A DNA stretch of 64,000 bases from Planctomycetota bacterium (GTDB taxonomy: Bacteria > Planctomycetota > UBA1135 > JAKEFM01). The notes below the pieces were generated by a model that worked only from the letters and a program-made list of their open reading frames with translations, did not search any database and was not told where the DNA came from. The stretch lies in assembly GCA_022616055.1 (NCBI GenBank), contig JAKEFM010000283.1:1-64000 (forward strand). Reading direction: 5' to 3'. The position numbers and the translations under genes were made by a program. Every line of letters starts with the position of its first letter. The first letter of the stretch is position 1. Positions 1-64,000 of the stretch are shown here, one piece after another.

Positions 1-172
1 CCCTGGGGAACCCCATGCCCGCAACTATCGGGCCAAAGCGTACCCAGGGTCCGGACCGGTGTCCTTCCAGTAGCCCGCATGGGTTCTAGGATGTGCTCTA
101 ACGCCGGAGCCGATCGTCGGCAGAATGGACGCGCCGGCGCTGTCCGGTCCTCGTCTGTATCCACCCGGCCGG

Positions 173-1768
173 ATGACTCCCCTCGCGCGATCCCTCCTCC
201 TCCTCGTCGCGTTCCTGGCCCGTGCCGCTCCCTCGCAGGAGGCGGTCGAGGGAAGTCCCTCGGCGGAGGCCTCCTGCGCCGGCTGCCACCCCGGCTCCGT
301 GCGCGCGATCCTCTCCGGCGCGCATGCCCCCACGGTCGAGTCGACCGCGCTCGACGGGTGCGCGACCTGCCACGGCCCCGGGGAGAAGCACGCGCGGACG
401 AGCCGGCCCGCGGACATCCTCGGCTTCTCGCGTCTCTCGGCGGAGCGGACGACCGGGTCGTGCGCCCTCTGCCACGCCTCCGAGATCCGCGCCTACCACC
501 GCTGGGACGAGTCGGAGGTCAAGGAGGCGGGGAAGCGCTGCACCGACTGCCACCGCGTGCACGAGCCGCGAGGGGCGCGCCTCGCCGAGCGCGACCTGCG
601 CCGGTTCCTGGATCCCCCCTCGCTCGCGGCCGCAGCGACCTCCGTCGGGGCGGAGACCTGCGCCTCGTGCCACGGGCGCCAGGCGCAGCGGCTGGGTCTC
701 TCCGACCACGCGAAGCTCGCCCCCGGCGGGGAGGATGCGCGGGGCTGCGAGGTCTGCCACGGGCCGGGATCCCTCCACGCGGAGGCGAAGGGGGTCCGCC
801 GGCTCATCACGCGCCCCGACGGGCCGCGCGCCAGAGGGATCGCGACCTGCCGAGAGTGCCACGCGGGGGTGGACCCCGTGAGGTTCCACTGGGAGAAGCC
901 TCCCCTTCTCGCGGCCGAATCGTGCGCGGTCTGTCACCGCGTTCACGTCCCCCGCGAGGAGGGATGGAAGGCCGGACTCTGGGTCGAGGGGGCGCCTGGG
1001 GTTTCCGGGGGATACGTGGGGGACGCGGCTTGCCGGCGGTGCCACGCGCCGGCCTTCGGGGATCTCGGCGACACGAACCACCGGCCCCGTCCGGTCGACG
1101 CCGACGACCCGCCCCACCGCGGCTGCGAGGGGTGCCACGGACCGGGGGCCGTCCACGCGGCGTCCGGGGGGCGCAAGCCGCTCGAGGGAGGGCGCTTCCC
1201 GGGAGACGCGGCCTGCTTCGCCTGCCACCGGGAGGCGCAGCACTTCGCGCGCTGGCCGGGGAGCGACCACGCGCGAGCGGGGATCTCCTGCCGCGACTGC
1301 CACCCCGTCGCCCAGCCGTCGCTCCCGGCGAAGGTCCAGCGCGCGTCGGACCGCTGCGCCACGTGCCATCCCGACGTCGCGGCGCAGTTCCGCCTCCCCA
1401 CCCACCATCCCCTCCCGGAGGGGGCGATCCGGTGCACGGACTGCCACGATCCCCACCAGGGCTCGGCGCGGACGAACGACCTGGCGCTGGGGCGCGACGG
1501 CTGCGTCAACTGCCACCGCGAGAAGTCGGGGCCCTTCGTCTTCCACCACGAGGCGGACCGGGTCGAGGGGTGCGTCGTCTGCCACGAGCCCCACGGGTCG
1601 GTGAACCGCCGCCTCCTGACCCATCCGACGACGCACACGCTCTGCCTCCAGTGCCACAGCGACACGCCCCTCTTCCACGACCAGACGCCCGGCTCCTTCT
1701 GGAGGCGCTGCGTCGACTGCCACGCCGAGATCCACGGCTCGCAGTTCGACCGGCTCTACTTCCGGTGA
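173..1768 (+). CDS. Secreted/periplasmic multiheme c-type cytochrome (18 CXXCH), DmsE/MtrA-like C-terminal part
   Basis: Translated ORF 125..1768 with ATG at 173 followed by a hydrophobic signal (MTPLARSLLLLVAFLARA). 18 CXXCH motifs counted; C-terminal CTDCHDPHQGS...CVVCHEPHGSVNRRLL is typical of DmsE/MtrA-like decahemes. Confidence 0.93.
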   Translation: MTPLARSLLLLVAFLARAAPSQEAVEGSPSAEASCAGCHPGSVRAILSGAHAPTVESTALDGCATCHGPGEKHARTSRPADILGFSRLSAERTTGSCALCHASEIRAYHRWDESEVKEAGKRCTDCHRVHEPRGARLAERDLRRFLDPPSLAAAATSVGAETCASCHGRQAQRLGLSDHAKLAPGGEDARGCEVCHGPGSLHAEAKGVRRLITRPDGPRARGIATCRECHAGVDPVRFHWEKPPLLAAESCAVCHRVHVPREEGWKAGLWVEGAPGVSGGYVGDAACRRCHAPAFGDLGDTNHRPRPVDADDPPHRGCEGCHGPGAVHAASGGRKPLEGGRFPGDAACFACHREAQHFARWPGSDHARAGISCRDCHPVAQPSLPAKVQRASDRCATCHPDVAAQFRLPTHHPLPEGAIRCTDCHDPHQGSARTNDLALGRDGCVNCHREKSGPFVFHHEADRVEGCVVCHEPHGSVNRRLLTHPTTHTLCLQCHSDTPLFHDQTPGSFWRRCVDCHAEIHGSQFDRLYFR

Positions 1769-4065
1769 GCGCGCTCCTCGGCCTCGCGCTGGCGGCGATC
1801 GGCGCCGCGGGTCCTCGGGCGCAGGCGGAGGCGGGGTGCCTCGTCTGCCACCGCGCCGCGACCCGGAGCCTCCTCGCCTCCAGCCACGCGGGGCTCGATC
1901 CCGGTCGCATCGAGGGGGGACCGGCCCTTCCCCGGTTCGTCCCGGAGGTCCGCCCGAGCCGGGAGTCGGCCTGCGTCGCCTGTCACGGGCCGGGGGCGAG
2001 CCACGTCGAGGACGCGAAGGCGCGGCGCCATGCCCCAGGCTCCTACCCGATCCCCGCGGGCGCGTGCGTCGCCTGCCACGCCGAGCCGCAGCGCCTCCAC
2101 CGGGACGTGAGGGAGTTTCGCCCGGAGCGGTCCTGCGAGGAGTGCCACCGCGTGCATGTTCCGCGGCCGGCCACGGGACCGGAGGCCGCCGCCGGGCGTG
2201 AAGGAGGGGAGCCGGCGGAAGGGTCGAGAGTCGGGCCGTTCGCGATCACGGGCTTCGCGGACTTCGGCGTCCGGGGCGTCCGGGTCTCGGGCTCGGAGGA
2301 CCAGTACCAGCAGGACGTGAACCTCGACTCGGGGGCGCGCCTCCTCGGGGGGCGGATCGAGGGGAGGGCGGTGGAGGAGGCCCCGGTCGACGCGTTCGTC
2401 CTCGCGGTGCGCGGCTTCTCGGATCCCCACCGCGCGGCCCGCGCCGAGGCCGTGAAGGAGGAGCGATGGAGGGCGCGCGCCGACTGGAGTCGGGACGAGT
2501 ACGTCTTCCGTACCCCCTCGGACTTCCACCGCCGGGACGGGAAGCGGGAGGAGGTGGAGATCGCCGTCTCGACCGACCCCGCCCTCCCGGGGGATCCCAC
2601 CCTCGGCTTCGACTACGCGCAGACCTGGCGGCGCGGCGACGAGCGCGGGACGCTCCTCGTCATCCCGTTCCTCCTCTTCCCGGCGGACACGCTCCTCCAG
2701 CCGCCGAACAACCGGGTCAAGGAGACGGGCATCTCCCGGACCGTCGGCGGCAACCTGCGGTTCGAGCTCGGGGGCTTCGGGGTGTTCGTCCGGCCGGAGT
2801 GGAGGGAGCACGTCGCGGACGCGCGGATCCACTTCCAGGGATCGGCCCCCGTCGCCGCGGGGGTCGCGGTCTCGGAACGCGACCTCGACGAGGAGATCCG
2901 GAACCGGGCTCCCGCGGTCACGGCGCGAGCGGCGCGGTCGTTCCTCGACGGCGCCGTCGACCTCGACGCGGGCTTCCGGTACGAGGAGGCGGACGTCGAC
3001 TCGGACCTCCACGAGAGCCTGGCCGGGACCACCCCCGGCGGGCCCTTCACCTCGCAGACGGATGCGGACGGATCGAGCCGCAGCCGCCGATCGGAGTTCG
3101 ACGTCGAGGGGAGGGTGCGGCCCCTCGAGGGAGCCGAGCTGCGGCTGCGGGCCCTCCGGAGGGAGGAGGACGTCCGGAGCCGGCTCCTGTCGAACGTCTT
3201 CGTCACCCCGCCCGGGTTCCCGATCCCGTTCCAGTTCAAGACGAAGGTGGACAGCATCGTCGAGGTGGCCCAGGCCGAGCTGCGGGTGCGGACGGCGCCG
3301 TTCCTCGACCTGCGGATCGGGGGAGAGGGCTTCCGGCAGCGGCTCGACTACGTCGGCGCGACCTTCCCGGGCGTCGCCCCGCCGCCCGACCGGATGACCA
3401 CCATCGGTCCCTCGGCCGGGGCGACGGTCCGGCCCGCGCGCGGCTGGACCCTGGACCTCGACTTCCAGACGGCGGACGCGTCCGACACCCTCTACGAGAT
3501 CCAGCCCGAGGAGGCCGCCTCCTGGCGGGTCCGGCTCCGGGGGCGCGTGTCCTCCGACCTGCTCCTCCAGGGGTGGGTGCGGCGCCAGACCTCCCGGGTC
3601 GAGGACTACGTCGGCGAGTTCGGGGACCGGCTGGACGTCGACCAGAGGCTCGACGCGGCCGCCGTCACCCTCGACTGGCGCCCGCACCCCGACTTCGGCG
3701 TCTCGGCGGGATACGCGCGCCAGAGCTTCGACCGGACCGCGGACGCGGCGTTCGCCGTGGCGGGGGCGACGACGCAGGGGGAGAGCGACGTCGAGGGGGT
3801 CGTCAACGCGGGGACGTTCTCCTTCCTCGCCGACCTCACCGAGCGCCTCCGGACCCGGTCGGCGGTCTCCTACGAGCGGGCCTCCGGGGATTCCGCGTTC
3901 CGGTTCCAGGACCTCTCGGGCGCGCTCGAGTTCGACCTGACGCGGCGCTGCCTCCTCGGGACGGAGCTGCGGTACGTCGAGTACGAGCCGCACGGGAACG
4001 GACCGGAGACGGACGAGGGATACGACGCCCTCCTCGCGCTCCTCTTCGCCCGGATCGCGTTCTGA
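1765..4065 (+). CDS. Outer-membrane beta-barrel protein (MtrB/PioB-like) with N-terminal tetraheme cytochrome domain
   Basis: GTG at 1765 overlaps the upstream TGA (GTGA). Hydrophobic N-terminus VSALLGLALAAIGAAGPRAQA, then CLVCH, CVACH, CVACH, CEECH, then ~600 aa of alternating beta-strand-like sequence ending in Phe (LLFARIAF). Confidence 0.8.
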   Translation: MSALLGLALAAIGAAGPRAQAEAGCLVCHRAATRSLLASSHAGLDPGRIEGGPALPRFVPEVRPSRESACVACHGPGASHVEDAKARRHAPGSYPIPAGACVACHAEPQRLHRDVREFRPERSCEECHRVHVPRPATGPEAAAGREGGEPAEGSRVGPFAITGFADFGVRGVRVSGSEDQYQQDVNLDSGARLLGGRIEGRAVEEAPVDAFVLAVRGFSDPHRAARAEAVKEERWRARADWSRDEYVFRTPSDFHRRDGKREEVEIAVSTDPALPGDPTLGFDYAQTWRRGDERGTLLVIPFLLFPADTLLQPPNNRVKETGISRTVGGNLRFELGGFGVFVRPEWREHVADARIHFQGSAPVAAGVAVSERDLDEEIRNRAPAVTARAARSFLDGAVDLDAGFRYEEADVDSDLHESLAGTTPGGPFTSQTDADGSSRSRRSEFDVEGRVRPLEGAELRLRALRREEDVRSRLLSNVFVTPPGFPIPFQFKTKVDSIVEVAQAELRVRTAPFLDLRIGGEGFRQRLDYVGATFPGVAPPPDRMTTIGPSAGATVRPARGWTLDLDFQTADASDTLYEIQPEEAASWRVRLRGRVSSDLLLQGWVRRQTSRVEDYVGEFGDRLDVDQRLDAAAVTLDWRPHPDFGVSAGYARQSFDRTADAAFAVAGATTQGESDVEGVVNAGTFSFLADLTERLRTRSAVSYERASGDSAFRFQDLSGALEFDLTRRCLLGTELRYVEYEPHGNGPETDEGYDALLALLFARIAF

Positions 4066-4206
4066 GGCACCGTCCACGATTCCCGGGGGGCCGTGGCTGG
4101 GAGCGTTTCCGATCCTGAAGAAGCGGATCGAGGCGCCCGGGGTTGGCTACCCCAAGGATCCCGCGGAGGCGCCCGGACCATCCGCCGGGGAATCGTGACC
4201 GCCCGT

Positions 4207-4878
4207 TCAGAAGGGCGAGTGGAAGGTCTGGGTGACGACCCAGGGTCCACCGGTCGGAAGGACGCCCGGTACCTCGACGGAGGGGTCGAGAATGCCATCC
4301 GTCGGCGGGACGAGGGGCGGCGGGTTGACCACGACGAGCTGGCTGCCGGGGTTCACGGAGAACCCGTCGACGGTGATCGTCTTCGAGTGGATCCCGTCGG
4401 TTAGGACCATGTCGAAGGGCACGGAGGGAAGTTCGTTCGCGGAGACGCAATACGTGACGTTGCCCGAGGCGTCCCAGGCGACGTCGAAAACCGTCTTCCG
4501 GAGCGCCGCGCCGTCGTCGCGGATCACGATGTCCCGCACCGAGGAAGGCGCCGGGACCAGGTCCGTCGCTCCTCCCGCGCAGCGTGCGCCGTCGCAGCGC
4601 GCCTGGTGAACCCGGAAGGAGAGGGGGAAGGCGGCAATCTCCGGCGGAAGGTGGAACTTCCAGTACCCGAGGGACGGGAGCGTGTGGAAGGTTCCGAGGA
4701 CGGAGTGGTCGACCTCGGAGGCGGGCATCGGGAGGAAGTCGAGGACGATCGGGTCCCCGCCCAGGTTCATCACGGTGAAGGAGTCCGCGTGGGTCTCCGC
4801 TGCCATGACGATAGGCGACTGCGCGTGGCCGGCTGCCGAGAGAAAGACGAAGGCGAGAGCGACCGCGATCCTTCCCAT
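4207..4878 (-). CDS. Secreted protein of unknown function
   Basis: ORF with clear signal peptide MGRIAVALAFVFLSAAGHAQ; two internal Cys pairs; no family recognised. Confidence 0.7.
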   Translation of the reverse strand: MGRIAVALAFVFLSAAGHAQSPIVMAAETHADSFTVMNLGGDPIVLDFLPMPASEVDHSVLGTFHTLPSLGYWKFHLPPEIAAFPLSFRVHQARCDGARCAGGATDLVPAPSSVRDIVIRDDGAALRKTVFDVAWDASGNVTYCVSANELPSVPFDMVLTDGIHSKTITVDGFSVNPGSQLVVVNPPPLVPPTDGILDPSVEVPGVLPTGGPWVVTQTFHSPF

Positions 4879-4973
4879 TTCCGGTCCCTCCGGGCGCGAG
4901 CGGAGGCCATCCGCGCGCGCCTGCGACAGGCGGGACCTCTATCGGGAAGGAGAGGGGCGGCCCTTGAGGGGGG

Positions 4974-7724
4974 TCAGAAGGGGCCGTAGGCGACGAAGGC
5001 GGCTTGCACGAAGGGGTCGGGCTCGTGTGGTGAGCCCAGCGAGCGCCGGGCGAGAGCCAGGGCGAGAGGGACGGAGCGGGTCTCGAGAAGGCGGTCGTAG
5101 AACACGCTCATCAGCTCGGGAGCCTTCGCATCTTCGACCGGCCATTGGGAGACGACGACGCGGGACGCCCCTGCGAAGATGAAGGAGTAGACGAGTCCTC
5201 GTACGCCCATTCCCGGCGACGATTCACCCCCTGCTGTCTCGCAGCTTGAGAGCACGACGAGGTCGGGGTGTGAGGCAATCGCGATTGCTTCATTGAACCG
5301 GAAGACCCCGTCCGGATTCCCTTCTTCCGGCGTCAGTCGGAGGCCGAGCTGCTGGTTCCGCGTCGTCGTATGCGCGACGAGATGAAGCACCCCAGCCCTC
5401 TCGAGGGGACCGAGCAAGGCGCTCTTCCGGAAGCTCGCGCCCGTGATCACCTTGGACCGATCCTTCGGGAATCGGGCGGCGGCGGCCCGTGCCTCCGCTT
5501 CTCCGAAGGGAAGCCTCTGCACGCCTGGAGCCTCGGGGTTCGCGGCAGCGAGGATTCCGCGCTTCAGGGCGAGAGGACGATCTGCCAGCACGGCGAGGAG
5601 GCCTGCGGAGGGCGCGTAGGCGAAGACACAGTCATCGCCGAGTAGCCGCAGTCCCCGATCCGCCCCTGGCGCTGCAAGCGATTCGAAGGGAAGGCCGAAC
5701 AGGGGTCCGTCCGGGACGAGGTAGACCTCTCGCCCGGCGATCCGCTGCCAGAGGCCTCCGGGCAGCAGGCGCATGGCGAGGGCGCGCGATGCGTCGAAGA
5801 ACCTCTGGCGCAGCCCGGGGACCGCGCGCGTCTGGCGGAGGAGCGAGAGATAGGAATCGACCTCCCGTCCTAGGTCGGCCGCGGCCGGGAGAGCGAAGAC
5901 TTCCGAACGATCCTCACCGAGCAAGAACAGCCACGAGCGATCTTCCCCTACGAAGTACTCGAGGAGTACGCGGTTTCCGGAGACGAGCGCCTGGGCCTGC
6001 TCGAAGGTGGAGGGGCGGGGGACAAGACCTCCCTTGGCCCCTACAGCTCGTCGGAGCGCGGTGCTCGCAGCTTCGAGATCCTGGAGGGCCCTCGCGAGCG
6101 CGGCGCGCAGGCTCTCGGCGCGCATCGCGTCTCGTTCTCTGTGGATGGCGGTCGAGACCCCTCCGACGCGGTGCAGGGCGGCCTGTCGGGCCGCCTGGAG
6201 TTCGGGGGGCGCGGATGCGTTCGGGTCGATCCCGTAGCGCTCCAGTTCCTCGAGGAACGCCCGGGCTTTCGAGCGTTCCGACAGTTCGAACGCCTCGGCG
6301 ACCCTGCTGTGGTCATTCCTCAACACGGCCTGGATCGCAGTCTCGAACGCCCGAAAGGGCCATTCTTGAACCGCGTAGTCGAGGGCGAGGCCGGTCTCGA
6401 TCTCGGGAAGGGCCGCCTCGATCGATTCCGCGGCCTCGCGGGCGAGGCTTTCGGCCGTCCCCGCATTGCCTTCGTCGAGGGCGCACCGGGCGAGCACCAC
6501 GCGGGCGGCGAGGAAGGCCCCAGACCGAGGTGAAAACCGAGGGTCGGCCAGGATCGGCGCCACGCGGCTGGATGCATCCGAGGGCCGACGAAGAGCACGA
6601 AGGCACTGCGCGGCGTTGACCCGTGCCGCGGCCTCCGTCTCCGGGTTCCCAGCGAGGAGAGCCGCTTGCGCGGCCTCGTCGAAAAGGGAGAGGGCGGATT
6701 CGTGGTTTCCTTGAACATGGAGGACTCGGCCCCTGAGAAACGAGGCATTAGCCACGGTCAAGCCCTGATCCCACGACTCCACCGCAACCCGGGCGAGTCC
6801 TTCGGCTTCCGGGAGCCGCCCGCGCCAGAACGAGATCCTCGCAAGGCTGAGCTGAACTTCCGCCCGCAAGGCTCCGCCCCTTTCTCCGAGCTCGTCCAGG
6901 GCACGGCTCGCTTCGGCCAGGTCGATGCCCGCCTGCCCGAAGTCGCGCTCCCCGATGTGCACCTTGCCGAACAGGGCGAATACCTCAGCGCGGAGGCGGA
7001 GATCCGAGACTACGCTCTCGATGGCCGCCCTCAATTCCCGCTTCGCCACACCCGAATCTCCTCGCATGAGACATAGGCGCGCGAGGGAGAGCCGGTGAAC
7101 GCTCGCCGCCGAGGAAACGCCGCGCGTCTCGGCGAGGCGGATCGCCTCTCGCAGCGGATCCTCGAACCTCTCGTGGCCCGCAAGCGCGCGGTAGACGGCG
7201 AGCTTTGAGAGGACCTCCTCCTCCGCGAGGGTGGACGCAATGCGCCGGGATCGGATGGCAGCCTCTTCAAGAAGTTCGACGGCCTCGGCGAAGCGACTCT
7301 CTCGCTCACGGATGAGTGCGAGGCGCGAGAGGACTTGGATCGCGCGGTTGTCGTCTTCGATCTTGCGGAACTCGGCGAGAGCTCCTTCCATCTTCCGTCG
7401 CGCAGTCGCGTCGTCGCCCGCCAGGAATGCCGCCTGCCCGGCAAGTGCGTCGGCCAGGGCGGCGAGATCCCGGCGCACTTCCTCCACGGACATCGCCCCG
7501 AACTGCGCCAAGAGGAGGGTAGGCGTCTGCGTCCCTTCGGCCACACAGAGCCAGTCGGCGAGAAAGCGGAGCCCAGGCTCGAGACTCCGCGCCGTCTCGT
7601 CGTCCTCCGCCGCCCGCGCGGCGAGCCAGGTGTCGAGGTCCGCCAGGAACCGTCCCTTCAGTCCAGCGGGATCCTGGGGTCCCGCGCAGAGGAGCGAAGC
7701 GAGAGCGAACGCGGCCCGAATCAC
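4974..7724 (-). CDS. TPR-repeat CHAT-domain protein (caspase-like peptidase), probably exported
   Basis: GTG at 7724 overlaps the upstream TGA (GTGA). Signal-like N-terminus VIRAAFALASLLCAG, helical TPR-like repeats, C-terminal CHAT motifs GVLHLVAHTTT and LVVLSSCETAGGE (His/Cys dyad). Confidence 0.88.
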   Translation of the reverse strand: MIRAAFALASLLCAGPQDPAGLKGRFLADLDTWLAARAAEDDETARSLEPGLRFLADWLCVAEGTQTPTLLLAQFGAMSVEEVRRDLAALADALAGQAAFLAGDDATARRKMEGALAEFRKIEDDNRAIQVLSRLALIRERESRFAEAVELLEEAAIRSRRIASTLAEEEVLSKLAVYRALAGHERFEDPLREAIRLAETRGVSSAASVHRLSLARLCLMRGDSGVAKRELRAAIESVVSDLRLRAEVFALFGKVHIGERDFGQAGIDLAEASRALDELGERGGALRAEVQLSLARISFWRGRLPEAEGLARVAVESWDQGLTVANASFLRGRVLHVQGNHESALSLFDEAAQAALLAGNPETEAAARVNAAQCLRALRRPSDASSRVAPILADPRFSPRSGAFLAARVVLARCALDEGNAGTAESLAREAAESIEAALPEIETGLALDYAVQEWPFRAFETAIQAVLRNDHSRVAEAFELSERSKARAFLEELERYGIDPNASAPPELQAARQAALHRVGGVSTAIHRERDAMRAESLRAALARALQDLEAASTALRRAVGAKGGLVPRPSTFEQAQALVSGNRVLLEYFVGEDRSWLFLLGEDRSEVFALPAAADLGREVDSYLSLLRQTRAVPGLRQRFFDASRALAMRLLPGGLWQRIAGREVYLVPDGPLFGLPFESLAAPGADRGLRLLGDDCVFAYAPSAGLLAVLADRPLALKRGILAAANPEAPGVQRLPFGEAEARAAAARFPKDRSKVITGASFRKSALLGPLERAGVLHLVAHTTTRNQQLGLRLTPEEGNPDGVFRFNEAIAIASHPDLVVLSSCETAGGESSPGMGVRGLVYSFIFAGASRVVVSQWPVEDAKAPELMSVFYDRLLETRSVPLALALARRSLGSPHEPDPFVQAAFVAYGPF

Positions 7725-8779
7725 CGGGGGACGGCCTCGGCCGCCAGACGCGTGAGGAGCTCCCGAGACGCCGGGTTCCACGGCACGCCCATTCTCCCGG
7801 CGAGGAGTTCGGCCTCTTTCAACTCTCCCGCGCGGAGGAAGGCGAGCAACGCGTCGGGGAGGCAGCCGACGTCCCTCAGGAATGTCGCGGTCTGGCGGTC
7901 CTTGCCCTCAAGGAGGCGGAGTGCGGCGCGGATCGATTCGACCTCGGCGTGCACACGGATATCCCGAGGATCGTGGCGCCGGTCGGACGTCGACTCGCGC
8001 CATACGACCTCCACGATGTACGAAGTGTCCCGCTCGAGGACCGCTTCCGGAGGGATCACCGTGAAATGCCCGCGGGTCGGGGCGCTCCACAGCCGCTCGC
8101 CGCGCCCTGCTCCGGAGCCCTTCGTCCACACCGCGACATCGACTTCCTCCTCAGGCCCGAACCATGCGACCGCGGGCACGACGACGGGAAAGTCGACGGG
8201 AGGCCAGATCAGCGCGAACTCCTCCGGCCCTGTCCTCCAGGTCTCCTCCTCCGGCTCCTGTCGCGGCGGGGGCCCGACTTGCCAGAGGACGAGGGCGAGG
8301 AGGATTCCGGCAGCCGCCGCGAACGCCGCGTGCCGGGCCGTCCCGATTCGTCGCAGGGAACCCGGACCGAGTTCGGGAAGCACGCGCGAGGGGAGGGCCC
8401 CGCTCTGGACGAGGTCCTGGCACTGGTCCCGGCGTACCTTCTCCACGTCCTTCATGCAATCGGCGCAGTCGAGGGCATGGATCTCGACGGCGGATCGACG
8501 GGCCCAGGTGAGAGAGTGGGCCCCGAGGCCGCCGGCGAAGTCGTAGAGATCCTCGGCCGACGGGTGGTGCTCCGCGGTCAGCTCGAAGGCGCGTGGGATC
8601 ATCTCCTCGGCCGCGCGGAGCAGGACGAGGCGTTTGCGGCATCCCTCGCATCGCTCGAGGTGAGCCTCCAAGGCGAGGCCTTCCCCGCCGTGGAGCTCGT
8701 CGTACCGAACGAGCATCTCGCGGTCGAACCTCGGGTCGATGCAGGGAGGAATCTCGGTCCCAGGTCCGGAGTCAGCCAT
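7721..8779 (-). CDS. Zinc-finger (anti-sigma-factor-like) single-pass membrane protein
   Basis: HLERCEGCRKR (HxxxCxxC) and IHALDCADC motifs in the N-terminal half; TM segment AAFAAAAGILLALVLWQVG; C-terminal extracytoplasmic domain. Confidence 0.75.
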   Translation of the reverse strand: MADSGPGTEIPPCIDPRFDREMLVRYDELHGGEGLALEAHLERCEGCRKRLVLLRAAEEMIPRAFELTAEHHPSAEDLYDFAGGLGAHSLTWARRSAVEIHALDCADCMKDVEKVRRDQCQDLVQSGALPSRVLPELGPGSLRRIGTARHAAFAAAAGILLALVLWQVGPPPRQEPEEETWRTGPEEFALIWPPVDFPVVVPAVAWFGPEEEVDVAVWTKGSGAGRGERLWSAPTRGHFTVIPPEAVLERDTSYIVEVVWRESTSDRRHDPRDIRVHAEVESIRAALRLLEGKDRQTATFLRDVGCLPDALLAFLRAGELKEAELLAGRMGVPWNPASRELLTRLAAEAVPR

Positions 8780-8793
8780 TCCACGAGCCCCCT

Positions 8794-8818
8794 TCGCTTC
8801 CTGGATCCCAGGAAGCGA
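8794..8818. promoter_or_regulatory. Perfect 11-bp stem / 3-nt loop hairpin in the leader of the zinc-finger gene
   Basis: TCGCTTCCTGG-ATC-CCAGGAAGCGA; lies about 15 nt upstream of the start codon at 8779 (minus strand). Confidence 0.7.
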
Positions 8819-9422
8819 GAGAGTGCGCCCCGCAGTCCGGGGGAATCTCGCTCGAGCAGAGGAGCGAGCCCCCTCGCTCGCACCTCGACGACACGGTTGT
8901 GAGGGGTCCTCGACCCCCGTCCGTCCGCAATGGCACGGAGGGGAGGGTCACTTCGAGACTCGAGGAGCCGGGGGATCGCGGCTCCCAGCCGGGGGATAGA
9001 CACTCCCGGCCTCGCCCGAGGTTCGGCCCGCACCGCTCCGTCCCGGAGACGATGTCCTCACTCGCTCTTGAGTCCGCCGACATTGAAGGACGCATCCGGA
9101 GGGAGGCTTCCACCGGAGCTCACCCTGGAGCGAAGGCCGAGGAGTCCACTCCCCGACAGGTCGTGCGCCCGTTGAGATGAACGCGACGACCCCCGCCCTC
9201 GGCCGGCGCGGGCGTTTCGGTCCCGGACCGAGCGGGGTGCGTCGTGAGACTCGACAGAACGCAGACGCCCAAGGAACCCTCCAGGGTTGGAGATGCAACT
9301 CCTGCCACCCCGGTATCCGTGAGTTCGGCCCCGAACGGGGAAGGCGGCTCGGACACTTTGGGGGTGGCCCTCTACCCTCGACCCTCGGCCGGTAGGCAGG
9401 ATCCCCGCTCTCAAGTCGGAAC

Positions 9423-9451
9423 TTGATTGATGTAAATTATTTACATATAAC
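9423..9451 (+). promoter_or_regulatory. Sigma70-like promoter with palindromic operator in the spacer
   Basis: TTGATT (9423-9428) - 17 bp - TATAAC (9446-9451). The palindrome ATGTAAAT-T-ATTTACAT occupies 9430-9446. Strikingly AT-rich against the rest of the window. Confidence 0.6.
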
Positions 9452-9730
9452 TAGATAGGTAAGACTCCTGGTTCTGGACTCCCCGGGATCCCCTCCTCCC
9501 ATCCGAACCGAAGGGAGTGGATGTCGGTTCGAGGATCGACGCTGACTGGAGGTCGCCGTGAAGCAGGCCTGGGGAAGGGGCGCTCGAGGGGATCGCGACG
9601 TGCGGGGGCCACGGGGGTCCTCCTCACGGGGAAAGGCCCGCCAGGCTGACTTCCAGAATCGGGACCGGTCTCCTTCGGAGGGGTTGACGCGGTCCCGCGG
9701 TCCGGCGAGTTTGACCTCCCCCCTTTCCCG

Positions 9731-10696
9731 ATGGCCCCTCCGACCGTCCCTCCGCTCCTCTTCACCCCCCTCCTCCTCGACAAGGTCTGGGGAGGAGGGC
9801 GTCTCCCGGACGTCGCGGGGATCCCCGCGCCCCGGAACGGCAAGATCGGCGAGGCGTGGATCCTCTCGGACCGGGGAGGGGCGCAGACGCGCGTGCGGGA
9901 GGGCCCCTTCGAGGGCCGGACGCTCCGCTCCCTCCTCGAGGAGCACGCCTCCGCGATCCTGGGAAGGGGGGATCCCTCGGCTCCCTTCCCTCTCCTCGTG
10001 AAGTTCCTCGACGCGGCGGACCTCCTCTCGATCCAGGTCCACCCGGACGACGAGGCCGCCCGCCGCGAGGGGGAGTCGGATCGCGGCAAGCACGAGGCCT
10101 GGATCTTCCTCTCGCTCGGGAGCGCGGCGAGGGTGTTCGCGGGCCTCCGACCGGGGATCGGGAGGGCGCGGTTCGAGGCGGCGCTGCGGGAGGGGGCAGG
10201 GGACTCCGCCCTCCGTAGGGTGGAGGTGCGCGCCGGGGACGTCCTCCCGGTCCCGGCCGGGACCGTGCACGCGATCGGCGACGTGGTCGTCCTCGAGGTA
10301 CAGACGAACTCGGACCTCACCTACCGGCTCTCGGACGGGGGGAGGCTCGGCGAGGGGGGGCGGCCGCGCCCGCTCCACGTCGAGAAGGGGCTGCGGGTGC
10401 TCCGGGACGACTCGAGACCCGATCCCGTCCGGGGGGGACCTGTCTCCCTCGCGAACTGCGTCCTGGCCTGGGACGAGGGGAAGGCGCTCGCCCCCGGAAC
10501 GCGGGCGCGCCCGACCGTCGTCGTGCCGCTCCGGGGGGAGGGGAGTCTCCGCTGGGAGGGGGGGGAGGGGGGGAAGAGGCGATGGTCGCGCGGAGAGGCA
10601 TGGCTCCTCCCCGCGGCGTGCGGGGAGGTCCGGTTCGAGGCGGAGGGAGGCTCCGGTGCGTGGGCCCGGGCGACCCTCTCGGAGCCCGCGTCGTGA
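9731..10696 (+). CDS. manA: Mannose-6-phosphate isomerase, class I
   Basis: Motifs DKVWGGGRL, SIQVHPDD, GKHEAWIFL, PVPAGTVHAIG characteristic of type I PMI. Confidence 0.92.
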   Translation: MAPPTVPPLLFTPLLLDKVWGGGRLPDVAGIPAPRNGKIGEAWILSDRGGAQTRVREGPFEGRTLRSLLEEHASAILGRGDPSAPFPLLVKFLDAADLLSIQVHPDDEAARREGESDRGKHEAWIFLSLGSAARVFAGLRPGIGRARFEAALREGAGDSALRRVEVRAGDVLPVPAGTVHAIGDVVVLEVQTNSDLTYRLSDGGRLGEGGRPRPLHVEKGLRVLRDDSRPDPVRGGPVSLANCVLAWDEGKALAPGTRARPTVVVPLRGEGSLRWEGGEGGKRRWSRGEAWLLPAACGEVRFEAEGGSGAWARATLSEPAS

Positions 10697-11538
10697 CCGG
10701 GCCCCTCATCCGGCTGAACCGGCTCCTCGCGGAGAGGGGAGCGGCCTCTCGCCGACATGCCGACGACCTCGTGAGGAAGGGGGTCGTCACCGTCGACGGG
10801 AAGGTCGTGACCGAGGTCGGGACGCGGGTCCCGGCCGACGCGCTCCTCGAGGTGGAGGGGAGGCCGCTGCCGGCTCGACCGCGCGTCTATCTCGTCCTCA
10901 ACAAGCCGACCGGGGTCCTCTGCACGAACGCCCCGGAGGAGCGCCGGCCTCGCGCGATCGACCTCGTCCGGACCCCGGCCGGGACGCGCCTCTTCTGCGT
11001 CGGTCGCCTCGACCTCGACTCGCGGGGGCTCGTCCTCCTCACGAACGACGGCGACTTCGCCGCCCGGGTCCTCCATCCCCGCTACGGCGTGCCCCGGACC
11101 TACTGGGTGCGGGTGAAGGGTCGGATGACGCCGGAGGCGATCGCCGCACTCGGCCGCGGAGTCTGGCTCGCGGAGGGGCGGACGGGCCCCGTCCGGGTGC
11201 GGATCGACCGTCGGACCCGGGACTGGAGCATGTGCCTCGTCACGGTGCGGGAGGGGATCAACCGCGAGCTGCGCCGCGTCTTCGCCCGCGTGGGGTTCCC
11301 CGTCCTCGAGCTGACGCGGACGAGGATCGGCCCCGTCTCGGTGCGGGGACTCCGTCCGGGCCAGGCGCGCCCCCTCACCCGCGCGGAGGTCGAGGGCCTG
11401 CTCCGACCCGCCGAGAGCCTCGCGGCGGCCCCGCCGGCGTCCGTCGGAGGGCGAGCGGGGGGCGGCCCGGCCAGGAGAGGAAGGTTCCGGGAGCGGTCCA
11501 GGCGGCCGGCGCGCTCCCGGGCCGGCCCCCTCCGGTGA
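10693..11538 (+). CDS. rRNA pseudouridine synthase (RsuA/RluB family) with N-terminal S4 domain
   Basis: GTGA overlap start; S4 LIRLNRLLAERGAASRRHADDLVRKGVVTVDG; catalytic CVGRLDLDSRGLVLLTNDGDF. Confidence 0.93.
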   Translation: MTGPLIRLNRLLAERGAASRRHADDLVRKGVVTVDGKVVTEVGTRVPADALLEVEGRPLPARPRVYLVLNKPTGVLCTNAPEERRPRAIDLVRTPAGTRLFCVGRLDLDSRGLVLLTNDGDFAARVLHPRYGVPRTYWVRVKGRMTPEAIAALGRGVWLAEGRTGPVRVRIDRRTRDWSMCLVTVREGINRELRRVFARVGFPVLELTRTRIGPVSVRGLRPGQARPLTRAEVEGLLRPAESLAAAPPASVGGRAGGGPARRGRFRERSRRPARSRAGPLR

Positions 11539-14189
11539 GGGGGAACCTCCGGACCCTCCCGGCGCCGGTCCGCCACGCGCGCCTCGCCAACGGGCTCACG
11601 GTCCTCGCCTGCCGGCGGCCGGGGCATCCGATCGTCGCGTGCATGGTCTGGTACCGCGTCGGGGCGCGCGACGAGGGGGAGGGGGAGACCGGGACGGCCC
11701 ACTTCCTCGAGCACCTGACGTTCAAGGGGACGCGCCGCTACGGCCGGGGCCTCATCGACGCGGTCACGGCCCGGCTGGGCGGCTACAACAACGCCTTCAC
11801 CGACCACGACGCGACCTCCTACGTCTTCTTCTTCGCGTCGGACCGGTGGGAGGCGGCGCTCGAGATCGAGGCGGACCGCATGCGGGCCTGCCGCCTCGAC
11901 CCGGAGGAGTTCGAGGCCGAGAGGCGGGTCGTCCTCGAGGAGATGCGGATGTCCCAGGACGACCCCTGGCGCGACCTCTACCAGGAAGCCTCCGCCGCCC
12001 TCTACCTCGCGCACCCCTACCGCCGGCCGGTCCTCGGGTGGGAGGGGGAGATCCGCCGGGCGAGCCGCGGGAGGGTCGTCGACTTCTACCGGCGCCACTA
12101 CCGGCCCGAGAACGCGACGGTCGTCCTGGTCGGGGACCTCGACCCGGAGGAGGCGGTCGCCCGCGTGCGGCGCGCGTTCGGGAGGATCCGCCTCCCGGCG
12201 GCCTCGCGAAGGGAGGCGTCTCCCCCGCTTCCGGAGCCCCCGCCCCGCGGGGAAAGGCGGGTCCTCCTCGAGCGGCCCGACGCGGTCGCCCGGCTCCTCG
12301 TCGCCTACCGCACCTGCCGGATCGGCGAGCCGGAGGACGCGGCCCTCGATGCGGTCGGGGCGATCCTCGCCTCGGGTCGCTCCTCCCGCTTCTACCGGCG
12401 GCTCGTCCTCGGACGGAAGGTCGCGACCGGCGTCTCCGCGGACAACGACACCCGGGCCGACGGAGGGGCCTTCTGGATCTCCCTCGAGGTGAGGCCCGAC
12501 CTCCCTCCCGAGCGCGCCGAGCGGGCGCTCCTCGCGGAAGTCGAACGGTTCGTCCGGGAGGGTCCGCGCCGGGCCGAGCTCGAACGCGCGAAGCGGGGGC
12601 TCCTCGCCGCGTGCCAGTTCCAGTGGGAATCGGCGGGCGACGTCGCCGAAGACCTGGGCCGCTACGCCTCCCTGACGGACTGGCGCCAGATCCGCCGCTA
12701 CGTCCCCGACGTGCTCCGGCTCGACCGCGGGGCGGTCCGCCGGGCGGCAGCGAGGTTCTTCCGGCCGGAGAACCGCGTGGTGGCGCTCGCTCGAAGGAGC
12801 CGCCGTCCGTTCGCAGGCTCGTCCGCGGAGGATCCGGCGCCGCCGCCCCGGCTCCCGGCGGACCGGGGAGGGAGGCCCTCGCCGGCCGTGCCGCAGCGTC
12901 TCCTCCCGCGACGGGGGGCGGCGCCGATCGTGCGACTCGCGGACCGGAGGTTCCTCCTCGACAACGGGCTCGTGCTCCTCGTCTCGCGGAACCCCGCGGC
13001 TCCGACGGCGACCGTGGCCGCCTTCGTCGAGGCGGGGCTCCTCTGCGAGGACGGGGGACCGGCGGGGCTCGCTCACCTGGCGGGAGCGCTCCTCGAGGAG
13101 GGGACGCGCGGGCGGTCCGGACGGGAGATCGCCGACTCGGTGGAATCGGTCGGCGGATTCCTCGAGACCGGCACCGGCGGGACGAGCCTCGCCGTCCCGG
13201 CGGCGCACCTCCCCCTCGCCTTCGACCTCCTCGCCGACCTCCTCGCCCGCCCGACCTACCCGGAGGCGTCCTTCCGCAGACGGAGGGACCTCCTCCTCGC
13301 CGAGCTGCGCGGGGAGCGGGACGATCCGGGCGCCCGGGCGCACCAGCGACTGCGGGCGGAGGTCTACGGGAGGCATCCGTTCCGGCGGCCGACGAAGGGG
13401 ACGCCGGCGAGCGTTGCGCGCCTGCGCCGCGGAGACCTCGTCGCGTTCCACCGGAGGTGGTTCGCGCCGGGGCGGACGATCGTCGCGGTCTCGGGGGACG
13501 TCGAGGTCGCCGAGGTCCTCCACCGGGCCCGGAGGACGCTCGGCCGCTGGAGGGCCGATCCGGCGCCCCTCCCCGTCGCTCCGGAGCCCGCCCCCCCGCG
13601 CCGGGGTCGGGAGATCCTGATCCCGGAGCCCCGCGCCCAGGTCCAGGCCGTCCTCGGTCACCTCGGCGTGCGGCGCGACGACCCCGACTACGACGCCCTC
13701 CTCCTCCTCGACCAGGTCCTCGGAGGCGGCGCCGGGTTCACCGACCGGCTCTCCCGGCGCCTTCGGGACGAGCTCGGGCTCGCCTACTCGGTCCACGCCG
13801 ATCTCGTCTCGACGGCGGGGAAGGAGCGCGGCCTGTTCAGCGCCTCGATCGGGACCGGTCCCGAGGCGTTCCGGGCGGCGATCGGGGAGATCCGGCGCGA
13901 GTTCCGCCGCCTCCTGCGGGAGCCCCCGACGGCCGGCGAGCTGCGCACCGCGAAGGACTACCTCCTCGGCTCCCACGTCCTCGGCCTCGAGCGCAACGCC
14001 GTGCGGGCGATCTTCCTCCTCCAGCGCGAGCGCCTGCGCCTCGGGGAGGACTTCCTCGAGCGCTATCCGGCCCGCCTCGAGCGGGTCCGGGAGCGCGACG
14101 TCGCGGCGGCGGCGCGCCGCCACCTCCGCCCCGACGCCCTCACGCTGGTCGCCGTCGGACCCGTGAGGCGGGGCGGGGCGGAGCGGTAG
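11535..14189 (+). CDS. M16 family metallopeptidase, two tandem M16 units (first active, second degenerate)
   Basis: GTGA overlap start; HFLEH zinc motif in the first half with distal E; second half HLAGALLEEG lacks HxxEH. Confidence 0.92.
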   Translation: MRGNLRTLPAPVRHARLANGLTVLACRRPGHPIVACMVWYRVGARDEGEGETGTAHFLEHLTFKGTRRYGRGLIDAVTARLGGYNNAFTDHDATSYVFFFASDRWEAALEIEADRMRACRLDPEEFEAERRVVLEEMRMSQDDPWRDLYQEASAALYLAHPYRRPVLGWEGEIRRASRGRVVDFYRRHYRPENATVVLVGDLDPEEAVARVRRAFGRIRLPAASRREASPPLPEPPPRGERRVLLERPDAVARLLVAYRTCRIGEPEDAALDAVGAILASGRSSRFYRRLVLGRKVATGVSADNDTRADGGAFWISLEVRPDLPPERAERALLAEVERFVREGPRRAELERAKRGLLAACQFQWESAGDVAEDLGRYASLTDWRQIRRYVPDVLRLDRGAVRRAAARFFRPENRVVALARRSRRPFAGSSAEDPAPPPRLPADRGGRPSPAVPQRLLPRRGAAPIVRLADRRFLLDNGLVLLVSRNPAAPTATVAAFVEAGLLCEDGGPAGLAHLAGALLEEGTRGRSGREIADSVESVGGFLETGTGGTSLAVPAAHLPLAFDLLADLLARPTYPEASFRRRRDLLLAELRGERDDPGARAHQRLRAEVYGRHPFRRPTKGTPASVARLRRGDLVAFHRRWFAPGRTIVAVSGDVEVAEVLHRARRTLGRWRADPAPLPVAPEPAPPRRGREILIPEPRAQVQAVLGHLGVRRDDPDYDALLLLDQVLGGGAGFTDRLSRRLRDELGLAYSVHADLVSTAGKERGLFSASIGTGPEAFRAAIGEIRREFRRLLREPPTAGELRTAKDYLLGSHVLGLERNAVRAIFLLQRERLRLGEDFLERYPARLERVRERDVAAAARRHLRPDALTLVAVGPVRRGGAER

Positions 14190-14196
14190 GCGGGGC

Positions 14197-15810
14197 TCAG
14201 AACTCCGGGGCGGGCGGCCCGGCGGGCTTCTCCTCCTTCACCTCGGAGACGATCGCGTCCGTGGTGAGGAGGAGGGTCGCGACGGACGCCGCGTTCTGGA
14301 GCGCCGTGCGGACGACCTTCGTCGGGTCGATGATCCCCGCGGCGACCATGTCCTCATAGCGGTTCGCGGCGGCGTTGTACCCCTCGTTCGCGTTCTTCGC
14401 GCCGCGGACCCGCTCGACGGCGATCGCCCCGTCGACGCCCGCGTTCTCCGCGATCTGCCGGAGCGGGGCCTCGAGGGCCCGGCGGATGATCCCGGCCCCG
14501 ACCGACTCGTCGCCAGAGAGCCGGAGGCCGTCGATCGTCTTCTGGCCGCGCAGGAGCGCGACCCCGCCGCCGGGGAGGATCCCCTCCTCCAGCGCGGCGC
14601 GGGTGGCGTGGAGCGCGTCCTCGACGCGCGCCTTCTTCTCCTTCATCTCGGCCTCGGTCGCCGCCCCGACGTTCACCTCCGCGACCCCGCCGGCGAGCTT
14701 CGCGAGCCGCTCCTGGAGCTTCTCGCGGTCGTAGTCGGAGGTCGTCTTGTCGAGCTCGGCCTTGATCTGGGCGATGCGCCCCTTGATCGCGTCGGCCTTC
14801 CCCCGCCCCTGGACGATCGTCGTGTTCTCCTTGTCGACGACGACCTTGTCGGCCGACCCGAGGTCCTCGAGGCTCGCGTTCTCGAGCTGGACCCCGAGGT
14901 CCTCGAAGAGGGCGCGGCCCCCCGTCAAGATCGCGATGTCCTCGAGCATCGACTTGCGGCGGTCGCCGAAGGCCGGGGCCTTCACCGCGCAGGCGCGGAT
15001 GGTCTTGCGGAGGTGGTTCACGACGAGGGTCGCGAGGGCCTCCCCCTCGACCTCCTCCGCGATCACGAGGAGGGGCCGCCCGGTCTGGGCGGTCTTCTCG
15101 AGGATCGGGATCAGGTCCTTCACCGCCGAGATCTTCTTCTCGTGGATCAGGATGTAGGGCTTCTCGAGGACGCACTCCATCCGCTCGAGGTTCGTGATGA
15201 AGTGGGGGGAGAGGTAGCCCTTGTCGAACTGCATCCCCTCGACCCACTCGACCGTCGTCTCGAGGCTCTTCCCCTCCTCGACGGTGATCACGCCGTCCTT
15301 GCCGACCCGCTCGAAGGCCTCCGCGAGCTTCGCCCCGATCTCGGGGTCGTTGTTCGCCGCGATCGCGGCGACCTGGGAGATCTCCTGCTTCCCCTTGACC
15401 GGCTTGCTCGAGGACTTCACCTCGGCGACGACCGCCTCGACGGCCTTCTCGATCCCCCGCTTGAGGGCGATCGGGTTCGCGCCGGCGGTGACGTTCTTCA
15501 GCCCCTCCTCGAAGATCGCCTCGGCGAGCACGGTCGCCGTCGTCGTGCCGTCCCCGGCGACGTCGGAGGTCTTCGAGGCGACCTCCTTCACCATCTGCGC
15601 CCCGAGGTTCTCGTAGGCGTCCTCGAGCTCGATCTCCTTCGCGACGGTCACCCCGTCCTTCGTGACGGTGGGGGACCCGAAGGACTTCTCGAGGATGACG
15701 TTGCGGCCCCGGGGGCCGAGGGTGACCTTGACGGCGTGGGAGAGCTTGCGCACCCCCATCCGGATGTGTTCGCGGGCTTCCTGATCGTACGCGATGCGCT
15801 TGACCGCCAT
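14197..15810 (-). CDS. groEL: Chaperonin GroEL (60 kDa)
   Basis: [53 protein letters not shown]...[14 protein letters not shown]; adjacent groES. Confidence 0.99.
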
Positions 15811-15845
15811 GGGGCTCTTCTCCTCGTGGGACGGGGGATCGACCT

Positions 15846-16163
15846 CTAGCCTTCGACGACGCCGAGGATGTCCTCCTCGCGGATGAGGAGGAACTCCTCC
15901 CCCTCCCACTTCACCTCCGTGCCGGCGTAGGAGGAGAAGATGACGCGCTGGTCGGGCTTGACGCCCGGGGCGACGCGCTCGCCGCTGTCGAGGGTGCGCC
16001 CCTGCCCGACGGCGATGACGATCCCCTCCTTCGGCTTCTCCTTCGCGGTGTCGGGGAGGACGATCCCCCCCTTCGTCTTCTCCTCGGCCTCCAGGCGGCG
16101 CACGAGGACGTGGTCGCCGAGGGGCTTGATGTTCACCGTCGTCGCGGTCTTGGTCTTCGGCAT
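15846..16163 (-). CDS. groES: Co-chaperonin GroES
   Basis: [37 protein letters not shown]...[17 protein letters not shown]. Confidence 0.98.
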
Positions 16164-16208
16164 CGCTCCCGCTCCTTCGTCGGTCTTCGGTCTCCGGCCC
16201 GTCCCGCG

Positions 16209-16604
16209 CTAGCGCAGGGGTTCGAGGCCTGCGAGCGCCCGGGCGACGCACGCCCGCAGGGTCTGCGGGGAGACCGGCTTCCGCAGGAACGTGAACGCGC
16301 CTGCGGAGAGGGCCTCCCGCTCGAGCTCGGGCGAGGGCTCGCCCGACATGAGGATGCTCGGGATCGCCCGCGGGGAGAGCGGCAGCCTGCGCACGACGTC
16401 CAGGCCCGAGAGGTCGGGCATGTGGACGTCGAGGATCGAGCAGTCGACCGACTCCCGGGTCGCGATCTCGAGCGCGACGACGCCCCCCTCGGCCCGGAGC
16501 ACGCGATACCCCTGGCGCTCCAGGATCTCGGCCATCCCCTCGCGGACGTTCACCTGGTCGTCCGCGACGAGGATCGAGTAGTAGGCGGCCCGAACGTGGG
16601 ACAT
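16209..16604 (-). CDS. Stand-alone response-regulator receiver protein
   Basis: Receiver signature [19 protein letters not shown]...[20 protein letters not shown]...LRKPVS; no output domain. Confidence 0.88.
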
Positions 16605-16856
16605 CGTCGTGGGGGGAGGCGCTCCGTTCGGCGCGAGGCGCGAGGGAGATGCCTTCCCCGGAGTCCCGGAGACCAAACTCTGTGCCACGGTCCCCTCGGC
16701 CTCCCGGGGCGGACCGGATTCTTAGGCCTTGATCCGGTGGACCTTATCGAGCGAAGCGGAGACGCTCATTCCGCCGCCCGCCCCTGCGCTGTCAAACCGG
16801 CAGGGGGAGGCGCGGGGCCCCTCGCCTCTCTGCCGATTTGGCACCGGAGCCTCCCT

Positions 16857-17243
16857 TCAGCGCTCCTCCTCGCCGAAGTCGAACTCCTCGTCCTCGTCGT
16901 CCTCGTCCTCGTCCTCCTCGAGGTCGAGCTCGTCCTCCTCCTCCTCCTCCTCCCCGACCTCGAGGTCCTCGTCGTCCTCGTCCTCGTCCTCCTCCTCGTC
17001 CTCCTCCCCCTCCTCCGCCTTCACCTCGTCCTTCGCCGTCGACTCCGCGGCGGCCGTCTTCTTGGCTCCCTTCTTGGCGGGGGCCTTCTCCTCGTCGTAG
17101 GAGTCGACGACCTCGTCCCAGTCCTCGACCTCGATCGGGTTCTCGCACTCGAGGCAGACGCCGTCGTTGTCGCGCAGCGCTTCCACGGCCTTTAACGTCC
17201 GGTAGGACCGGTTGCAGGTGTCGCAGCGGATCGTCTTTCCCAT
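16857..17243 (-). CDS. Zinc-ribbon protein with long Asp/Glu-rich C-terminal tail
   Basis: MGKTIRCDTCNRSY...DGVCLECENPIEV (two CxxC pairs), then roughly 60 residues dominated by D/E. Confidence 0.8.
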   Translation of the reverse strand: MGKTIRCDTCNRSYRTLKAVEALRDNDGVCLECENPIEVEDWDEVVDSYDEEKAPAKKGAKKTAAAESTAKDEVKAEEGEEDEEEDEDEDDEDLEVGEEEEEEDELDLEEDEDEDDEDEEFDFGEEER

Positions 17244-17374
17244 TTCCGCTCCAGAGGTCCCCCGGAGGCCCTCGCGTCGATCGCGGCGAAGCGCGTGGGC
17301 GTCCGTGAGGCGGCGCCCGGGGTTCGCCTTCATGCAAAGGACGCGCGCGGTTGTCAAGCGGGGGAGAAACGGAA

Positions 17375-17402
17375 GGAGCCCCCGCCTCGGGGCGGGGGCT
17401 CC
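17375..17402 (-). terminator. Intrinsic-type terminator hairpin for the FG-GAP gene ending at 17428
   Basis: GGAGCCCCCGCC-TCGG-GGCGGGGGCTCC: perfect 12-bp stem, 4-nt loop; on the minus strand followed by TTCCGTTTCTCCC. Confidence 0.75.
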
Positions 17403-17427
17403 CGGATTCGGTCGGGGGGACGGGGCG

Positions 17428-19635
17428 CTAGGGGAGCGGCGGGGTCGCGAGGACCTGCAGCCCGTTCGACGAGGAGATGCCGAGGGCGTTCGGCGCCGCC
17501 GCGTCGATCCCGAAGTACTGGAAGTAGAGGTTCGCCCCCGCGGCGCCCGTGGCGGGGATCGGGAGGTCGAAGCGCCCGAACCCGTTCGCGTCGATCGACA
17601 TCAGCCCGAGCGAGACGAGCCCGCCCAGGTCGAGGTTCACGTTGATCCCGAGGACGTCCGTCGTCGGGATCGACAGCCCGGAGAGGAAGAGGAAGCCCAC
17701 CCCGGCCGGCTTCCCGTTCGACACGCAGAAGGCGAAGGCGGCGTTCCCCTCCGCCGCGGGCCCGTTGACTCCGAGGGCCGGGACGAGGCCCCCGGTCCCG
17801 GCGGTGCCGACTCCGTAGGGGGTGGCGTTCGTGCTCCCGGTCCCCGTGTAGGACTTCGACTCGGGGGCCCCCGCGAGGTCCGTCGAGAAGCCCGTGTTCC
17901 CGTGCTCGTCCGTCGAGGCGACGGAGTAGACGACGTTCCCGACGTAGGAGCCGGGGATCGCCCCGCGGAAGAGCTGGCCCCCCGAGTAGTGCATCGGGAC
18001 GTCGGCCATCGGGCAGCCGTCGACGGTCACCTCGATCACCGTCGTGTTCCGTCCCGCCTGGTACAGGGGGGAGTTGTCGTAGACTTGGGTGCGCACGACG
18101 GTGGGCGCGCTCCCGGCCCCGCGGTTCGGCGCCTGCTCGAGCCGCTTCGCCCGCGGGGGGATCGCCTCGACCGTGTTCAGGTTGTTGCGCATGAACACCT
18201 CGGCGCCCCCGCCGTCGACGGCCCAGGCCGCGTCGTAGTCCCCGTCGTTGTCCCAGTCCGCGATGTCGACGTCGAGGGTAGTCCCCGGGAACGCCGGGAG
18301 GACCGCGCCTCCCGCATTCTGCAGGACGAAGCTCCCCGTCAGGCCGGAGGGGACGAAGTTGTTGAAGTAGATCCGGTCCGGCGTGCCGAACCCCGTGAAC
18401 GCGGCCACCGCGATGTCGAGGTCACCGTCCCCGTCGAAGTCGCCGAAGTCGGGCTCGTTGTCGTCGCCGCTCGAGCCGGCCAGCGTGAGGAAGCCCGTGA
18501 GCTGGCCCGTCCCGGTGTTGTAGGCGAGGCGGTCGTTGAAGGCGCTGCCGTCCCCGGCGTAGTTGAGGAGGTAGGCGTCGAGGTCGCTGTCGTTGTCGAG
18601 GTCCGCGAGGTTCTGCTCGTAGTTCCCCGTGTTCCCGGAGGCGGACGTGTAGACGAAGGCGGTCATGTCGCGCCAGAGGAGGCTCCCGGTCTCCTGCAGC
18701 CGGTTGAAGTAGGCGCGCGGCTGGGAGTTCCTCGACCCTAGGAAGATGTCGAGGTCGAGGTCGTTGTCGAGGTCGGCGAACATGGCGGCGAGCTGGTGGG
18801 TCGCGATGTCGCAGTTGAGCCCCGTCGTGTTCGTCGTGCCGTTGAGCTGCGTCCCCTCGCACCAGAGGCCGGGGTTCGTGTTGAGGATGTTCGATCCGGA
18901 GAGCTGGAAGCCCGAGGGGTTGAACTCGGAGAAGAACCCCACCCCGTCGTTCAGGAAGATCCGCGTCGGGGCGCTCCCGTTGAAGTTCTCCCCGTACGTC
19001 GCGTGGAGGAGGTCCATGTCCCCGTCGTTGTCGACGTCCCCGAATCCGCACTCGCACGACCAGTCCTTGAACCCGCTCGAGGGGAAGAGTCCAACGAGGA
19101 GGGAGGCGGGGATCGAGGACTGGTAGGGGTGCCCGGGGCCGGGCCCCATCGCGAGCCCCACCCAGCGGGTGGAGGTCTGGTCCTGGAAGAATCCCGCGGT
19201 CCCTCCCTGGAGCCCACCCATGTTGACGACCCAGCGGTTGCTCTGCGCGCTCACGGTCGAGGTGTTCGAGATGTAGGCGTCGAGGTCGCCGTCGAGGTCG
19301 ATGTCGACGAGCTGGACGTCCCGGCTGTCGTCCGCGATCCCGGTCCAGCGCGTCCCGGTCTGGTCCTGGAAGGCGCCGAGGGTCCCCGCCTGGAGGTTCC
19401 CCATGTTGACCCAGACCCGGTCGACCTGGTTCCCCAGGTCTCCCCCGTCGGCGAGGACGCAGTCGAGGTCGCCGTCGTTGTCGATGTCGCCGAAGTGGAG
19501 GCGCTCCGTGTACCCGATGGAGGGCGCCGCCCCGGGGGTGTTCGTGAAGGGATTGACGGCCGTGAAGGTCGTCTGGGCGAATCCGGGAGCGGCGAGGAGG
19601 CCGCTCATGGCGAGGATGCGAAGGGACGTTCTCAT
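17428..19635 (-). CDS. Secreted FG-GAP/VCBS-repeat protein
   Basis: Signal MRTSLRILAMSGLLAAPGFAQ; many DxDxDGDxD motifs (GDIDNDGDLDC, VDIDLDGDLDAY, GDVDNDGDMDL); C-terminal domain shared with other genes in the window. Confidence 0.92.
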   Translation of the reverse strand: MRTSLRILAMSGLLAAPGFAQTTFTAVNPFTNTPGAAPSIGYTERLHFGDIDNDGDLDCVLADGGDLGNQVDRVWVNMGNLQAGTLGAFQDQTGTRWTGIADDSRDVQLVDIDLDGDLDAYISNTSTVSAQSNRWVVNMGGLQGGTAGFFQDQTSTRWVGLAMGPGPGHPYQSSIPASLLVGLFPSSGFKDWSCECGFGDVDNDGDMDLLHATYGENFNGSAPTRIFLNDGVGFFSEFNPSGFQLSGSNILNTNPGLWCEGTQLNGTTNTTGLNCDIATHQLAAMFADLDNDLDLDIFLGSRNSQPRAYFNRLQETGSLLWRDMTAFVYTSASGNTGNYEQNLADLDNDSDLDAYLLNYAGDGSAFNDRLAYNTGTGQLTGFLTLAGSSGDDNEPDFGDFDGDGDLDIAVAAFTGFGTPDRIYFNNFVPSGLTGSFVLQNAGGAVLPAFPGTTLDVDIADWDNDGDYDAAWAVDGGGAEVFMRNNLNTVEAIPPRAKRLEQAPNRGAGSAPTVVRTQVYDNSPLYQAGRNTTVIEVTVDGCPMADVPMHYSGGQLFRGAIPGSYVGNVVYSVASTDEHGNTGFSTDLAGAPESKSYTGTGSTNATPYGVGTAGTGGLVPALGVNGPAAEGNAAFAFCVSNGKPAGVGFLFLSGLSIPTTDVLGINVNLDLGGLVSLGLMSIDANGFGRFDLPIPATGAAGANLYFQYFGIDAAAPNALGISSSNGLQVLATPPLP

Positions 19636-19851
19636 CCGTGTGACTCCGTGGATCGCTGGGGGCCGGGGGCCGGGGTAGGCGCTCGGGGGGTGGGAACGGC
19701 GGCCCTCTACGGACGCGTCGGGGGGACCGTGAGTTCCCGCGGGGGCAGGTGACGGGAGAAGGGTACCGTCCCCCCCGGCGTTCGGGAAGGGGCCGGGGGA
19801 AATCCCGCGCCCCGGTTACCCGGCGCGTCGTACCTCGCGGGAGCGTGCGCC

Positions 19852-20358
19852 ATGAGGTACGACTTCAGCGGGATCGAGGACGTCCAGGACTTCGTCGCCG
19901 TCCCGAACGGGACCTACCTCTGCCGGGTCGCGGAGGTCCGGGAGCGCCGGTCGCGGGATGGCTCCGAGCGGTGGTCCCTGCGGTGGGTCGTCGAGGACGG
20001 CCCCTACGCGGGTCGGACCGCCGCGTGGGACAACCTGACCTGGAGCGACCGGGGGATCCGGAGGGTGAAGTTCGTCCTCGGGAAGCTCGGCCAGCCGGTC
20101 GGAGGGGTGGTGGAGGTGGAGCCCCAGTCCCTCGTCGGCCGGCTCGCCCGGGTGAGCGTCTTCTCCGAGGAGTTCGTGAACCCGGCTACGGGGGTGCGTC
20201 AGGTCCGCTCGCGCGTGCCTTTCGCTGGGTACGAGGGAGCGCCGGAGCCCCCGGCACCTCCGGAGGGGCTCCCCTCCGGAGGCGACGGGGCCCGGCCCGG
20301 CGGCGAGCCGGAGGGGGAGGACGGCGAGGAAGAAGCGGAGGTCGAGGCGCCCTTCTAG
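19852..20358 (+). CDS. DUF669-like protein (phage ssDNA-binding-like family)
   Basis: PNGTYLCRVAEVRERR...WSLRWVVEDGPYAGRTAAWDNLTWSDRGIRRVKFVLGKLG with an acidic C-terminal tail (GEDGEEEAEVEAPF). Confidence 0.6.
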   Translation: MRYDFSGIEDVQDFVAVPNGTYLCRVAEVRERRSRDGSERWSLRWVVEDGPYAGRTAAWDNLTWSDRGIRRVKFVLGKLGQPVGGVVEVEPQSLVGRLARVSVFSEEFVNPATGVRQVRSRVPFAGYEGAPEPPAPPEGLPSGGDGARPGGEPEGEDGEEEAEVEAPF

Positions 20359-20452
20359 GTCGACGGCGCGTTGACCCGGTTCCCTCCTCCGCTACCCTCC
20401 CCCTCGCCGCCCTCCTCCCCGGCTCCGGGTAGGCCGGAAGCGGAAGGGACCG

Positions 20453-20860
20453 ATGGACGATCGCAACATGCTCGCCGTCGCCGAACAGGCCGCCGCGGTG
20501 GCCTACGCCCCCTACTCGGGGGCGAAAGTGGGGGCGACCCTCCTCGCCGCCGACGGGCGCTTCTTCACCGGGTGCAACGTCGAGAACGCCTCCTTCGGGC
20601 TGACGATCTGCGCCGAGCGATCGGCCGTCTTCAAGGCGGTGAGCGACGGGGCGAGGCGCTTCCGCCGGATGGCGGTCTACGTCTACGCGGAGCGCCTCTT
20701 CCCTCCCTGCGGGGCGTGCCGGCAGGTGCTCCACGAGTTCGCGCCCGACCTCTCCCTCATCGCCTCCTGCGCGGGGGGCGAGACCCGCGAGTGGAAGCTC
20801 GCCGACCTCCTCCCCCACGCGTTCTCCGGCGCGGGGCTCGACTCGCTCCGGAGGAAGTGA
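20453..20860 (+). CDS. cdd: Cytidine deaminase
   Basis: AYAPYSGAKVGATLL, GCNVENASFGLTICAERSAVFKAV, PPCGACRQVLHEF. Confidence 0.97.
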   Translation: MDDRNMLAVAEQAAAVAYAPYSGAKVGATLLAADGRFFTGCNVENASFGLTICAERSAVFKAVSDGARRFRRMAVYVYAERLFPPCGACRQVLHEFAPDLSLIASCAGGETREWKLADLLPHAFSGAGLDSLRRK

Positions 20861-20875
20861 GGGGGTCCGCCGGGA

Positions 20876-27835
<6,960 letters not shown>

Positions 27836-27839
<4 letters not shown>

Positions 27840-28555
27840 AGGTCCGGCGCCTCCACCGGTGGGATCTCTCCCCCCGCGCGGCGATCCGGCTCCAGGAGCG
27901 GCTCCGCGAGCGCCTCGTCCTGCGCGGCGGTCCTCGCTCCCCGCGCTGGATCGCCGCGGCGGACGCCTCGTTCGACGACCGGTTCGTCTATGGAGTGGCG
28001 GTCCTCTGGGATGCGACGCGGGGAGAGATCGTCGAGGTCCGCACCGCCCGTCGTCCCCTCACCTTTCCCTACGTCCCGGGTCTCCTCTCCTTCCGCGAGG
28101 CGCCGACCCTGCTCGACGCGCTCCGGCCGCTCTCCCGGAAGCCCGACCTCGTCCTCGCGGACGGCCAGGGGATCGCGCATCCGCGCGGCTTCGGCGTCGC
28201 GTGCCACCTCGGTCTCCTCCTCGATCTCCCGACGATCGGCGTGGCGAAGTCCCTCCTCGTCGGCGAGCACGGCGCGCTCTCGCGACGCGCGGGCGCGGCC
28301 GTCCCCCTGCGCTTCAGGGGAAGGCAGGTCGGGTGGGCGTTCCGAAGCCGGGACGGAGTGAAACCTCTCTTCGTCTCGCCCGGGCACCGCGTCGGCTTGG
28401 CGGCGGCGCTTCGCCTCGCTCGCGGGATCCGCCGCCGATTCCGGCTTCCCGACCCGATCCGCGCCGCCGACTCCGCATCCCGCGCGTTCCGTCGCGGAAA
28501 CGTCGCTCGGACGATAACCTATGCGCTATCCGTCTCCGGGGAAGCCTCCGCATGA
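27836..28555 (+). CDS. nfi: Endonuclease V
   Basis: GTGA overlap start; [64 protein letters not shown]. Confidence 0.93.
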
Positions 28556-30303
28556 CCAACCGCGCGCTCACGGCCTGGGTCGAAGACGTCGCCCGCCACA
28601 CCCGCCCCGACTCCGTCGTCTGGTGCGACGGCTCGGAGGTGGAAAACCGCCGCCTGATCGACGGGATGCTCGCGGACGGGACGCTGCTTCGATTGAACGA
28701 GGCGAAGCACCCGAACTCCTTCCTCCACCGCAGCCACCCGAGCGACGTCGCCCGGACGGAGCACCTCACCTTCATCTGCTCCGACGCGAAGGAGGAGGCG
28801 GGACCGAACAACAACTGGATGTCCCCGGCCGACGCGCGCGCGAAGGTCTGGCCCCTCTTCGGCGGGGCGATGAAGGGCCGGACGATGTACGTCGTCCCCT
28901 ACGTGATGGGGCCGCTCGGCTCGCCGCACTCGAAGGTCGGGATCGAGATCACGGACTCGCCGTACGTCGCGATTTCGATGCGGATCATGACGCGCATGGG
29001 GAAGGCGGCCCTCGACCAGCTCGGGGACTCGGCCGACTACGTGAAGGGGCTCCACTCCCTCGGCGACCTCTCCCCGGAGCGCCGCTACATCCTCCACTTC
29101 CCCAAGGCTCGCGAGATCTGGAGCGTCGGGTCGGGCTACGGCGGGAACGCCCTCCTCGGGAAGAAGTGCTTCGCGCTGCGGATCGCGAGCGTGCAGGGGC
29201 GGGACGAGGCGTGGATGGCCGAGCACATGCTCATCGTCGGGGTCGAGTCCCCCGAGGGGGAGACGACCTACGTCGCGGCGGCCTTCCCGAGCGCGTGCGG
29301 CAAGACGAACCTTGCGATGCTCGTCCCCCCTCCGACCCAGAAGGGATGGAAGGTCTGGACCGTCGGCGACGACATCGCGTGGATGCGCCCCGGCCCGGAC
29401 GGGCGACTCCGCGCCGTGAACCCCGAGGCGGGGTTCTTCGGCGTCGCGCCGGGGACGAGCGCGAAGACCAATCCGAACGCGCTCGCCGCCCTCTCGCGGA
29501 ACTCGATCTTCACGAACGTGGCGCTGACCGGGGACGGCTCCCCCTGGTGGGAGGGGCTCGACGGCGCCGTGCCGGAGCGCCTGACCGACTGGAGGGGGAA
29601 GCCCTGGACGCGGGGCTCGGGCGAGAAGGCGGCGCACCCGAACTCGAGGTTCACGGCGCCCGCCGCCCAGTGCCCCTCGATCTCGCCCAAGTGGGAGGAC
29701 CCGGAGGGGGTGCCGATCTCGGCGATCCTCTTCGGAGGACGGCGCGCGACGACGTTCCCCCTGGTCTTCCAGTCGTTCGACTGGAACCACGGCGTCTTCG
29801 TCGGGGCCGGCACCGGCTCCGAGACGACGGCGGCGCAGAGCGGCGCGGTCGGCGTCGTCCGCCGCGATCCGATGGCCATGCTCCCCTTCTGCGGCTACGA
29901 CATGGCCGACTACTTCGGCCACTGGCTCGCGATGGGGAAGCGGATCGCGAACCCGCCGAGGATCTTCCACGTGAACTGGTTCCGGACCGGCTCCGACGGG
30001 AGGTTCCTCTGGCCCGGGTTCGGGGACAACCTCCGGGTCCTGCGCTGGGTGGTCGAGCGCTGCCGCGGGAAGGGGGAGGCCGTCCGGACGCCGATCGGGT
30101 GGGTCCCGGGCGAGGGGGGGATCGACCTCGGGGGTCTCTCGATGCCGGCCGGGGCGATGCGGGGATTGCTGCGCGTCGACCGCGAGGAGTGGAAGCCCGA
30201 GATCGCCGACATCCGCGCCTTCTTCGCGAAGTTCGGTGCGCGGCTCCCGGCCGAGATGCGCTCGCAGGTCGACGCCCTCGAGCGCCGGTTCGAGGGTCAG
30301 TAG
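28552..30303 (+). CDS. pckG: Phosphoenolpyruvate carboxykinase (GTP)
   Basis: ATGA overlap start; [41 protein letters not shown]. Confidence 0.97.
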
Positions 30304-32144
30304 CCGAGCCGCAGCCGCAGGCCGTTCGTCAGCGTGAGGGGGAGCGGGGGGGCTCCCGGCAGCGGCGGCCCGTTCGGATCGAGGACGAGGGACTGGAAGA
30401 CGAGGTCCGCGCCGGCGAAGGCATAGGCGCCCGGGACCGGGATCGGGAGGGTGAGGACGCCGGAGGCGTTCGAGAGGCCGGAGGCGAAGAGCCCGATCGT
30501 CAGCAGGTCGAGGTGGACCGTGCACCCGTTCGGAAGCGGGAGTGGGCCCAGGAGGGAGGGGAGGCTGGCGAAGACCGCCACCGGGACCGCCGGGGGAGCG
30601 CCCGTGAGGAAGAGGCCGAAGCCGGCGTTCCCGAGGAGGGGGAGGCCGGAGGCGGAGAGGGCGGGGGCGATCCCGAGGGAGTTCTGGCAGCCGGTCCCGA
30701 CGGGGACCGCCGAGGCGGCGCCCGAGGACTGGACGACCGTGATCCGCTGGTCGGCGGCGACGCTCGTCAGGGTGTCCGCCGTCCCGTCGAGCCAGTGGAC
30801 GATCACCTCGTCGACGAGGGTCGAGGAGCCGAGGCCGAAGTGGGCCGGGAGGAGGTTCTGGCTGAAGGCACCGGCCGAGGCGTTCGCGAGGCGGGTGCGG
30901 TGCTGCGTCCCGACGACGATCTCGACGGTGGCGCCAATCCCGGATCTATTGTCGATCGTCCCCACCGGGACGACCTGGAGCCAGTGGTTGGAGTTCCCCG
31001 AGTTCTGGTAGAGGCGGTCGCGGAAGCCGCTCGTCGCGTGGATGTCGAGGTCGCCGTCGTTGTCGTAGTCGACGAAGGCGCAGTCGAAGCCGGGGCTGAC
31101 GCCGAGGCTCGCCCCGGCCGCGCCCGGGACCTCGAGGAAGGAGAGCCCGCCGAGGTTCCGGTAGAGGCGGTTCACGCCGGCGAAGTCCTGGACGTAGATG
31201 TCGAGCCAGCCGTCGTTGTCGTAGTCCCCGACGTCGCAGCCGTGCCCGTTCGTCGGCGGCCCGAAGACGCCCGCGGCGAGGGCGATGTCGGTCATCGGGA
31301 GGACGCCGTCGTTGCGGTAGAGGTGGTTCGGCTCCATCTGCGCCCCGGCCACGAAGAGGTCGAGGTCCCCGTCCTCGTCGAAGTCGGCGAAGTCGCAGCC
31401 GTAGGTGTTCGGCTGGTAGTCCACCCCGGCCGGGGCCGCGATCTCCGTGTAGAGGAGGGCGCCGGTGCCGATCTGGTTGTTCCGGTAGAGGCGGTTGATC
31501 GTCGCCGGTCCGCAGTTCGAGACGAAGCAGTCGAAGTCCCCGTCGAGGTCGAAGTCCCCCCAGGTGACGCCGTAGCCGTGGGACTGGGGGTCGCCGAGGC
31601 CGGTCGCCGCCGTGAGGTCGGTGAAGGTCCCGTCCCCGTCATTCGAGAAGAACCGGAACGGGTCGAGCTCCTTCGTCACGTAGAGGTCGAGGTCGCCGTC
31701 GCGCTCGTGGTCGACCCAGATCACCCCCTGCGCGAAGGTGTTGTCGGCCGAGCCCGAGGCGGCGGCCACGTCGACGAACGCCGCGGGGAAGTTGTTCTTG
31801 AAGAGGTTGTTCCCGGCGAAGTTCCCGAGGTAGAGGTCGGGCTTTCCGTCGCGGTCGAAGTCCCCCCAGGCCGCGGACCACCCGCTCGAGGCGTGGGAGA
31901 CCGCCATCGAGACCGTCACGTTCGCGAAGGCGGTCCCGTCGTTGCGGAGGAGCCGGCTCGTCGAGCCCTGGTTCTGGAGGTAGACGTCGAAGTCGCCGTC
32001 CCCGTCGTAGTCGGCCCAGGCGAGGCCGCGGGTCGAGTCGTTGGTGCTCGGCCAGCCGAGCGAGGGGGCGACGTCGGTGAACGTCTGTCCGGTCGCTCCC
32101 TGGGCGAGGAGGAGGAGGGCGGCGGTGGGGAGAGGGGTCTTCAT
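30297..32144 (-). CDS. Secreted FG-GAP/VCBS-repeat protein with ASPIC/UnbV domain
   Basis: Signal [31 protein letters not shown] repeats; ASPIC-like [41 protein letters not shown]; overlaps pckG by 7 bp tail-to-tail. Confidence 0.92.
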
Positions 32145-32333
32145 CGGAGTCTCCGGCCGGAGTCGGGGACCCAGCGTCCGGGAAGGAAAGGATGAGGCCG
32201 GCGCGCGCGCTCCGCCAGCGGGTGTCACCCAGGGAGTAGAGGGGGATAGATTGTCGCGGCGCTCGCCTCCCGGGATTCCGGGAGGAGCGCCTCGCATCCG
32301 GCGACCCCGCGCCGCCGGAAGGAGACCGTTGCC

Positions 32334-33698
32334 ATGGATCGCCCTCGAACCGCGCGCGCGCTCGTCGCCCTGCTGCTCCTCGCGGGAACCCTCCGAGCGC
32401 AGCTCCCGGACGGCTGGTACGCCGTCGCCTCCTTCACTCCCAACAACCCGGCCACCGCGCCTGGGACCGGAGGCGTCTTCTTCGTCCACCCTCGGACGCC
32501 GGGAGTGGTCGTCCCGGTCACCGGCCTGCCGCCCGACGTCGCGACTCCGGCGCCGTTCGTCGGGGCCGACGCGATCCTCCGGCTCCCCGGCGGGGACCTC
32601 GTGGTCAACGGATACGGCGCCTTCGGCGCGCCCGTTCACCTCTACGTCCTCACGCTCGCCGGCAGCGCCGTGACGGGGACGCAGACCTTCGATCTGGGCC
32701 TCTACATCTCCGGGCTGGGGAACCCCCAGAACGCCCTGCTCCCCAACGGGGACATCCTCGTCGCCGTGGACGGCGTCGGAGTTTCCCCTGAGCCGCTCGC
32801 CGGGCAGATCCTCGGGCGCGTCTCTCCGGCGTCGGGGACGATCGTCGCCGTCCCCGTCGCCCCGCCGCCGGCCGGCGCGATCAACGCCCTCGCCGTGGAT
32901 CCTTCGGGCGCGACGGCGTTCCTCGGGATGGTCTCCTCTCCCGACTCCTCCGCCGTCTACAGCGTGCCGGTCGCCGGCGGGGCTCCCGCGCTCGTCGCGA
33001 CCCTTCCCTCCGCCGTGTCGGGCCTCGATTTCCGCTCGGGGAGCCTCCTCCTCGCCGCCTGCAATATCGTCGCCCCGTTCCTCTTCGAGATCGACCTCGC
33101 ACCGAACCCCGCGACGGTGACCCCCGTGACGACGACGACCGGCGCGATCCAGGCGATCGACGTCGAGACGGCGACGGGGAACCACGCGATCGCGGCGGCC
33201 CGGACCGGCACGCCGGCGAACGCCGTCCACTGGATGACTCCTGCGGGCGCGGCGACCTTCCTCACCACGGGCCCGCCGGGAGGGTGGGGGATCGCGGGGG
33301 GGATCGCGATCGACCCGAATCCCGAGGAGTACGGGACGGCGACGCCCGGCACCTTCTCCTACTCTTGGACGCTCGCCCCCAATCCAGGCGGACTGCCGAC
33401 GGTCGGGAACGCCGCCTTCGGCCTGACCGTGGGCGCCACCGGTCCTTCGGCGGCGGGCCTGTACGCGGCGAGCCTCGGGTCGGCGAGCCTCTCCAACTTC
33501 GGGGGCTTCGGGTTCACCCTCCTCCTCGATCCGGCCCAGGTCCTCTTCCTCCTCCCCCACGCCGGAGCGATCCCCCTCCCGATCCCGAACGACCCGGCGC
33601 TCGCGGGGGCGCGCGTCTTCTTCCAGAGCTTCCACGCCGACGCCGGGGCTCCCCTCGGGGTCGCGGCGACCCGGGGGCTCGAGGCGAGCGTGCTCTAG
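32334..33698 (+). CDS. Secreted beta-propeller-like protein of unknown function
   Basis: Signal MDRPRTARALVALLLLAGTLRAQ; repeating strand-like segments; C-terminal domain IPLPIPNDPALAGARVFFQSFHADAGAPLGVAATRGLEASVL. Confidence 0.8.
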   Translation: MDRPRTARALVALLLLAGTLRAQLPDGWYAVASFTPNNPATAPGTGGVFFVHPRTPGVVVPVTGLPPDVATPAPFVGADAILRLPGGDLVVNGYGAFGAPVHLYVLTLAGSAVTGTQTFDLGLYISGLGNPQNALLPNGDILVAVDGVGVSPEPLAGQILGRVSPASGTIVAVPVAPPPAGAINALAVDPSGATAFLGMVSSPDSSAVYSVPVAGGAPALVATLPSAVSGLDFRSGSLLLAACNIVAPFLFEIDLAPNPATVTPVTTTTGAIQAIDVETATGNHAIAAARTGTPANAVHWMTPAGAATFLTTGPPGGWGIAGGIAIDPNPEEYGTATPGTFSYSWTLAPNPGGLPTVGNAAFGLTVGATGPSAAGLYAASLGSASLSNFGGFGFTLLLDPAQVLFLLPHAGAIPLPIPNDPALAGARVFFQSFHADAGAPLGVAATRGLEASVL

Positions 33699-34528
33699 AC
33701 GGCGCTCGCGGGGCGCGCCTTCGCCTCGTGCCAGAGCGCCTCGATCTCGGCGGCGCTCGCCTCGGCGAAGGGCCTCCCGAGCCGATTCTCGACGAAGCGA
33801 AACCGCTCCCCGAACCGCTCGACCGCGTGGCGGAGCGCGATCTCGGGGTTCACTCCCGTCTTGCGCCCGCAGACGGCCACGGCGAGGAGGAGGTCCCCCA
33901 TCTCCGCCTCGATCCGCTCGCGGTCGCCGCTCGCGAGCGCGGCGCGCAGCTCCTCCCGCTCCTCGTCCACCTTCGCGGCGGCGTCCTCGAGCTTCTCCCA
34001 GTCGAACCCGACCCGCGCGGCCTTCTCGACGACCCGGAAGGCGCGCAGGAGCGCCGGCAGCGCGCGCGGCACCCCCGCGATCGCCGAGCGGTCCTCCCCC
34101 TCCTTCTTCTCCTCCCCCTTGATCGTCTCCCAGTTCCGCAGGACCTCGCCGACGCCGGAGACCTTCGTCTCGCCGAAGACGTGAGGGTGGCGGCGGACGA
34201 GCTTCTCCGCGACCCCCGCGGCGCTGTCGGCGAGGGTGAACCGTCCCCCCTCCTCCGCGATCCAGGCGAGGGAGACGAGCACCATCAGGAGGTCGCCGAC
34301 CTCCTCGCAGACCTCCTCGGGGCGCGCGGCGGCGATCGAGTCGGCGACCTCGTAGGCCTCCTCGATGACGAAGGGGGCCATCGACTCGATCGTCTGGCTC
34401 CGGTCCCAGGGGCAACCCGAGGGCGAGCGGAGGCGCTCGACGACCTCGAGGAGCCGGCGCAGGCCGGCGAGCTTGTCGCGGAGGCTCGGGGGGGTCGGGC
34501 CGCTCGGGGCGGCCGCCCCTTCCGTCAC
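33695..34528 (-). CDS. mazG: MazG family nucleotide pyrophosphohydrolase
   Basis: GTGA overlap start; RSPSGCPWDRSQTIESMAPFVIEEAYEVADSI...EEVCEEVGDLLMVLVSLAWIAEE; second MazG unit LRAALASGDRERIEAEMGDLLLAV. Confidence 0.95.
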   Translation of the reverse strand: MTEGAAAPSGPTPPSLRDKLAGLRRLLEVVERLRSPSGCPWDRSQTIESMAPFVIEEAYEVADSIAAARPEEVCEEVGDLLMVLVSLAWIAEEGGRFTLADSAAGVAEKLVRRHPHVFGETKVSGVGEVLRNWETIKGEEKKEGEDRSAIAGVPRALPALLRAFRVVEKAARVGFDWEKLEDAAAKVDEEREELRAALASGDRERIEAEMGDLLLAVAVCGRKTGVNPEIALRHAVERFGERFRFVENRLGRPFAEASAAEIEALWHEAKARPASAV

Positions 34529-36267
34529 AGGACCGTCACCGCGGTGACGTTGCTGACCGGGATCGGCAGGACGCCGAAGGGGTTCGACAGGCCGAAGGCC
34601 GCCATCTGGAAGTAGACGGTCGCGCCGCCCGGGGTCGGCGGGATCGGGAACTGGAGCTGGGAGACCCCGGCGGCGTTCGGCAGCGGCGTCGGGAGGAAGC
34701 TCACGTCCGTGAAGCCGTTGCCGAGGCCGAGGGAGACGATTCCCGGGAGGACGGAGGGGAGGTTCGAGGCGCTGAAGACGAGAACCTGGCTCGTCCCGAG
34801 CGGGGAGGCGAGCGTCGCCGTGAACGTGCTCCCGGAGCTCTGGACCGGGGGACCCGTCACGAGGACCGGGGCCGTGACGGCGGTCACATTGAGGGGCACC
34901 GGGGACGGGCAGGAGGTCCCTCCCCCGGTCGTCAGCGTCACGTTGAAGTTCCCGAGGGTCGGGAAGAGGGGGAGCGGGAAGCGGATCTGGGCGTCGTTGT
35001 CGATGATGAACTGCGTCGGGTCGAGGGTGAAGGGCCCCACGTCGACCAGCGTGACCGAGGAGTACTGCGCGCTCGCCGGGCAGGGCGGCGGCGGCGCCGG
35101 GAAGCAGGCCATCGTCGGGGCGCCGACCGGCGCGAGGACGAAGATCTCCGCCGGGACCGCGGAGAGGATCGGGACGGAGGGAGGAACGATCGGTCCGACG
35201 CACTGCATGCACGGCGTGCCGTTGCCCCCGCTCTGGAGGACGAGCGGCATCCCGTTCGAGAGGAATTGGCCGGCCGTCTCCGTCACCAACCCCTTCTTGA
35301 CGAACACGTCCCCGTTCACGACGTCGCAGGGGACGATCACGGTGATCGCCGTCCCGGAGAAGGCGGACGAGAGCCCGGTGACCTTCCGCGGCTGGTTGTC
35401 CCCCGCGTCGTCCCGGAACCAGACCTCGTTCGAGCCGACCCCCGTCCCGAAGTTCTGTCCGACGACCGTCAGGGGCTGCTGCGCGGCGAGGATCCCCTGG
35501 AAGGCGAGGATCCTCGGCTTCGTCGCGGAGACGGAGCCGTAGGCGGGGAGGATCGACTGGATCCCCTGCTGGTCGTCGACGTGGAGCGAGCGCAGCTCGA
35601 CGCTCGCCGGCCCCGGGTTCGCCCCGGCGAACATCGTGGCGGGGAGCACGGAGGTGTGGGCCAGGCCGAGGGCGTGGCCGAGCTCGTGCGTCACGATCCC
35701 CTGGATGTCGAAGCGCGGGTCCCCGTTGGGCATGTTCCCCGGACCGTCGAACCAGAGCTGGTCGGGCATGAACTCGATGTGCCAGCCGTTCTGGTCGGGA
35801 TTGAACGTGATCGCCAGGACCCCGGCGCCGATGGTGTTCACCGAGATCCTGTGCACGATCCGGTCGTTCTCGTTGGCGGGGACGATCACCCCCATGACGA
35901 TGTTGTGGTTGGGCGCCGTCGGCACCTCCCCTAGGTAGAGGAAGTCGAAGTTCGCCTGGCCCGAGCCGAGCCCGTCGAGGCCCGTCTGCGTCGGATCCCC
36001 GGCGCCCGTCCCGTTGTGGAGGACCGAGGCCCACTCCGTCGCCCCTTTCCAGATGGCGAGGGGCGCGCCGAGGGCGCTCGGGAAGTTGTTGTCGGGGACC
36101 TGGTTCAGGTTCTCCGGCGGGGGGAAGTCGTTGAAGACGCGCACGTCGCGGGTGTTCGTGTTGATGGAGAATCCGAGCACCGCGAACCCCTCGACGGTCC
36201 GGGGCCAGGCGAGGAGGGCCGCCGCGGAGAGCGCGAGGGCGGGGAAGAGGAGGCGGGGGACGCGCAT
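34525..36267 (-). CDS. Secreted matrixin-type zinc metalloprotease with IPT/TIG-like domain
   Basis: Signal MRVPRLLFPALALSAAALLAWP; HELGHALGLAHTS zinc motif; IPT-like KPRILAFQGILAAQQPLTVVGQNFGTGVGSNEVWF. Confidence 0.85.
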   Translation of the reverse strand: MRVPRLLFPALALSAAALLAWPRTVEGFAVLGFSINTNTRDVRVFNDFPPPENLNQVPDNNFPSALGAPLAIWKGATEWASVLHNGTGAGDPTQTGLDGLGSGQANFDFLYLGEVPTAPNHNIVMGVIVPANENDRIVHRISVNTIGAGVLAITFNPDQNGWHIEFMPDQLWFDGPGNMPNGDPRFDIQGIVTHELGHALGLAHTSVLPATMFAGANPGPASVELRSLHVDDQQGIQSILPAYGSVSATKPRILAFQGILAAQQPLTVVGQNFGTGVGSNEVWFRDDAGDNQPRKVTGLSSAFSGTAITVIVPCDVVNGDVFVKKGLVTETAGQFLSNGMPLVLQSGGNGTPCMQCVGPIVPPSVPILSAVPAEIFVLAPVGAPTMACFPAPPPPCPASAQYSSVTLVDVGPFTLDPTQFIIDNDAQIRFPLPLFPTLGNFNVTLTTGGGTSCPSPVPLNVTAVTAPVLVTGPPVQSSGSTFTATLASPLGTSQVLVFSASNLPSVLPGIVSLGLGNGFTDVSFLPTPLPNAAGVSQLQFPIPPTPGGATVYFQMAAFGLSNPFGVLPIPVSNVTAVTVL

Positions 36268-36275
36268 GGCTCCTC

Positions 36276-36821
36276 CTAGCGCGGCCCGGCCGTCCCGCGG
36301 TGGCGGGCGACCTGGGCGCGCAGCTCGGCCATCGGGACGTTCTTCTCGACCGCGAACCCCTCGCCTCGGCCGATCACCACGTCGCCGCGAGGCCCCTCCT
36401 CGACGCGGAAGAGCCCGGCGAAGCAGGCGTAGATGCTCCGCATCCCGATCCCTCCCATCGTCGGGTGCCACTTCGCGAAGGCGAGGACCCGCGTGCCGAC
36501 CCGGGTGTCGGCCGCCGTGGGCATGTCCGCGTGCCACTGGACCTGCCCGTCGTAGGCCCCTCCGAAGAAGGAGACGACGGTGTCCACGCGCTTCCCGGTG
36601 TAGAGGTCCTCTCCCACGATCCGCAGGTGGGTGTAGATCCTCGCCTCGGAGTACGGCGTGGGGTTCCAAGTGGTCCAGGTGGAGACGATCCGCCCGGAGA
36701 TCGCGCCGTCCGTCTTCTCGACCATCCGGCGCAGATCGAGCCGCTCGACCGAGCTCGTCCCGAGGACGAGCATGGCGAGCGCCAGCCCTCCGAGGAGGGG
36801 ATCGCGATGGGGATGCTTCAT
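36276..36821 (-). CDS. Exported protein of unknown function
   Basis: MKHPHRDPLLGGLALAMLVLGTSSVERLDL signal-anchor-like N-terminus; directly upstream of the metalloprotease. Confidence 0.65.
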   Translation of the reverse strand: MKHPHRDPLLGGLALAMLVLGTSSVERLDLRRMVEKTDGAISGRIVSTWTTWNPTPYSEARIYTHLRIVGEDLYTGKRVDTVVSFFGGAYDGQVQWHADMPTAADTRVGTRVLAFAKWHPTMGGIGMRSIYACFAGLFRVEEGPRGDVVIGRGEGFAVEKNVPMAELRAQVARHRGTAGPR

Positions 36822-36891
36822 GGGGGACTCCCGGCCGGTCCGCAACCCGCGGGCCGGAGGGCAGGATACCCGAGGTTCCCTCCCCCGTCAG

Positions 36892-37593
36892 TCATCGCGT
36901 CCGGTAGCGCGTCGGGTCGGGGAGGCGGGCCTCCTCGAACCCCTTCCGGCGCAGGAGGCACGCGTCGCACCCCCCGCAGGCGGCCCCGCTCGTGCCGGGG
37001 TCGTAACACGAGTGGGTGAGGGCGTAGTCGAGGCCGAGCGCCGTCCCCTTCCGGACGATCTCCGCCTTGGTCATCCGGAGGAGGGGGGCCCGGAGGCGGA
37101 TGGGCGACCCCTCCATTCCCGCACGGGTCCCGAGCGACAGCGCTCGCTCCATCGCCTCCAGGAACTCCGGGCGGCAGTCGGGGTATCCGCTCCAGTCGAG
37201 GACGTTCGCGCCGAAGAAGATCTCCCCCGCCCCCCGGCTCTCGGCGAGCGCCGCGGCGAGGGAGAGGAAGATCGCGTTGCGGGCCGGGACGTAGGTCGGT
37301 GGGATCCCCCGCCCGATCTCGTCGAGGGGACGGTCCTTCGGGACGGAGGACCCGCCCGTGAGCGCCGAGCCCCCGAACCCGTCGAGCCGGAGGTCGAGGA
37401 CGAGGTGCTCGAGCACCCGGAGCGAGCGAGCGATCGCCCGCGCCGCCTCGACCTCGACCGCGTGGCGCTGGCCGTAGCGCAGCGTGAGCGCGAGGAGCGC
37501 GCGCCCCTCCGCCCTCGCGATCGCCGCGGCCGTCGCCGAGTCGATCCCTCCCGAGAGGAGGACGACGGCGGAGGGAGGCGGCGGCCCGCTCAC
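36892..37593 (-). CDS. queC: 7-cyano-7-deazaguanine synthase
   Basis: VVLLSGGIDSATAAAIA P-loop; C-terminal zinc site SCYDPGTSGAACGGCDACLLRRKGF; GTGA overlap with the rhodanese gene. Confidence 0.96.
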   Translation of the reverse strand: MSGPPPPSAVVLLSGGIDSATAAAIARAEGRALLALTLRYGQRHAVEVEAARAIARSLRVLEHLVLDLRLDGFGGSALTGGSSVPKDRPLDEIGRGIPPTYVPARNAIFLSLAAALAESRGAGEIFFGANVLDWSGYPDCRPEFLEAMERALSLGTRAGMEGSPIRLRAPLLRMTKAEIVRKGTALGLDYALTHSCYDPGTSGAACGGCDACLLRRKGFEEARLPDPTRYRTR

Positions 37594-37967
37594 GCCCCCT
37601 CCCCCTCGAAGGGGCCGGGATAGGCGGCGAGTCCGCCGCGGAGCCAGCGGACCTTCTCGAATCCCTTCCCCTTGAGGATCCGGCAGGCCTCGATCGAGCG
37701 GTCTCCCCTCCCGCAGACGACGAGGAGGTCCCGGTCGCGATCGACCTCGCCCACCCGCGCGGGGAGCTCCGGCAGGGGGAGGAGACGCGCCCCGGGGATG
37801 CGCCGTCGCGAGAACTCGACGTCGAACCGCACGTCGAGCACGACGACCTCCCCGCGGGCGACGACCCCCGCCGCGCGCTCGGGATCGAGGGGAGGGAAGG
37901 CCGCGTTCCGCGGTTCCCCGTCCCGCTTCTCTCCGGCTCGTCCGAGGAGGCGATCGAGCAGTCCCAT
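37590..37967 (-). CDS. Rhodanese-like domain protein
   Basis: VVLDVRFDVEFSRRRIPGARLLPLPEL...LLVVCGRGDRSIEACRILKGKGFEKVRWLRGGLAAY (active-site loop CGRGDRS). Confidence 0.9.
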   Translation of the reverse strand: MGLLDRLLGRAGEKRDGEPRNAAFPPLDPERAAGVVARGEVVVLDVRFDVEFSRRRIPGARLLPLPELPARVGEVDRDRDLLVVCGRGDRSIEACRILKGKGFEKVRWLRGGLAAYPGPFEGEGA

Positions 37968-38108
37968 GCGCGCCGACCGAGCATGCCCGTCGACCGGCCG
38001 CGGAGAAAGGGGCGGCTCCGGGCCGCGCCTTGCCGGGCCCGCGCGCCTGCCCTATAGGTGCGCGGTCCTCTCGCGACGCCCCGCCGCCTCCCCGCACAGG
38101 ACCTCGCC

Positions 38109-39236
38109 ATGGGCCTCTTCTCGCGGAACAAGCCGAACGACGAACCCCGACCTCCGGCGGACGGGGGCGGACCGACGAAGGAGGCGGTCCTCCAGGCCCT
38201 CCGCCAGGTGATGGAGCCCGAGCTCCACCGCGACATCGTCTCCCTGAACATGGTGAAGTCGGTCGCGGTCTGCGACGGGATCGTCAAGGTCGCCGTCGAG
38301 CTCACCACCCCGGCCTGCCCGCTGAAGAAGGAGATCACGGAGTCGGTGGAGAAGGCGGTCGCCCCCCTCCCCGGCGTGCGCCAGGTGACGGTCGAGATGA
38401 CCTCGAACGTGAAGGCGGTCGGCGGCGGCCCGCCGCGGGGGATGGCGCCCGGCGTGAAGAACGTACTCGCCGTGAGCAGCGGGAAGGGGGGCGTCGGCAA
38501 GTCGACGGTCGCCGTCAACCTGACGGCGGCCCTCGCCGGGACCGGCGCGCGGGTCGGCGTCCTCGACTGCGACCTCTACGGCCCGAACGTCCCGACGATG
38601 CTCGGCATCCCCGCCGACCACAAGCCGGAGGTCCGCGACGGGCGCCTCCAGCCCGTGGCGAAGCACGGCTTCCTCTCGATGTCGATCGGCTACCTGATGG
38701 ACCCGGACCAGCCGATCGTGTGGCGCGGCCCGATGCTCCACAAGGCGATCCAGCAGTTCCTCTCGGACGTCGAGTGGGGGGACCTCGACTACCTCGTCGT
38801 CGATCTCCCTCCGGGGACCGGCGACGCGCAGCTCTCCCTCGCGCAGCTGGTCCCCCTCGCCGGCGCCGTCGTCGTCACCACGCCGCAGGAGGTCTCCGTC
38901 GTCGACGTGCGCAAGGCGATCGCCATGTTCCGGCAGGTCCACGTCGACGTCCTCGGGGTCGTCGAGAACATGGCGGCCTTCGTCTGCCCCCACTGCCGTC
39001 ACGAGACGAAGATCTTCGGGGAGGGGGGGGCGGAGGGGCTGGCGAAGAAGTTCGGGATCCCCGTCCTCGGCCGCATCCCCCTCGAGCCGGCCGTCCGCGC
39101 CGGCGGGGACGAGGGGGTGCCGATCGCGATCGGGAAGCCCGACTCGGCGGTCGCGGCCGCCTTCCGCGAGGTCGCGGGGAAGGTCGCCGCCGCGCTCTCG
39201 GTGAAGAGCGCCTGGGCGCTGCCGATCCTCCAGTAG
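38109..39236 (+). CDS. Mrp/NBP35 family Fe-S carrier ATPase (with MIP18/DUF59 N-terminal domain)
   Basis: VLAVSSGKGGVGKSTVAVNL Walker A; N-terminal VLQALRQVMEPELHRDIVSLNMVKS; C-terminal NMAAFVCPHC. Confidence 0.96.
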   Translation: MGLFSRNKPNDEPRPPADGGGPTKEAVLQALRQVMEPELHRDIVSLNMVKSVAVCDGIVKVAVELTTPACPLKKEITESVEKAVAPLPGVRQVTVEMTSNVKAVGGGPPRGMAPGVKNVLAVSSGKGGVGKSTVAVNLTAALAGTGARVGVLDCDLYGPNVPTMLGIPADHKPEVRDGRLQPVAKHGFLSMSIGYLMDPDQPIVWRGPMLHKAIQQFLSDVEWGDLDYLVVDLPPGTGDAQLSLAQLVPLAGAVVVTTPQEVSVVDVRKAIAMFRQVHVDVLGVVENMAAFVCPHCRHETKIFGEGGAEGLAKKFGIPVLGRIPLEPAVRAGGDEGVPIAIGKPDSAVAAAFREVAGKVAAALSVKSAWALPILQ

Positions 39237-39243
39237 GCCCCCG

Positions 39244-41148
39244 TCAGGACCGGGGCTTCGCGGCGAGGAGCTCCCGCTCCCGCGCCCGGACGTGGCGGAT
39301 CAGGTGGACGGCGAGCGGGGCGCGGTTGAAGGGGGGGAGGAGGTAGTACCCCTCCGCGAACTCGATCGTGCGGTCGATCAGCTCCCGCGCGATCGCGAGC
39401 CCCTCCTCCCCCGCGTCGCGGGCGGCGCGCATCCGCTCGATCAGCGCGGGGGGGACGGAGATTCCCGGGATCTCGTTCGCGATGAACTCGGCGTTCCGCA
39501 GGTTCGCGAAGGGCATGATCCCGTAGAGGATCGGGATCGAGATCCCGCTCTCCCGGGCGAGCCGGTGGGTCTCGCGGGCGAGGTCGGCGTCGTAGACCGC
39601 CTGCGACTGGGCGAAGTTCGCCCCCAGCTCCACCTTCTTCCTGAGGCGCCGCACCTCGATCGCGAGGTTCCGCTTGTTGGGATTGACCGCTCCCCCGACG
39701 CGGAAGCCCCCCGGCGGCGCGCCCGGCGCCTCCCCGCGGTTCATCGCCGCGACGAGGGAGACGAGGGAGAAGGAGTTGAGGTCGTAGACGCTCGTCGCCT
39801 GGGAGCAGTCCCCGATCGAGGCGGGGTCCCCCGTGATGCAGAAGATCGTCCGCAGCCCGAGCGCCGCGCACCCCATCAGCGCCGATCGCGTCCCGAGGAG
39901 ATTGCGGTCCCGGCCGCAGAAGTGGACGATCGCCTCGATCCCGGCGTCGCGCTGGACGATGTGGCCGAGCACGAGGTTGCTCATCCGCACGACGGCGAGC
40001 GGGTTCTCGGCGATCGAGATCGCATCGGCCCCCGCCTCGCGGCAGGCGATGGCCGCCTCGACGACCTTGGCGTAGTCGATCCCCTTCGGGGGGTCGAGCT
40101 CGACCGTGACGACCTTCCGGCGGCCCGTCCCGTCGAGGAAGTGGGCCTTCGGGGCCGCCGGCGTCGCGGCCTTCGCCTGCGCGGGAGGCTGCGGCTTGCG
40201 AGGAGCGAGGGGCGGGCGCGGCGCCGGCGCGATGCCGCGCGCCTTCCGCCATTGGAGGAGCCGGACGAGGGCCCGGATGTCCTCGGGCCCGGTCCCGCAG
40301 CAGCCGCCGACGATCCTCGCGCCGAAGTCGACGCACTCGACCATCCGGCGTGCGAAGTAGTCGGGGTCGCTCGCGTAGAGGTAGCGCCCATCGACGTAGT
40401 CGGGGAAGCCCGCGTTCGGGAAGGCGGAGATCCGCTTCACCCCCTCCTCCGCGTAGCGCTTCACGAACTCGGGCGCGCCGCTCGGCCCGCGTCCGCAGTT
40501 CCCGCCGAGTCCGTCGGCGCCGGCCTCTCCCATCGCGCGGAACGCGTCGGAGAGGTCGAGCCCCTCGTACGTCACCGCGTGCCGGACATAGGCGAACTGG
40601 ACGAAGACCGGGACCTTCCCCGCCTTCCGCGCGGCGCGGAGCGCCGCGCCCGCGTCCTCGAGGTTGAGCATCGTCTCGATCAGGACGAGGTCGGCGCCTC
40701 CCTCGAGGAGCCCCGCGATCGTCTCCCCGTAGACCGCTTCCCGCTCCTCGACCGTCAGGTGCTGCTCCTCCTTGCCCGGCTGGACGCGACCGATCGGGCC
40801 GACCGCCCCCGCGACGTAGGCCTCCCCCTTGGCCGCCTCCTTCGCGAGGGCCGCCGCCGCGCGCGAGATCTCCCGGGCCTGCTTCTCCAGGCCGTGGCGC
40901 GCGAGGGCGAGCGCGTTCGCCCGGAAGGAGTTCGTCTCGAGCAGCCGGGCGCCGGCCGCGAGGTAGTCGGCGTGGATCTGCCGGACGATGTCGGGCTTGC
41001 GCACGCACAGCGCCTCGAAGCACTCGGTGAACGGCACCCCCCGCTCGTAGAGGAGGCTCCCCATCGCCCCGTCCCCGACGACGACCTCGTCGTGATCGAG
41101 GCGTTCGAGGAGGGAGGTCTCGGCGTAGCGCGCCACGGTCGAAGGCAC
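39244..41148 (-). CDS. Bifunctional homocysteine S-methyltransferase / methylenetetrahydrofolate reductase
   Basis: N-terminal VVGDGAMGSLLYERG...IETMLNLEDA..GGCCGTGPEDI; C-terminal MTHFR ITGDPASIGDCSQATSVYDLNSF...QSQAVYDADL...GIMPFANLRNAEFIANEIPGI. Confidence 0.95.
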   Translation of the reverse strand: MPSTVARYAETSLLERLDHDEVVVGDGAMGSLLYERGVPFTECFEALCVRKPDIVRQIHADYLAAGARLLETNSFRANALALARHGLEKQAREISRAAAALAKEAAKGEAYVAGAVGPIGRVQPGKEEQHLTVEEREAVYGETIAGLLEGGADLVLIETMLNLEDAGAALRAARKAGKVPVFVQFAYVRHAVTYEGLDLSDAFRAMGEAGADGLGGNCGRGPSGAPEFVKRYAEEGVKRISAFPNAGFPDYVDGRYLYASDPDYFARRMVECVDFGARIVGGCCGTGPEDIRALVRLLQWRKARGIAPAPRPPLAPRKPQPPAQAKAATPAAPKAHFLDGTGRRKVVTVELDPPKGIDYAKVVEAAIACREAGADAISIAENPLAVVRMSNLVLGHIVQRDAGIEAIVHFCGRDRNLLGTRSALMGCAALGLRTIFCITGDPASIGDCSQATSVYDLNSFSLVSLVAAMNRGEAPGAPPGGFRVGGAVNPNKRNLAIEVRRLRKKVELGANFAQSQAVYDADLARETHRLARESGISIPILYGIMPFANLRNAEFIANEIPGISVPPALIERMRAARDAGEEGLAIARELIDRTIEFAEGYYLLPPFNRAPLAVHLIRHVRARERELLAAKPRS

Positions 41149-41194
41149 TCTCGGGCAAAGTATAGGAGGGGCCGGGGCGGCCGGCCCGGGAGGC

Positions 41195-42247
41195 CTACCA
41201 CTCGACGAGGAGGAGCTCGGCGCAGAAGCCCGGCCCCATGGCGGCGAGGAGCCCGAGGGTGCCGGGCGCCGGGAGGGCCCGCGCCATCGTCTCCTCGAGG
41301 ATGAGGAGGAGGGAGGCGCTCGAGAGGTTCCCGGTGCGGCGCAGCCCGTCCCAGGAGAGGGCGAGGGCCTCCTCCCCGAGCCCCAGCCCCTCGCGCATCG
41401 CGGCGAGGACCTTCGGACCTCCGGGGTGGCAGACCCACGAGCCGATGTCGCTCCGGCGGAGTCCCTGCTCCGCGAGGAAGGCGTCGACGTCCCGAGGGAG
41501 CCGTTCCCCCGCGATGGAGGGGACCTCCGCGCCGAGGACGATCCGGAAGCCCTCCTCGGAGACGCGCCAGCCCATCACGTCCTCCGTGTCGGGGTAGAAG
41601 ACGGAGCGCGTCGCGCGGATCCGCGGGCCCGCGGCCCTCGGGTGGGCCGCCCCGAGGACCAGGGCGGAGCCCGCTCCATCCCCGAAGAGGCCCGTGGCGA
41701 TCAGGTTCGCGACCGAACGATCGCCGCGCTGGAAGGTGAGGGAGCAGAGCTCGACGGTCAGGACCGCGGCGGCGTGCCCGGGGAAGGCGCGGACGTAGTC
41801 GGAGGCCCGCGCGAGGACGGCCGCGCCGGCGACGCAGCCGAGTCCGAAGAAGGGGAGCCGCTTGACGTCGGCCCGGAGCCCCATCCGGTTGACCAGGCGC
41901 GCGTCGATCGAGGGGATCGCGGCGCCGGTGACGGTGGAGAAGAAGAGCGCGTCGACGTCCCGGGGCGCCAGCCCCGCGCGATCGAGCGCGGAGCGCAGCG
42001 CCCGTTCCCCGAGGTCCGTCGCGGCGGCGATCCACGCGTCGTTGCGCTCCCCGAAGGTCCGCAGGCGGTCGTAGTCCTCGAGGGGCCGCGCGAGGTGGCG
42101 ACGCTCGACGCGCACGTTCTCGTGGAAGGCGGCGAGCCGCCGCGCGAAGGCGGGATCGCCGTCCCAGATTCCGGCGAGGTGGCGGGTGATCCTCCCCTGC
42201 TCGTAGACGTGATCGGGGAGCGCGCTCGCGACGGAGGCGATCCTCAC
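41195..42247 (-). CDS. Type III polyketide synthase (locus 1)
   Basis: GTGA overlap start; Cys-His-Asn triad FFGLGCVAGAAVL / WVCHPGGPKVL / RRTGNLSSAS; TGLFGDGAGSALVLG. Confidence 0.92.
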   Translation of the reverse strand: MRIASVASALPDHVYEQGRITRHLAGIWDGDPAFARRLAAFHENVRVERRHLARPLEDYDRLRTFGERNDAWIAAATDLGERALRSALDRAGLAPRDVDALFFSTVTGAAIPSIDARLVNRMGLRADVKRLPFFGLGCVAGAAVLARASDYVRAFPGHAAAVLTVELCSLTFQRGDRSVANLIATGLFGDGAGSALVLGAAHPRAAGPRIRATRSVFYPDTEDVMGWRVSEEGFRIVLGAEVPSIAGERLPRDVDAFLAEQGLRRSDIGSWVCHPGGPKVLAAMREGLGLGEEALALSWDGLRRTGNLSSASLLLILEETMARALPAPGTLGLLAAMGPGFCAELLLVEW

Positions 42248-42984
42248 GCCGGGAGCCTCGGGAGGAAGTAGGGGACCCGGGCCCGGTAGCCCGCGAACTC
42301 CTCCCCGTACCGCGCGAGGTAGCGCCGCTCCTTGTGGAGGGGTCCGAGCAGGCAGTAGCCGGTCCAGACGGCGGCGAGCATCAGGCCGTCGAGGGTCCGG
42401 ACCGGCGCGGTCCAGAGGACGAGCGCGAAGGCGAGGTAGACCGGCTGGCGGCAGGTCCGGAAGAGCCCGCGGGCCGGCATCGGGCCGAGGTCGAACCGCC
42501 GCCCCCGCAGGACCGCCGTCCAGCCGGCGTACCCGGTCTGGAGGCCGAGACCCGCGTCGGCCATCGCCTTCCCGAGGAGGAGCCAGCTCCCCGCGAAGGC
42601 GCCGCGGCAGATCCAGAGGACGGGGCCGCGCGGATCCTCGAGCGTGGGGCCGACCGGCGACCAGAGCGCGAAGGTCGCGAGGATCTGGAGGGCGGCGACC
42701 CCGGCGAACGTCGTCGGAGCGAGGTCGCGGCCGATCCCGCAGGGGACCGCGCGGGCGAGCGCGTTGCGCCCGCGGCGGGTGAGGAGGATCGAGTGGAGGA
42801 GGGGGAACTGGAGCGCCAGCGCGGCGTTGGCGATCCAGGCGGGCGCGCCGCGCAGGGTTCCCAGGCCGGGGCGCATCCCCTCGTGGAGGGACCACGCCAT
42901 CGCGCCGACGGCGGCGAGGAAGAGGGCGTGGGTGACGAGGCCCGCGGCGAGCGCGAGGCCGGCCTCGATCCGGCGGCGCCTCAC
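42244..42984 (-). CDS. Integral-membrane methyltransferase-like protein (ICMT/PEMT/NnrU-like)
   Basis: Multiple TM segments; C-terminal FRTCRQPVYLAFALVLWTAPVRTLDGLML...LGPLHKERRYLARYGEEFAGYRARVPYFLPR typical of the isoprenylcysteine methyltransferase-like fold. Confidence 0.75.
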   Translation of the reverse strand: MRRRRIEAGLALAAGLVTHALFLAAVGAMAWSLHEGMRPGLGTLRGAPAWIANAALALQFPLLHSILLTRRGRNALARAVPCGIGRDLAPTTFAGVAALQILATFALWSPVGPTLEDPRGPVLWICRGAFAGSWLLLGKAMADAGLGLQTGYAGWTAVLRGRRFDLGPMPARGLFRTCRQPVYLAFALVLWTAPVRTLDGLMLAAVWTGYCLLGPLHKERRYLARYGEEFAGYRARVPYFLPRLPA

Positions 42985-43397
42985 GGAAGCGCCATCCGGC
43001 GCAGGACGACCGTCCCCCCCTCGCCCTCGAGGCGGAGGTGCCCTTCGCAGACGGAGGCCCGGACCGCCTCCTCCTCCGAGAGGCGGACGATCCCGTCGGA
43101 GAGGGTCCAGGCGCCCGAGAGGGTCTGGAAGGCCGGCCGCGTCCCGTCGAACACGAGGGCCGCCGCCGTGTAGCCGCCGTCGCCCGAGAACTGGTACTCG
43201 ATGCGCCAGAGGGAGGCTCCCGCCTCCCCCTCGACGCGGATCGACTCGTAGATCCCCTCGAGATCGGCGGGGAGCGCCGGACGCCATCCGGAGGGGAGCG
43301 CGGCCTCGTGGACGGCGCGGCGATCGGCCTCGAGCACGCTCGGGGCGATGCAGCCTCCCGCGGCGAGGGCGAGCAGGAGCGCGGCGCGCCTATCCAC
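42981..43397 (-). CDS. Small lipoprotein of unknown function
   Basis: GTG start; lipobox-like LLLALAAGGC; overlaps both neighbours within the operon. Confidence 0.7.
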   Translation of the reverse strand: MDRRAALLLALAAGGCIAPSVLEADRRAVHEAALPSGWRPALPADLEGIYESIRVEGEAGASLWRIEYQFSGDGGYTAAALVFDGTRPAFQTLSGAWTLSDGIVRLSEEEAVRASVCEGHLRLEGEGGTVVLRRMALP

Positions 43398-44385
43398 CGG
43401 AGCCCTTCGCGGCCGTCTCGCCCGCCGGACCCGCGCATCGCGCCCGGAGAGCGACCCAGATCTTGACCCGGTCCTGCATCGCGATCATGCCGAGCTTGCT
43501 CGGCACCGGGATTCCGAAGTCGGTGAGGCGGATCTCCGCCTCTCCCTCGACGGCGATCCTCCGGCTCTCGTCCACGGAGATCCGCACGGGCAGCGCGATC
43601 TCGCGCGCGATCCCCCGGATCGAGAGCCGACCCTTCGCGGTCCCGCGGACCGTCCGCGCCGCCGCGTCGACGGCGTCCGTGTCGAACGCCGTCCACTCGA
43701 AGCGGAGGGTGGGATGCGCTCCGACGTCAAGGAGGGCCCGCATCTCCTCGTCGCGGGCGTCGAGGCCCGTCTGGAGGGCGGCGGCGTCGACGACGATCTC
43801 CCCGTGGGCGACCTCCGAGGGGTGGGAGAGGCGGGAGGAGAACTCCCCGCGGACGCCCGTGGTCGCCCCGGAGAAATCATGGAGCGTGCTCTTCGCGTCG
43901 AACCCGACCCGCGAGAGCGATTCCACGACGAGGAACCGGCTCGGTCGGTCGAAGTCGAATCCTCCGGAGGGGAGCCGGAACGAGAGGAACCGTCGCGAGG
44001 CCGGCGCGGAGGGCCGGGTCTCCGGCGAGACCGCGTGCGATTCGCGGGGCGAGCCCTCGAGCGGCGGCGTCGCGACGGCCACGCGGAGCGCCGCGATCTC
44101 CTCGCGCAGCGCGTCGCGCTCCGCCGCGCATTCCCTCTCGAGGAGCGCCCCGAGGGCGTCGAGTCTTTCCGCCGTCCCTTCGGCGAAGGCGCGGAATTCC
44201 TCGCGGCTCTCGCGGAGATCCTCGGCGAGGAGCGCGAGGGGATCGGGACCGCGTGCGCCGGACGACGGCGCGCGAGCGATCGTGATCGCGACGCGGTCGC
44301 GGAGCAGCGCGACGGCGGCGACGGAGGCGGCGCCGACGGCGGCGAGGGTTACGAGTCCGACGATGCGCAGGATCCTGGAAGTCAC
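43390..44385 (-). CDS. YceI-family domain protein with N-terminal TM/coiled segment (locus 1)
   Basis: GTG at 44385; TM ILRIVGLVTLAAVGAASVAAVALL; YceI-like VGFDAKSTLHDFSGATTGVRGEFSS...DARDEEMRALLDVGAHPTLRFEWT...RLTDFGIPVPSKLGMIAMQDRVKIWVALRA. Confidence 0.85.
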   Translation of the reverse strand: MTSRILRIVGLVTLAAVGAASVAAVALLRDRVAITIARAPSSGARGPDPLALLAEDLRESREEFRAFAEGTAERLDALGALLERECAAERDALREEIAALRVAVATPPLEGSPRESHAVSPETRPSAPASRRFLSFRLPSGGFDFDRPSRFLVVESLSRVGFDAKSTLHDFSGATTGVRGEFSSRLSHPSEVAHGEIVVDAAALQTGLDARDEEMRALLDVGAHPTLRFEWTAFDTDAVDAAARTVRGTAKGRLSIRGIAREIALPVRISVDESRRIAVEGEAEIRLTDFGIPVPSKLGMIAMQDRVKIWVALRARCAGPAGETAAKGSGG

Positions 44386-44579
44386 GCCCGAGGGAGGTGC
44401 AACCGCCGGGCCGGCGGCAACCGCCGATGCCACGCAAGGCGCCCGCGGCGCGCGTGGAAGGAATTGCAAATCGGTTGCAAGAGCGACAACGGTTCGAGCG
44501 CGGTCGCGGGTCGTCGCGGCGGGAAGGGAGGTCCGCGTCGGGCGGCACGGTCTCTGCGCACCGGAGCGAGTCCCCGACC

Positions 44580-46283
44580 GTGACCTCGCCGAACGAGAGC
44601 CCTCCCTCCCCGCGGACCCTCCGCGTCGAGCCCCGCGCGGCTCCCGAGGCGGCTTGTCCGCCTCCCCCTCCTGGGGGATCCTCTGCGGCCCGGATCCGAC
44701 CCTTGGCCTCGGTCTCCTCCTCGTCGAACCCCGCGGGTCTCCCCGCCGCGCCCGCCGCTGGAGCGCCCGGAGACCGGCGGCCCGGCCGGTTCCCGCTGAC
44801 GATCGGGCGCAAGCTCGGCCTCGCCTTCGCGCTCCTCGCGGCTCTCCTGTTCGCGATCGGCCTCGCCGTCTCCGTCCGGGTGGCGGGAATGGGGACGGAC
44901 ATCGCCCGGATGCTCGAGGAGCACCGCGAGGCGACCCTCTCCCGCGAGCTCGTCCGGTCGATCCAGTTCCTGGAGAGCCACCTCCAGCTCCGCGGCGGCG
45001 GCTCGGCGGCGCCCGGCGACCCTTCCCTCGAGATCTTCGGGGAGCTCCTCGCGACGGCCGAGGGATCCCTCGAGCAGCTCCGGCGAGGTCCTGGGGGGGA
45101 GGACCCCTCCGAGGCGACGCACGTGGAGCGGGAGAACCGGCTCTTCGCCCTCCTCACGGACTCGCTCGCCGGAGTCCGGGCGGGGCTCGCGCGGGCGCCG
45201 AGGGGGGAGGACGCCGCGCCCGCCGTCGGGCGGGCGCGCCTCCTCGCCGAGGAGGTCTACGGGGAGATGGAGCGCGAGGCGCGGGAGTCGGCCCGGCACC
45301 TCCGCGCCCAGGGGGGGGAGCTGCGCCGGTTCGTCCTCGGCACCACGCTCGTCGGCCTCCTCGCGCTCGGCGCCGTCCTCCTCGTCGTCGCCCGGCGCAT
45401 CGTCCTCCCCCTCCGGACGCTCCACCACGGTGCCGGCCGCATCCGCCGCGGGGACCTCGCGCACCGGGTCTCCGTCTCCTCGCGGGACGAGGTGGGGGAG
45501 CTCGCCCGCGAGTTCAACGACATGGCGGGTCGCCTCGAGGAGGCCCGCGCCGACCTCGAGCGGCGCGTCGAGGAGCGGACGCGGGAGTTCCTCCGCGCGG
45601 CGCGACTCGCCGGGCTCGGCACGCTCGCGGCCGGGGTCGCCCACGAGATCAACAACCCGCTCGCCTCGATCGCCTCCTGCGCGGAGGGGCTGGAGGAGCG
45701 CCTGCGGCGGGGGACGGCGAGCGCGGAGGAAGGCCGGGAGTACCTCCGGCTCATCGCGAAGGAGGCCTACCGGGCGCGCGAGATCACGGGGCGCCTCCTC
45801 GACTTCGCGCGGCCCGGCCCCGCGGAGAGGGCCCCCTTCGACCCGGCCGGGGTCCTCCAGGAGGTCCGCCTCCTCGTCGAGCCTCCGCTGCGCTCCCGCG
45901 GCCTCTCCCTCCTCGTCGACTGCGACCCCGACCTCCCCCTCGTCCTCGGGGATCCCGCCGAGTGCAAGCAGGTCGCGTGGAACCTCCTCCAGAACGCGAT
46001 CGACGCGAGCCCGACGGGCGGGACGATCCGCGTGCGCTGTCGCCGCCGGAAGGGGGAGATCCTCCTCGAGGTGGAGGACGAGGGGCCGGGGATCCCGCCG
46101 CAGCACCTGGACCGGATCTTCGACCCCTTCTTCACGACGAAGGCGCCGGGAGAGGGGACCGGCCTCGGCCTCGCGATCGTCCACCGCATCGTCGAGGGGC
46201 ACGGCGGGCGCATCGAGGTGAGGAACACGGAGCGCGGCGCCCTCTTCCGCGTGTTCGTCCCCTCGATCGAGGCGGCCGCGTGA
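44580..46283 (+). CDS. NtrB-type sensor histidine kinase with HAMP domain
   Basis: Two TM segments, [50 protein letters not shown]-box [16 protein letters not shown]; ATPase [23 protein letters not shown]. Start uncertain. Confidence 0.93.
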
Positions 46284-47659
46284 AGGCCCTGCGCGCGTTC
46301 TTCGTCGACGACGACGAGGCGCTCCGGTGGATCTTCGAGCGCGAGCTCCCGGCGCGGGGGATCCAGCTCCGGTGCTTCGCCTCGGCCGAGGGGGTCCTGG
46401 AGGCGCTCCGGACGGAGCCTCCCGACGCGATCCTCCTCGACCTCCGCCTCCCCGGGACGGGGGGCCTCGACCTCCTCCAGCAGATCCGGACCCAGGACCC
46501 CGACCAGCAGATCGTCGTCCTCACCGGCCACGGCTCGGTCGAGGAGGCCGTCGAGGCGATGCGGCGGGGGGCCTTCGACTTCCTCACCAAGCCGGTCCGG
46601 CTCGACCTCCTCCAGGAGACCCTGCGTCAGGCCTCCGAGAAGCACGCCCTCCTCGAGGACAACCGCCGCCTGCGCCGCGCCCTCCTCGGCGGGCGGGCCG
46701 AGGCCCGCCTCCTCGGGGAAGGGCCGGCGATGCGGGAGCTGCGCGCGTCGATCGAGCGGGTCGCGAAGAGCGACGCCCACCTCCTGGTCCAGGGGGAGAA
46801 CGGCTCGGGGAAGGAGCTGGTCGCGCAGGAGGTCCACCTGCGCGGGCCGCGGGCCGAGGCGCCGTTCGTCGTCGTCAACTGCGGGGCGATCCCCGACACC
46901 CTCTTCGAGAGCGAGCTCTTCGGGCACGAGAAGGGGGCGTTCACGGGCGCCGACCGCCGGCGGGTCGGCCTGTACGAGGCGGCCCACGGCGGGACCCTGT
47001 TCCTCGACGAGGCCGGGGAGCTCCCCCTCTCCTCCCAGCCCGCCCTCCTCCGCGCGGTCCAGTTCGGCGAGGTCCGTCCGGTCGGGGGGGAGCGCACCCG
47101 CCGGGTCGACGTCCGGGTGATCGCCGCGACGAACCGCAAGCTCGGCGCCCTCGTCGACGCCCAGGCGTTCCGCGAGGACCTCTACTACCGCATCGCGACC
47201 CTCGTCCTCGACGTTCCGCCCCTGCGAGCCCGCCGGGAGGACGTCCCGCTCCTCGCCGAGGGCTTCCTCGCCCGCTCGGCGGCGCGACTGGGCCGGCGCC
47301 TTCGTTTCGCCCCGGAGGCCCTCGCGCGGCTCGCCGAGCACGACTGGCCCGGGAACGTCCGAGAGCTCGAGAGCGCGGCGGAGCGCCTCGCGGTCATGGC
47401 CGAGGGGGAGGAGATCACCGCCGACCACGTCGAGCGCTTCGTCCTGCGGCGGGATCGCGCGGCGGGGGAGCTTCCCACCCTCTCCCTCGAGGAGCTCGAG
47501 CGCCTCGCCGTCCTCGCGGCCCTGAAGCGCCACGGGGGGGACAAGCGGGCGGCGGCCGCCACCCTCGGGATCGCCCTGAAGACCCTCTACAACAAGCTCG
47601 ATCGCTACGGCCTGCGGCCCGTGGAGCCCGGGGGTCCCCCCGCGCCCGAGGCGGGCTGA
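46280..47659 (+). CDS. NtrC-family sigma54-dependent response regulator
   Basis: GTGA overlap start; receiver [17 protein letters not shown]+ [21 protein letters not shown] motif, Fis-type [24 protein letters not shown]. Confidence 0.96.
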
Positions 47660-47835
47660 CGCGGTCCGGGATCTGGTTCCGAGGGAGGGCATCTGCTACC
47701 CTCTGGCTTCACCGTGCCCGAGGGCCGAGGGGACCCGGAGGCCCGGCGTTCGGACGCGCCGGCGACGTGGATCTGGGCGGATCCCGTCGCCGGTTCCATC
47801 TCGTGTTCCAGGCATCTGTTGTGAGGGCTGATTCG

Positions 47836-49722
47836 ATGAAGCTCACCCCCGATTCCCCGGGACCGTTCGCCCTGGCGTCGTTCCTCTTCTCCGCCTTCCT
47901 TGCCGCCGCCCCCCCCGGTCGGGCTCAGACCGGCTCCGTGAGCGCGGTCGTCGAGACCGAGCCGGTGCCCAGCAACGGGGACGCGGCCGACGACAGCGCC
48001 ATCTGGGTCCACCCCACGGTGCCCAGCCTGAGTCTCGTGATCGGCACCGACAAGGACGCCGGCCTCGCCGTCTACGACCTCTCGGGAACCGAGCTGCAGT
48101 TCGTGCCGGACGGAGACCTCAACAACGTCGACCTCCGCTACGGATTCCCCCTGGGGCTCGCCCAGGTCGCGCTCGTCACCTCCGGCGAGCGATCGAACGA
48201 CGTGCTCGCGGTCTACGCGGTCGACCCGATCACGCGCATGCTCGTGAACGTAGCCGCGCGCCCCATCTCCCTCGGCTTCAACGTCTACGGCTGTTGCATG
48301 TACCGGAGCCAGGACACGGGCGACTACTACTTCTTCGGCACCGCCGAAAGCGGCGGAGTCGTCCAGCAGTGGAGGCTCTTCGGGGCGGCCAGCGGAGGCG
48401 TCGACGCGGAGCTGGTCCGCGCCTTCGACGTAGGAGGCAATTCCGAAGGGTGTGTGGCCGACGACGAGAACGGCTGGTTCTTCGTCGCCGAGGAGGACGG
48501 CAGCATCTGGCGGTACGGTGCCGAGCCGTTGGATCCGACCAACAATCCCTTCGAAGTCGACTCGACCGGGGGCGGCAACCTCACCGCGGACGTGGAGGGG
48601 CTCTCGATCTACTACGCCCCCGGCGGAGCGGGCTACCTGATCGCCTCCAGCCAGGGGAACAGCACCTTCGTCATCTACCAGCGCGCCGCGCCTCATGCGC
48701 ACGTGCTCACGTTCCAGGTCGGCGCGAACACCCCCCTCGGCATCGATGCGGTCACCGGGACGGACGGTATCGACGTGACGAACCGGGGCCTCGGGAGCGC
48801 GTTCCCGGGCGGCCTCTTCGTCGCCCAGGACGACAGCAACCCCGGCGGGACCCAGAACTTCAAGCTCGTCTCCTGGCCGGACATCGCGGAGCTGGGGGAG
48901 CCGGACCTCATCGTCAATCCCAACTACGGCGCGCCCGGGCCGAGCGAGCCGCCGGGAGGAGGAGGAGGAGGACCGTCGGGGGGGAACCTCAAGGGAAAGA
49001 TCGCCCTGCAGCGCGACCTCCTCCAGCCGGATCCGGACGCCTTCGGGACGATCGCGATGTCGGTCGCGAACGGCGTCCAGGCCTTCGTCGTCCTCGCGAA
49101 GAAGCTCGACCCCCCGGGCGGGACCTACGACGTCCTCCTCGAGGAGGAGGCGGCGAGGGGTGGCTTCGTCGACATCGGCGATCTCGTCCCGCTGAACCCG
49201 AACGCCGGCACCTGGATCCTCGCGCTCGAGGCGAGCGGCGCGATCTCGGAGCTCGGGGGCGCGGACGTGAACCGGCTCGCCGGGCGCCGCGTCGAGATCC
49301 GGGACGGCGCGAGCACCCACCTCTTCGCCGTCCTCCCCTCGCTCCCCAATCTCCTCAACGTGAATCTCCAGGGTCCGCTCGCCGCCGCGCCGGGCTCGCC
49401 CGCGCCGAATGCCGTCGGCCTCGTCAAGCTCCGGTCCAAGGGGAAGGCCGGGACCTCGAAGTTCGAACTGAAGGCGAAGGGGCTCCCCGTCGGTCCGACC
49501 TACGCGGTCTGGGTCGCCGAGGGGGCGACGGAAGGGGCCGCCCTCTCCCAGGTCGGCACCCTCGTCAAGGGGAAGCTCAAGATCGACACGAAGAAGGGGC
49601 AGACGCTCCCCTTCGAGGTCGGGTTCCTCCCCGACCTCTACGGTCGCGCGATCGAGGTCCGCGACGGGACGACGACCGTCCTGTCGGGGACGATCCCCTC
49701 CCCGGCGGCGACGGACGACTAA
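47836..49722 (+). CDS. Secreted beta-propeller phytase (3-phytase) with extra C-terminal domain
   Basis: Signal then ETEPVPSNGDAADDSAIWVHPTVPSLSLVIGTDKDAGLAVYDLSGTELQFVPDGDLNNVDLRYGF (BPP phytase); GTDGIDVTNRGLGSAFPGGLFVAQDDSNPG. Confidence 0.9.
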   Translation: MKLTPDSPGPFALASFLFSAFLAAAPPGRAQTGSVSAVVETEPVPSNGDAADDSAIWVHPTVPSLSLVIGTDKDAGLAVYDLSGTELQFVPDGDLNNVDLRYGFPLGLAQVALVTSGERSNDVLAVYAVDPITRMLVNVAARPISLGFNVYGCCMYRSQDTGDYYFFGTAESGGVVQQWRLFGAASGGVDAELVRAFDVGGNSEGCVADDENGWFFVAEEDGSIWRYGAEPLDPTNNPFEVDSTGGGNLTADVEGLSIYYAPGGAGYLIASSQGNSTFVIYQRAAPHAHVLTFQVGANTPLGIDAVTGTDGIDVTNRGLGSAFPGGLFVAQDDSNPGGTQNFKLVSWPDIAELGEPDLIVNPNYGAPGPSEPPGGGGGGPSGGNLKGKIALQRDLLQPDPDAFGTIAMSVANGVQAFVVLAKKLDPPGGTYDVLLEEEAARGGFVDIGDLVPLNPNAGTWILALEASGAISELGGADVNRLAGRRVEIRDGASTHLFAVLPSLPNLLNVNLQGPLAAAPGSPAPNAVGLVKLRSKGKAGTSKFELKAKGLPVGPTYAVWVAEGATEGAALSQVGTLVKGKLKIDTKKGQTLPFEVGFLPDLYGRAIEVRDGTTTVLSGTIPSPAATDD

Positions 49723-50576
49723 CCGTCGAACAGTCCCGGGCCCTCGCCTCCGCGCGGCGCGGGAGCTACGAACGGGAGGTTCGGCTCGGGGATCCCGAGG
49801 AGATCGCGCAGCGCGCGCGCGGTGGCCGGGGAGTGCCCCTGGTAATGGTTGTTCGCGAAGACGAAGAGCTTGCGGCCCGCGGCGAGCTGGGTCTTCAGCC
49901 GCTCGGCCCACGCCCGGAGGTCTTCCCCGCGGTCGACGCGCACCTCTGAGAAGTCCTCCCACGGCGCGTCGTGACTGCCGAGGAGTCGGACGTACACGAA
50001 GGGCGCGGTCGCCACGTCGACCCGCGGCACGGAGGCGTAATCGGTGAGCGTGAGCGCCACGCCTCTCTCCCTGAGCAGGGAATAGGTCTCCTCGCGGTAC
50101 CAGGAGCGATGCCGGAACTCCGCCGCGACGGCGAGATCGCGGGGGAGCCGCTCGAGGAAGCGGGCGAAGTCGTCGGCCTTCTCCGCCTTGAACCCAGGCC
50201 TCAATTGCATTAGCAGCGGGCCCAGCCGATCGCCGAGGATCCGCACCCGTTCGAGGAACGCCTCGGTCTCCGCCTCCGCGCCGGCCAGCCCCTTCTCGTG
50301 CGTGATCGACTGGGGGAACTTCAGAGCGAGGACAAACCCGGGCGGCGTGACTTCTCGCCATCGCTCGAGGTTGCGCCGCGGCGGGATCGCGTAGAAGGAG
50401 GAGTCGACCTCGACGGCGTCGAACTTCGTCGCGTAGTGGGAGAGCTCCCGCTTCGAGTCGAGCCCCGTCGGGTAGAAGACCCCACGCCAGGAGGGGTAGA
50501 CCCACCCCTGGGTTCCAAACCGGGCCTGCGAGGTCAGGGCTCGAGGAAGACCACGGTGCCGTTCGACAGTCGCCAC
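49719..50576 (-). CDS. DUF72 family protein
   Basis: FGTQGWVYPSWRGVFYPTG...YATKFDAVEVDSSFYAIPPRRNLERWREVTPPGFVLALKFPQSITHEKGL; FANNHYQGHSPATA. Start is GTG 50576 or possibly CTG 50537. Confidence 0.9.
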   Translation of the reverse strand: MATVERHRGLPRALTSQARFGTQGWVYPSWRGVFYPTGLDSKRELSHYATKFDAVEVDSSFYAIPPRRNLERWREVTPPGFVLALKFPQSITHEKGLAGAEAETEAFLERVRILGDRLGPLLMQLRPGFKAEKADDFARFLERLPRDLAVAAEFRHRSWYREETYSLLRERGVALTLTDYASVPRVDVATAPFVYVRLLGSHDAPWEDFSEVRVDRGEDLRAWAERLKTQLAAGRKLFVFANNHYQGHSPATARALRDLLGIPEPNLPFVAPAPRGGEGPGLFDG

Positions 50577-51847
50577 ACGCCTCCCGCGTCGAGCGCGGCG
50601 CCCTGAACGTGGAAGGGCATGTTGGCGAGGGAGGGCGGTAGCCCCGAGAGGGGGATCGTGAGGCTGGCGGAGCCTGTTGGTCCGAGGGTCCCGAAGTGGA
50701 ACAGGAGGGATGGAGGGGGTCCGATCACGAATTCGCCGAGGAAGGGACCGGGAATCCCGAAGTGGGACGGCCCCTCGTCGAGGACGAGGACGAAAGGAGC
50801 CGACGCGGGGCCGTTCGACAGCGTGAGCGTCCCCACGCCGGAGAGCGCGAAGCTCCCGCTCGCGCGGAGCACGGGCAGGGACGGGACGTCGACGATCACG
50901 TTGCCGACGATGGGAGGAGTGGCGGGGGTTCCTCCTTGGACCGGTACGGAGTGGACTTGGACGGGATCGGTCCCGGAAGCGACGATCCCCGGCGCATCGG
51001 GTTGCCCGTAGCCCCCCTTCGTGAGCGAGGCCGCGTCGCCGGAAACCCTGACGTGCGCATTCGTCGCGACGATGCCCGCTCCGGCCGCGCCATACGTGAA
51101 GGAGGCGAATCCCTGGTCCACTCCTCCCCGTCCGCCCTCGACGATGGAATCGGTCACCCAAAGCCAGGGGGATCCTCCCGGGCCCTCCGTCGCGACGATC
51201 GCGGGCCCTCCCACAGGAGGGTAGAGCACGCCTGCCAGGAACTGGCCCCATCCCCCGAGGACGGAGGACGTGGAGACGAGCACCCTTGCCCCGCCGGTGA
51301 TCGTGAGTGCGATCCCTCCCGACGGGTCCGGGAGGGGCAAGAGCCCGTTCGCCAGGAACTCGCTCGCGAGGATCGACCGATGGACCTGGACCCCGGCGTC
51401 GACGACGCGCAGCGCGGAGAACGGAGCAGGTCCGAAGAACGAGGGGTTCCCTCTCCCGATGACGATCGAGTCCGCGAGAACGGCCTGCGTGGAGGAACCC
51501 GTGACGACGAGGCGATCCCCTCCGGTGGCGCCGAACGTCCAGCCGAAGTTCATCCTCCGCAGATCGACGACGTGCCCGGCGGGAACGTCCGAGATCTCCG
51601 TCGTGTAGCCGGCGGCTCCGGGGAGGGTGACGAACGTGGACTGGTTGCCGGAACCTAGGATCCGGAGCGACTTCCCAATCAAGACGAAGTGGCTGTAGGT
51701 CCCTGGCCCGACGAGGAGAGCGTCTCCGTCCGAGGCCGCGGCGATCGCGGGCGGGATGTCGGTGAAGTCGACGCCGGGGCCGCCGCTGTCGTCCACGACC
51801 CAGGTCGTCTGAAGGAGCAGGAAACCGACCACCGGGGCGGGAATCAT
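50534..51847 (-). CDS. Secreted beta-helix-like protein (paralog A)
   Basis: N-terminus MIPAPVVGFLLLQTTWVVDDSGGPGVDFTDIPPAIAAASDGDALLVGPGTYSHFVLIGKSLRILG (DUF1565/beta-helix start); C-terminal domain shared with paralogs. Confidence 0.8.
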   Translation of the reverse strand: MIPAPVVGFLLLQTTWVVDDSGGPGVDFTDIPPAIAAASDGDALLVGPGTYSHFVLIGKSLRILGSGNQSTFVTLPGAAGYTTEISDVPAGHVVDLRRMNFGWTFGATGGDRLVVTGSSTQAVLADSIVIGRGNPSFFGPAPFSALRVVDAGVQVHRSILASEFLANGLLPLPDPSGGIALTITGGARVLVSTSSVLGGWGQFLAGVLYPPVGGPAIVATEGPGGSPWLWVTDSIVEGGRGGVDQGFASFTYGAAGAGIVATNAHVRVSGDAASLTKGGYGQPDAPGIVASGTDPVQVHSVPVQGGTPATPPIVGNVIVDVPSLPVLRASGSFALSGVGTLTLSNGPASAPFVLVLDEGPSHFGIPGPFLGEFVIGPPPSLLFHFGTLGPTGSASLTIPLSGLPPSLANMPFHVQGAALDAGGVWRLSNGTVVFLEP

Positions 51848-52042
51848 CTCGCACCTCCGGAACCGGCGCGCGCACCGGTCTTCGCAGGAGCCGAGGCTAC
51901 GCCGTCGGTTGCGGGAGGGCAACTCGGGGTCGCGGCATGGAGGTTGCGACGGCCACCCGTCTCGACTACTTGAGGGTTGTCCCGCGGGTCCGGCGGGTGA
52001 CAAGGTCAAACCGCCGCTTCCGCGAACTCGTACCGCAGCACC

Positions 52043-53101
52043 TTGGCGAGCCTCCTCCTTCCCCGGATCGCCGCGGTCGCGACCGCCGTTCCCGAGTACG
52101 TCCTCGGGGCGGAGGAGACGATCGAGTGCCTGCTGCGGCTCTTCCCCGCCGAGGAGCCCGAGTTCGTCCGGAGCCTCGTGCTGCGGTCGGGGGTCGAGCG
52201 GCGCCACTTCCCCTTCCCGCCGGAGAACCTGCTCGATCCGGGCGACTTCACCGAGCGAAACGCGCGGTACGCCGAAGCCGCGCTCGAACTGGCGGACCGG
52301 GCCTGTCGCCTCGCCCTGGAGCGTGCCCGCCTCGACGCCTCGGCGGTGGACGTCGTCCTCGACGTCTCCTGCACGGGGATCGCGATCCCGGCCCTCGACG
52401 TCCCGCTCGCCGCGCGGCTGGGCCTTCGCCCGGACGTCTGCCGGGTGCCGATCACCGAGAGCGGCTGCGCGGCGGGGGCGCTAGGCCTCGGGCTCGCCGC
52501 GCGATTCGCGCGGGGCGGCGAGAGGGTCCTCGTCGTGGCCGTCGAACTCTGTTCCGCGACGCTGGTCCGGGAGGACCGGTCGCGCGCGAACCTGGTATCG
52601 GGCGCGCTCTTCGGCGACGGGGCAGGCGCCGCCGTAGTCGCTCAGGACGGGGAGGGCCCGGCGATCCGCGCCGTCGGGTCGCACCTCTTCCCGGACACCC
52701 GGGGAGCGATGGGGTTCGACGTCGGAACGCACGGCCTGCGGATCCTCCTGCAGCGGGAGCTGCCGGAAATCCTCCGGCGAGGACTGCGCCCCGCCATCGA
52801 GAGTTTTCTCTCGAAGAACGGGCGTGCCGTCGGGGACGTCGGGCTGCACCTCCTCCATCCGGGCGGACGGCGGGTGCTGGAGGTCTACGGCGCGCTCTTC
52901 GATCTTCCGAAGGACGCCCTGCGGTTCCCTCGCGAGGCGCTGCGCCGGTACGGAAACCTCTCCTCCGCCTCGATCCTGACCGTCCTCGACCTCGCCTTCG
53001 CCGGGGGCGCCCGGCCGGCGCCGGGAAAGGAAGCGCTGGTGGTCGCGTTCGGTCCGGGGCTCTCGGCGGAGCTGGCGCTCCTCTCCTGGGGGGCGGCGTG
53101 A
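52043..53101 (+). CDS. Type III polyketide synthase (locus 2)
   Basis: Triad ITESGCAAGALGL / LHLLHPGGRRVLEV / RRYGNLSSAS; SGALFGDGAGAAVV. Probable TTG start. Confidence 0.93.
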   Translation: MASLLLPRIAAVATAVPEYVLGAEETIECLLRLFPAEEPEFVRSLVLRSGVERRHFPFPPENLLDPGDFTERNARYAEAALELADRACRLALERARLDASAVDVVLDVSCTGIAIPALDVPLAARLGLRPDVCRVPITESGCAAGALGLGLAARFARGGERVLVVAVELCSATLVREDRSRANLVSGALFGDGAGAAVVAQDGEGPAIRAVGSHLFPDTRGAMGFDVGTHGLRILLQRELPEILRRGLRPAIESFLSKNGRAVGDVGLHLLHPGGRRVLEVYGALFDLPKDALRFPREALRRYGNLSSASILTVLDLAFAGGARPAPGKEALVVAFGPGLSAELALLSWGAA

Positions 53102-53685
53102 GCGCGGAGGGGTTTCCCGCGCCCTACGCGGCGCTCCTCGGCGCCGTCGCCCTGCAGCGGCTGGCCGAGCTCGGGCGTTCGCGGCGAAACCTCGGGCGGA
53201 CGGGCGCCCGAGGGACGGCGGCGAACGGTCCGCTGCACTTCGCCGCGATGGTGGCCGTCCACACGGGCCTGATCGTCCTCCCCGCTTCGGAGGTCGCGCT
53301 CCGCGGGAGGGGCGCCCCGGCCGGGCTCTTCGTGGCGGCCCTGGCGGTCTACCTCGCCGCCCAGGTCCTGCGGTACTGGGCGATCGCCATGCTCGGCCTC
53401 GCCTGGAACGCCCGCGCCGTCGTCGATCCCTTGCTCGTCGTCGTCGCGGGCGGTCCCTACCGCTGGATCCGCCACCCGAACTACGTCGCCATCCTCCTCG
53501 AGTTCCTCGCCGTTCCGGCCGCCGGCGGCGCGTGGATCTCCATGGTCCTCCTCAACGCCCTCCACCTTCCGCTCCTCGCGCGACGGATCCGGCGGGAGGA
53601 GGCGCTCCTCGGAAGGGTGCCGGGATACGCCGAGGCGATGGCGGGGAAGGGGCGCTTCCTGCCGCGCCTCCGGAGGATCCGGTGA
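53098..53685 (+). CDS. Isoprenylcysteine carboxyl methyltransferase (ICMT)-family protein
   Basis: GTGA overlap start; QVLRYWAIAMLGLAWNARAVVDPLLVVVAGGPYRWIRHPNYVAILLEFLAVP...RRIRREEALLGRVPGYAEAM. Confidence 0.92.
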   Translation: MSAEGFPAPYAALLGAVALQRLAELGRSRRNLGRTGARGTAANGPLHFAAMVAVHTGLIVLPASEVALRGRGAPAGLFVAALAVYLAAQVLRYWAIAMLGLAWNARAVVDPLLVVVAGGPYRWIRHPNYVAILLEFLAVPAAGGAWISMVLLNALHLPLLARRIRREEALLGRVPGYAEAMAGKGRFLPRLRRIR

Positions 53686-54899
53686 GGTGGTTCGCGCTCG
53701 CCCTCCCGCTCCTCGCCGCCGAGGTCCGCCTCGGGTTCGACCGGTACGCCGTCGTTCCCGCCTCGAGCTCGATCGGATTCGACGGCTCTTCCAGCCTCCA
53801 CGACTTCACGGCGAAGGCGGGCCGGTTCGCCGGGGAGGCGAGGGTCGATCCCTCCTCCCTCTCGGCGCTCGCCGGGGGGACCGTCTGGATCGAGACCGAC
53901 TCCCTCGACAGCGGGAGCAAGGGGCGCGACGAGGACATGGGGGAGCTCCTCGAGTCGACCCACCACCCGAGGATCACCTTCGCGCTGGACGGCGCCGAGG
54001 GATGGCTCGACGGGTGGAGGGGGGATCTCAGGCTCCGCGGCCGGCTCACGGTCCGCGGCGTCGAGAAGGAGCGCGTGGCCGCGGCGCGGATCGAGCCGCT
54101 GCCGGAGGGCTTCCGCGCCGTCGGCGAGGTCCGCTTCAAGATGAGCGAGCACGGGATCAAGCCCCCCCGGGTGCTCCTGGTGAAGACCGCCGACGAGGTG
54201 CGGGTCTGGTTCGACCTCGCGTTCCAGCGGGTGTCCGCGCAGGACCTCTCCGCCGTCGTCCGCTCGGTCGAGACCCGGGAGCGGGCCGAGATGGGCGAGG
54301 GGTCCGAGGGCGGAAAGAGGGAGACGACGCGACTCTGGTCGGCGGGCGACCGTCTTCTCTGGGAACGCCCCGGCGCGTGGTGGGTCGGTTCCCCCGACGG
54401 CGTCGCCGCGTTCCTGCCGGGATCCGCCGCGAGGGTTCCACCTCCGGCGACCGCGGAGGACGCGTTCCGCCCCGTCCGCGAGAGGCTCGGGTCGGGCCCT
54501 GGCGCGGCCTCTTCGCGGCCCGCGGGGACCGGAGGCGAGGCGCTCCCCGACCTCGAACGGTCCCTCCGTTTCGCCCCTCCCGAGGGGGAAGCGCAGGTCG
54601 AGCGCGAGGGGAAGGTCGTCCGCGTCCTGCTCGGCGGAGAGGAATGGGTCCTGCTCGAGGGGCTCGAAGGGACGGAGCGGTTCGCGCCCCTGCTCGCCGG
54701 ATTCCCCGGCCTCCCCTCGGCGGTCCGGACCGCGCTCGGCTCGGTGGAGGGGATCCCGGAGCGCGTCGCGTTGACGACCGCGGGCCCGGAGGGACGGAGG
54801 CGGGTTCGGATGCGGCTCGGCGAGCCGGAGCAGGGGACCCTGCCGGACTGGGCGGTCGAGCCGGAGCGGTGGACGAAGCCGTCCCCCAAGGCCCGGTGA
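53682..54899 (+). CDS. YceI-family protein with ~200-aa C-terminal extension (locus 2)
   Basis: GTGA overlap start; SIGFDGSSSLHDFTAKAGRFAGEARVD...LDSGSKGRDEDMGELLESTHHPRITFAL...RLTVRGVEKE. Confidence 0.88.
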   Translation: MRWFALALPLLAAEVRLGFDRYAVVPASSSIGFDGSSSLHDFTAKAGRFAGEARVDPSSLSALAGGTVWIETDSLDSGSKGRDEDMGELLESTHHPRITFALDGAEGWLDGWRGDLRLRGRLTVRGVEKERVAAARIEPLPEGFRAVGEVRFKMSEHGIKPPRVLLVKTADEVRVWFDLAFQRVSAQDLSAVVRSVETRERAEMGEGSEGGKRETTRLWSAGDRLLWERPGAWWVGSPDGVAAFLPGSAARVPPPATAEDAFRPVRERLGSGPGAASSRPAGTGGEALPDLERSLRFAPPEGEAQVEREGKVVRVLLGGEEWVLLEGLEGTERFAPLLAGFPGLPSAVRTALGSVEGIPERVALTTAGPEGRRRVRMRLGEPEQGTLPDWAVEPERWTKPSPKAR

Positions 54900-55990
54900 A
54901 CGAGTCGCGGCGCGAATTCGACCTGGCCGTGATCGGGGCGGGCCCCGGCGGCTGCGCCTGCGCGCTCGCGGCGGCCCGCGGCGGCCTGCGCGTGGCGCTC
55001 CTCGACCCGCGTCCCGAGGCGGACGATCGGCCGTGCGGCGAGGGGATGATGCCGGAGGGGGCCGCGTCGCTCGCGTCGCTCGGCCTCCAGGACCTCCTCG
55101 CCCGGGGCCGGGCGTTCCGGTCGCTGCGCTTCTTCCTCGGAGGCGAGCCGCTCCTCGAGGTGCCCCTTCCCGCTCCCGCTGTCGCGATCCCTCGACCCGA
55201 GCTCCTCCGCTCGCTCGACGCCGCGCTGTCGCGGGAGCCGAAGGTCCTCCGGGTCCGTTCCGCCGCCCGCGTCCAACGGAACGGGCGATTCGAGGTCCGG
55301 GCCGGGGACGGGCGAGTCCTTGCCGCGGACGCGCTGGCCGTCGCCGACGGCGGGGGAGGACGGGCCCTCGAGGGGCTTCGGGAGGGGGCGACGCCCCGCC
55401 GCTTCGGCCTCCGCGCGCGCTACGAGGAGGCACGCCCGCTCGAGTCGGTCGAGATCCACCTCGGCGGAGGGGTCGAGGTCTACCTCACGCCCCTTCCCGG
55501 AGGGATCGTCAACGCGGCGTTCCTCTTCTCTCGAGCGCCCTCGGGAGCGAGGGGTCCGGAGGACCTCGCGCGCCGCGCCCTCGAACGGCATCCCGCGGCC
55601 CGCGCCCGGCTCGGCGAGATGCGCACCCCGCCGCAGGGGCGGACGCTCGGGCTTCCGCGCCCTCGCGCGATCGCGGCGGACCGGGCGTTCCTCGTCGGTG
55701 ACGCGACGGGAGGCGTCGACCCCATCGTCGGATGCGGCGTGACGATCGCGCTGCGGACCGGGATCGCGGCCGCCGAGTCCGCCCTCGCGCTGCGAGGGGG
55801 GATGGATTTCGCCCCGGCCGAGCGGCGACATGAAGAGGCGGTCCGGCGCGAGGTCCTCGGGAGGCGGAGGGTCGCGGGCCTCCTCCTCCGGCTCGCGGAC
55901 CGTCCCCCGCTCGCGCGCGGCGCGGCCTCGCTCCTCCGCCGGATGCCGGGGCTCCTCGCCCGACTCGCGCGCGTGGCGGCGGGCACCTAG
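54896..55990 (+). CDS. FAD-dependent oxidoreductase (geranylgeranyl reductase/PHBH-like)
   Basis: GTGA overlap start; DLAVIGAGPGGCACALAAARGGLRVALLD; FLVGDATGGVDPIVGCGVTIALRTG. Confidence 0.92.
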   Translation: MNESRREFDLAVIGAGPGGCACALAAARGGLRVALLDPRPEADDRPCGEGMMPEGAASLASLGLQDLLARGRAFRSLRFFLGGEPLLEVPLPAPAVAIPRPELLRSLDAALSREPKVLRVRSAARVQRNGRFEVRAGDGRVLAADALAVADGGGGRALEGLREGATPRRFGLRARYEEARPLESVEIHLGGGVEVYLTPLPGGIVNAAFLFSRAPSGARGPEDLARRALERHPAARARLGEMRTPPQGRTLGLPRPRAIAADRAFLVGDATGGVDPIVGCGVTIALRTGIAAAESALALRGGMDFAPAERRHEEAVRREVLGRRRVAGLLLRLADRPPLARGAASLLRRMPGLLARLARVAAGT

Positions 55991-56132
55991 GGAGAAAGCG
56001 ACCCCGTATCCGATTCCCGGCTCCCCTGCGGATCGGCAATTCCGATTATTTCGGCCCGGGATCGAAACCTAGCCTTGGCCCACCTTGCCAGGAGCCGGCC
56101 GCGGGCGGATCGCCCCGCGGCTGGGAGGTCGC

Positions 56133-57503
56133 ATGTCCACCCTTCGGTTGTGCGCGGCGAAGGCGCGCTTCCGCCGCGTACCCCTCTCGCTCTCCGTCGC
56201 GGCCCTCCTCTGCGCCACGGACGCACGCTCGCAGGACTCGCAGGAGATCCCCAAGCCGGTCCTCGACCGGCTGACCGAGCAGCAGCGCCGGATCGAGGAC
56301 CTCGAGCGGCGGCTCTCGGGCGCCCCCGCCCCCGAGGGTGGGCAGGCCCCGGCGAAGGAGATCTCCGTCTCGGGCTCGAAGCTCAAGTTCTACGGCTTCC
56401 TCCGCGTGGACGCGATCTTCGACGACTCCCGGCCGAACAACACGCAGACGATCGCGTTCATCCTCTCGGAGGACCCGGCGGCCCCCGCCTCCTTTGGGGC
56501 GCCGAACAACAGCGAGGACCTCACGATCCACCCCCGCCTCACGCGCTTCGGCTTCGACCTCGACGGGCCGACGGTCGCGGGCCTCGGCGATCCGAAGGTG
56601 ACGGGGAAGCTCGAGGTCGACTTCTACAACAACGGGCTGCAGGGCCAGAGCGAGTCGCGCGAGGCGCTCCGGATGCGCCACGCCTACCTCAAACTGACGT
56701 GGGGCGAGTGGTTCTTCCTCGGTGGCCAGACGATGGACGTGATCTCGCCGATCTGGCCGATCGTCAACGCGGACCTGGTCATGTGGGGCGCGGGCAACCT
56801 CGGCGACCGGCGCCCGCAGTTCCGGCTCGAACGGGTGCCGAAGGCGGGGGAGGGGGGACTGATCGCTCAGGGGGAGGTCGGGCTGACGGGGGCGGACGAC
56901 AACTCGGACCTCGACGCGCCGGGGACCTTCGGGGCGGGATTCCGCGACGGGGAGACCTCCGGCCTCCCGACCCTCCAGGCGCGCTTCGCCTACCGCCGTC
57001 CCCTCGCGAGCAAGCAGAACCTCGAGTTCGGCGTCTGGGGCCACCGCGCGTGGGAGGATCCCGACACGGAGTTCGCCGACCGGGACGTCTTCGACAGCTA
57101 CGCGCTCGGCGGGGACCTCACGCTCCCGCTCTACGAGGACCGGCTCTGGCTCAAGGGGGAGGGGTGGGCCGGCAAGAACGTCGACGACGTGCGCGGCGCG
57201 ATCTTCCAGGGGATCAACACGACGACCGGGGAGGAGATCGCCTCGAAGGGGGGGTGGGCCGAGGTGGGCTGGAAGACCGGCCCGAACCACTCGATCCACG
57301 CCGGCTACTCCCGGGACGACCCCGACAACAAGGACCTCAACCAGGGGGGGCGCGAGGCGAACAAGATCTGGTACCTCGCCAATCGCTTCACCTTCGACCC
57401 GATCGAGATCGGGCTCGACTACTTCAACTGGACGACGGAGTACCTCGGCTTCGACGAGGGGGACGACAACCGCTTCCAGTTCTACGTCTCGTACAAGTTC
57501 TGA
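56133..57503 (+). CDS. Porin-like outer membrane protein (DcaP-like)
   Basis: Signal peptide, coiled-coil VLDRLTEQQRRIEDLERRL, then KLKFYGFLRVDAIFDDSR...beta-barrel ending FQFYVSYKF. Confidence 0.85.
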   Translation: MSTLRLCAAKARFRRVPLSLSVAALLCATDARSQDSQEIPKPVLDRLTEQQRRIEDLERRLSGAPAPEGGQAPAKEISVSGSKLKFYGFLRVDAIFDDSRPNNTQTIAFILSEDPAAPASFGAPNNSEDLTIHPRLTRFGFDLDGPTVAGLGDPKVTGKLEVDFYNNGLQGQSESREALRMRHAYLKLTWGEWFFLGGQTMDVISPIWPIVNADLVMWGAGNLGDRRPQFRLERVPKAGEGGLIAQGEVGLTGADDNSDLDAPGTFGAGFRDGETSGLPTLQARFAYRRPLASKQNLEFGVWGHRAWEDPDTEFADRDVFDSYALGGDLTLPLYEDRLWLKGEGWAGKNVDDVRGAIFQGINTTTGEEIASKGGWAEVGWKTGPNHSIHAGYSRDDPDNKDLNQGGREANKIWYLANRFTFDPIEIGLDYFNWTTEYLGFDEGDDNRFQFYVSYKF

Positions 57504-57534
57504 ATCGGGTCGACGGACCCGGAGGCGCTCGACC

Positions 57535-58599
57535 ATGAACGTCTGGATTCCGATCGCGCTCGCCCTCGGCCCCGCCGTCGGGGTCCCCGCTCCCGCCAAG
57601 GCGACCTTCGAGGTCCGTCACGAGGTGACCGTGACGGCGCCGGAGGGCGCCGGGAAGGTGCGCGTCTGGTTCGCGGTCCCGCAGGACGAACCGGCGCAGC
57701 AGGTCCGCGACCTCAAGGTCGAGGCCCCCTTCCCCTGGCGGATGGAGACCGATTCCGAGGGGAACAAGGTCCTCTACCTCGAGGCGGAGAAGCCGAAGCC
57801 CGGGGCGATCCCGGTCGTGACGACCTTCACGGTCACCCGGACCGAGGTGCGGACGGCCCTCGACCCCGCGCGCGCGAAGCCCCTCTCCGAGGAGGAGAAG
57901 CGCAAGTTCGAGAAGTTCCTCCAGGCGAACCAGAACGTCGTGATCGACGACCGGATCCGCGCGCTCGCCGGCGAGATCGTGGGGACCGAGACGAACTCCC
58001 TGCGTGCCGCCCGGAAGATCTACGACTGGGTCCTCGACAACGTCGACTACTGGGTCAAGGATCCCCAGAACAAGAAGGCCTCCCCCGTCGGGAGCACGGA
58101 GTACTGCCTGACGACGAAGACGGGCAACTGCACCGACTTCCACTCCCTCTGGACCTCCCTCGCCCGCGCGAAGGGGATCCCGACCCGGATGGTCTACGGC
58201 TCCTTCCTCAAGAAGGAGCTCGACGGGCAGGACGTCGACGCGAGCTACCACTGCTGGCCGGAGTTCTACGTCTCCGGCATCGGCTGGATCCCGCACGACG
58301 TCGCGGTGGCCGACATCTTCCGCGGGGGCTTCGAGGTGACGGACGCGAACGCCACCCTGGTCCGGCGCACGACCGCCGACGGGTACGAGGGTCCGAGCCC
58401 CGACCGGGTCGACTACTACTTCGGGAACCTCGAGGAGCGCCGCGTGGTCCTCTCCTCCGGCCGCGACCTGACCCTCAATCCGAAGCAGCAGGCGGGACCC
58501 GTGAACGCCCTCCCCAAGGCGTACGTCGAGGTCGACGGAAAGCCCCTCCCCGAGAAGGAGGGGTGGGTCCGCAAGCTCACGTACCGCGAGAAGAAGTAG
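57535..58599 (+). CDS. Exported transglutaminase-like protein
   Basis: AARKIYDWVLDNVDYW...TKTGNCTDFHSLWTSLARAKGIPTRMVYG...DASYHCWPEFYVSGIGWIPHDV (C-H-D pattern). Confidence 0.9.
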   Translation: MNVWIPIALALGPAVGVPAPAKATFEVRHEVTVTAPEGAGKVRVWFAVPQDEPAQQVRDLKVEAPFPWRMETDSEGNKVLYLEAEKPKPGAIPVVTTFTVTRTEVRTALDPARAKPLSEEEKRKFEKFLQANQNVVIDDRIRALAGEIVGTETNSLRAARKIYDWVLDNVDYWVKDPQNKKASPVGSTEYCLTTKTGNCTDFHSLWTSLARAKGIPTRMVYGSFLKKELDGQDVDASYHCWPEFYVSGIGWIPHDVAVADIFRGGFEVTDANATLVRRTTADGYEGPSPDRVDYYFGNLEERRVVLSSGRDLTLNPKQQAGPVNALPKAYVEVDGKPLPEKEGWVRKLTYREKK

Positions 58600-58600
58600 G

Positions 58601-59251
58601 ATGGCGTCGGTGGCGGCCCCGGATCTCTTCCCGTCGAGGGGAATGCTGGAGGGGGACGTCGCCGAGCGGGTGAAGCGCGTCCTCGAGACGATGTTCCGCC
58701 TCGAGGGGTGCGCCTGCGCCTCGTGCGAGGCGAGACTCTGCAACCACGAGACGCTCGCGTGCATTCCGAGCGGGTTCGCGGACCGGCCGCTCTGCCTCCC
58801 CTGCCTCGCGGCGGAGGTCCGGCGACCGCAGGAAGGCCTGCGGGACGAGCTCGTCGCCTACGTCCTGAGCAAGGAGTGCCTGACCGTCGGGTGGCGGTGG
58901 GCGAACCTGCGGGAGGGGGAGGCGGCGGACGCGACCCCGCGGTGCCGCTGGAGTGTCCCCGGGGAAGGAGCGGGTTCCGCCCGGGAGCGTTCGCCCGCGA
59001 GCCCGGGGCTCGCGGCCGCCGTGAGGGAGGGCCCGAGCTCCGCGGAGGAGTGGGACGCCGGCGACCTCGCCTGCGGCGACCTGCTCCTCGAGTTGCGCTT
59101 TCGCCTCGACGCGATGGCCCCGGGCTCGGTCCTCCGCCTCACGGCCCGCGACGCGGGCGCCCGGGAAGACCTTCCGGCCTGGTGCCGCCTGACGGGACAC
59201 TCCGTCCTCCTGGCGGAGCACCCGGCCTACTGGATCCGACGAAAGGAGTGA
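58601..59251 (+). CDS. Cys-rich N-terminal domain fused to TusA-like sulfurtransferase domain
   Basis: GCACASCEARLCNHETLACIP...CLPCLAAEV, then DAGDLACGDLLLELRFRLDAMAPGSVLRLTARDAGAREDLPAWCRLTGHSVL. Confidence 0.75.
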   Translation: MASVAAPDLFPSRGMLEGDVAERVKRVLETMFRLEGCACASCEARLCNHETLACIPSGFADRPLCLPCLAAEVRRPQEGLRDELVAYVLSKECLTVGWRWANLREGEAADATPRCRWSVPGEGAGSARERSPASPGLAAAVREGPSSAEEWDAGDLACGDLLLELRFRLDAMAPGSVLRLTARDAGAREDLPAWCRLTGHSVLLAEHPAYWIRRKE

Positions 59252-59256
59252 GAACG

Positions 59257-59619
59257 ATGGCGGGAAAGTTCTGTGTCAGCCTCACCCACGCGCTCGACAA
59301 CCCCGACAAGGCGACCGTCGGCTTCGTCGTCGCGAACGCGGCCGTCGCCTCCGGGAAGGAGACGATGGTCTTCCTGAGCACCGAGGGGGTCCGCCTCTCG
59401 CAGCGCGGCTTCGCCGACGAGATCCACGAGGAGGGCTTCCTCCCCCTGCGGGAGCTGATGGACAACTTCGCGAAGGCGGGCGGCAAGCTCTTCGTCTGCT
59501 CCCCCTGCTTCAAGAAGCGGAGCCTCGACGAGGGGAAGCTCGTCGCGGGTGCCGCGGTCGTCGGGGGCGCCAAGCTCGTCGAGTTCCTCTCGGACGGGAG
59601 CCCCTGCATCACGTACTGA
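59257..59619 (+). CDS. DsrE/DsrE-like family protein
   Basis: DKATVGFVVANAAVASGKETMVFLSTEGVRLSQRGFADEIHEEGFLPLRELMDNFAKAGGKLFVCSPCFKKR. Confidence 0.85.
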   Translation: MAGKFCVSLTHALDNPDKATVGFVVANAAVASGKETMVFLSTEGVRLSQRGFADEIHEEGFLPLRELMDNFAKAGGKLFVCSPCFKKRSLDEGKLVAGAAVVGGAKLVEFLSDGSPCITY

Positions 59620-59633
59620 CCGCGAGGGGGGCC

Positions 59634-61169
59634 GTGGATCCGGTCGAGCGCCATCCCTTCTCCTCCGACTCCAGCCTGGACGGCGGCGACCTCGACTGCG
59701 GCGGCGGCCTCCTCCTCCTCATCCGCCGGCACATCGACCCGCTCCGGCCCGGGCAGCTCCTCGAGATCCGCTCGACGGAGACCTCGGTCGACGAGGAGCT
59801 CCCGGCCTGGTGCCGGCTGACGGGCAACGAGCTCGTCTCCTGGACCAAGACCGGCCGGCAGCGGAGCTTCCTCGTCTGCAAGGGCTCGCTCCGCGAGCGC
59901 GCCTCCGACCCTGTGGCGGGGACCGCGAGTCCGCCATCTGGCGCTACGATCCGACCCGTCTCCGTCCCGGCCTCTCTCCCGCCTCCGTCCCCCGCCCCCG
60001 CGATCGAGCCCCTCTCGGTCATGGGGATCGGTTCCTGGCCCCGCCCGCCGTGGATGCTGCGGGCGATCCACGAGCACCTCGAAGCCCGACTCCCCGACGC
60101 CGAGTTTTCGGCCACGGCGGACGACGCCGCCCGCCTCGCGATCGACGCGCAGGAGCGGGCCGGGGTCGACCTCGTCACGGACGGCGAGCAGCGGCGGGAC
60201 AGCTACGCCAGTTTCGTGGGGGGGATCCTCGACAACTGCCAGCTCGTCCCGCTCGCGGACCTCGCGGCGATGGTGGAGGAGCCGGGGAAGTTCGAGGAGG
60301 AGCTGCGCGCCCTCGACGTCCCCGCCCGCGAGGTCCGCCACCCGGTCGTCTACGGTCCCCTGGGGCGCTCGCGCCCGCTCGCGGTGCACGAGCTCGAGTT
60401 CGCTCGTTCCATCACGGGCAGACCCGTCAAGGTCGCCCTCCCCGGTCCCTACCTCCTCGCCCGGACGATGTGGCTCGAGTGCCTGACGGACCGTTGGTAC
60501 GAGTCGCGGGAGCGCCTCGCCGAGGACGTCGTGCGCGTCCTGCGAGAGGAACTCCACTTCCTCCTCGCGGCCGGGGCCGCCCTCGTCCAGTTCGACGAGC
60601 CGGTCCTGACGGAGGTCGTCTTCACGGGGCCGAAGAACCGCCGCTCCTTCATGTGTGGCGCCCTCTCCGAGAAGGGGGACCCGGCGCGCGAGCTCGCCTT
60701 CGCGGAGGACCTCCTCCGCCGCCTCGTCGCCGGGGTCCCGCGGGAACGAGTCGCGCTCCACGTCTGCCGGGGAAACTGGACCCGGGACGAGTCGGCCCTC
60801 CTCGCCGGCGACTACCGCCCGCTCGCCGGTTTCCTCTCGCGGGCTCCCGTCGGGACCCTCTTCCTCGAGTTCTCCACCCCCCGCGCCGGGGAGTTCGAGG
60901 CGCTCGCGGACCTGCCTCGGGAAACCCGGATCGGGGTCGGCCTCGTCAACCCGAAGCTGGAGCGGATCGAGACCGCGGAGGAGGTCCTCGCGCGCGCCGA
61001 GCGGGCGATCCGCGTCTTCGGCCCCTCGCGCCTCCTCCTCGTTCCCGACTGCGGCTTCGCGACGTTCGCCGACAACCCGGTCGCCTCCGCTCCCTTGGCC
61101 GAAGCGAAGCTCCGCGCGCTTGCGGGCGCGCGAGACGTCCTGCGCGCGAGGCACGGCTTGGCCGGGTGA
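59634..61169 (+). CDS. TusA-like domain fused to cobalamin-independent methionine synthase (MetE C-terminal)-like domain
   Basis: N-term DCGGGLLLLIRRHIDPLRPGQLLEIRSTETSVDEELPAWCRLTGNELVSW; Pro-rich linker; MetE-like VMGIGSWPRPPWML...DLVTDGEQRRDSY...QFDEPVLTE...LHVCRGNWT...VPDCGFATF (zinc ligands). Confidence 0.85.
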   Translation: MDPVERHPFSSDSSLDGGDLDCGGGLLLLIRRHIDPLRPGQLLEIRSTETSVDEELPAWCRLTGNELVSWTKTGRQRSFLVCKGSLRERASDPVAGTASPPSGATIRPVSVPASLPPPSPAPAIEPLSVMGIGSWPRPPWMLRAIHEHLEARLPDAEFSATADDAARLAIDAQERAGVDLVTDGEQRRDSYASFVGGILDNCQLVPLADLAAMVEEPGKFEEELRALDVPAREVRHPVVYGPLGRSRPLAVHELEFARSITGRPVKVALPGPYLLARTMWLECLTDRWYESRERLAEDVVRVLREELHFLLAAGAALVQFDEPVLTEVVFTGPKNRRSFMCGALSEKGDPARELAFAEDLLRRLVAGVPRERVALHVCRGNWTRDESALLAGDYRPLAGFLSRAPVGTLFLEFSTPRAGEFEALADLPRETRIGVGLVNPKLERIETAEEVLARAERAIRVFGPSRLLLVPDCGFATFADNPVASAPLAEAKLRALAGARDVLRARHGLAG

Positions 61170-61220
61170 CCGCGCCGGACTCCCGGGTCGGCGACGGCTC
61201 CGGAGGGCAGCCCGCCGGAG

Positions 61221-62600
61221 TCAGGGCCGGATCGTCGCGACCGTCGAGTTCGAGACGCGCCAGAACGTCCCGCTCGGGTCGAGGGCGATCCCCTGAAGGT
61301 AGAAGGGGAAGTAGGTGAAGTTCGCCGGGAGCCCCGTGAGGGGGATCACGAGCGAGGTCTCCCCCAACGATGAGAGGGAGCCGCTGAAGAGGACGAAGGT
61401 CGCGGTGGGATCGATCAGGAGCTCGCCGAGGAAGAGGGGCCCGGCGTCGACGTGATCGGGGACGCCCGAGACGCCGACGAAGAAGGGGGCTCCCGCCGGG
61501 CCGTTGGTGAGGGAGACGGTCGCACTCCCTCCGGAAAGGGTCAGGTTCCCCGTGACTTGGAGGACCGGAAGGGGGGTCGCATCCAGCGTGATGCCGGGTC
61601 CGGACGCGGGGAGGCCTGCACCGGCGGGCCCGTCTCCGCCGAAGACGGGGACCGAGTGGACGGTCGCCATCGCGCCGATCGAGAGGATGCCATCGCCACC
61701 GTAGCTATTCCCGATAGGAGGGCAGCCAGGGAAGCTGCTCCCGTTCATTCCCGGACCGCCGGTCACCAGGCTGGTCGAATCGCCCGAGATGCGCAGGAAG
61801 GACGCTCCACCTCCGGGCGCGGACTCGACCTGGATCGCGTGGCCCCCGGACGCACATGGCCAGCACCCCGCTAGGAAACAGCAACCCGGGGATCCGCCCG
61901 ACACCGTCCCGTCCGCGATCCAGACGGTGCTCCCCCCCCGGATCCGAGCGCCGCGGCCCCCGTTCGTCGCGGGCGCGCAGGCACAGGAGCCGCAGCCCAG
62001 GTAGTCCGCTCCTTTCAGGGCGCAGCCGGACAGATGGACGATCGCGCCTCCGAGGACGTCGAGGGCCGACGATCCGCCGCTCGGGACGACGTCCGACGAC
62101 GACCACTGGGAGACCAGGGCCGACCGGAAGACCCAGACCTCGGCTCCGTCCACGCGCAGATTCGCATCGATCCCCTGGTCCTGGTTGAAACCGGAGGAGA
62201 AGGGCAGGGAGACATCGGCGAGGGCGACCCGCGTCGTGCCCCCTTGGATGAGGAGGTGGAGGTGCAGCGTGGGCCCGGAGAGGAGGTTGTGCTCGAAGGT
62301 GACCCGATCGATGTAGACGAGGGAGCCGGACGGAACGTTCGAGATCGTCGTCGGGCTCCCGTAGGGGAAGGTCTCGTCGAAGCGGATGAACGTGGTTGAC
62401 GCGTCCGACCCGAGAATGCGAAGTCCCTTCCCCGTCAGCGTGAAGTGGGAGTAGGTCCCCGGCTGGACGAGGAGGATGTCCCCGTCGGCCGCCGCCGCGA
62501 CGGCCGGGGGGAGGTCGGTGAAGTTGACGCCGGGGCCGGCGTTGTCGTCAACGACCCAGGTGTTCTGGAGGAGGAGGAGGGGGAGGATCCCGATCGTCAT
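61221..62600 (-). CDS. Secreted beta-helix-like protein (paralog B)
   Basis: MTIGILPLLLLQNTWVVDDNAGPGVNFTDLPPAVAAAADGDILLVQPGTYSHFTLTGKGLRILG; same architecture as paralogs A and C. Confidence 0.82.
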   Translation of the reverse strand: MTIGILPLLLLQNTWVVDDNAGPGVNFTDLPPAVAAAADGDILLVQPGTYSHFTLTGKGLRILGSDASTTFIRFDETFPYGSPTTISNVPSGSLVYIDRVTFEHNLLSGPTLHLHLLIQGGTTRVALADVSLPFSSGFNQDQGIDANLRVDGAEVWVFRSALVSQWSSSDVVPSGGSSALDVLGGAIVHLSGCALKGADYLGCGSCACAPATNGGRGARIRGGSTVWIADGTVSGGSPGCCFLAGCWPCASGGHAIQVESAPGGGASFLRISGDSTSLVTGGPGMNGSSFPGCPPIGNSYGGDGILSIGAMATVHSVPVFGGDGPAGAGLPASGPGITLDATPLPVLQVTGNLTLSGGSATVSLTNGPAGAPFFVGVSGVPDHVDAGPLFLGELLIDPTATFVLFSGSLSSLGETSLVIPLTGLPANFTYFPFYLQGIALDPSGTFWRVSNSTVATIRP

Positions 62601-62628
62601 CGCACTGCACCTCTCGCCATCCGAGGTC

Positions 62629-63996
62629 TCATGGTCTCAAGATCGCGACGGCGGCGTTCGAGAGGCGCCAGGTACCGGAGCTCGCTTCGAACGTGGCCGC
62701 CTGGAAGTGGAACGGCGAGTAGGCGAGGGAAGGGGGGAGGGTGCCGAGGGGGTAGGTGACCGAGAACGCCCCCGCGGGGGAGAGCGTCCCCAGGAGGAAG
62801 AGGGTGAAGGGGAGCGGCCCGATCAGGAACTCGCCGAGGAAAGGCCCCGGGATCCCGAAGTGGTCGGGCCCCAGGCCGATCACGACCCCGAAGAGCGCGT
62901 CAGGCGGGCCGTCGGAGATCGTCAGGGTCGCGCTCCCCCCGCTGAGGAAGAGGCTGCCGGCCAGATCGAGCACCGACAAAGGCGGCAGGTTGAGCGTGAT
63001 ACCCGGCCCGCTGGTCGCGGTTCCGGGCGGGAAACCCGCGCCTGAAAGCACCGGAACCGAGTGGACGTCCACGACCGCCGTGCCGGACGTCTCGATCCCC
63101 ACGCCGGGCCCACCCGGGAAGCAAGGCGAGGGGGTTGGATCACCGCCCGCACCCCCGCTCACGACGGCGCCGCCGCCGGAGAGCGGGCCGGGAGTCCCGG
63201 AGACCCGGACTCGCGAGGACGAGGCGACGATCCCCGAACCTCCTTTTGCGGCGTCGATGCCGCCGAATCCCGTGAACGTGTACCCGGCCGCTCCGCCGAC
63301 GACCGTCGAATTCGCGAGCCAGACCCACGTGAGCGCCGGGCCGGATTCCGCCACCACCCCGGGTCCCCCGTCGGTCGCGGTGTTCATCGAACCGGCGGTC
63401 AAGCCGCCCGGCCCACCGCGGATCGTGCTCCAGGCGACGTGGACCCGTGCGCCGCTGGAGGCTCTCAGCCCCGGCCCTCCGGCGGACGCGCACGGCACCC
63501 CGCAGCCGCCGCAGGCCGTGCCCGGCATCCCCGTGACGGTGCAATGGAGCATCTGAACCTCCGCTCCGACGACGTCCACGGCCGCGCCGGCATTCGCCCC
63601 CTGGGCTCCGAAGCTGGCTTCCACGACCACGTCCGAGAGGGTGAGCTTCGTGCTGAAGCCGGAGACGAGGAGCCGGTGCTGGACGGGAGTAATGAAGGGG
63701 GGGGTCACGAACTTCATCCCCTCGATCCACGCGGGGGACGTTGCGGGGAGCGAGGCCACCGACGACGTCACGGTCGCGCCAGGGGGCGACTGGACCACGG
63801 TGGCGCCCGGCCCCTCGCCGAGAATGCGGAGCCCCTTCCCTACGAGAGCGAAGGGACTGTAGGTCCCCGCGCGAACGATCAGGATGTCCCCGTCCGCGGC
63901 GGCGGCGATCGCCGGCGGGATGTCGGTGAAGTTGACTCCGGGGCCGCCGTTGTCGTCGACGACCCAGGTCTGCTGGAAGAGGAGGCACGCGAGCAT
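62629..63996 (-). CDS. Secreted beta-helix-like protein (paralog C)
   Basis: MLACLLFQQTWVVDDNGGPGVNFTDIPPAIAAAADGDILIVRAGTYSPFALVGKGLRILG. Start codon lies 4 nt from the window edge, so a longer N-terminus is possible. Confidence 0.8.
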   Translation of the reverse strand: MLACLLFQQTWVVDDNGGPGVNFTDIPPAIAAAADGDILIVRAGTYSPFALVGKGLRILGEGPGATVVQSPPGATVTSSVASLPATSPAWIEGMKFVTPPFITPVQHRLLVSGFSTKLTLSDVVVEASFGAQGANAGAAVDVVGAEVQMLHCTVTGMPGTACGGCGVPCASAGGPGLRASSGARVHVAWSTIRGGPGGLTAGSMNTATDGGPGVVAESGPALTWVWLANSTVVGGAAGYTFTGFGGIDAAKGGSGIVASSSRVRVSGTPGPLSGGGAVVSGGAGGDPTPSPCFPGGPGVGIETSGTAVVDVHSVPVLSGAGFPPGTATSGPGITLNLPPLSVLDLAGSLFLSGGSATLTISDGPPDALFGVVIGLGPDHFGIPGPFLGEFLIGPLPFTLFLLGTLSPAGAFSVTYPLGTLPPSLAYSPFHFQAATFEASSGTWRLSNAAVAILRP

Positions 63997-64000
63997 CGCC

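Follow-up and report, generated by a model that had tools for sequence, protein, structure and literature searches.

A probable MtrAB-type porin-cytochrome conduit with a tetraheme module on its barrel in Planctomycetota

An 18-heme c-type cytochrome (gene A) and a predicted outer-membrane barrel fused to a tetraheme module (gene B) are encoded side by side in a planctomycete draft genome, and together they are probably an outer-membrane porin-cytochrome conduit of the MtrAB type, with a wire extended into the periplasm and a heme module tethered to the barrel. To our knowledge, the cytochrome (the wire) and the barrel (the insulation) of known conduits are two distinct proteins; Cyc2, the one well-known case of a fusion, carries a single heme. 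A search of openly accessible journal papers returned no report of a multiheme module on an MtrB-type barrel, or of such systems in Planctomycetota. Among MtrAB-type conduits, the pair would be a new variant, set apart by the multiheme module on its barrel.

The stretch of DNA analysed here (64 kb, the window) is the 5' start of a 75.5-kb contig (C174) in a draft genome of 394 contigs. The pair sits at the extreme edge of this contig, whose end lies only 125 bases before the start of gene A. The following features were identified (positions within the window, all on the + strand):

125..1768, +, gene A, 547 aa, c-type cytochrome with 18 hemes (ORF, CxxCH count, TIGR03508)
275..571, +, tetraheme module 1 of A: CAGCH, CATCHGPGxxH, CALCH, CTDCHRVHEPR (motifs, shuffle test, conservation)
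659..955, +, tetraheme module 2 of A: CASCH, CEVCHGPGxxH, CRECH, CAVCHRVHVPR (motifs, shuffle test, conservation)
1019..1750, +, MtrA/DmsE-type decaheme domain of A, hemes 9-18 (TIGR03508, phmmer, Foldseek)
1765..1768, +, GTGA, start codon of B (GTG) over stop codon of A (TGA), 4 nt (sequence)
1765..4065, +, gene B, 766 aa, predicted MtrB-type outer-membrane barrel with a fused tetraheme module (ORF, CxxCH, AlphaFold2, Foldseek)
1837..2166, +, tetraheme module of B: CLVCH, CVACHGPGASH, CVACH, CEECHRVHVPR (motifs, shuffle test, invariant columns)
2239..4059, +, predicted 26-strand beta-barrel of B, residues 159-765 (AlphaFold2, Foldseek)

Architecture of the cytochrome and the barrel protein

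The 18 hemes of A, the four CxxCH motifs of B, the overlapping GTGA and the individual motif sequences are all as an earlier note on this DNA had described them, according to our check of ORFs and motifs. The overlap makes translational coupling of A and B likely; it recurs with the same 4 nt in 22 of 79 related pairs, and A and B are neighbouring genes throughout the relatives, a pairing kept in about 80 loci. Translation of A may start at ATG 125 or, equally possibly, at ATG 173, directly at the hydrophobic signal peptide. All 36 cysteines of A lie inside its CxxCH motifs, and the protein has 23 additional histidines. The first eight motifs fall into two groups of four (nt 275, 359, 461, 539 and nt 659, 746, 848, 923), whose CxxCH positions are all invariant across nine homologues, and they are followed by ten more (nt 1031, 1124, 1214, 1289, 1355, 1433, 1502, 1571, 1643, 1709). 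The earlier note had read these ten as a third four-heme module and a DmsE/MtrA-like six-heme tail. The likeness to DmsE/MtrA held, and the domain also takes in the supposed third module: the DmsE/MtrA decaheme model TIGR03508 aligns to residues 299-542 over positions 1-257 of its 258 (262 bits, cut-off 192). Since the match spans nearly the whole model, including both the "module 3" and the six-heme tail, the domain architecture of A is 4+4+10, that is, two extra tetraheme modules followed by a complete MtrA-type decaheme domain as predicted from its sequence. MtrA of the solved Mtr complex (6r2q_A) is both the top phmmer match of A in the PDB (E=7.5e-28) and its best PDB fold match in Foldseek (E=9e-6).

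The C-terminal domain of B, about 610 residues long, had been proposed to be an outer-membrane barrel, and an AlphaFold2 model built with 39 homologues agrees: residues 155-766 are mostly above pLDDT 90 and form 26 strands. MtrB (6r2q_B) ranks first among the Foldseek matches (E=4.1e-14, TM 0.67 on MtrB length), with TonB receptors behind it (E about 2e-10, TM about 0.4). A TonB receptor or another porin is thus a poorer match than MtrB, and the domain is predicted with high confidence to be an MtrB-like 26-strand barrel. In the DSSP assignment of the model, loops after odd-numbered strands are longer on average; this pattern and the even number of strands fit a periplasmic position of the N-terminus of B. 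At the sequence level, the search against MtrB/PioB families suggested by the earlier note came back empty for the window protein, which matches neither Pfam PF11854 nor NCBIfam TIGR03509 at E<=0.1 and so falls outside the strict MtrB/PioB sequence family. NF041027 (the GSU2204 family) likewise gave no match to B at E<=0.1, and none in genome G000. Among the relatives, the fused barrels of L163 and L050 match TIGR03509 and NF041027 weakly, and L119 matches both (TIGR03509 weakly).

The four CxxCH motifs of B (nt 1837, 1972, 2065, 2134) all lie inside its first 130 residues. Conservation of this part was assessed in an alignment of 11 rows, comprising the window protein and ten 3-heme relatives that are 20-24% identical to it. 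Of the 25 columns that show no variation, twelve are heme-ligand positions of the heme domain (about 105 residues): three CxxCH, two likely distal histidines and a histidine belonging to motif four of the window protein. This makes the heme ligands the most conserved part of B, above the barrel. Because so many of the invariant columns are ligand positions, this is strong evidence at the sequence level that B truly binds heme. The same N-terminal region (residues 1-150) is modelled by AlphaFold2 at pLDDT below 50, and in the presumed signal peptide of B no basic residue comes before the hydrophobic stretch. A short linker of about 25 residues, which varies among relatives, joins the heme module to the barrel.

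Module history and heme counts in relatives

To compare the modules, local alignment scores were set against 500 shuffles that kept every CxxCH in place. All six pairings (A1-A2, A1-A3, A2-A3, A1-B, A2-B and A3-B) scored 4.0-7.8 SD over the shuffles, with none of the 500 reaching the observed score, which rules out chance or low complexity behind the repetition. The six-heme tail of A showed no resemblance to B in the same comparison (103 of 500 shuffles reached the score). Homology of the tetraheme modules of A and B is therefore supported, and the four-heme repetition in A and the further copy in B, both claimed earlier, are borne out; the B module is nearest to modules 1 and 2 of A. In a weakly resolved module tree, the modules group across species by position (first, second, core, B) and not by genome. 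The duplications are consequently old, and a recent tandem duplication in the window's genome is unsupported. The earlier proposal that duplication and fusion had extended the chain is supported as far as the modules are homologous and vary in number on both partners.

Relatives were collected by scanning genome contigs from 84,980 species and by surveys of the order and the phylum, with phyla besides Planctomycetota sampled through the best 80 matches of one scan. The genome survey for the same fusion that had been suggested as a check yielded 17 further loci in independent genomes, in which a barrel with N-terminal CxxCH motifs in the same order lies beside a multiheme MtrA-type gene. Within Planctomycetota, the following combinations of heme numbers (A/B) occur:

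8/0: L170
14/0: L051, L052, L171-L174
18/0: L165
14/4: L164
18/4: window, L162
18/3: eleven loci
22/4: L161
22/8: L163, L050

In the 22/8 pairs, the eight hemes of the barrel protein are arranged in two MtrA-like modules, and gene A of L050 has an in-frame TAG following heme 18. In L166, a four-heme B lies next to an A truncated at the edge of its contig. Pairs from Acidobacteriota and a few others combine a ten-heme A with a heme-free B (10/0; e.g. L053, L085). The more distant L112 combines 18 hemes in a different spacing with a heme-free GSU2204-like barrel, and L039, L040, L042 and L043 are other 7-8-heme cytochromes without a barrel.

Decaheme-core trees and barrel-only trees both split Planctomycetota from Acidobacteriota. 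With smaller row sets, both partner trees put the window beside the 18/3 clade, a placement that is less firm when more planctomycete rows are included. Heme presence on B requires five changes on the barrel tree, compared to at least 8 (mean 11.8) for shuffled labels. A single origin of heme-bearing barrels is marginally disfavoured (one-clade AU test, p=0.04), with gain and loss not distinguishable from the tree. One genome (G240) even contains sister barrels that differ in this respect, L166 with the heme module and L173 without it. Four-heme modules have been repeatedly gained or lost on both A and B, and the three motifs of the 18/3 clade, compared to four elsewhere, suggest that the last heme of B was lost there.

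The two genes are the only ORFs with at least two CxxCH motifs within the window, and neither an outer-surface cytochrome nor an inner-membrane donor was found next to them there, the upstream side being cut by the contig end. Two other contigs (C261 and C153) both end in the sequence that opens the window's contig, and no multiheme gene was shown on them. The window's own genome does contain a NapC/NrfH-type protein (C12) and a cytochrome c assembly protein (C282). In relatives, a NapC/NrfH-type membrane cytochrome, a tetraheme cytochrome and a 13-heme lipoprotein adjoin the two 22/8 pairs, and a PSCyt1 diheme lipoprotein is located upstream of several 18/3 pairs (L044, L111). These neighbours are consistent with an electron chain. 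An MtrC/OmcA-type surface cytochrome was absent beside most pairs examined, and no dissimilatory reductase was recognised near them.

Comparison with known systems

The pair shares with MtrAB, MtoAB and PioAB (solved for MtrCAB, 6r2q) a decaheme MtrA-type domain, an adjacent gene for a 26-strand barrel, and the top structural matches. However, MtrB and PioB are heme-free and MtrA has ten hemes, whereas here the barrel protein has four more and the cytochrome eight more. Acidobacteriota pairs (L053, L085) are likewise adjacent genes with a homologous decaheme domain and an alignable barrel, but possess ten hemes and a heme-free barrel. In Geobacter, GSU2203-GSU2204 (NF041028/NF041027) also combine a decaheme family with an MtrB/PioB-like barrel family that is annotated as CXXCH-containing; however, the single CxxCH of the family member L119 is located at residue 240 inside the barrel and not in an N-terminal multiheme module. 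The nearest known fusion to B is Cyc2. As in Cyt572, a single chain holds a c-type heme domain followed by an outer-membrane barrel, but with one heme on a porin of about 16 strands (PMC8406198, PMC10654088). No MtrA partner is described for Cyc2, in contrast to the four MtrA-type hemes, the 26 predicted strands and the 18-heme partner found here. The PCC3 systems of iron oxidisers are also very heme-rich conduits with repeated modules, and their periplasmic cytochromes have a median of 21 hemes (PMC5566968). They are set apart by their description as non-homologous to MtrAB and with a separate porin (PMC5566968).

Proposed electron path and alternatives

In MtrCAB, electrons enter MtrA from the periplasm at heme A1, while A10 faces MtrC on the outside, within the 26-strand MtrB (PMC8415449). 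By homology, the MtrA-like decaheme domain of A would sit inside the 26-strand barrel of B and carry electrons across the membrane. Because electrons enter MtrCAB at the periplasmic heme A1, the two N-terminal tetraheme modules of A would be found on that side of the membrane, where they would make the wire reach further into the periplasm. The tetraheme module of B may be held by its short linker at the periplasmic mouth of the barrel, given that the strands are even in number and the N-terminus comes ahead of the first one. There it could form part of the wire, in which case the 22 hemes might make up the extended chain proposed in the earlier note, or it could offer donors of the periplasm or inner membrane an additional docking and entry or exit site.

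The B module might instead lie outside the main wire, as a separate periplasmic docking platform or a Cyc2-style plug of the barrel, taking electrons from soluble cytochromes or aiding assembly, with A alone carrying the trans-membrane current, a reading that we consider credible, though less likely than not. Pairs with 14 or 18 hemes on A and none on B imply that the barrel module is dispensable for conduits of this family; the sister barrels L166 and L173, the clade with only three B hemes and the variable linker point the same way, and the N-terminal heme domain of Cyc2 is thought to plug its barrel from the periplasmic side (PMC8406198). On the other hand, the heme ligands of B are conserved beyond the barrel itself, and the eight barrel hemes of L163 and L050, in two MtrA-like modules, would be expected for a wire and not for a plug.

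Compatible with the MtrAB-type conduit that we favour is the suggestion that the complex chiefly imports electrons, taking them from Fe(II) or some other donor outside the cell in the manner of MtoAB/PioAB, and does not serve respiratory export; we regard this as conceivable, on balance somewhat doubtful. The lack of MtrC/OmcA-type surface cytochromes beside most pairs, as in MtoAB/PioAB, and of recognisable reductases nearby would suit import. However, the 13-heme lipoprotein and the NapC/NrfH-type protein beside the 22/8 pairs resemble an export chain, and the direction of electrons cannot be read from sequence. An assembly error or a gene fusion unique to this metagenome-derived genome could be suspected behind the fused module, since the pair occupies the extreme end of its contig in a draft of 394 contigs, but this is refuted by the 17 independent loci with the same motif order and has a negligible likelihood.

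Returning to the conduit itself, the variable four-heme blocks on both partners suggest a modular kit with which cells could export (or import) electrons. A more far-reaching version, which we put forward tentatively, is that Planctomycetota possess a combinatorial kit in which tandem tetraheme modules are added to the periplasmic end of A (14, 18 or 22 hemes) and, in separate events, to the barrel (0, 3, 4 or 8). The resulting conduits would have up to about 30 hemes; their barrel hemes might be electronically joined to the A chain, and part of the periplasm might be bridged without soluble shuttles. For annotators, the fusion provides a pattern that present MtrB models miss. A heme-bearing barrel with a partner wire that varies by four hemes offers a natural series for relating wire length and periplasmic reach to extracellular electron transfer, and it extends probable MtrAB-type conduits to a phylum that is seldom considered for this trait.

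Contig start, downstream gene and possible donor

The sequence at window positions 1-72, directly upstream of the 18-heme cytochrome gene (gene A), recurs at the ends of two other contigs of the draft genome, C261 (locus L025) and C153 (L026), whose final 100 bases are identical. Such a shared contig-end sequence points to a dispersed repeat or an assembly fork at this position, and the true upstream neighbour of gene A is thus hidden. Downstream of gene A and its heme-bearing barrel partner, no link to the proposed trans-outer-membrane conduit was apparent for the following gene:

4977-7781 (-), large protein containing a CHAT domain and TPR repeats

Elsewhere in the same genome, a cluster of multiheme genes at about 6.8 kb on contig C12 (L176) includes one for a NapC/NrfH-type membrane-anchored multiheme cytochrome, which may be a donor in the inner membrane.

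Paralogous, divergent and interrupted relatives

Two genomes each encode a pair of paralogous conduits that differ in the barrel, which bears heme in the first member and is heme-free in the second (L162 and L170 in G156; L166 and L173 in G240, respectively). Two further relatives were observed:

L119, 6991-8958 (+), barrel of the GSU2204 family with a single internal CxxCH at residue 240
L050 (= L169), 7977-9911 (+), 22-heme partner gene broken by an in-frame TAG past heme 18

The L119 barrel matches MtrB/PioB weakly, and its internal motif represents another route to a heme motif on a barrel. In L050, the last four heme motifs continue past the TAG in the same frame, and the stop may reflect a sequencing error, a pseudogene or read-through.

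Neighbours of related pairs

Genes adjoining related pairs encode further heme proteins:

L044, 2259-4700; L045, 5059-7971; L111, 5197-7872; and a matching gene in L037: lipoprotein-like protein (>800 aa) with two CxxCH, immediately upstream of gene A
L050, 12611-16800; L163, 6467-10992: 13-heme lipoprotein and five-heme NapC/NrfH-type membrane protein, adjoining pairs with 22 hemes on the cytochrome and eight on the barrel

A PSCyt1 domain is present in both of the >800-aa diheme proteins scanned, and this lipoprotein-like protein is a candidate outer-surface partner of the conduit. The 13-heme lipoprotein of L050 has an MtrC/MtrF-like domain match; together with the NapC/NrfH-type protein, the 13-heme lipoprotein amounts to a nearly complete electron chain at these two loci.
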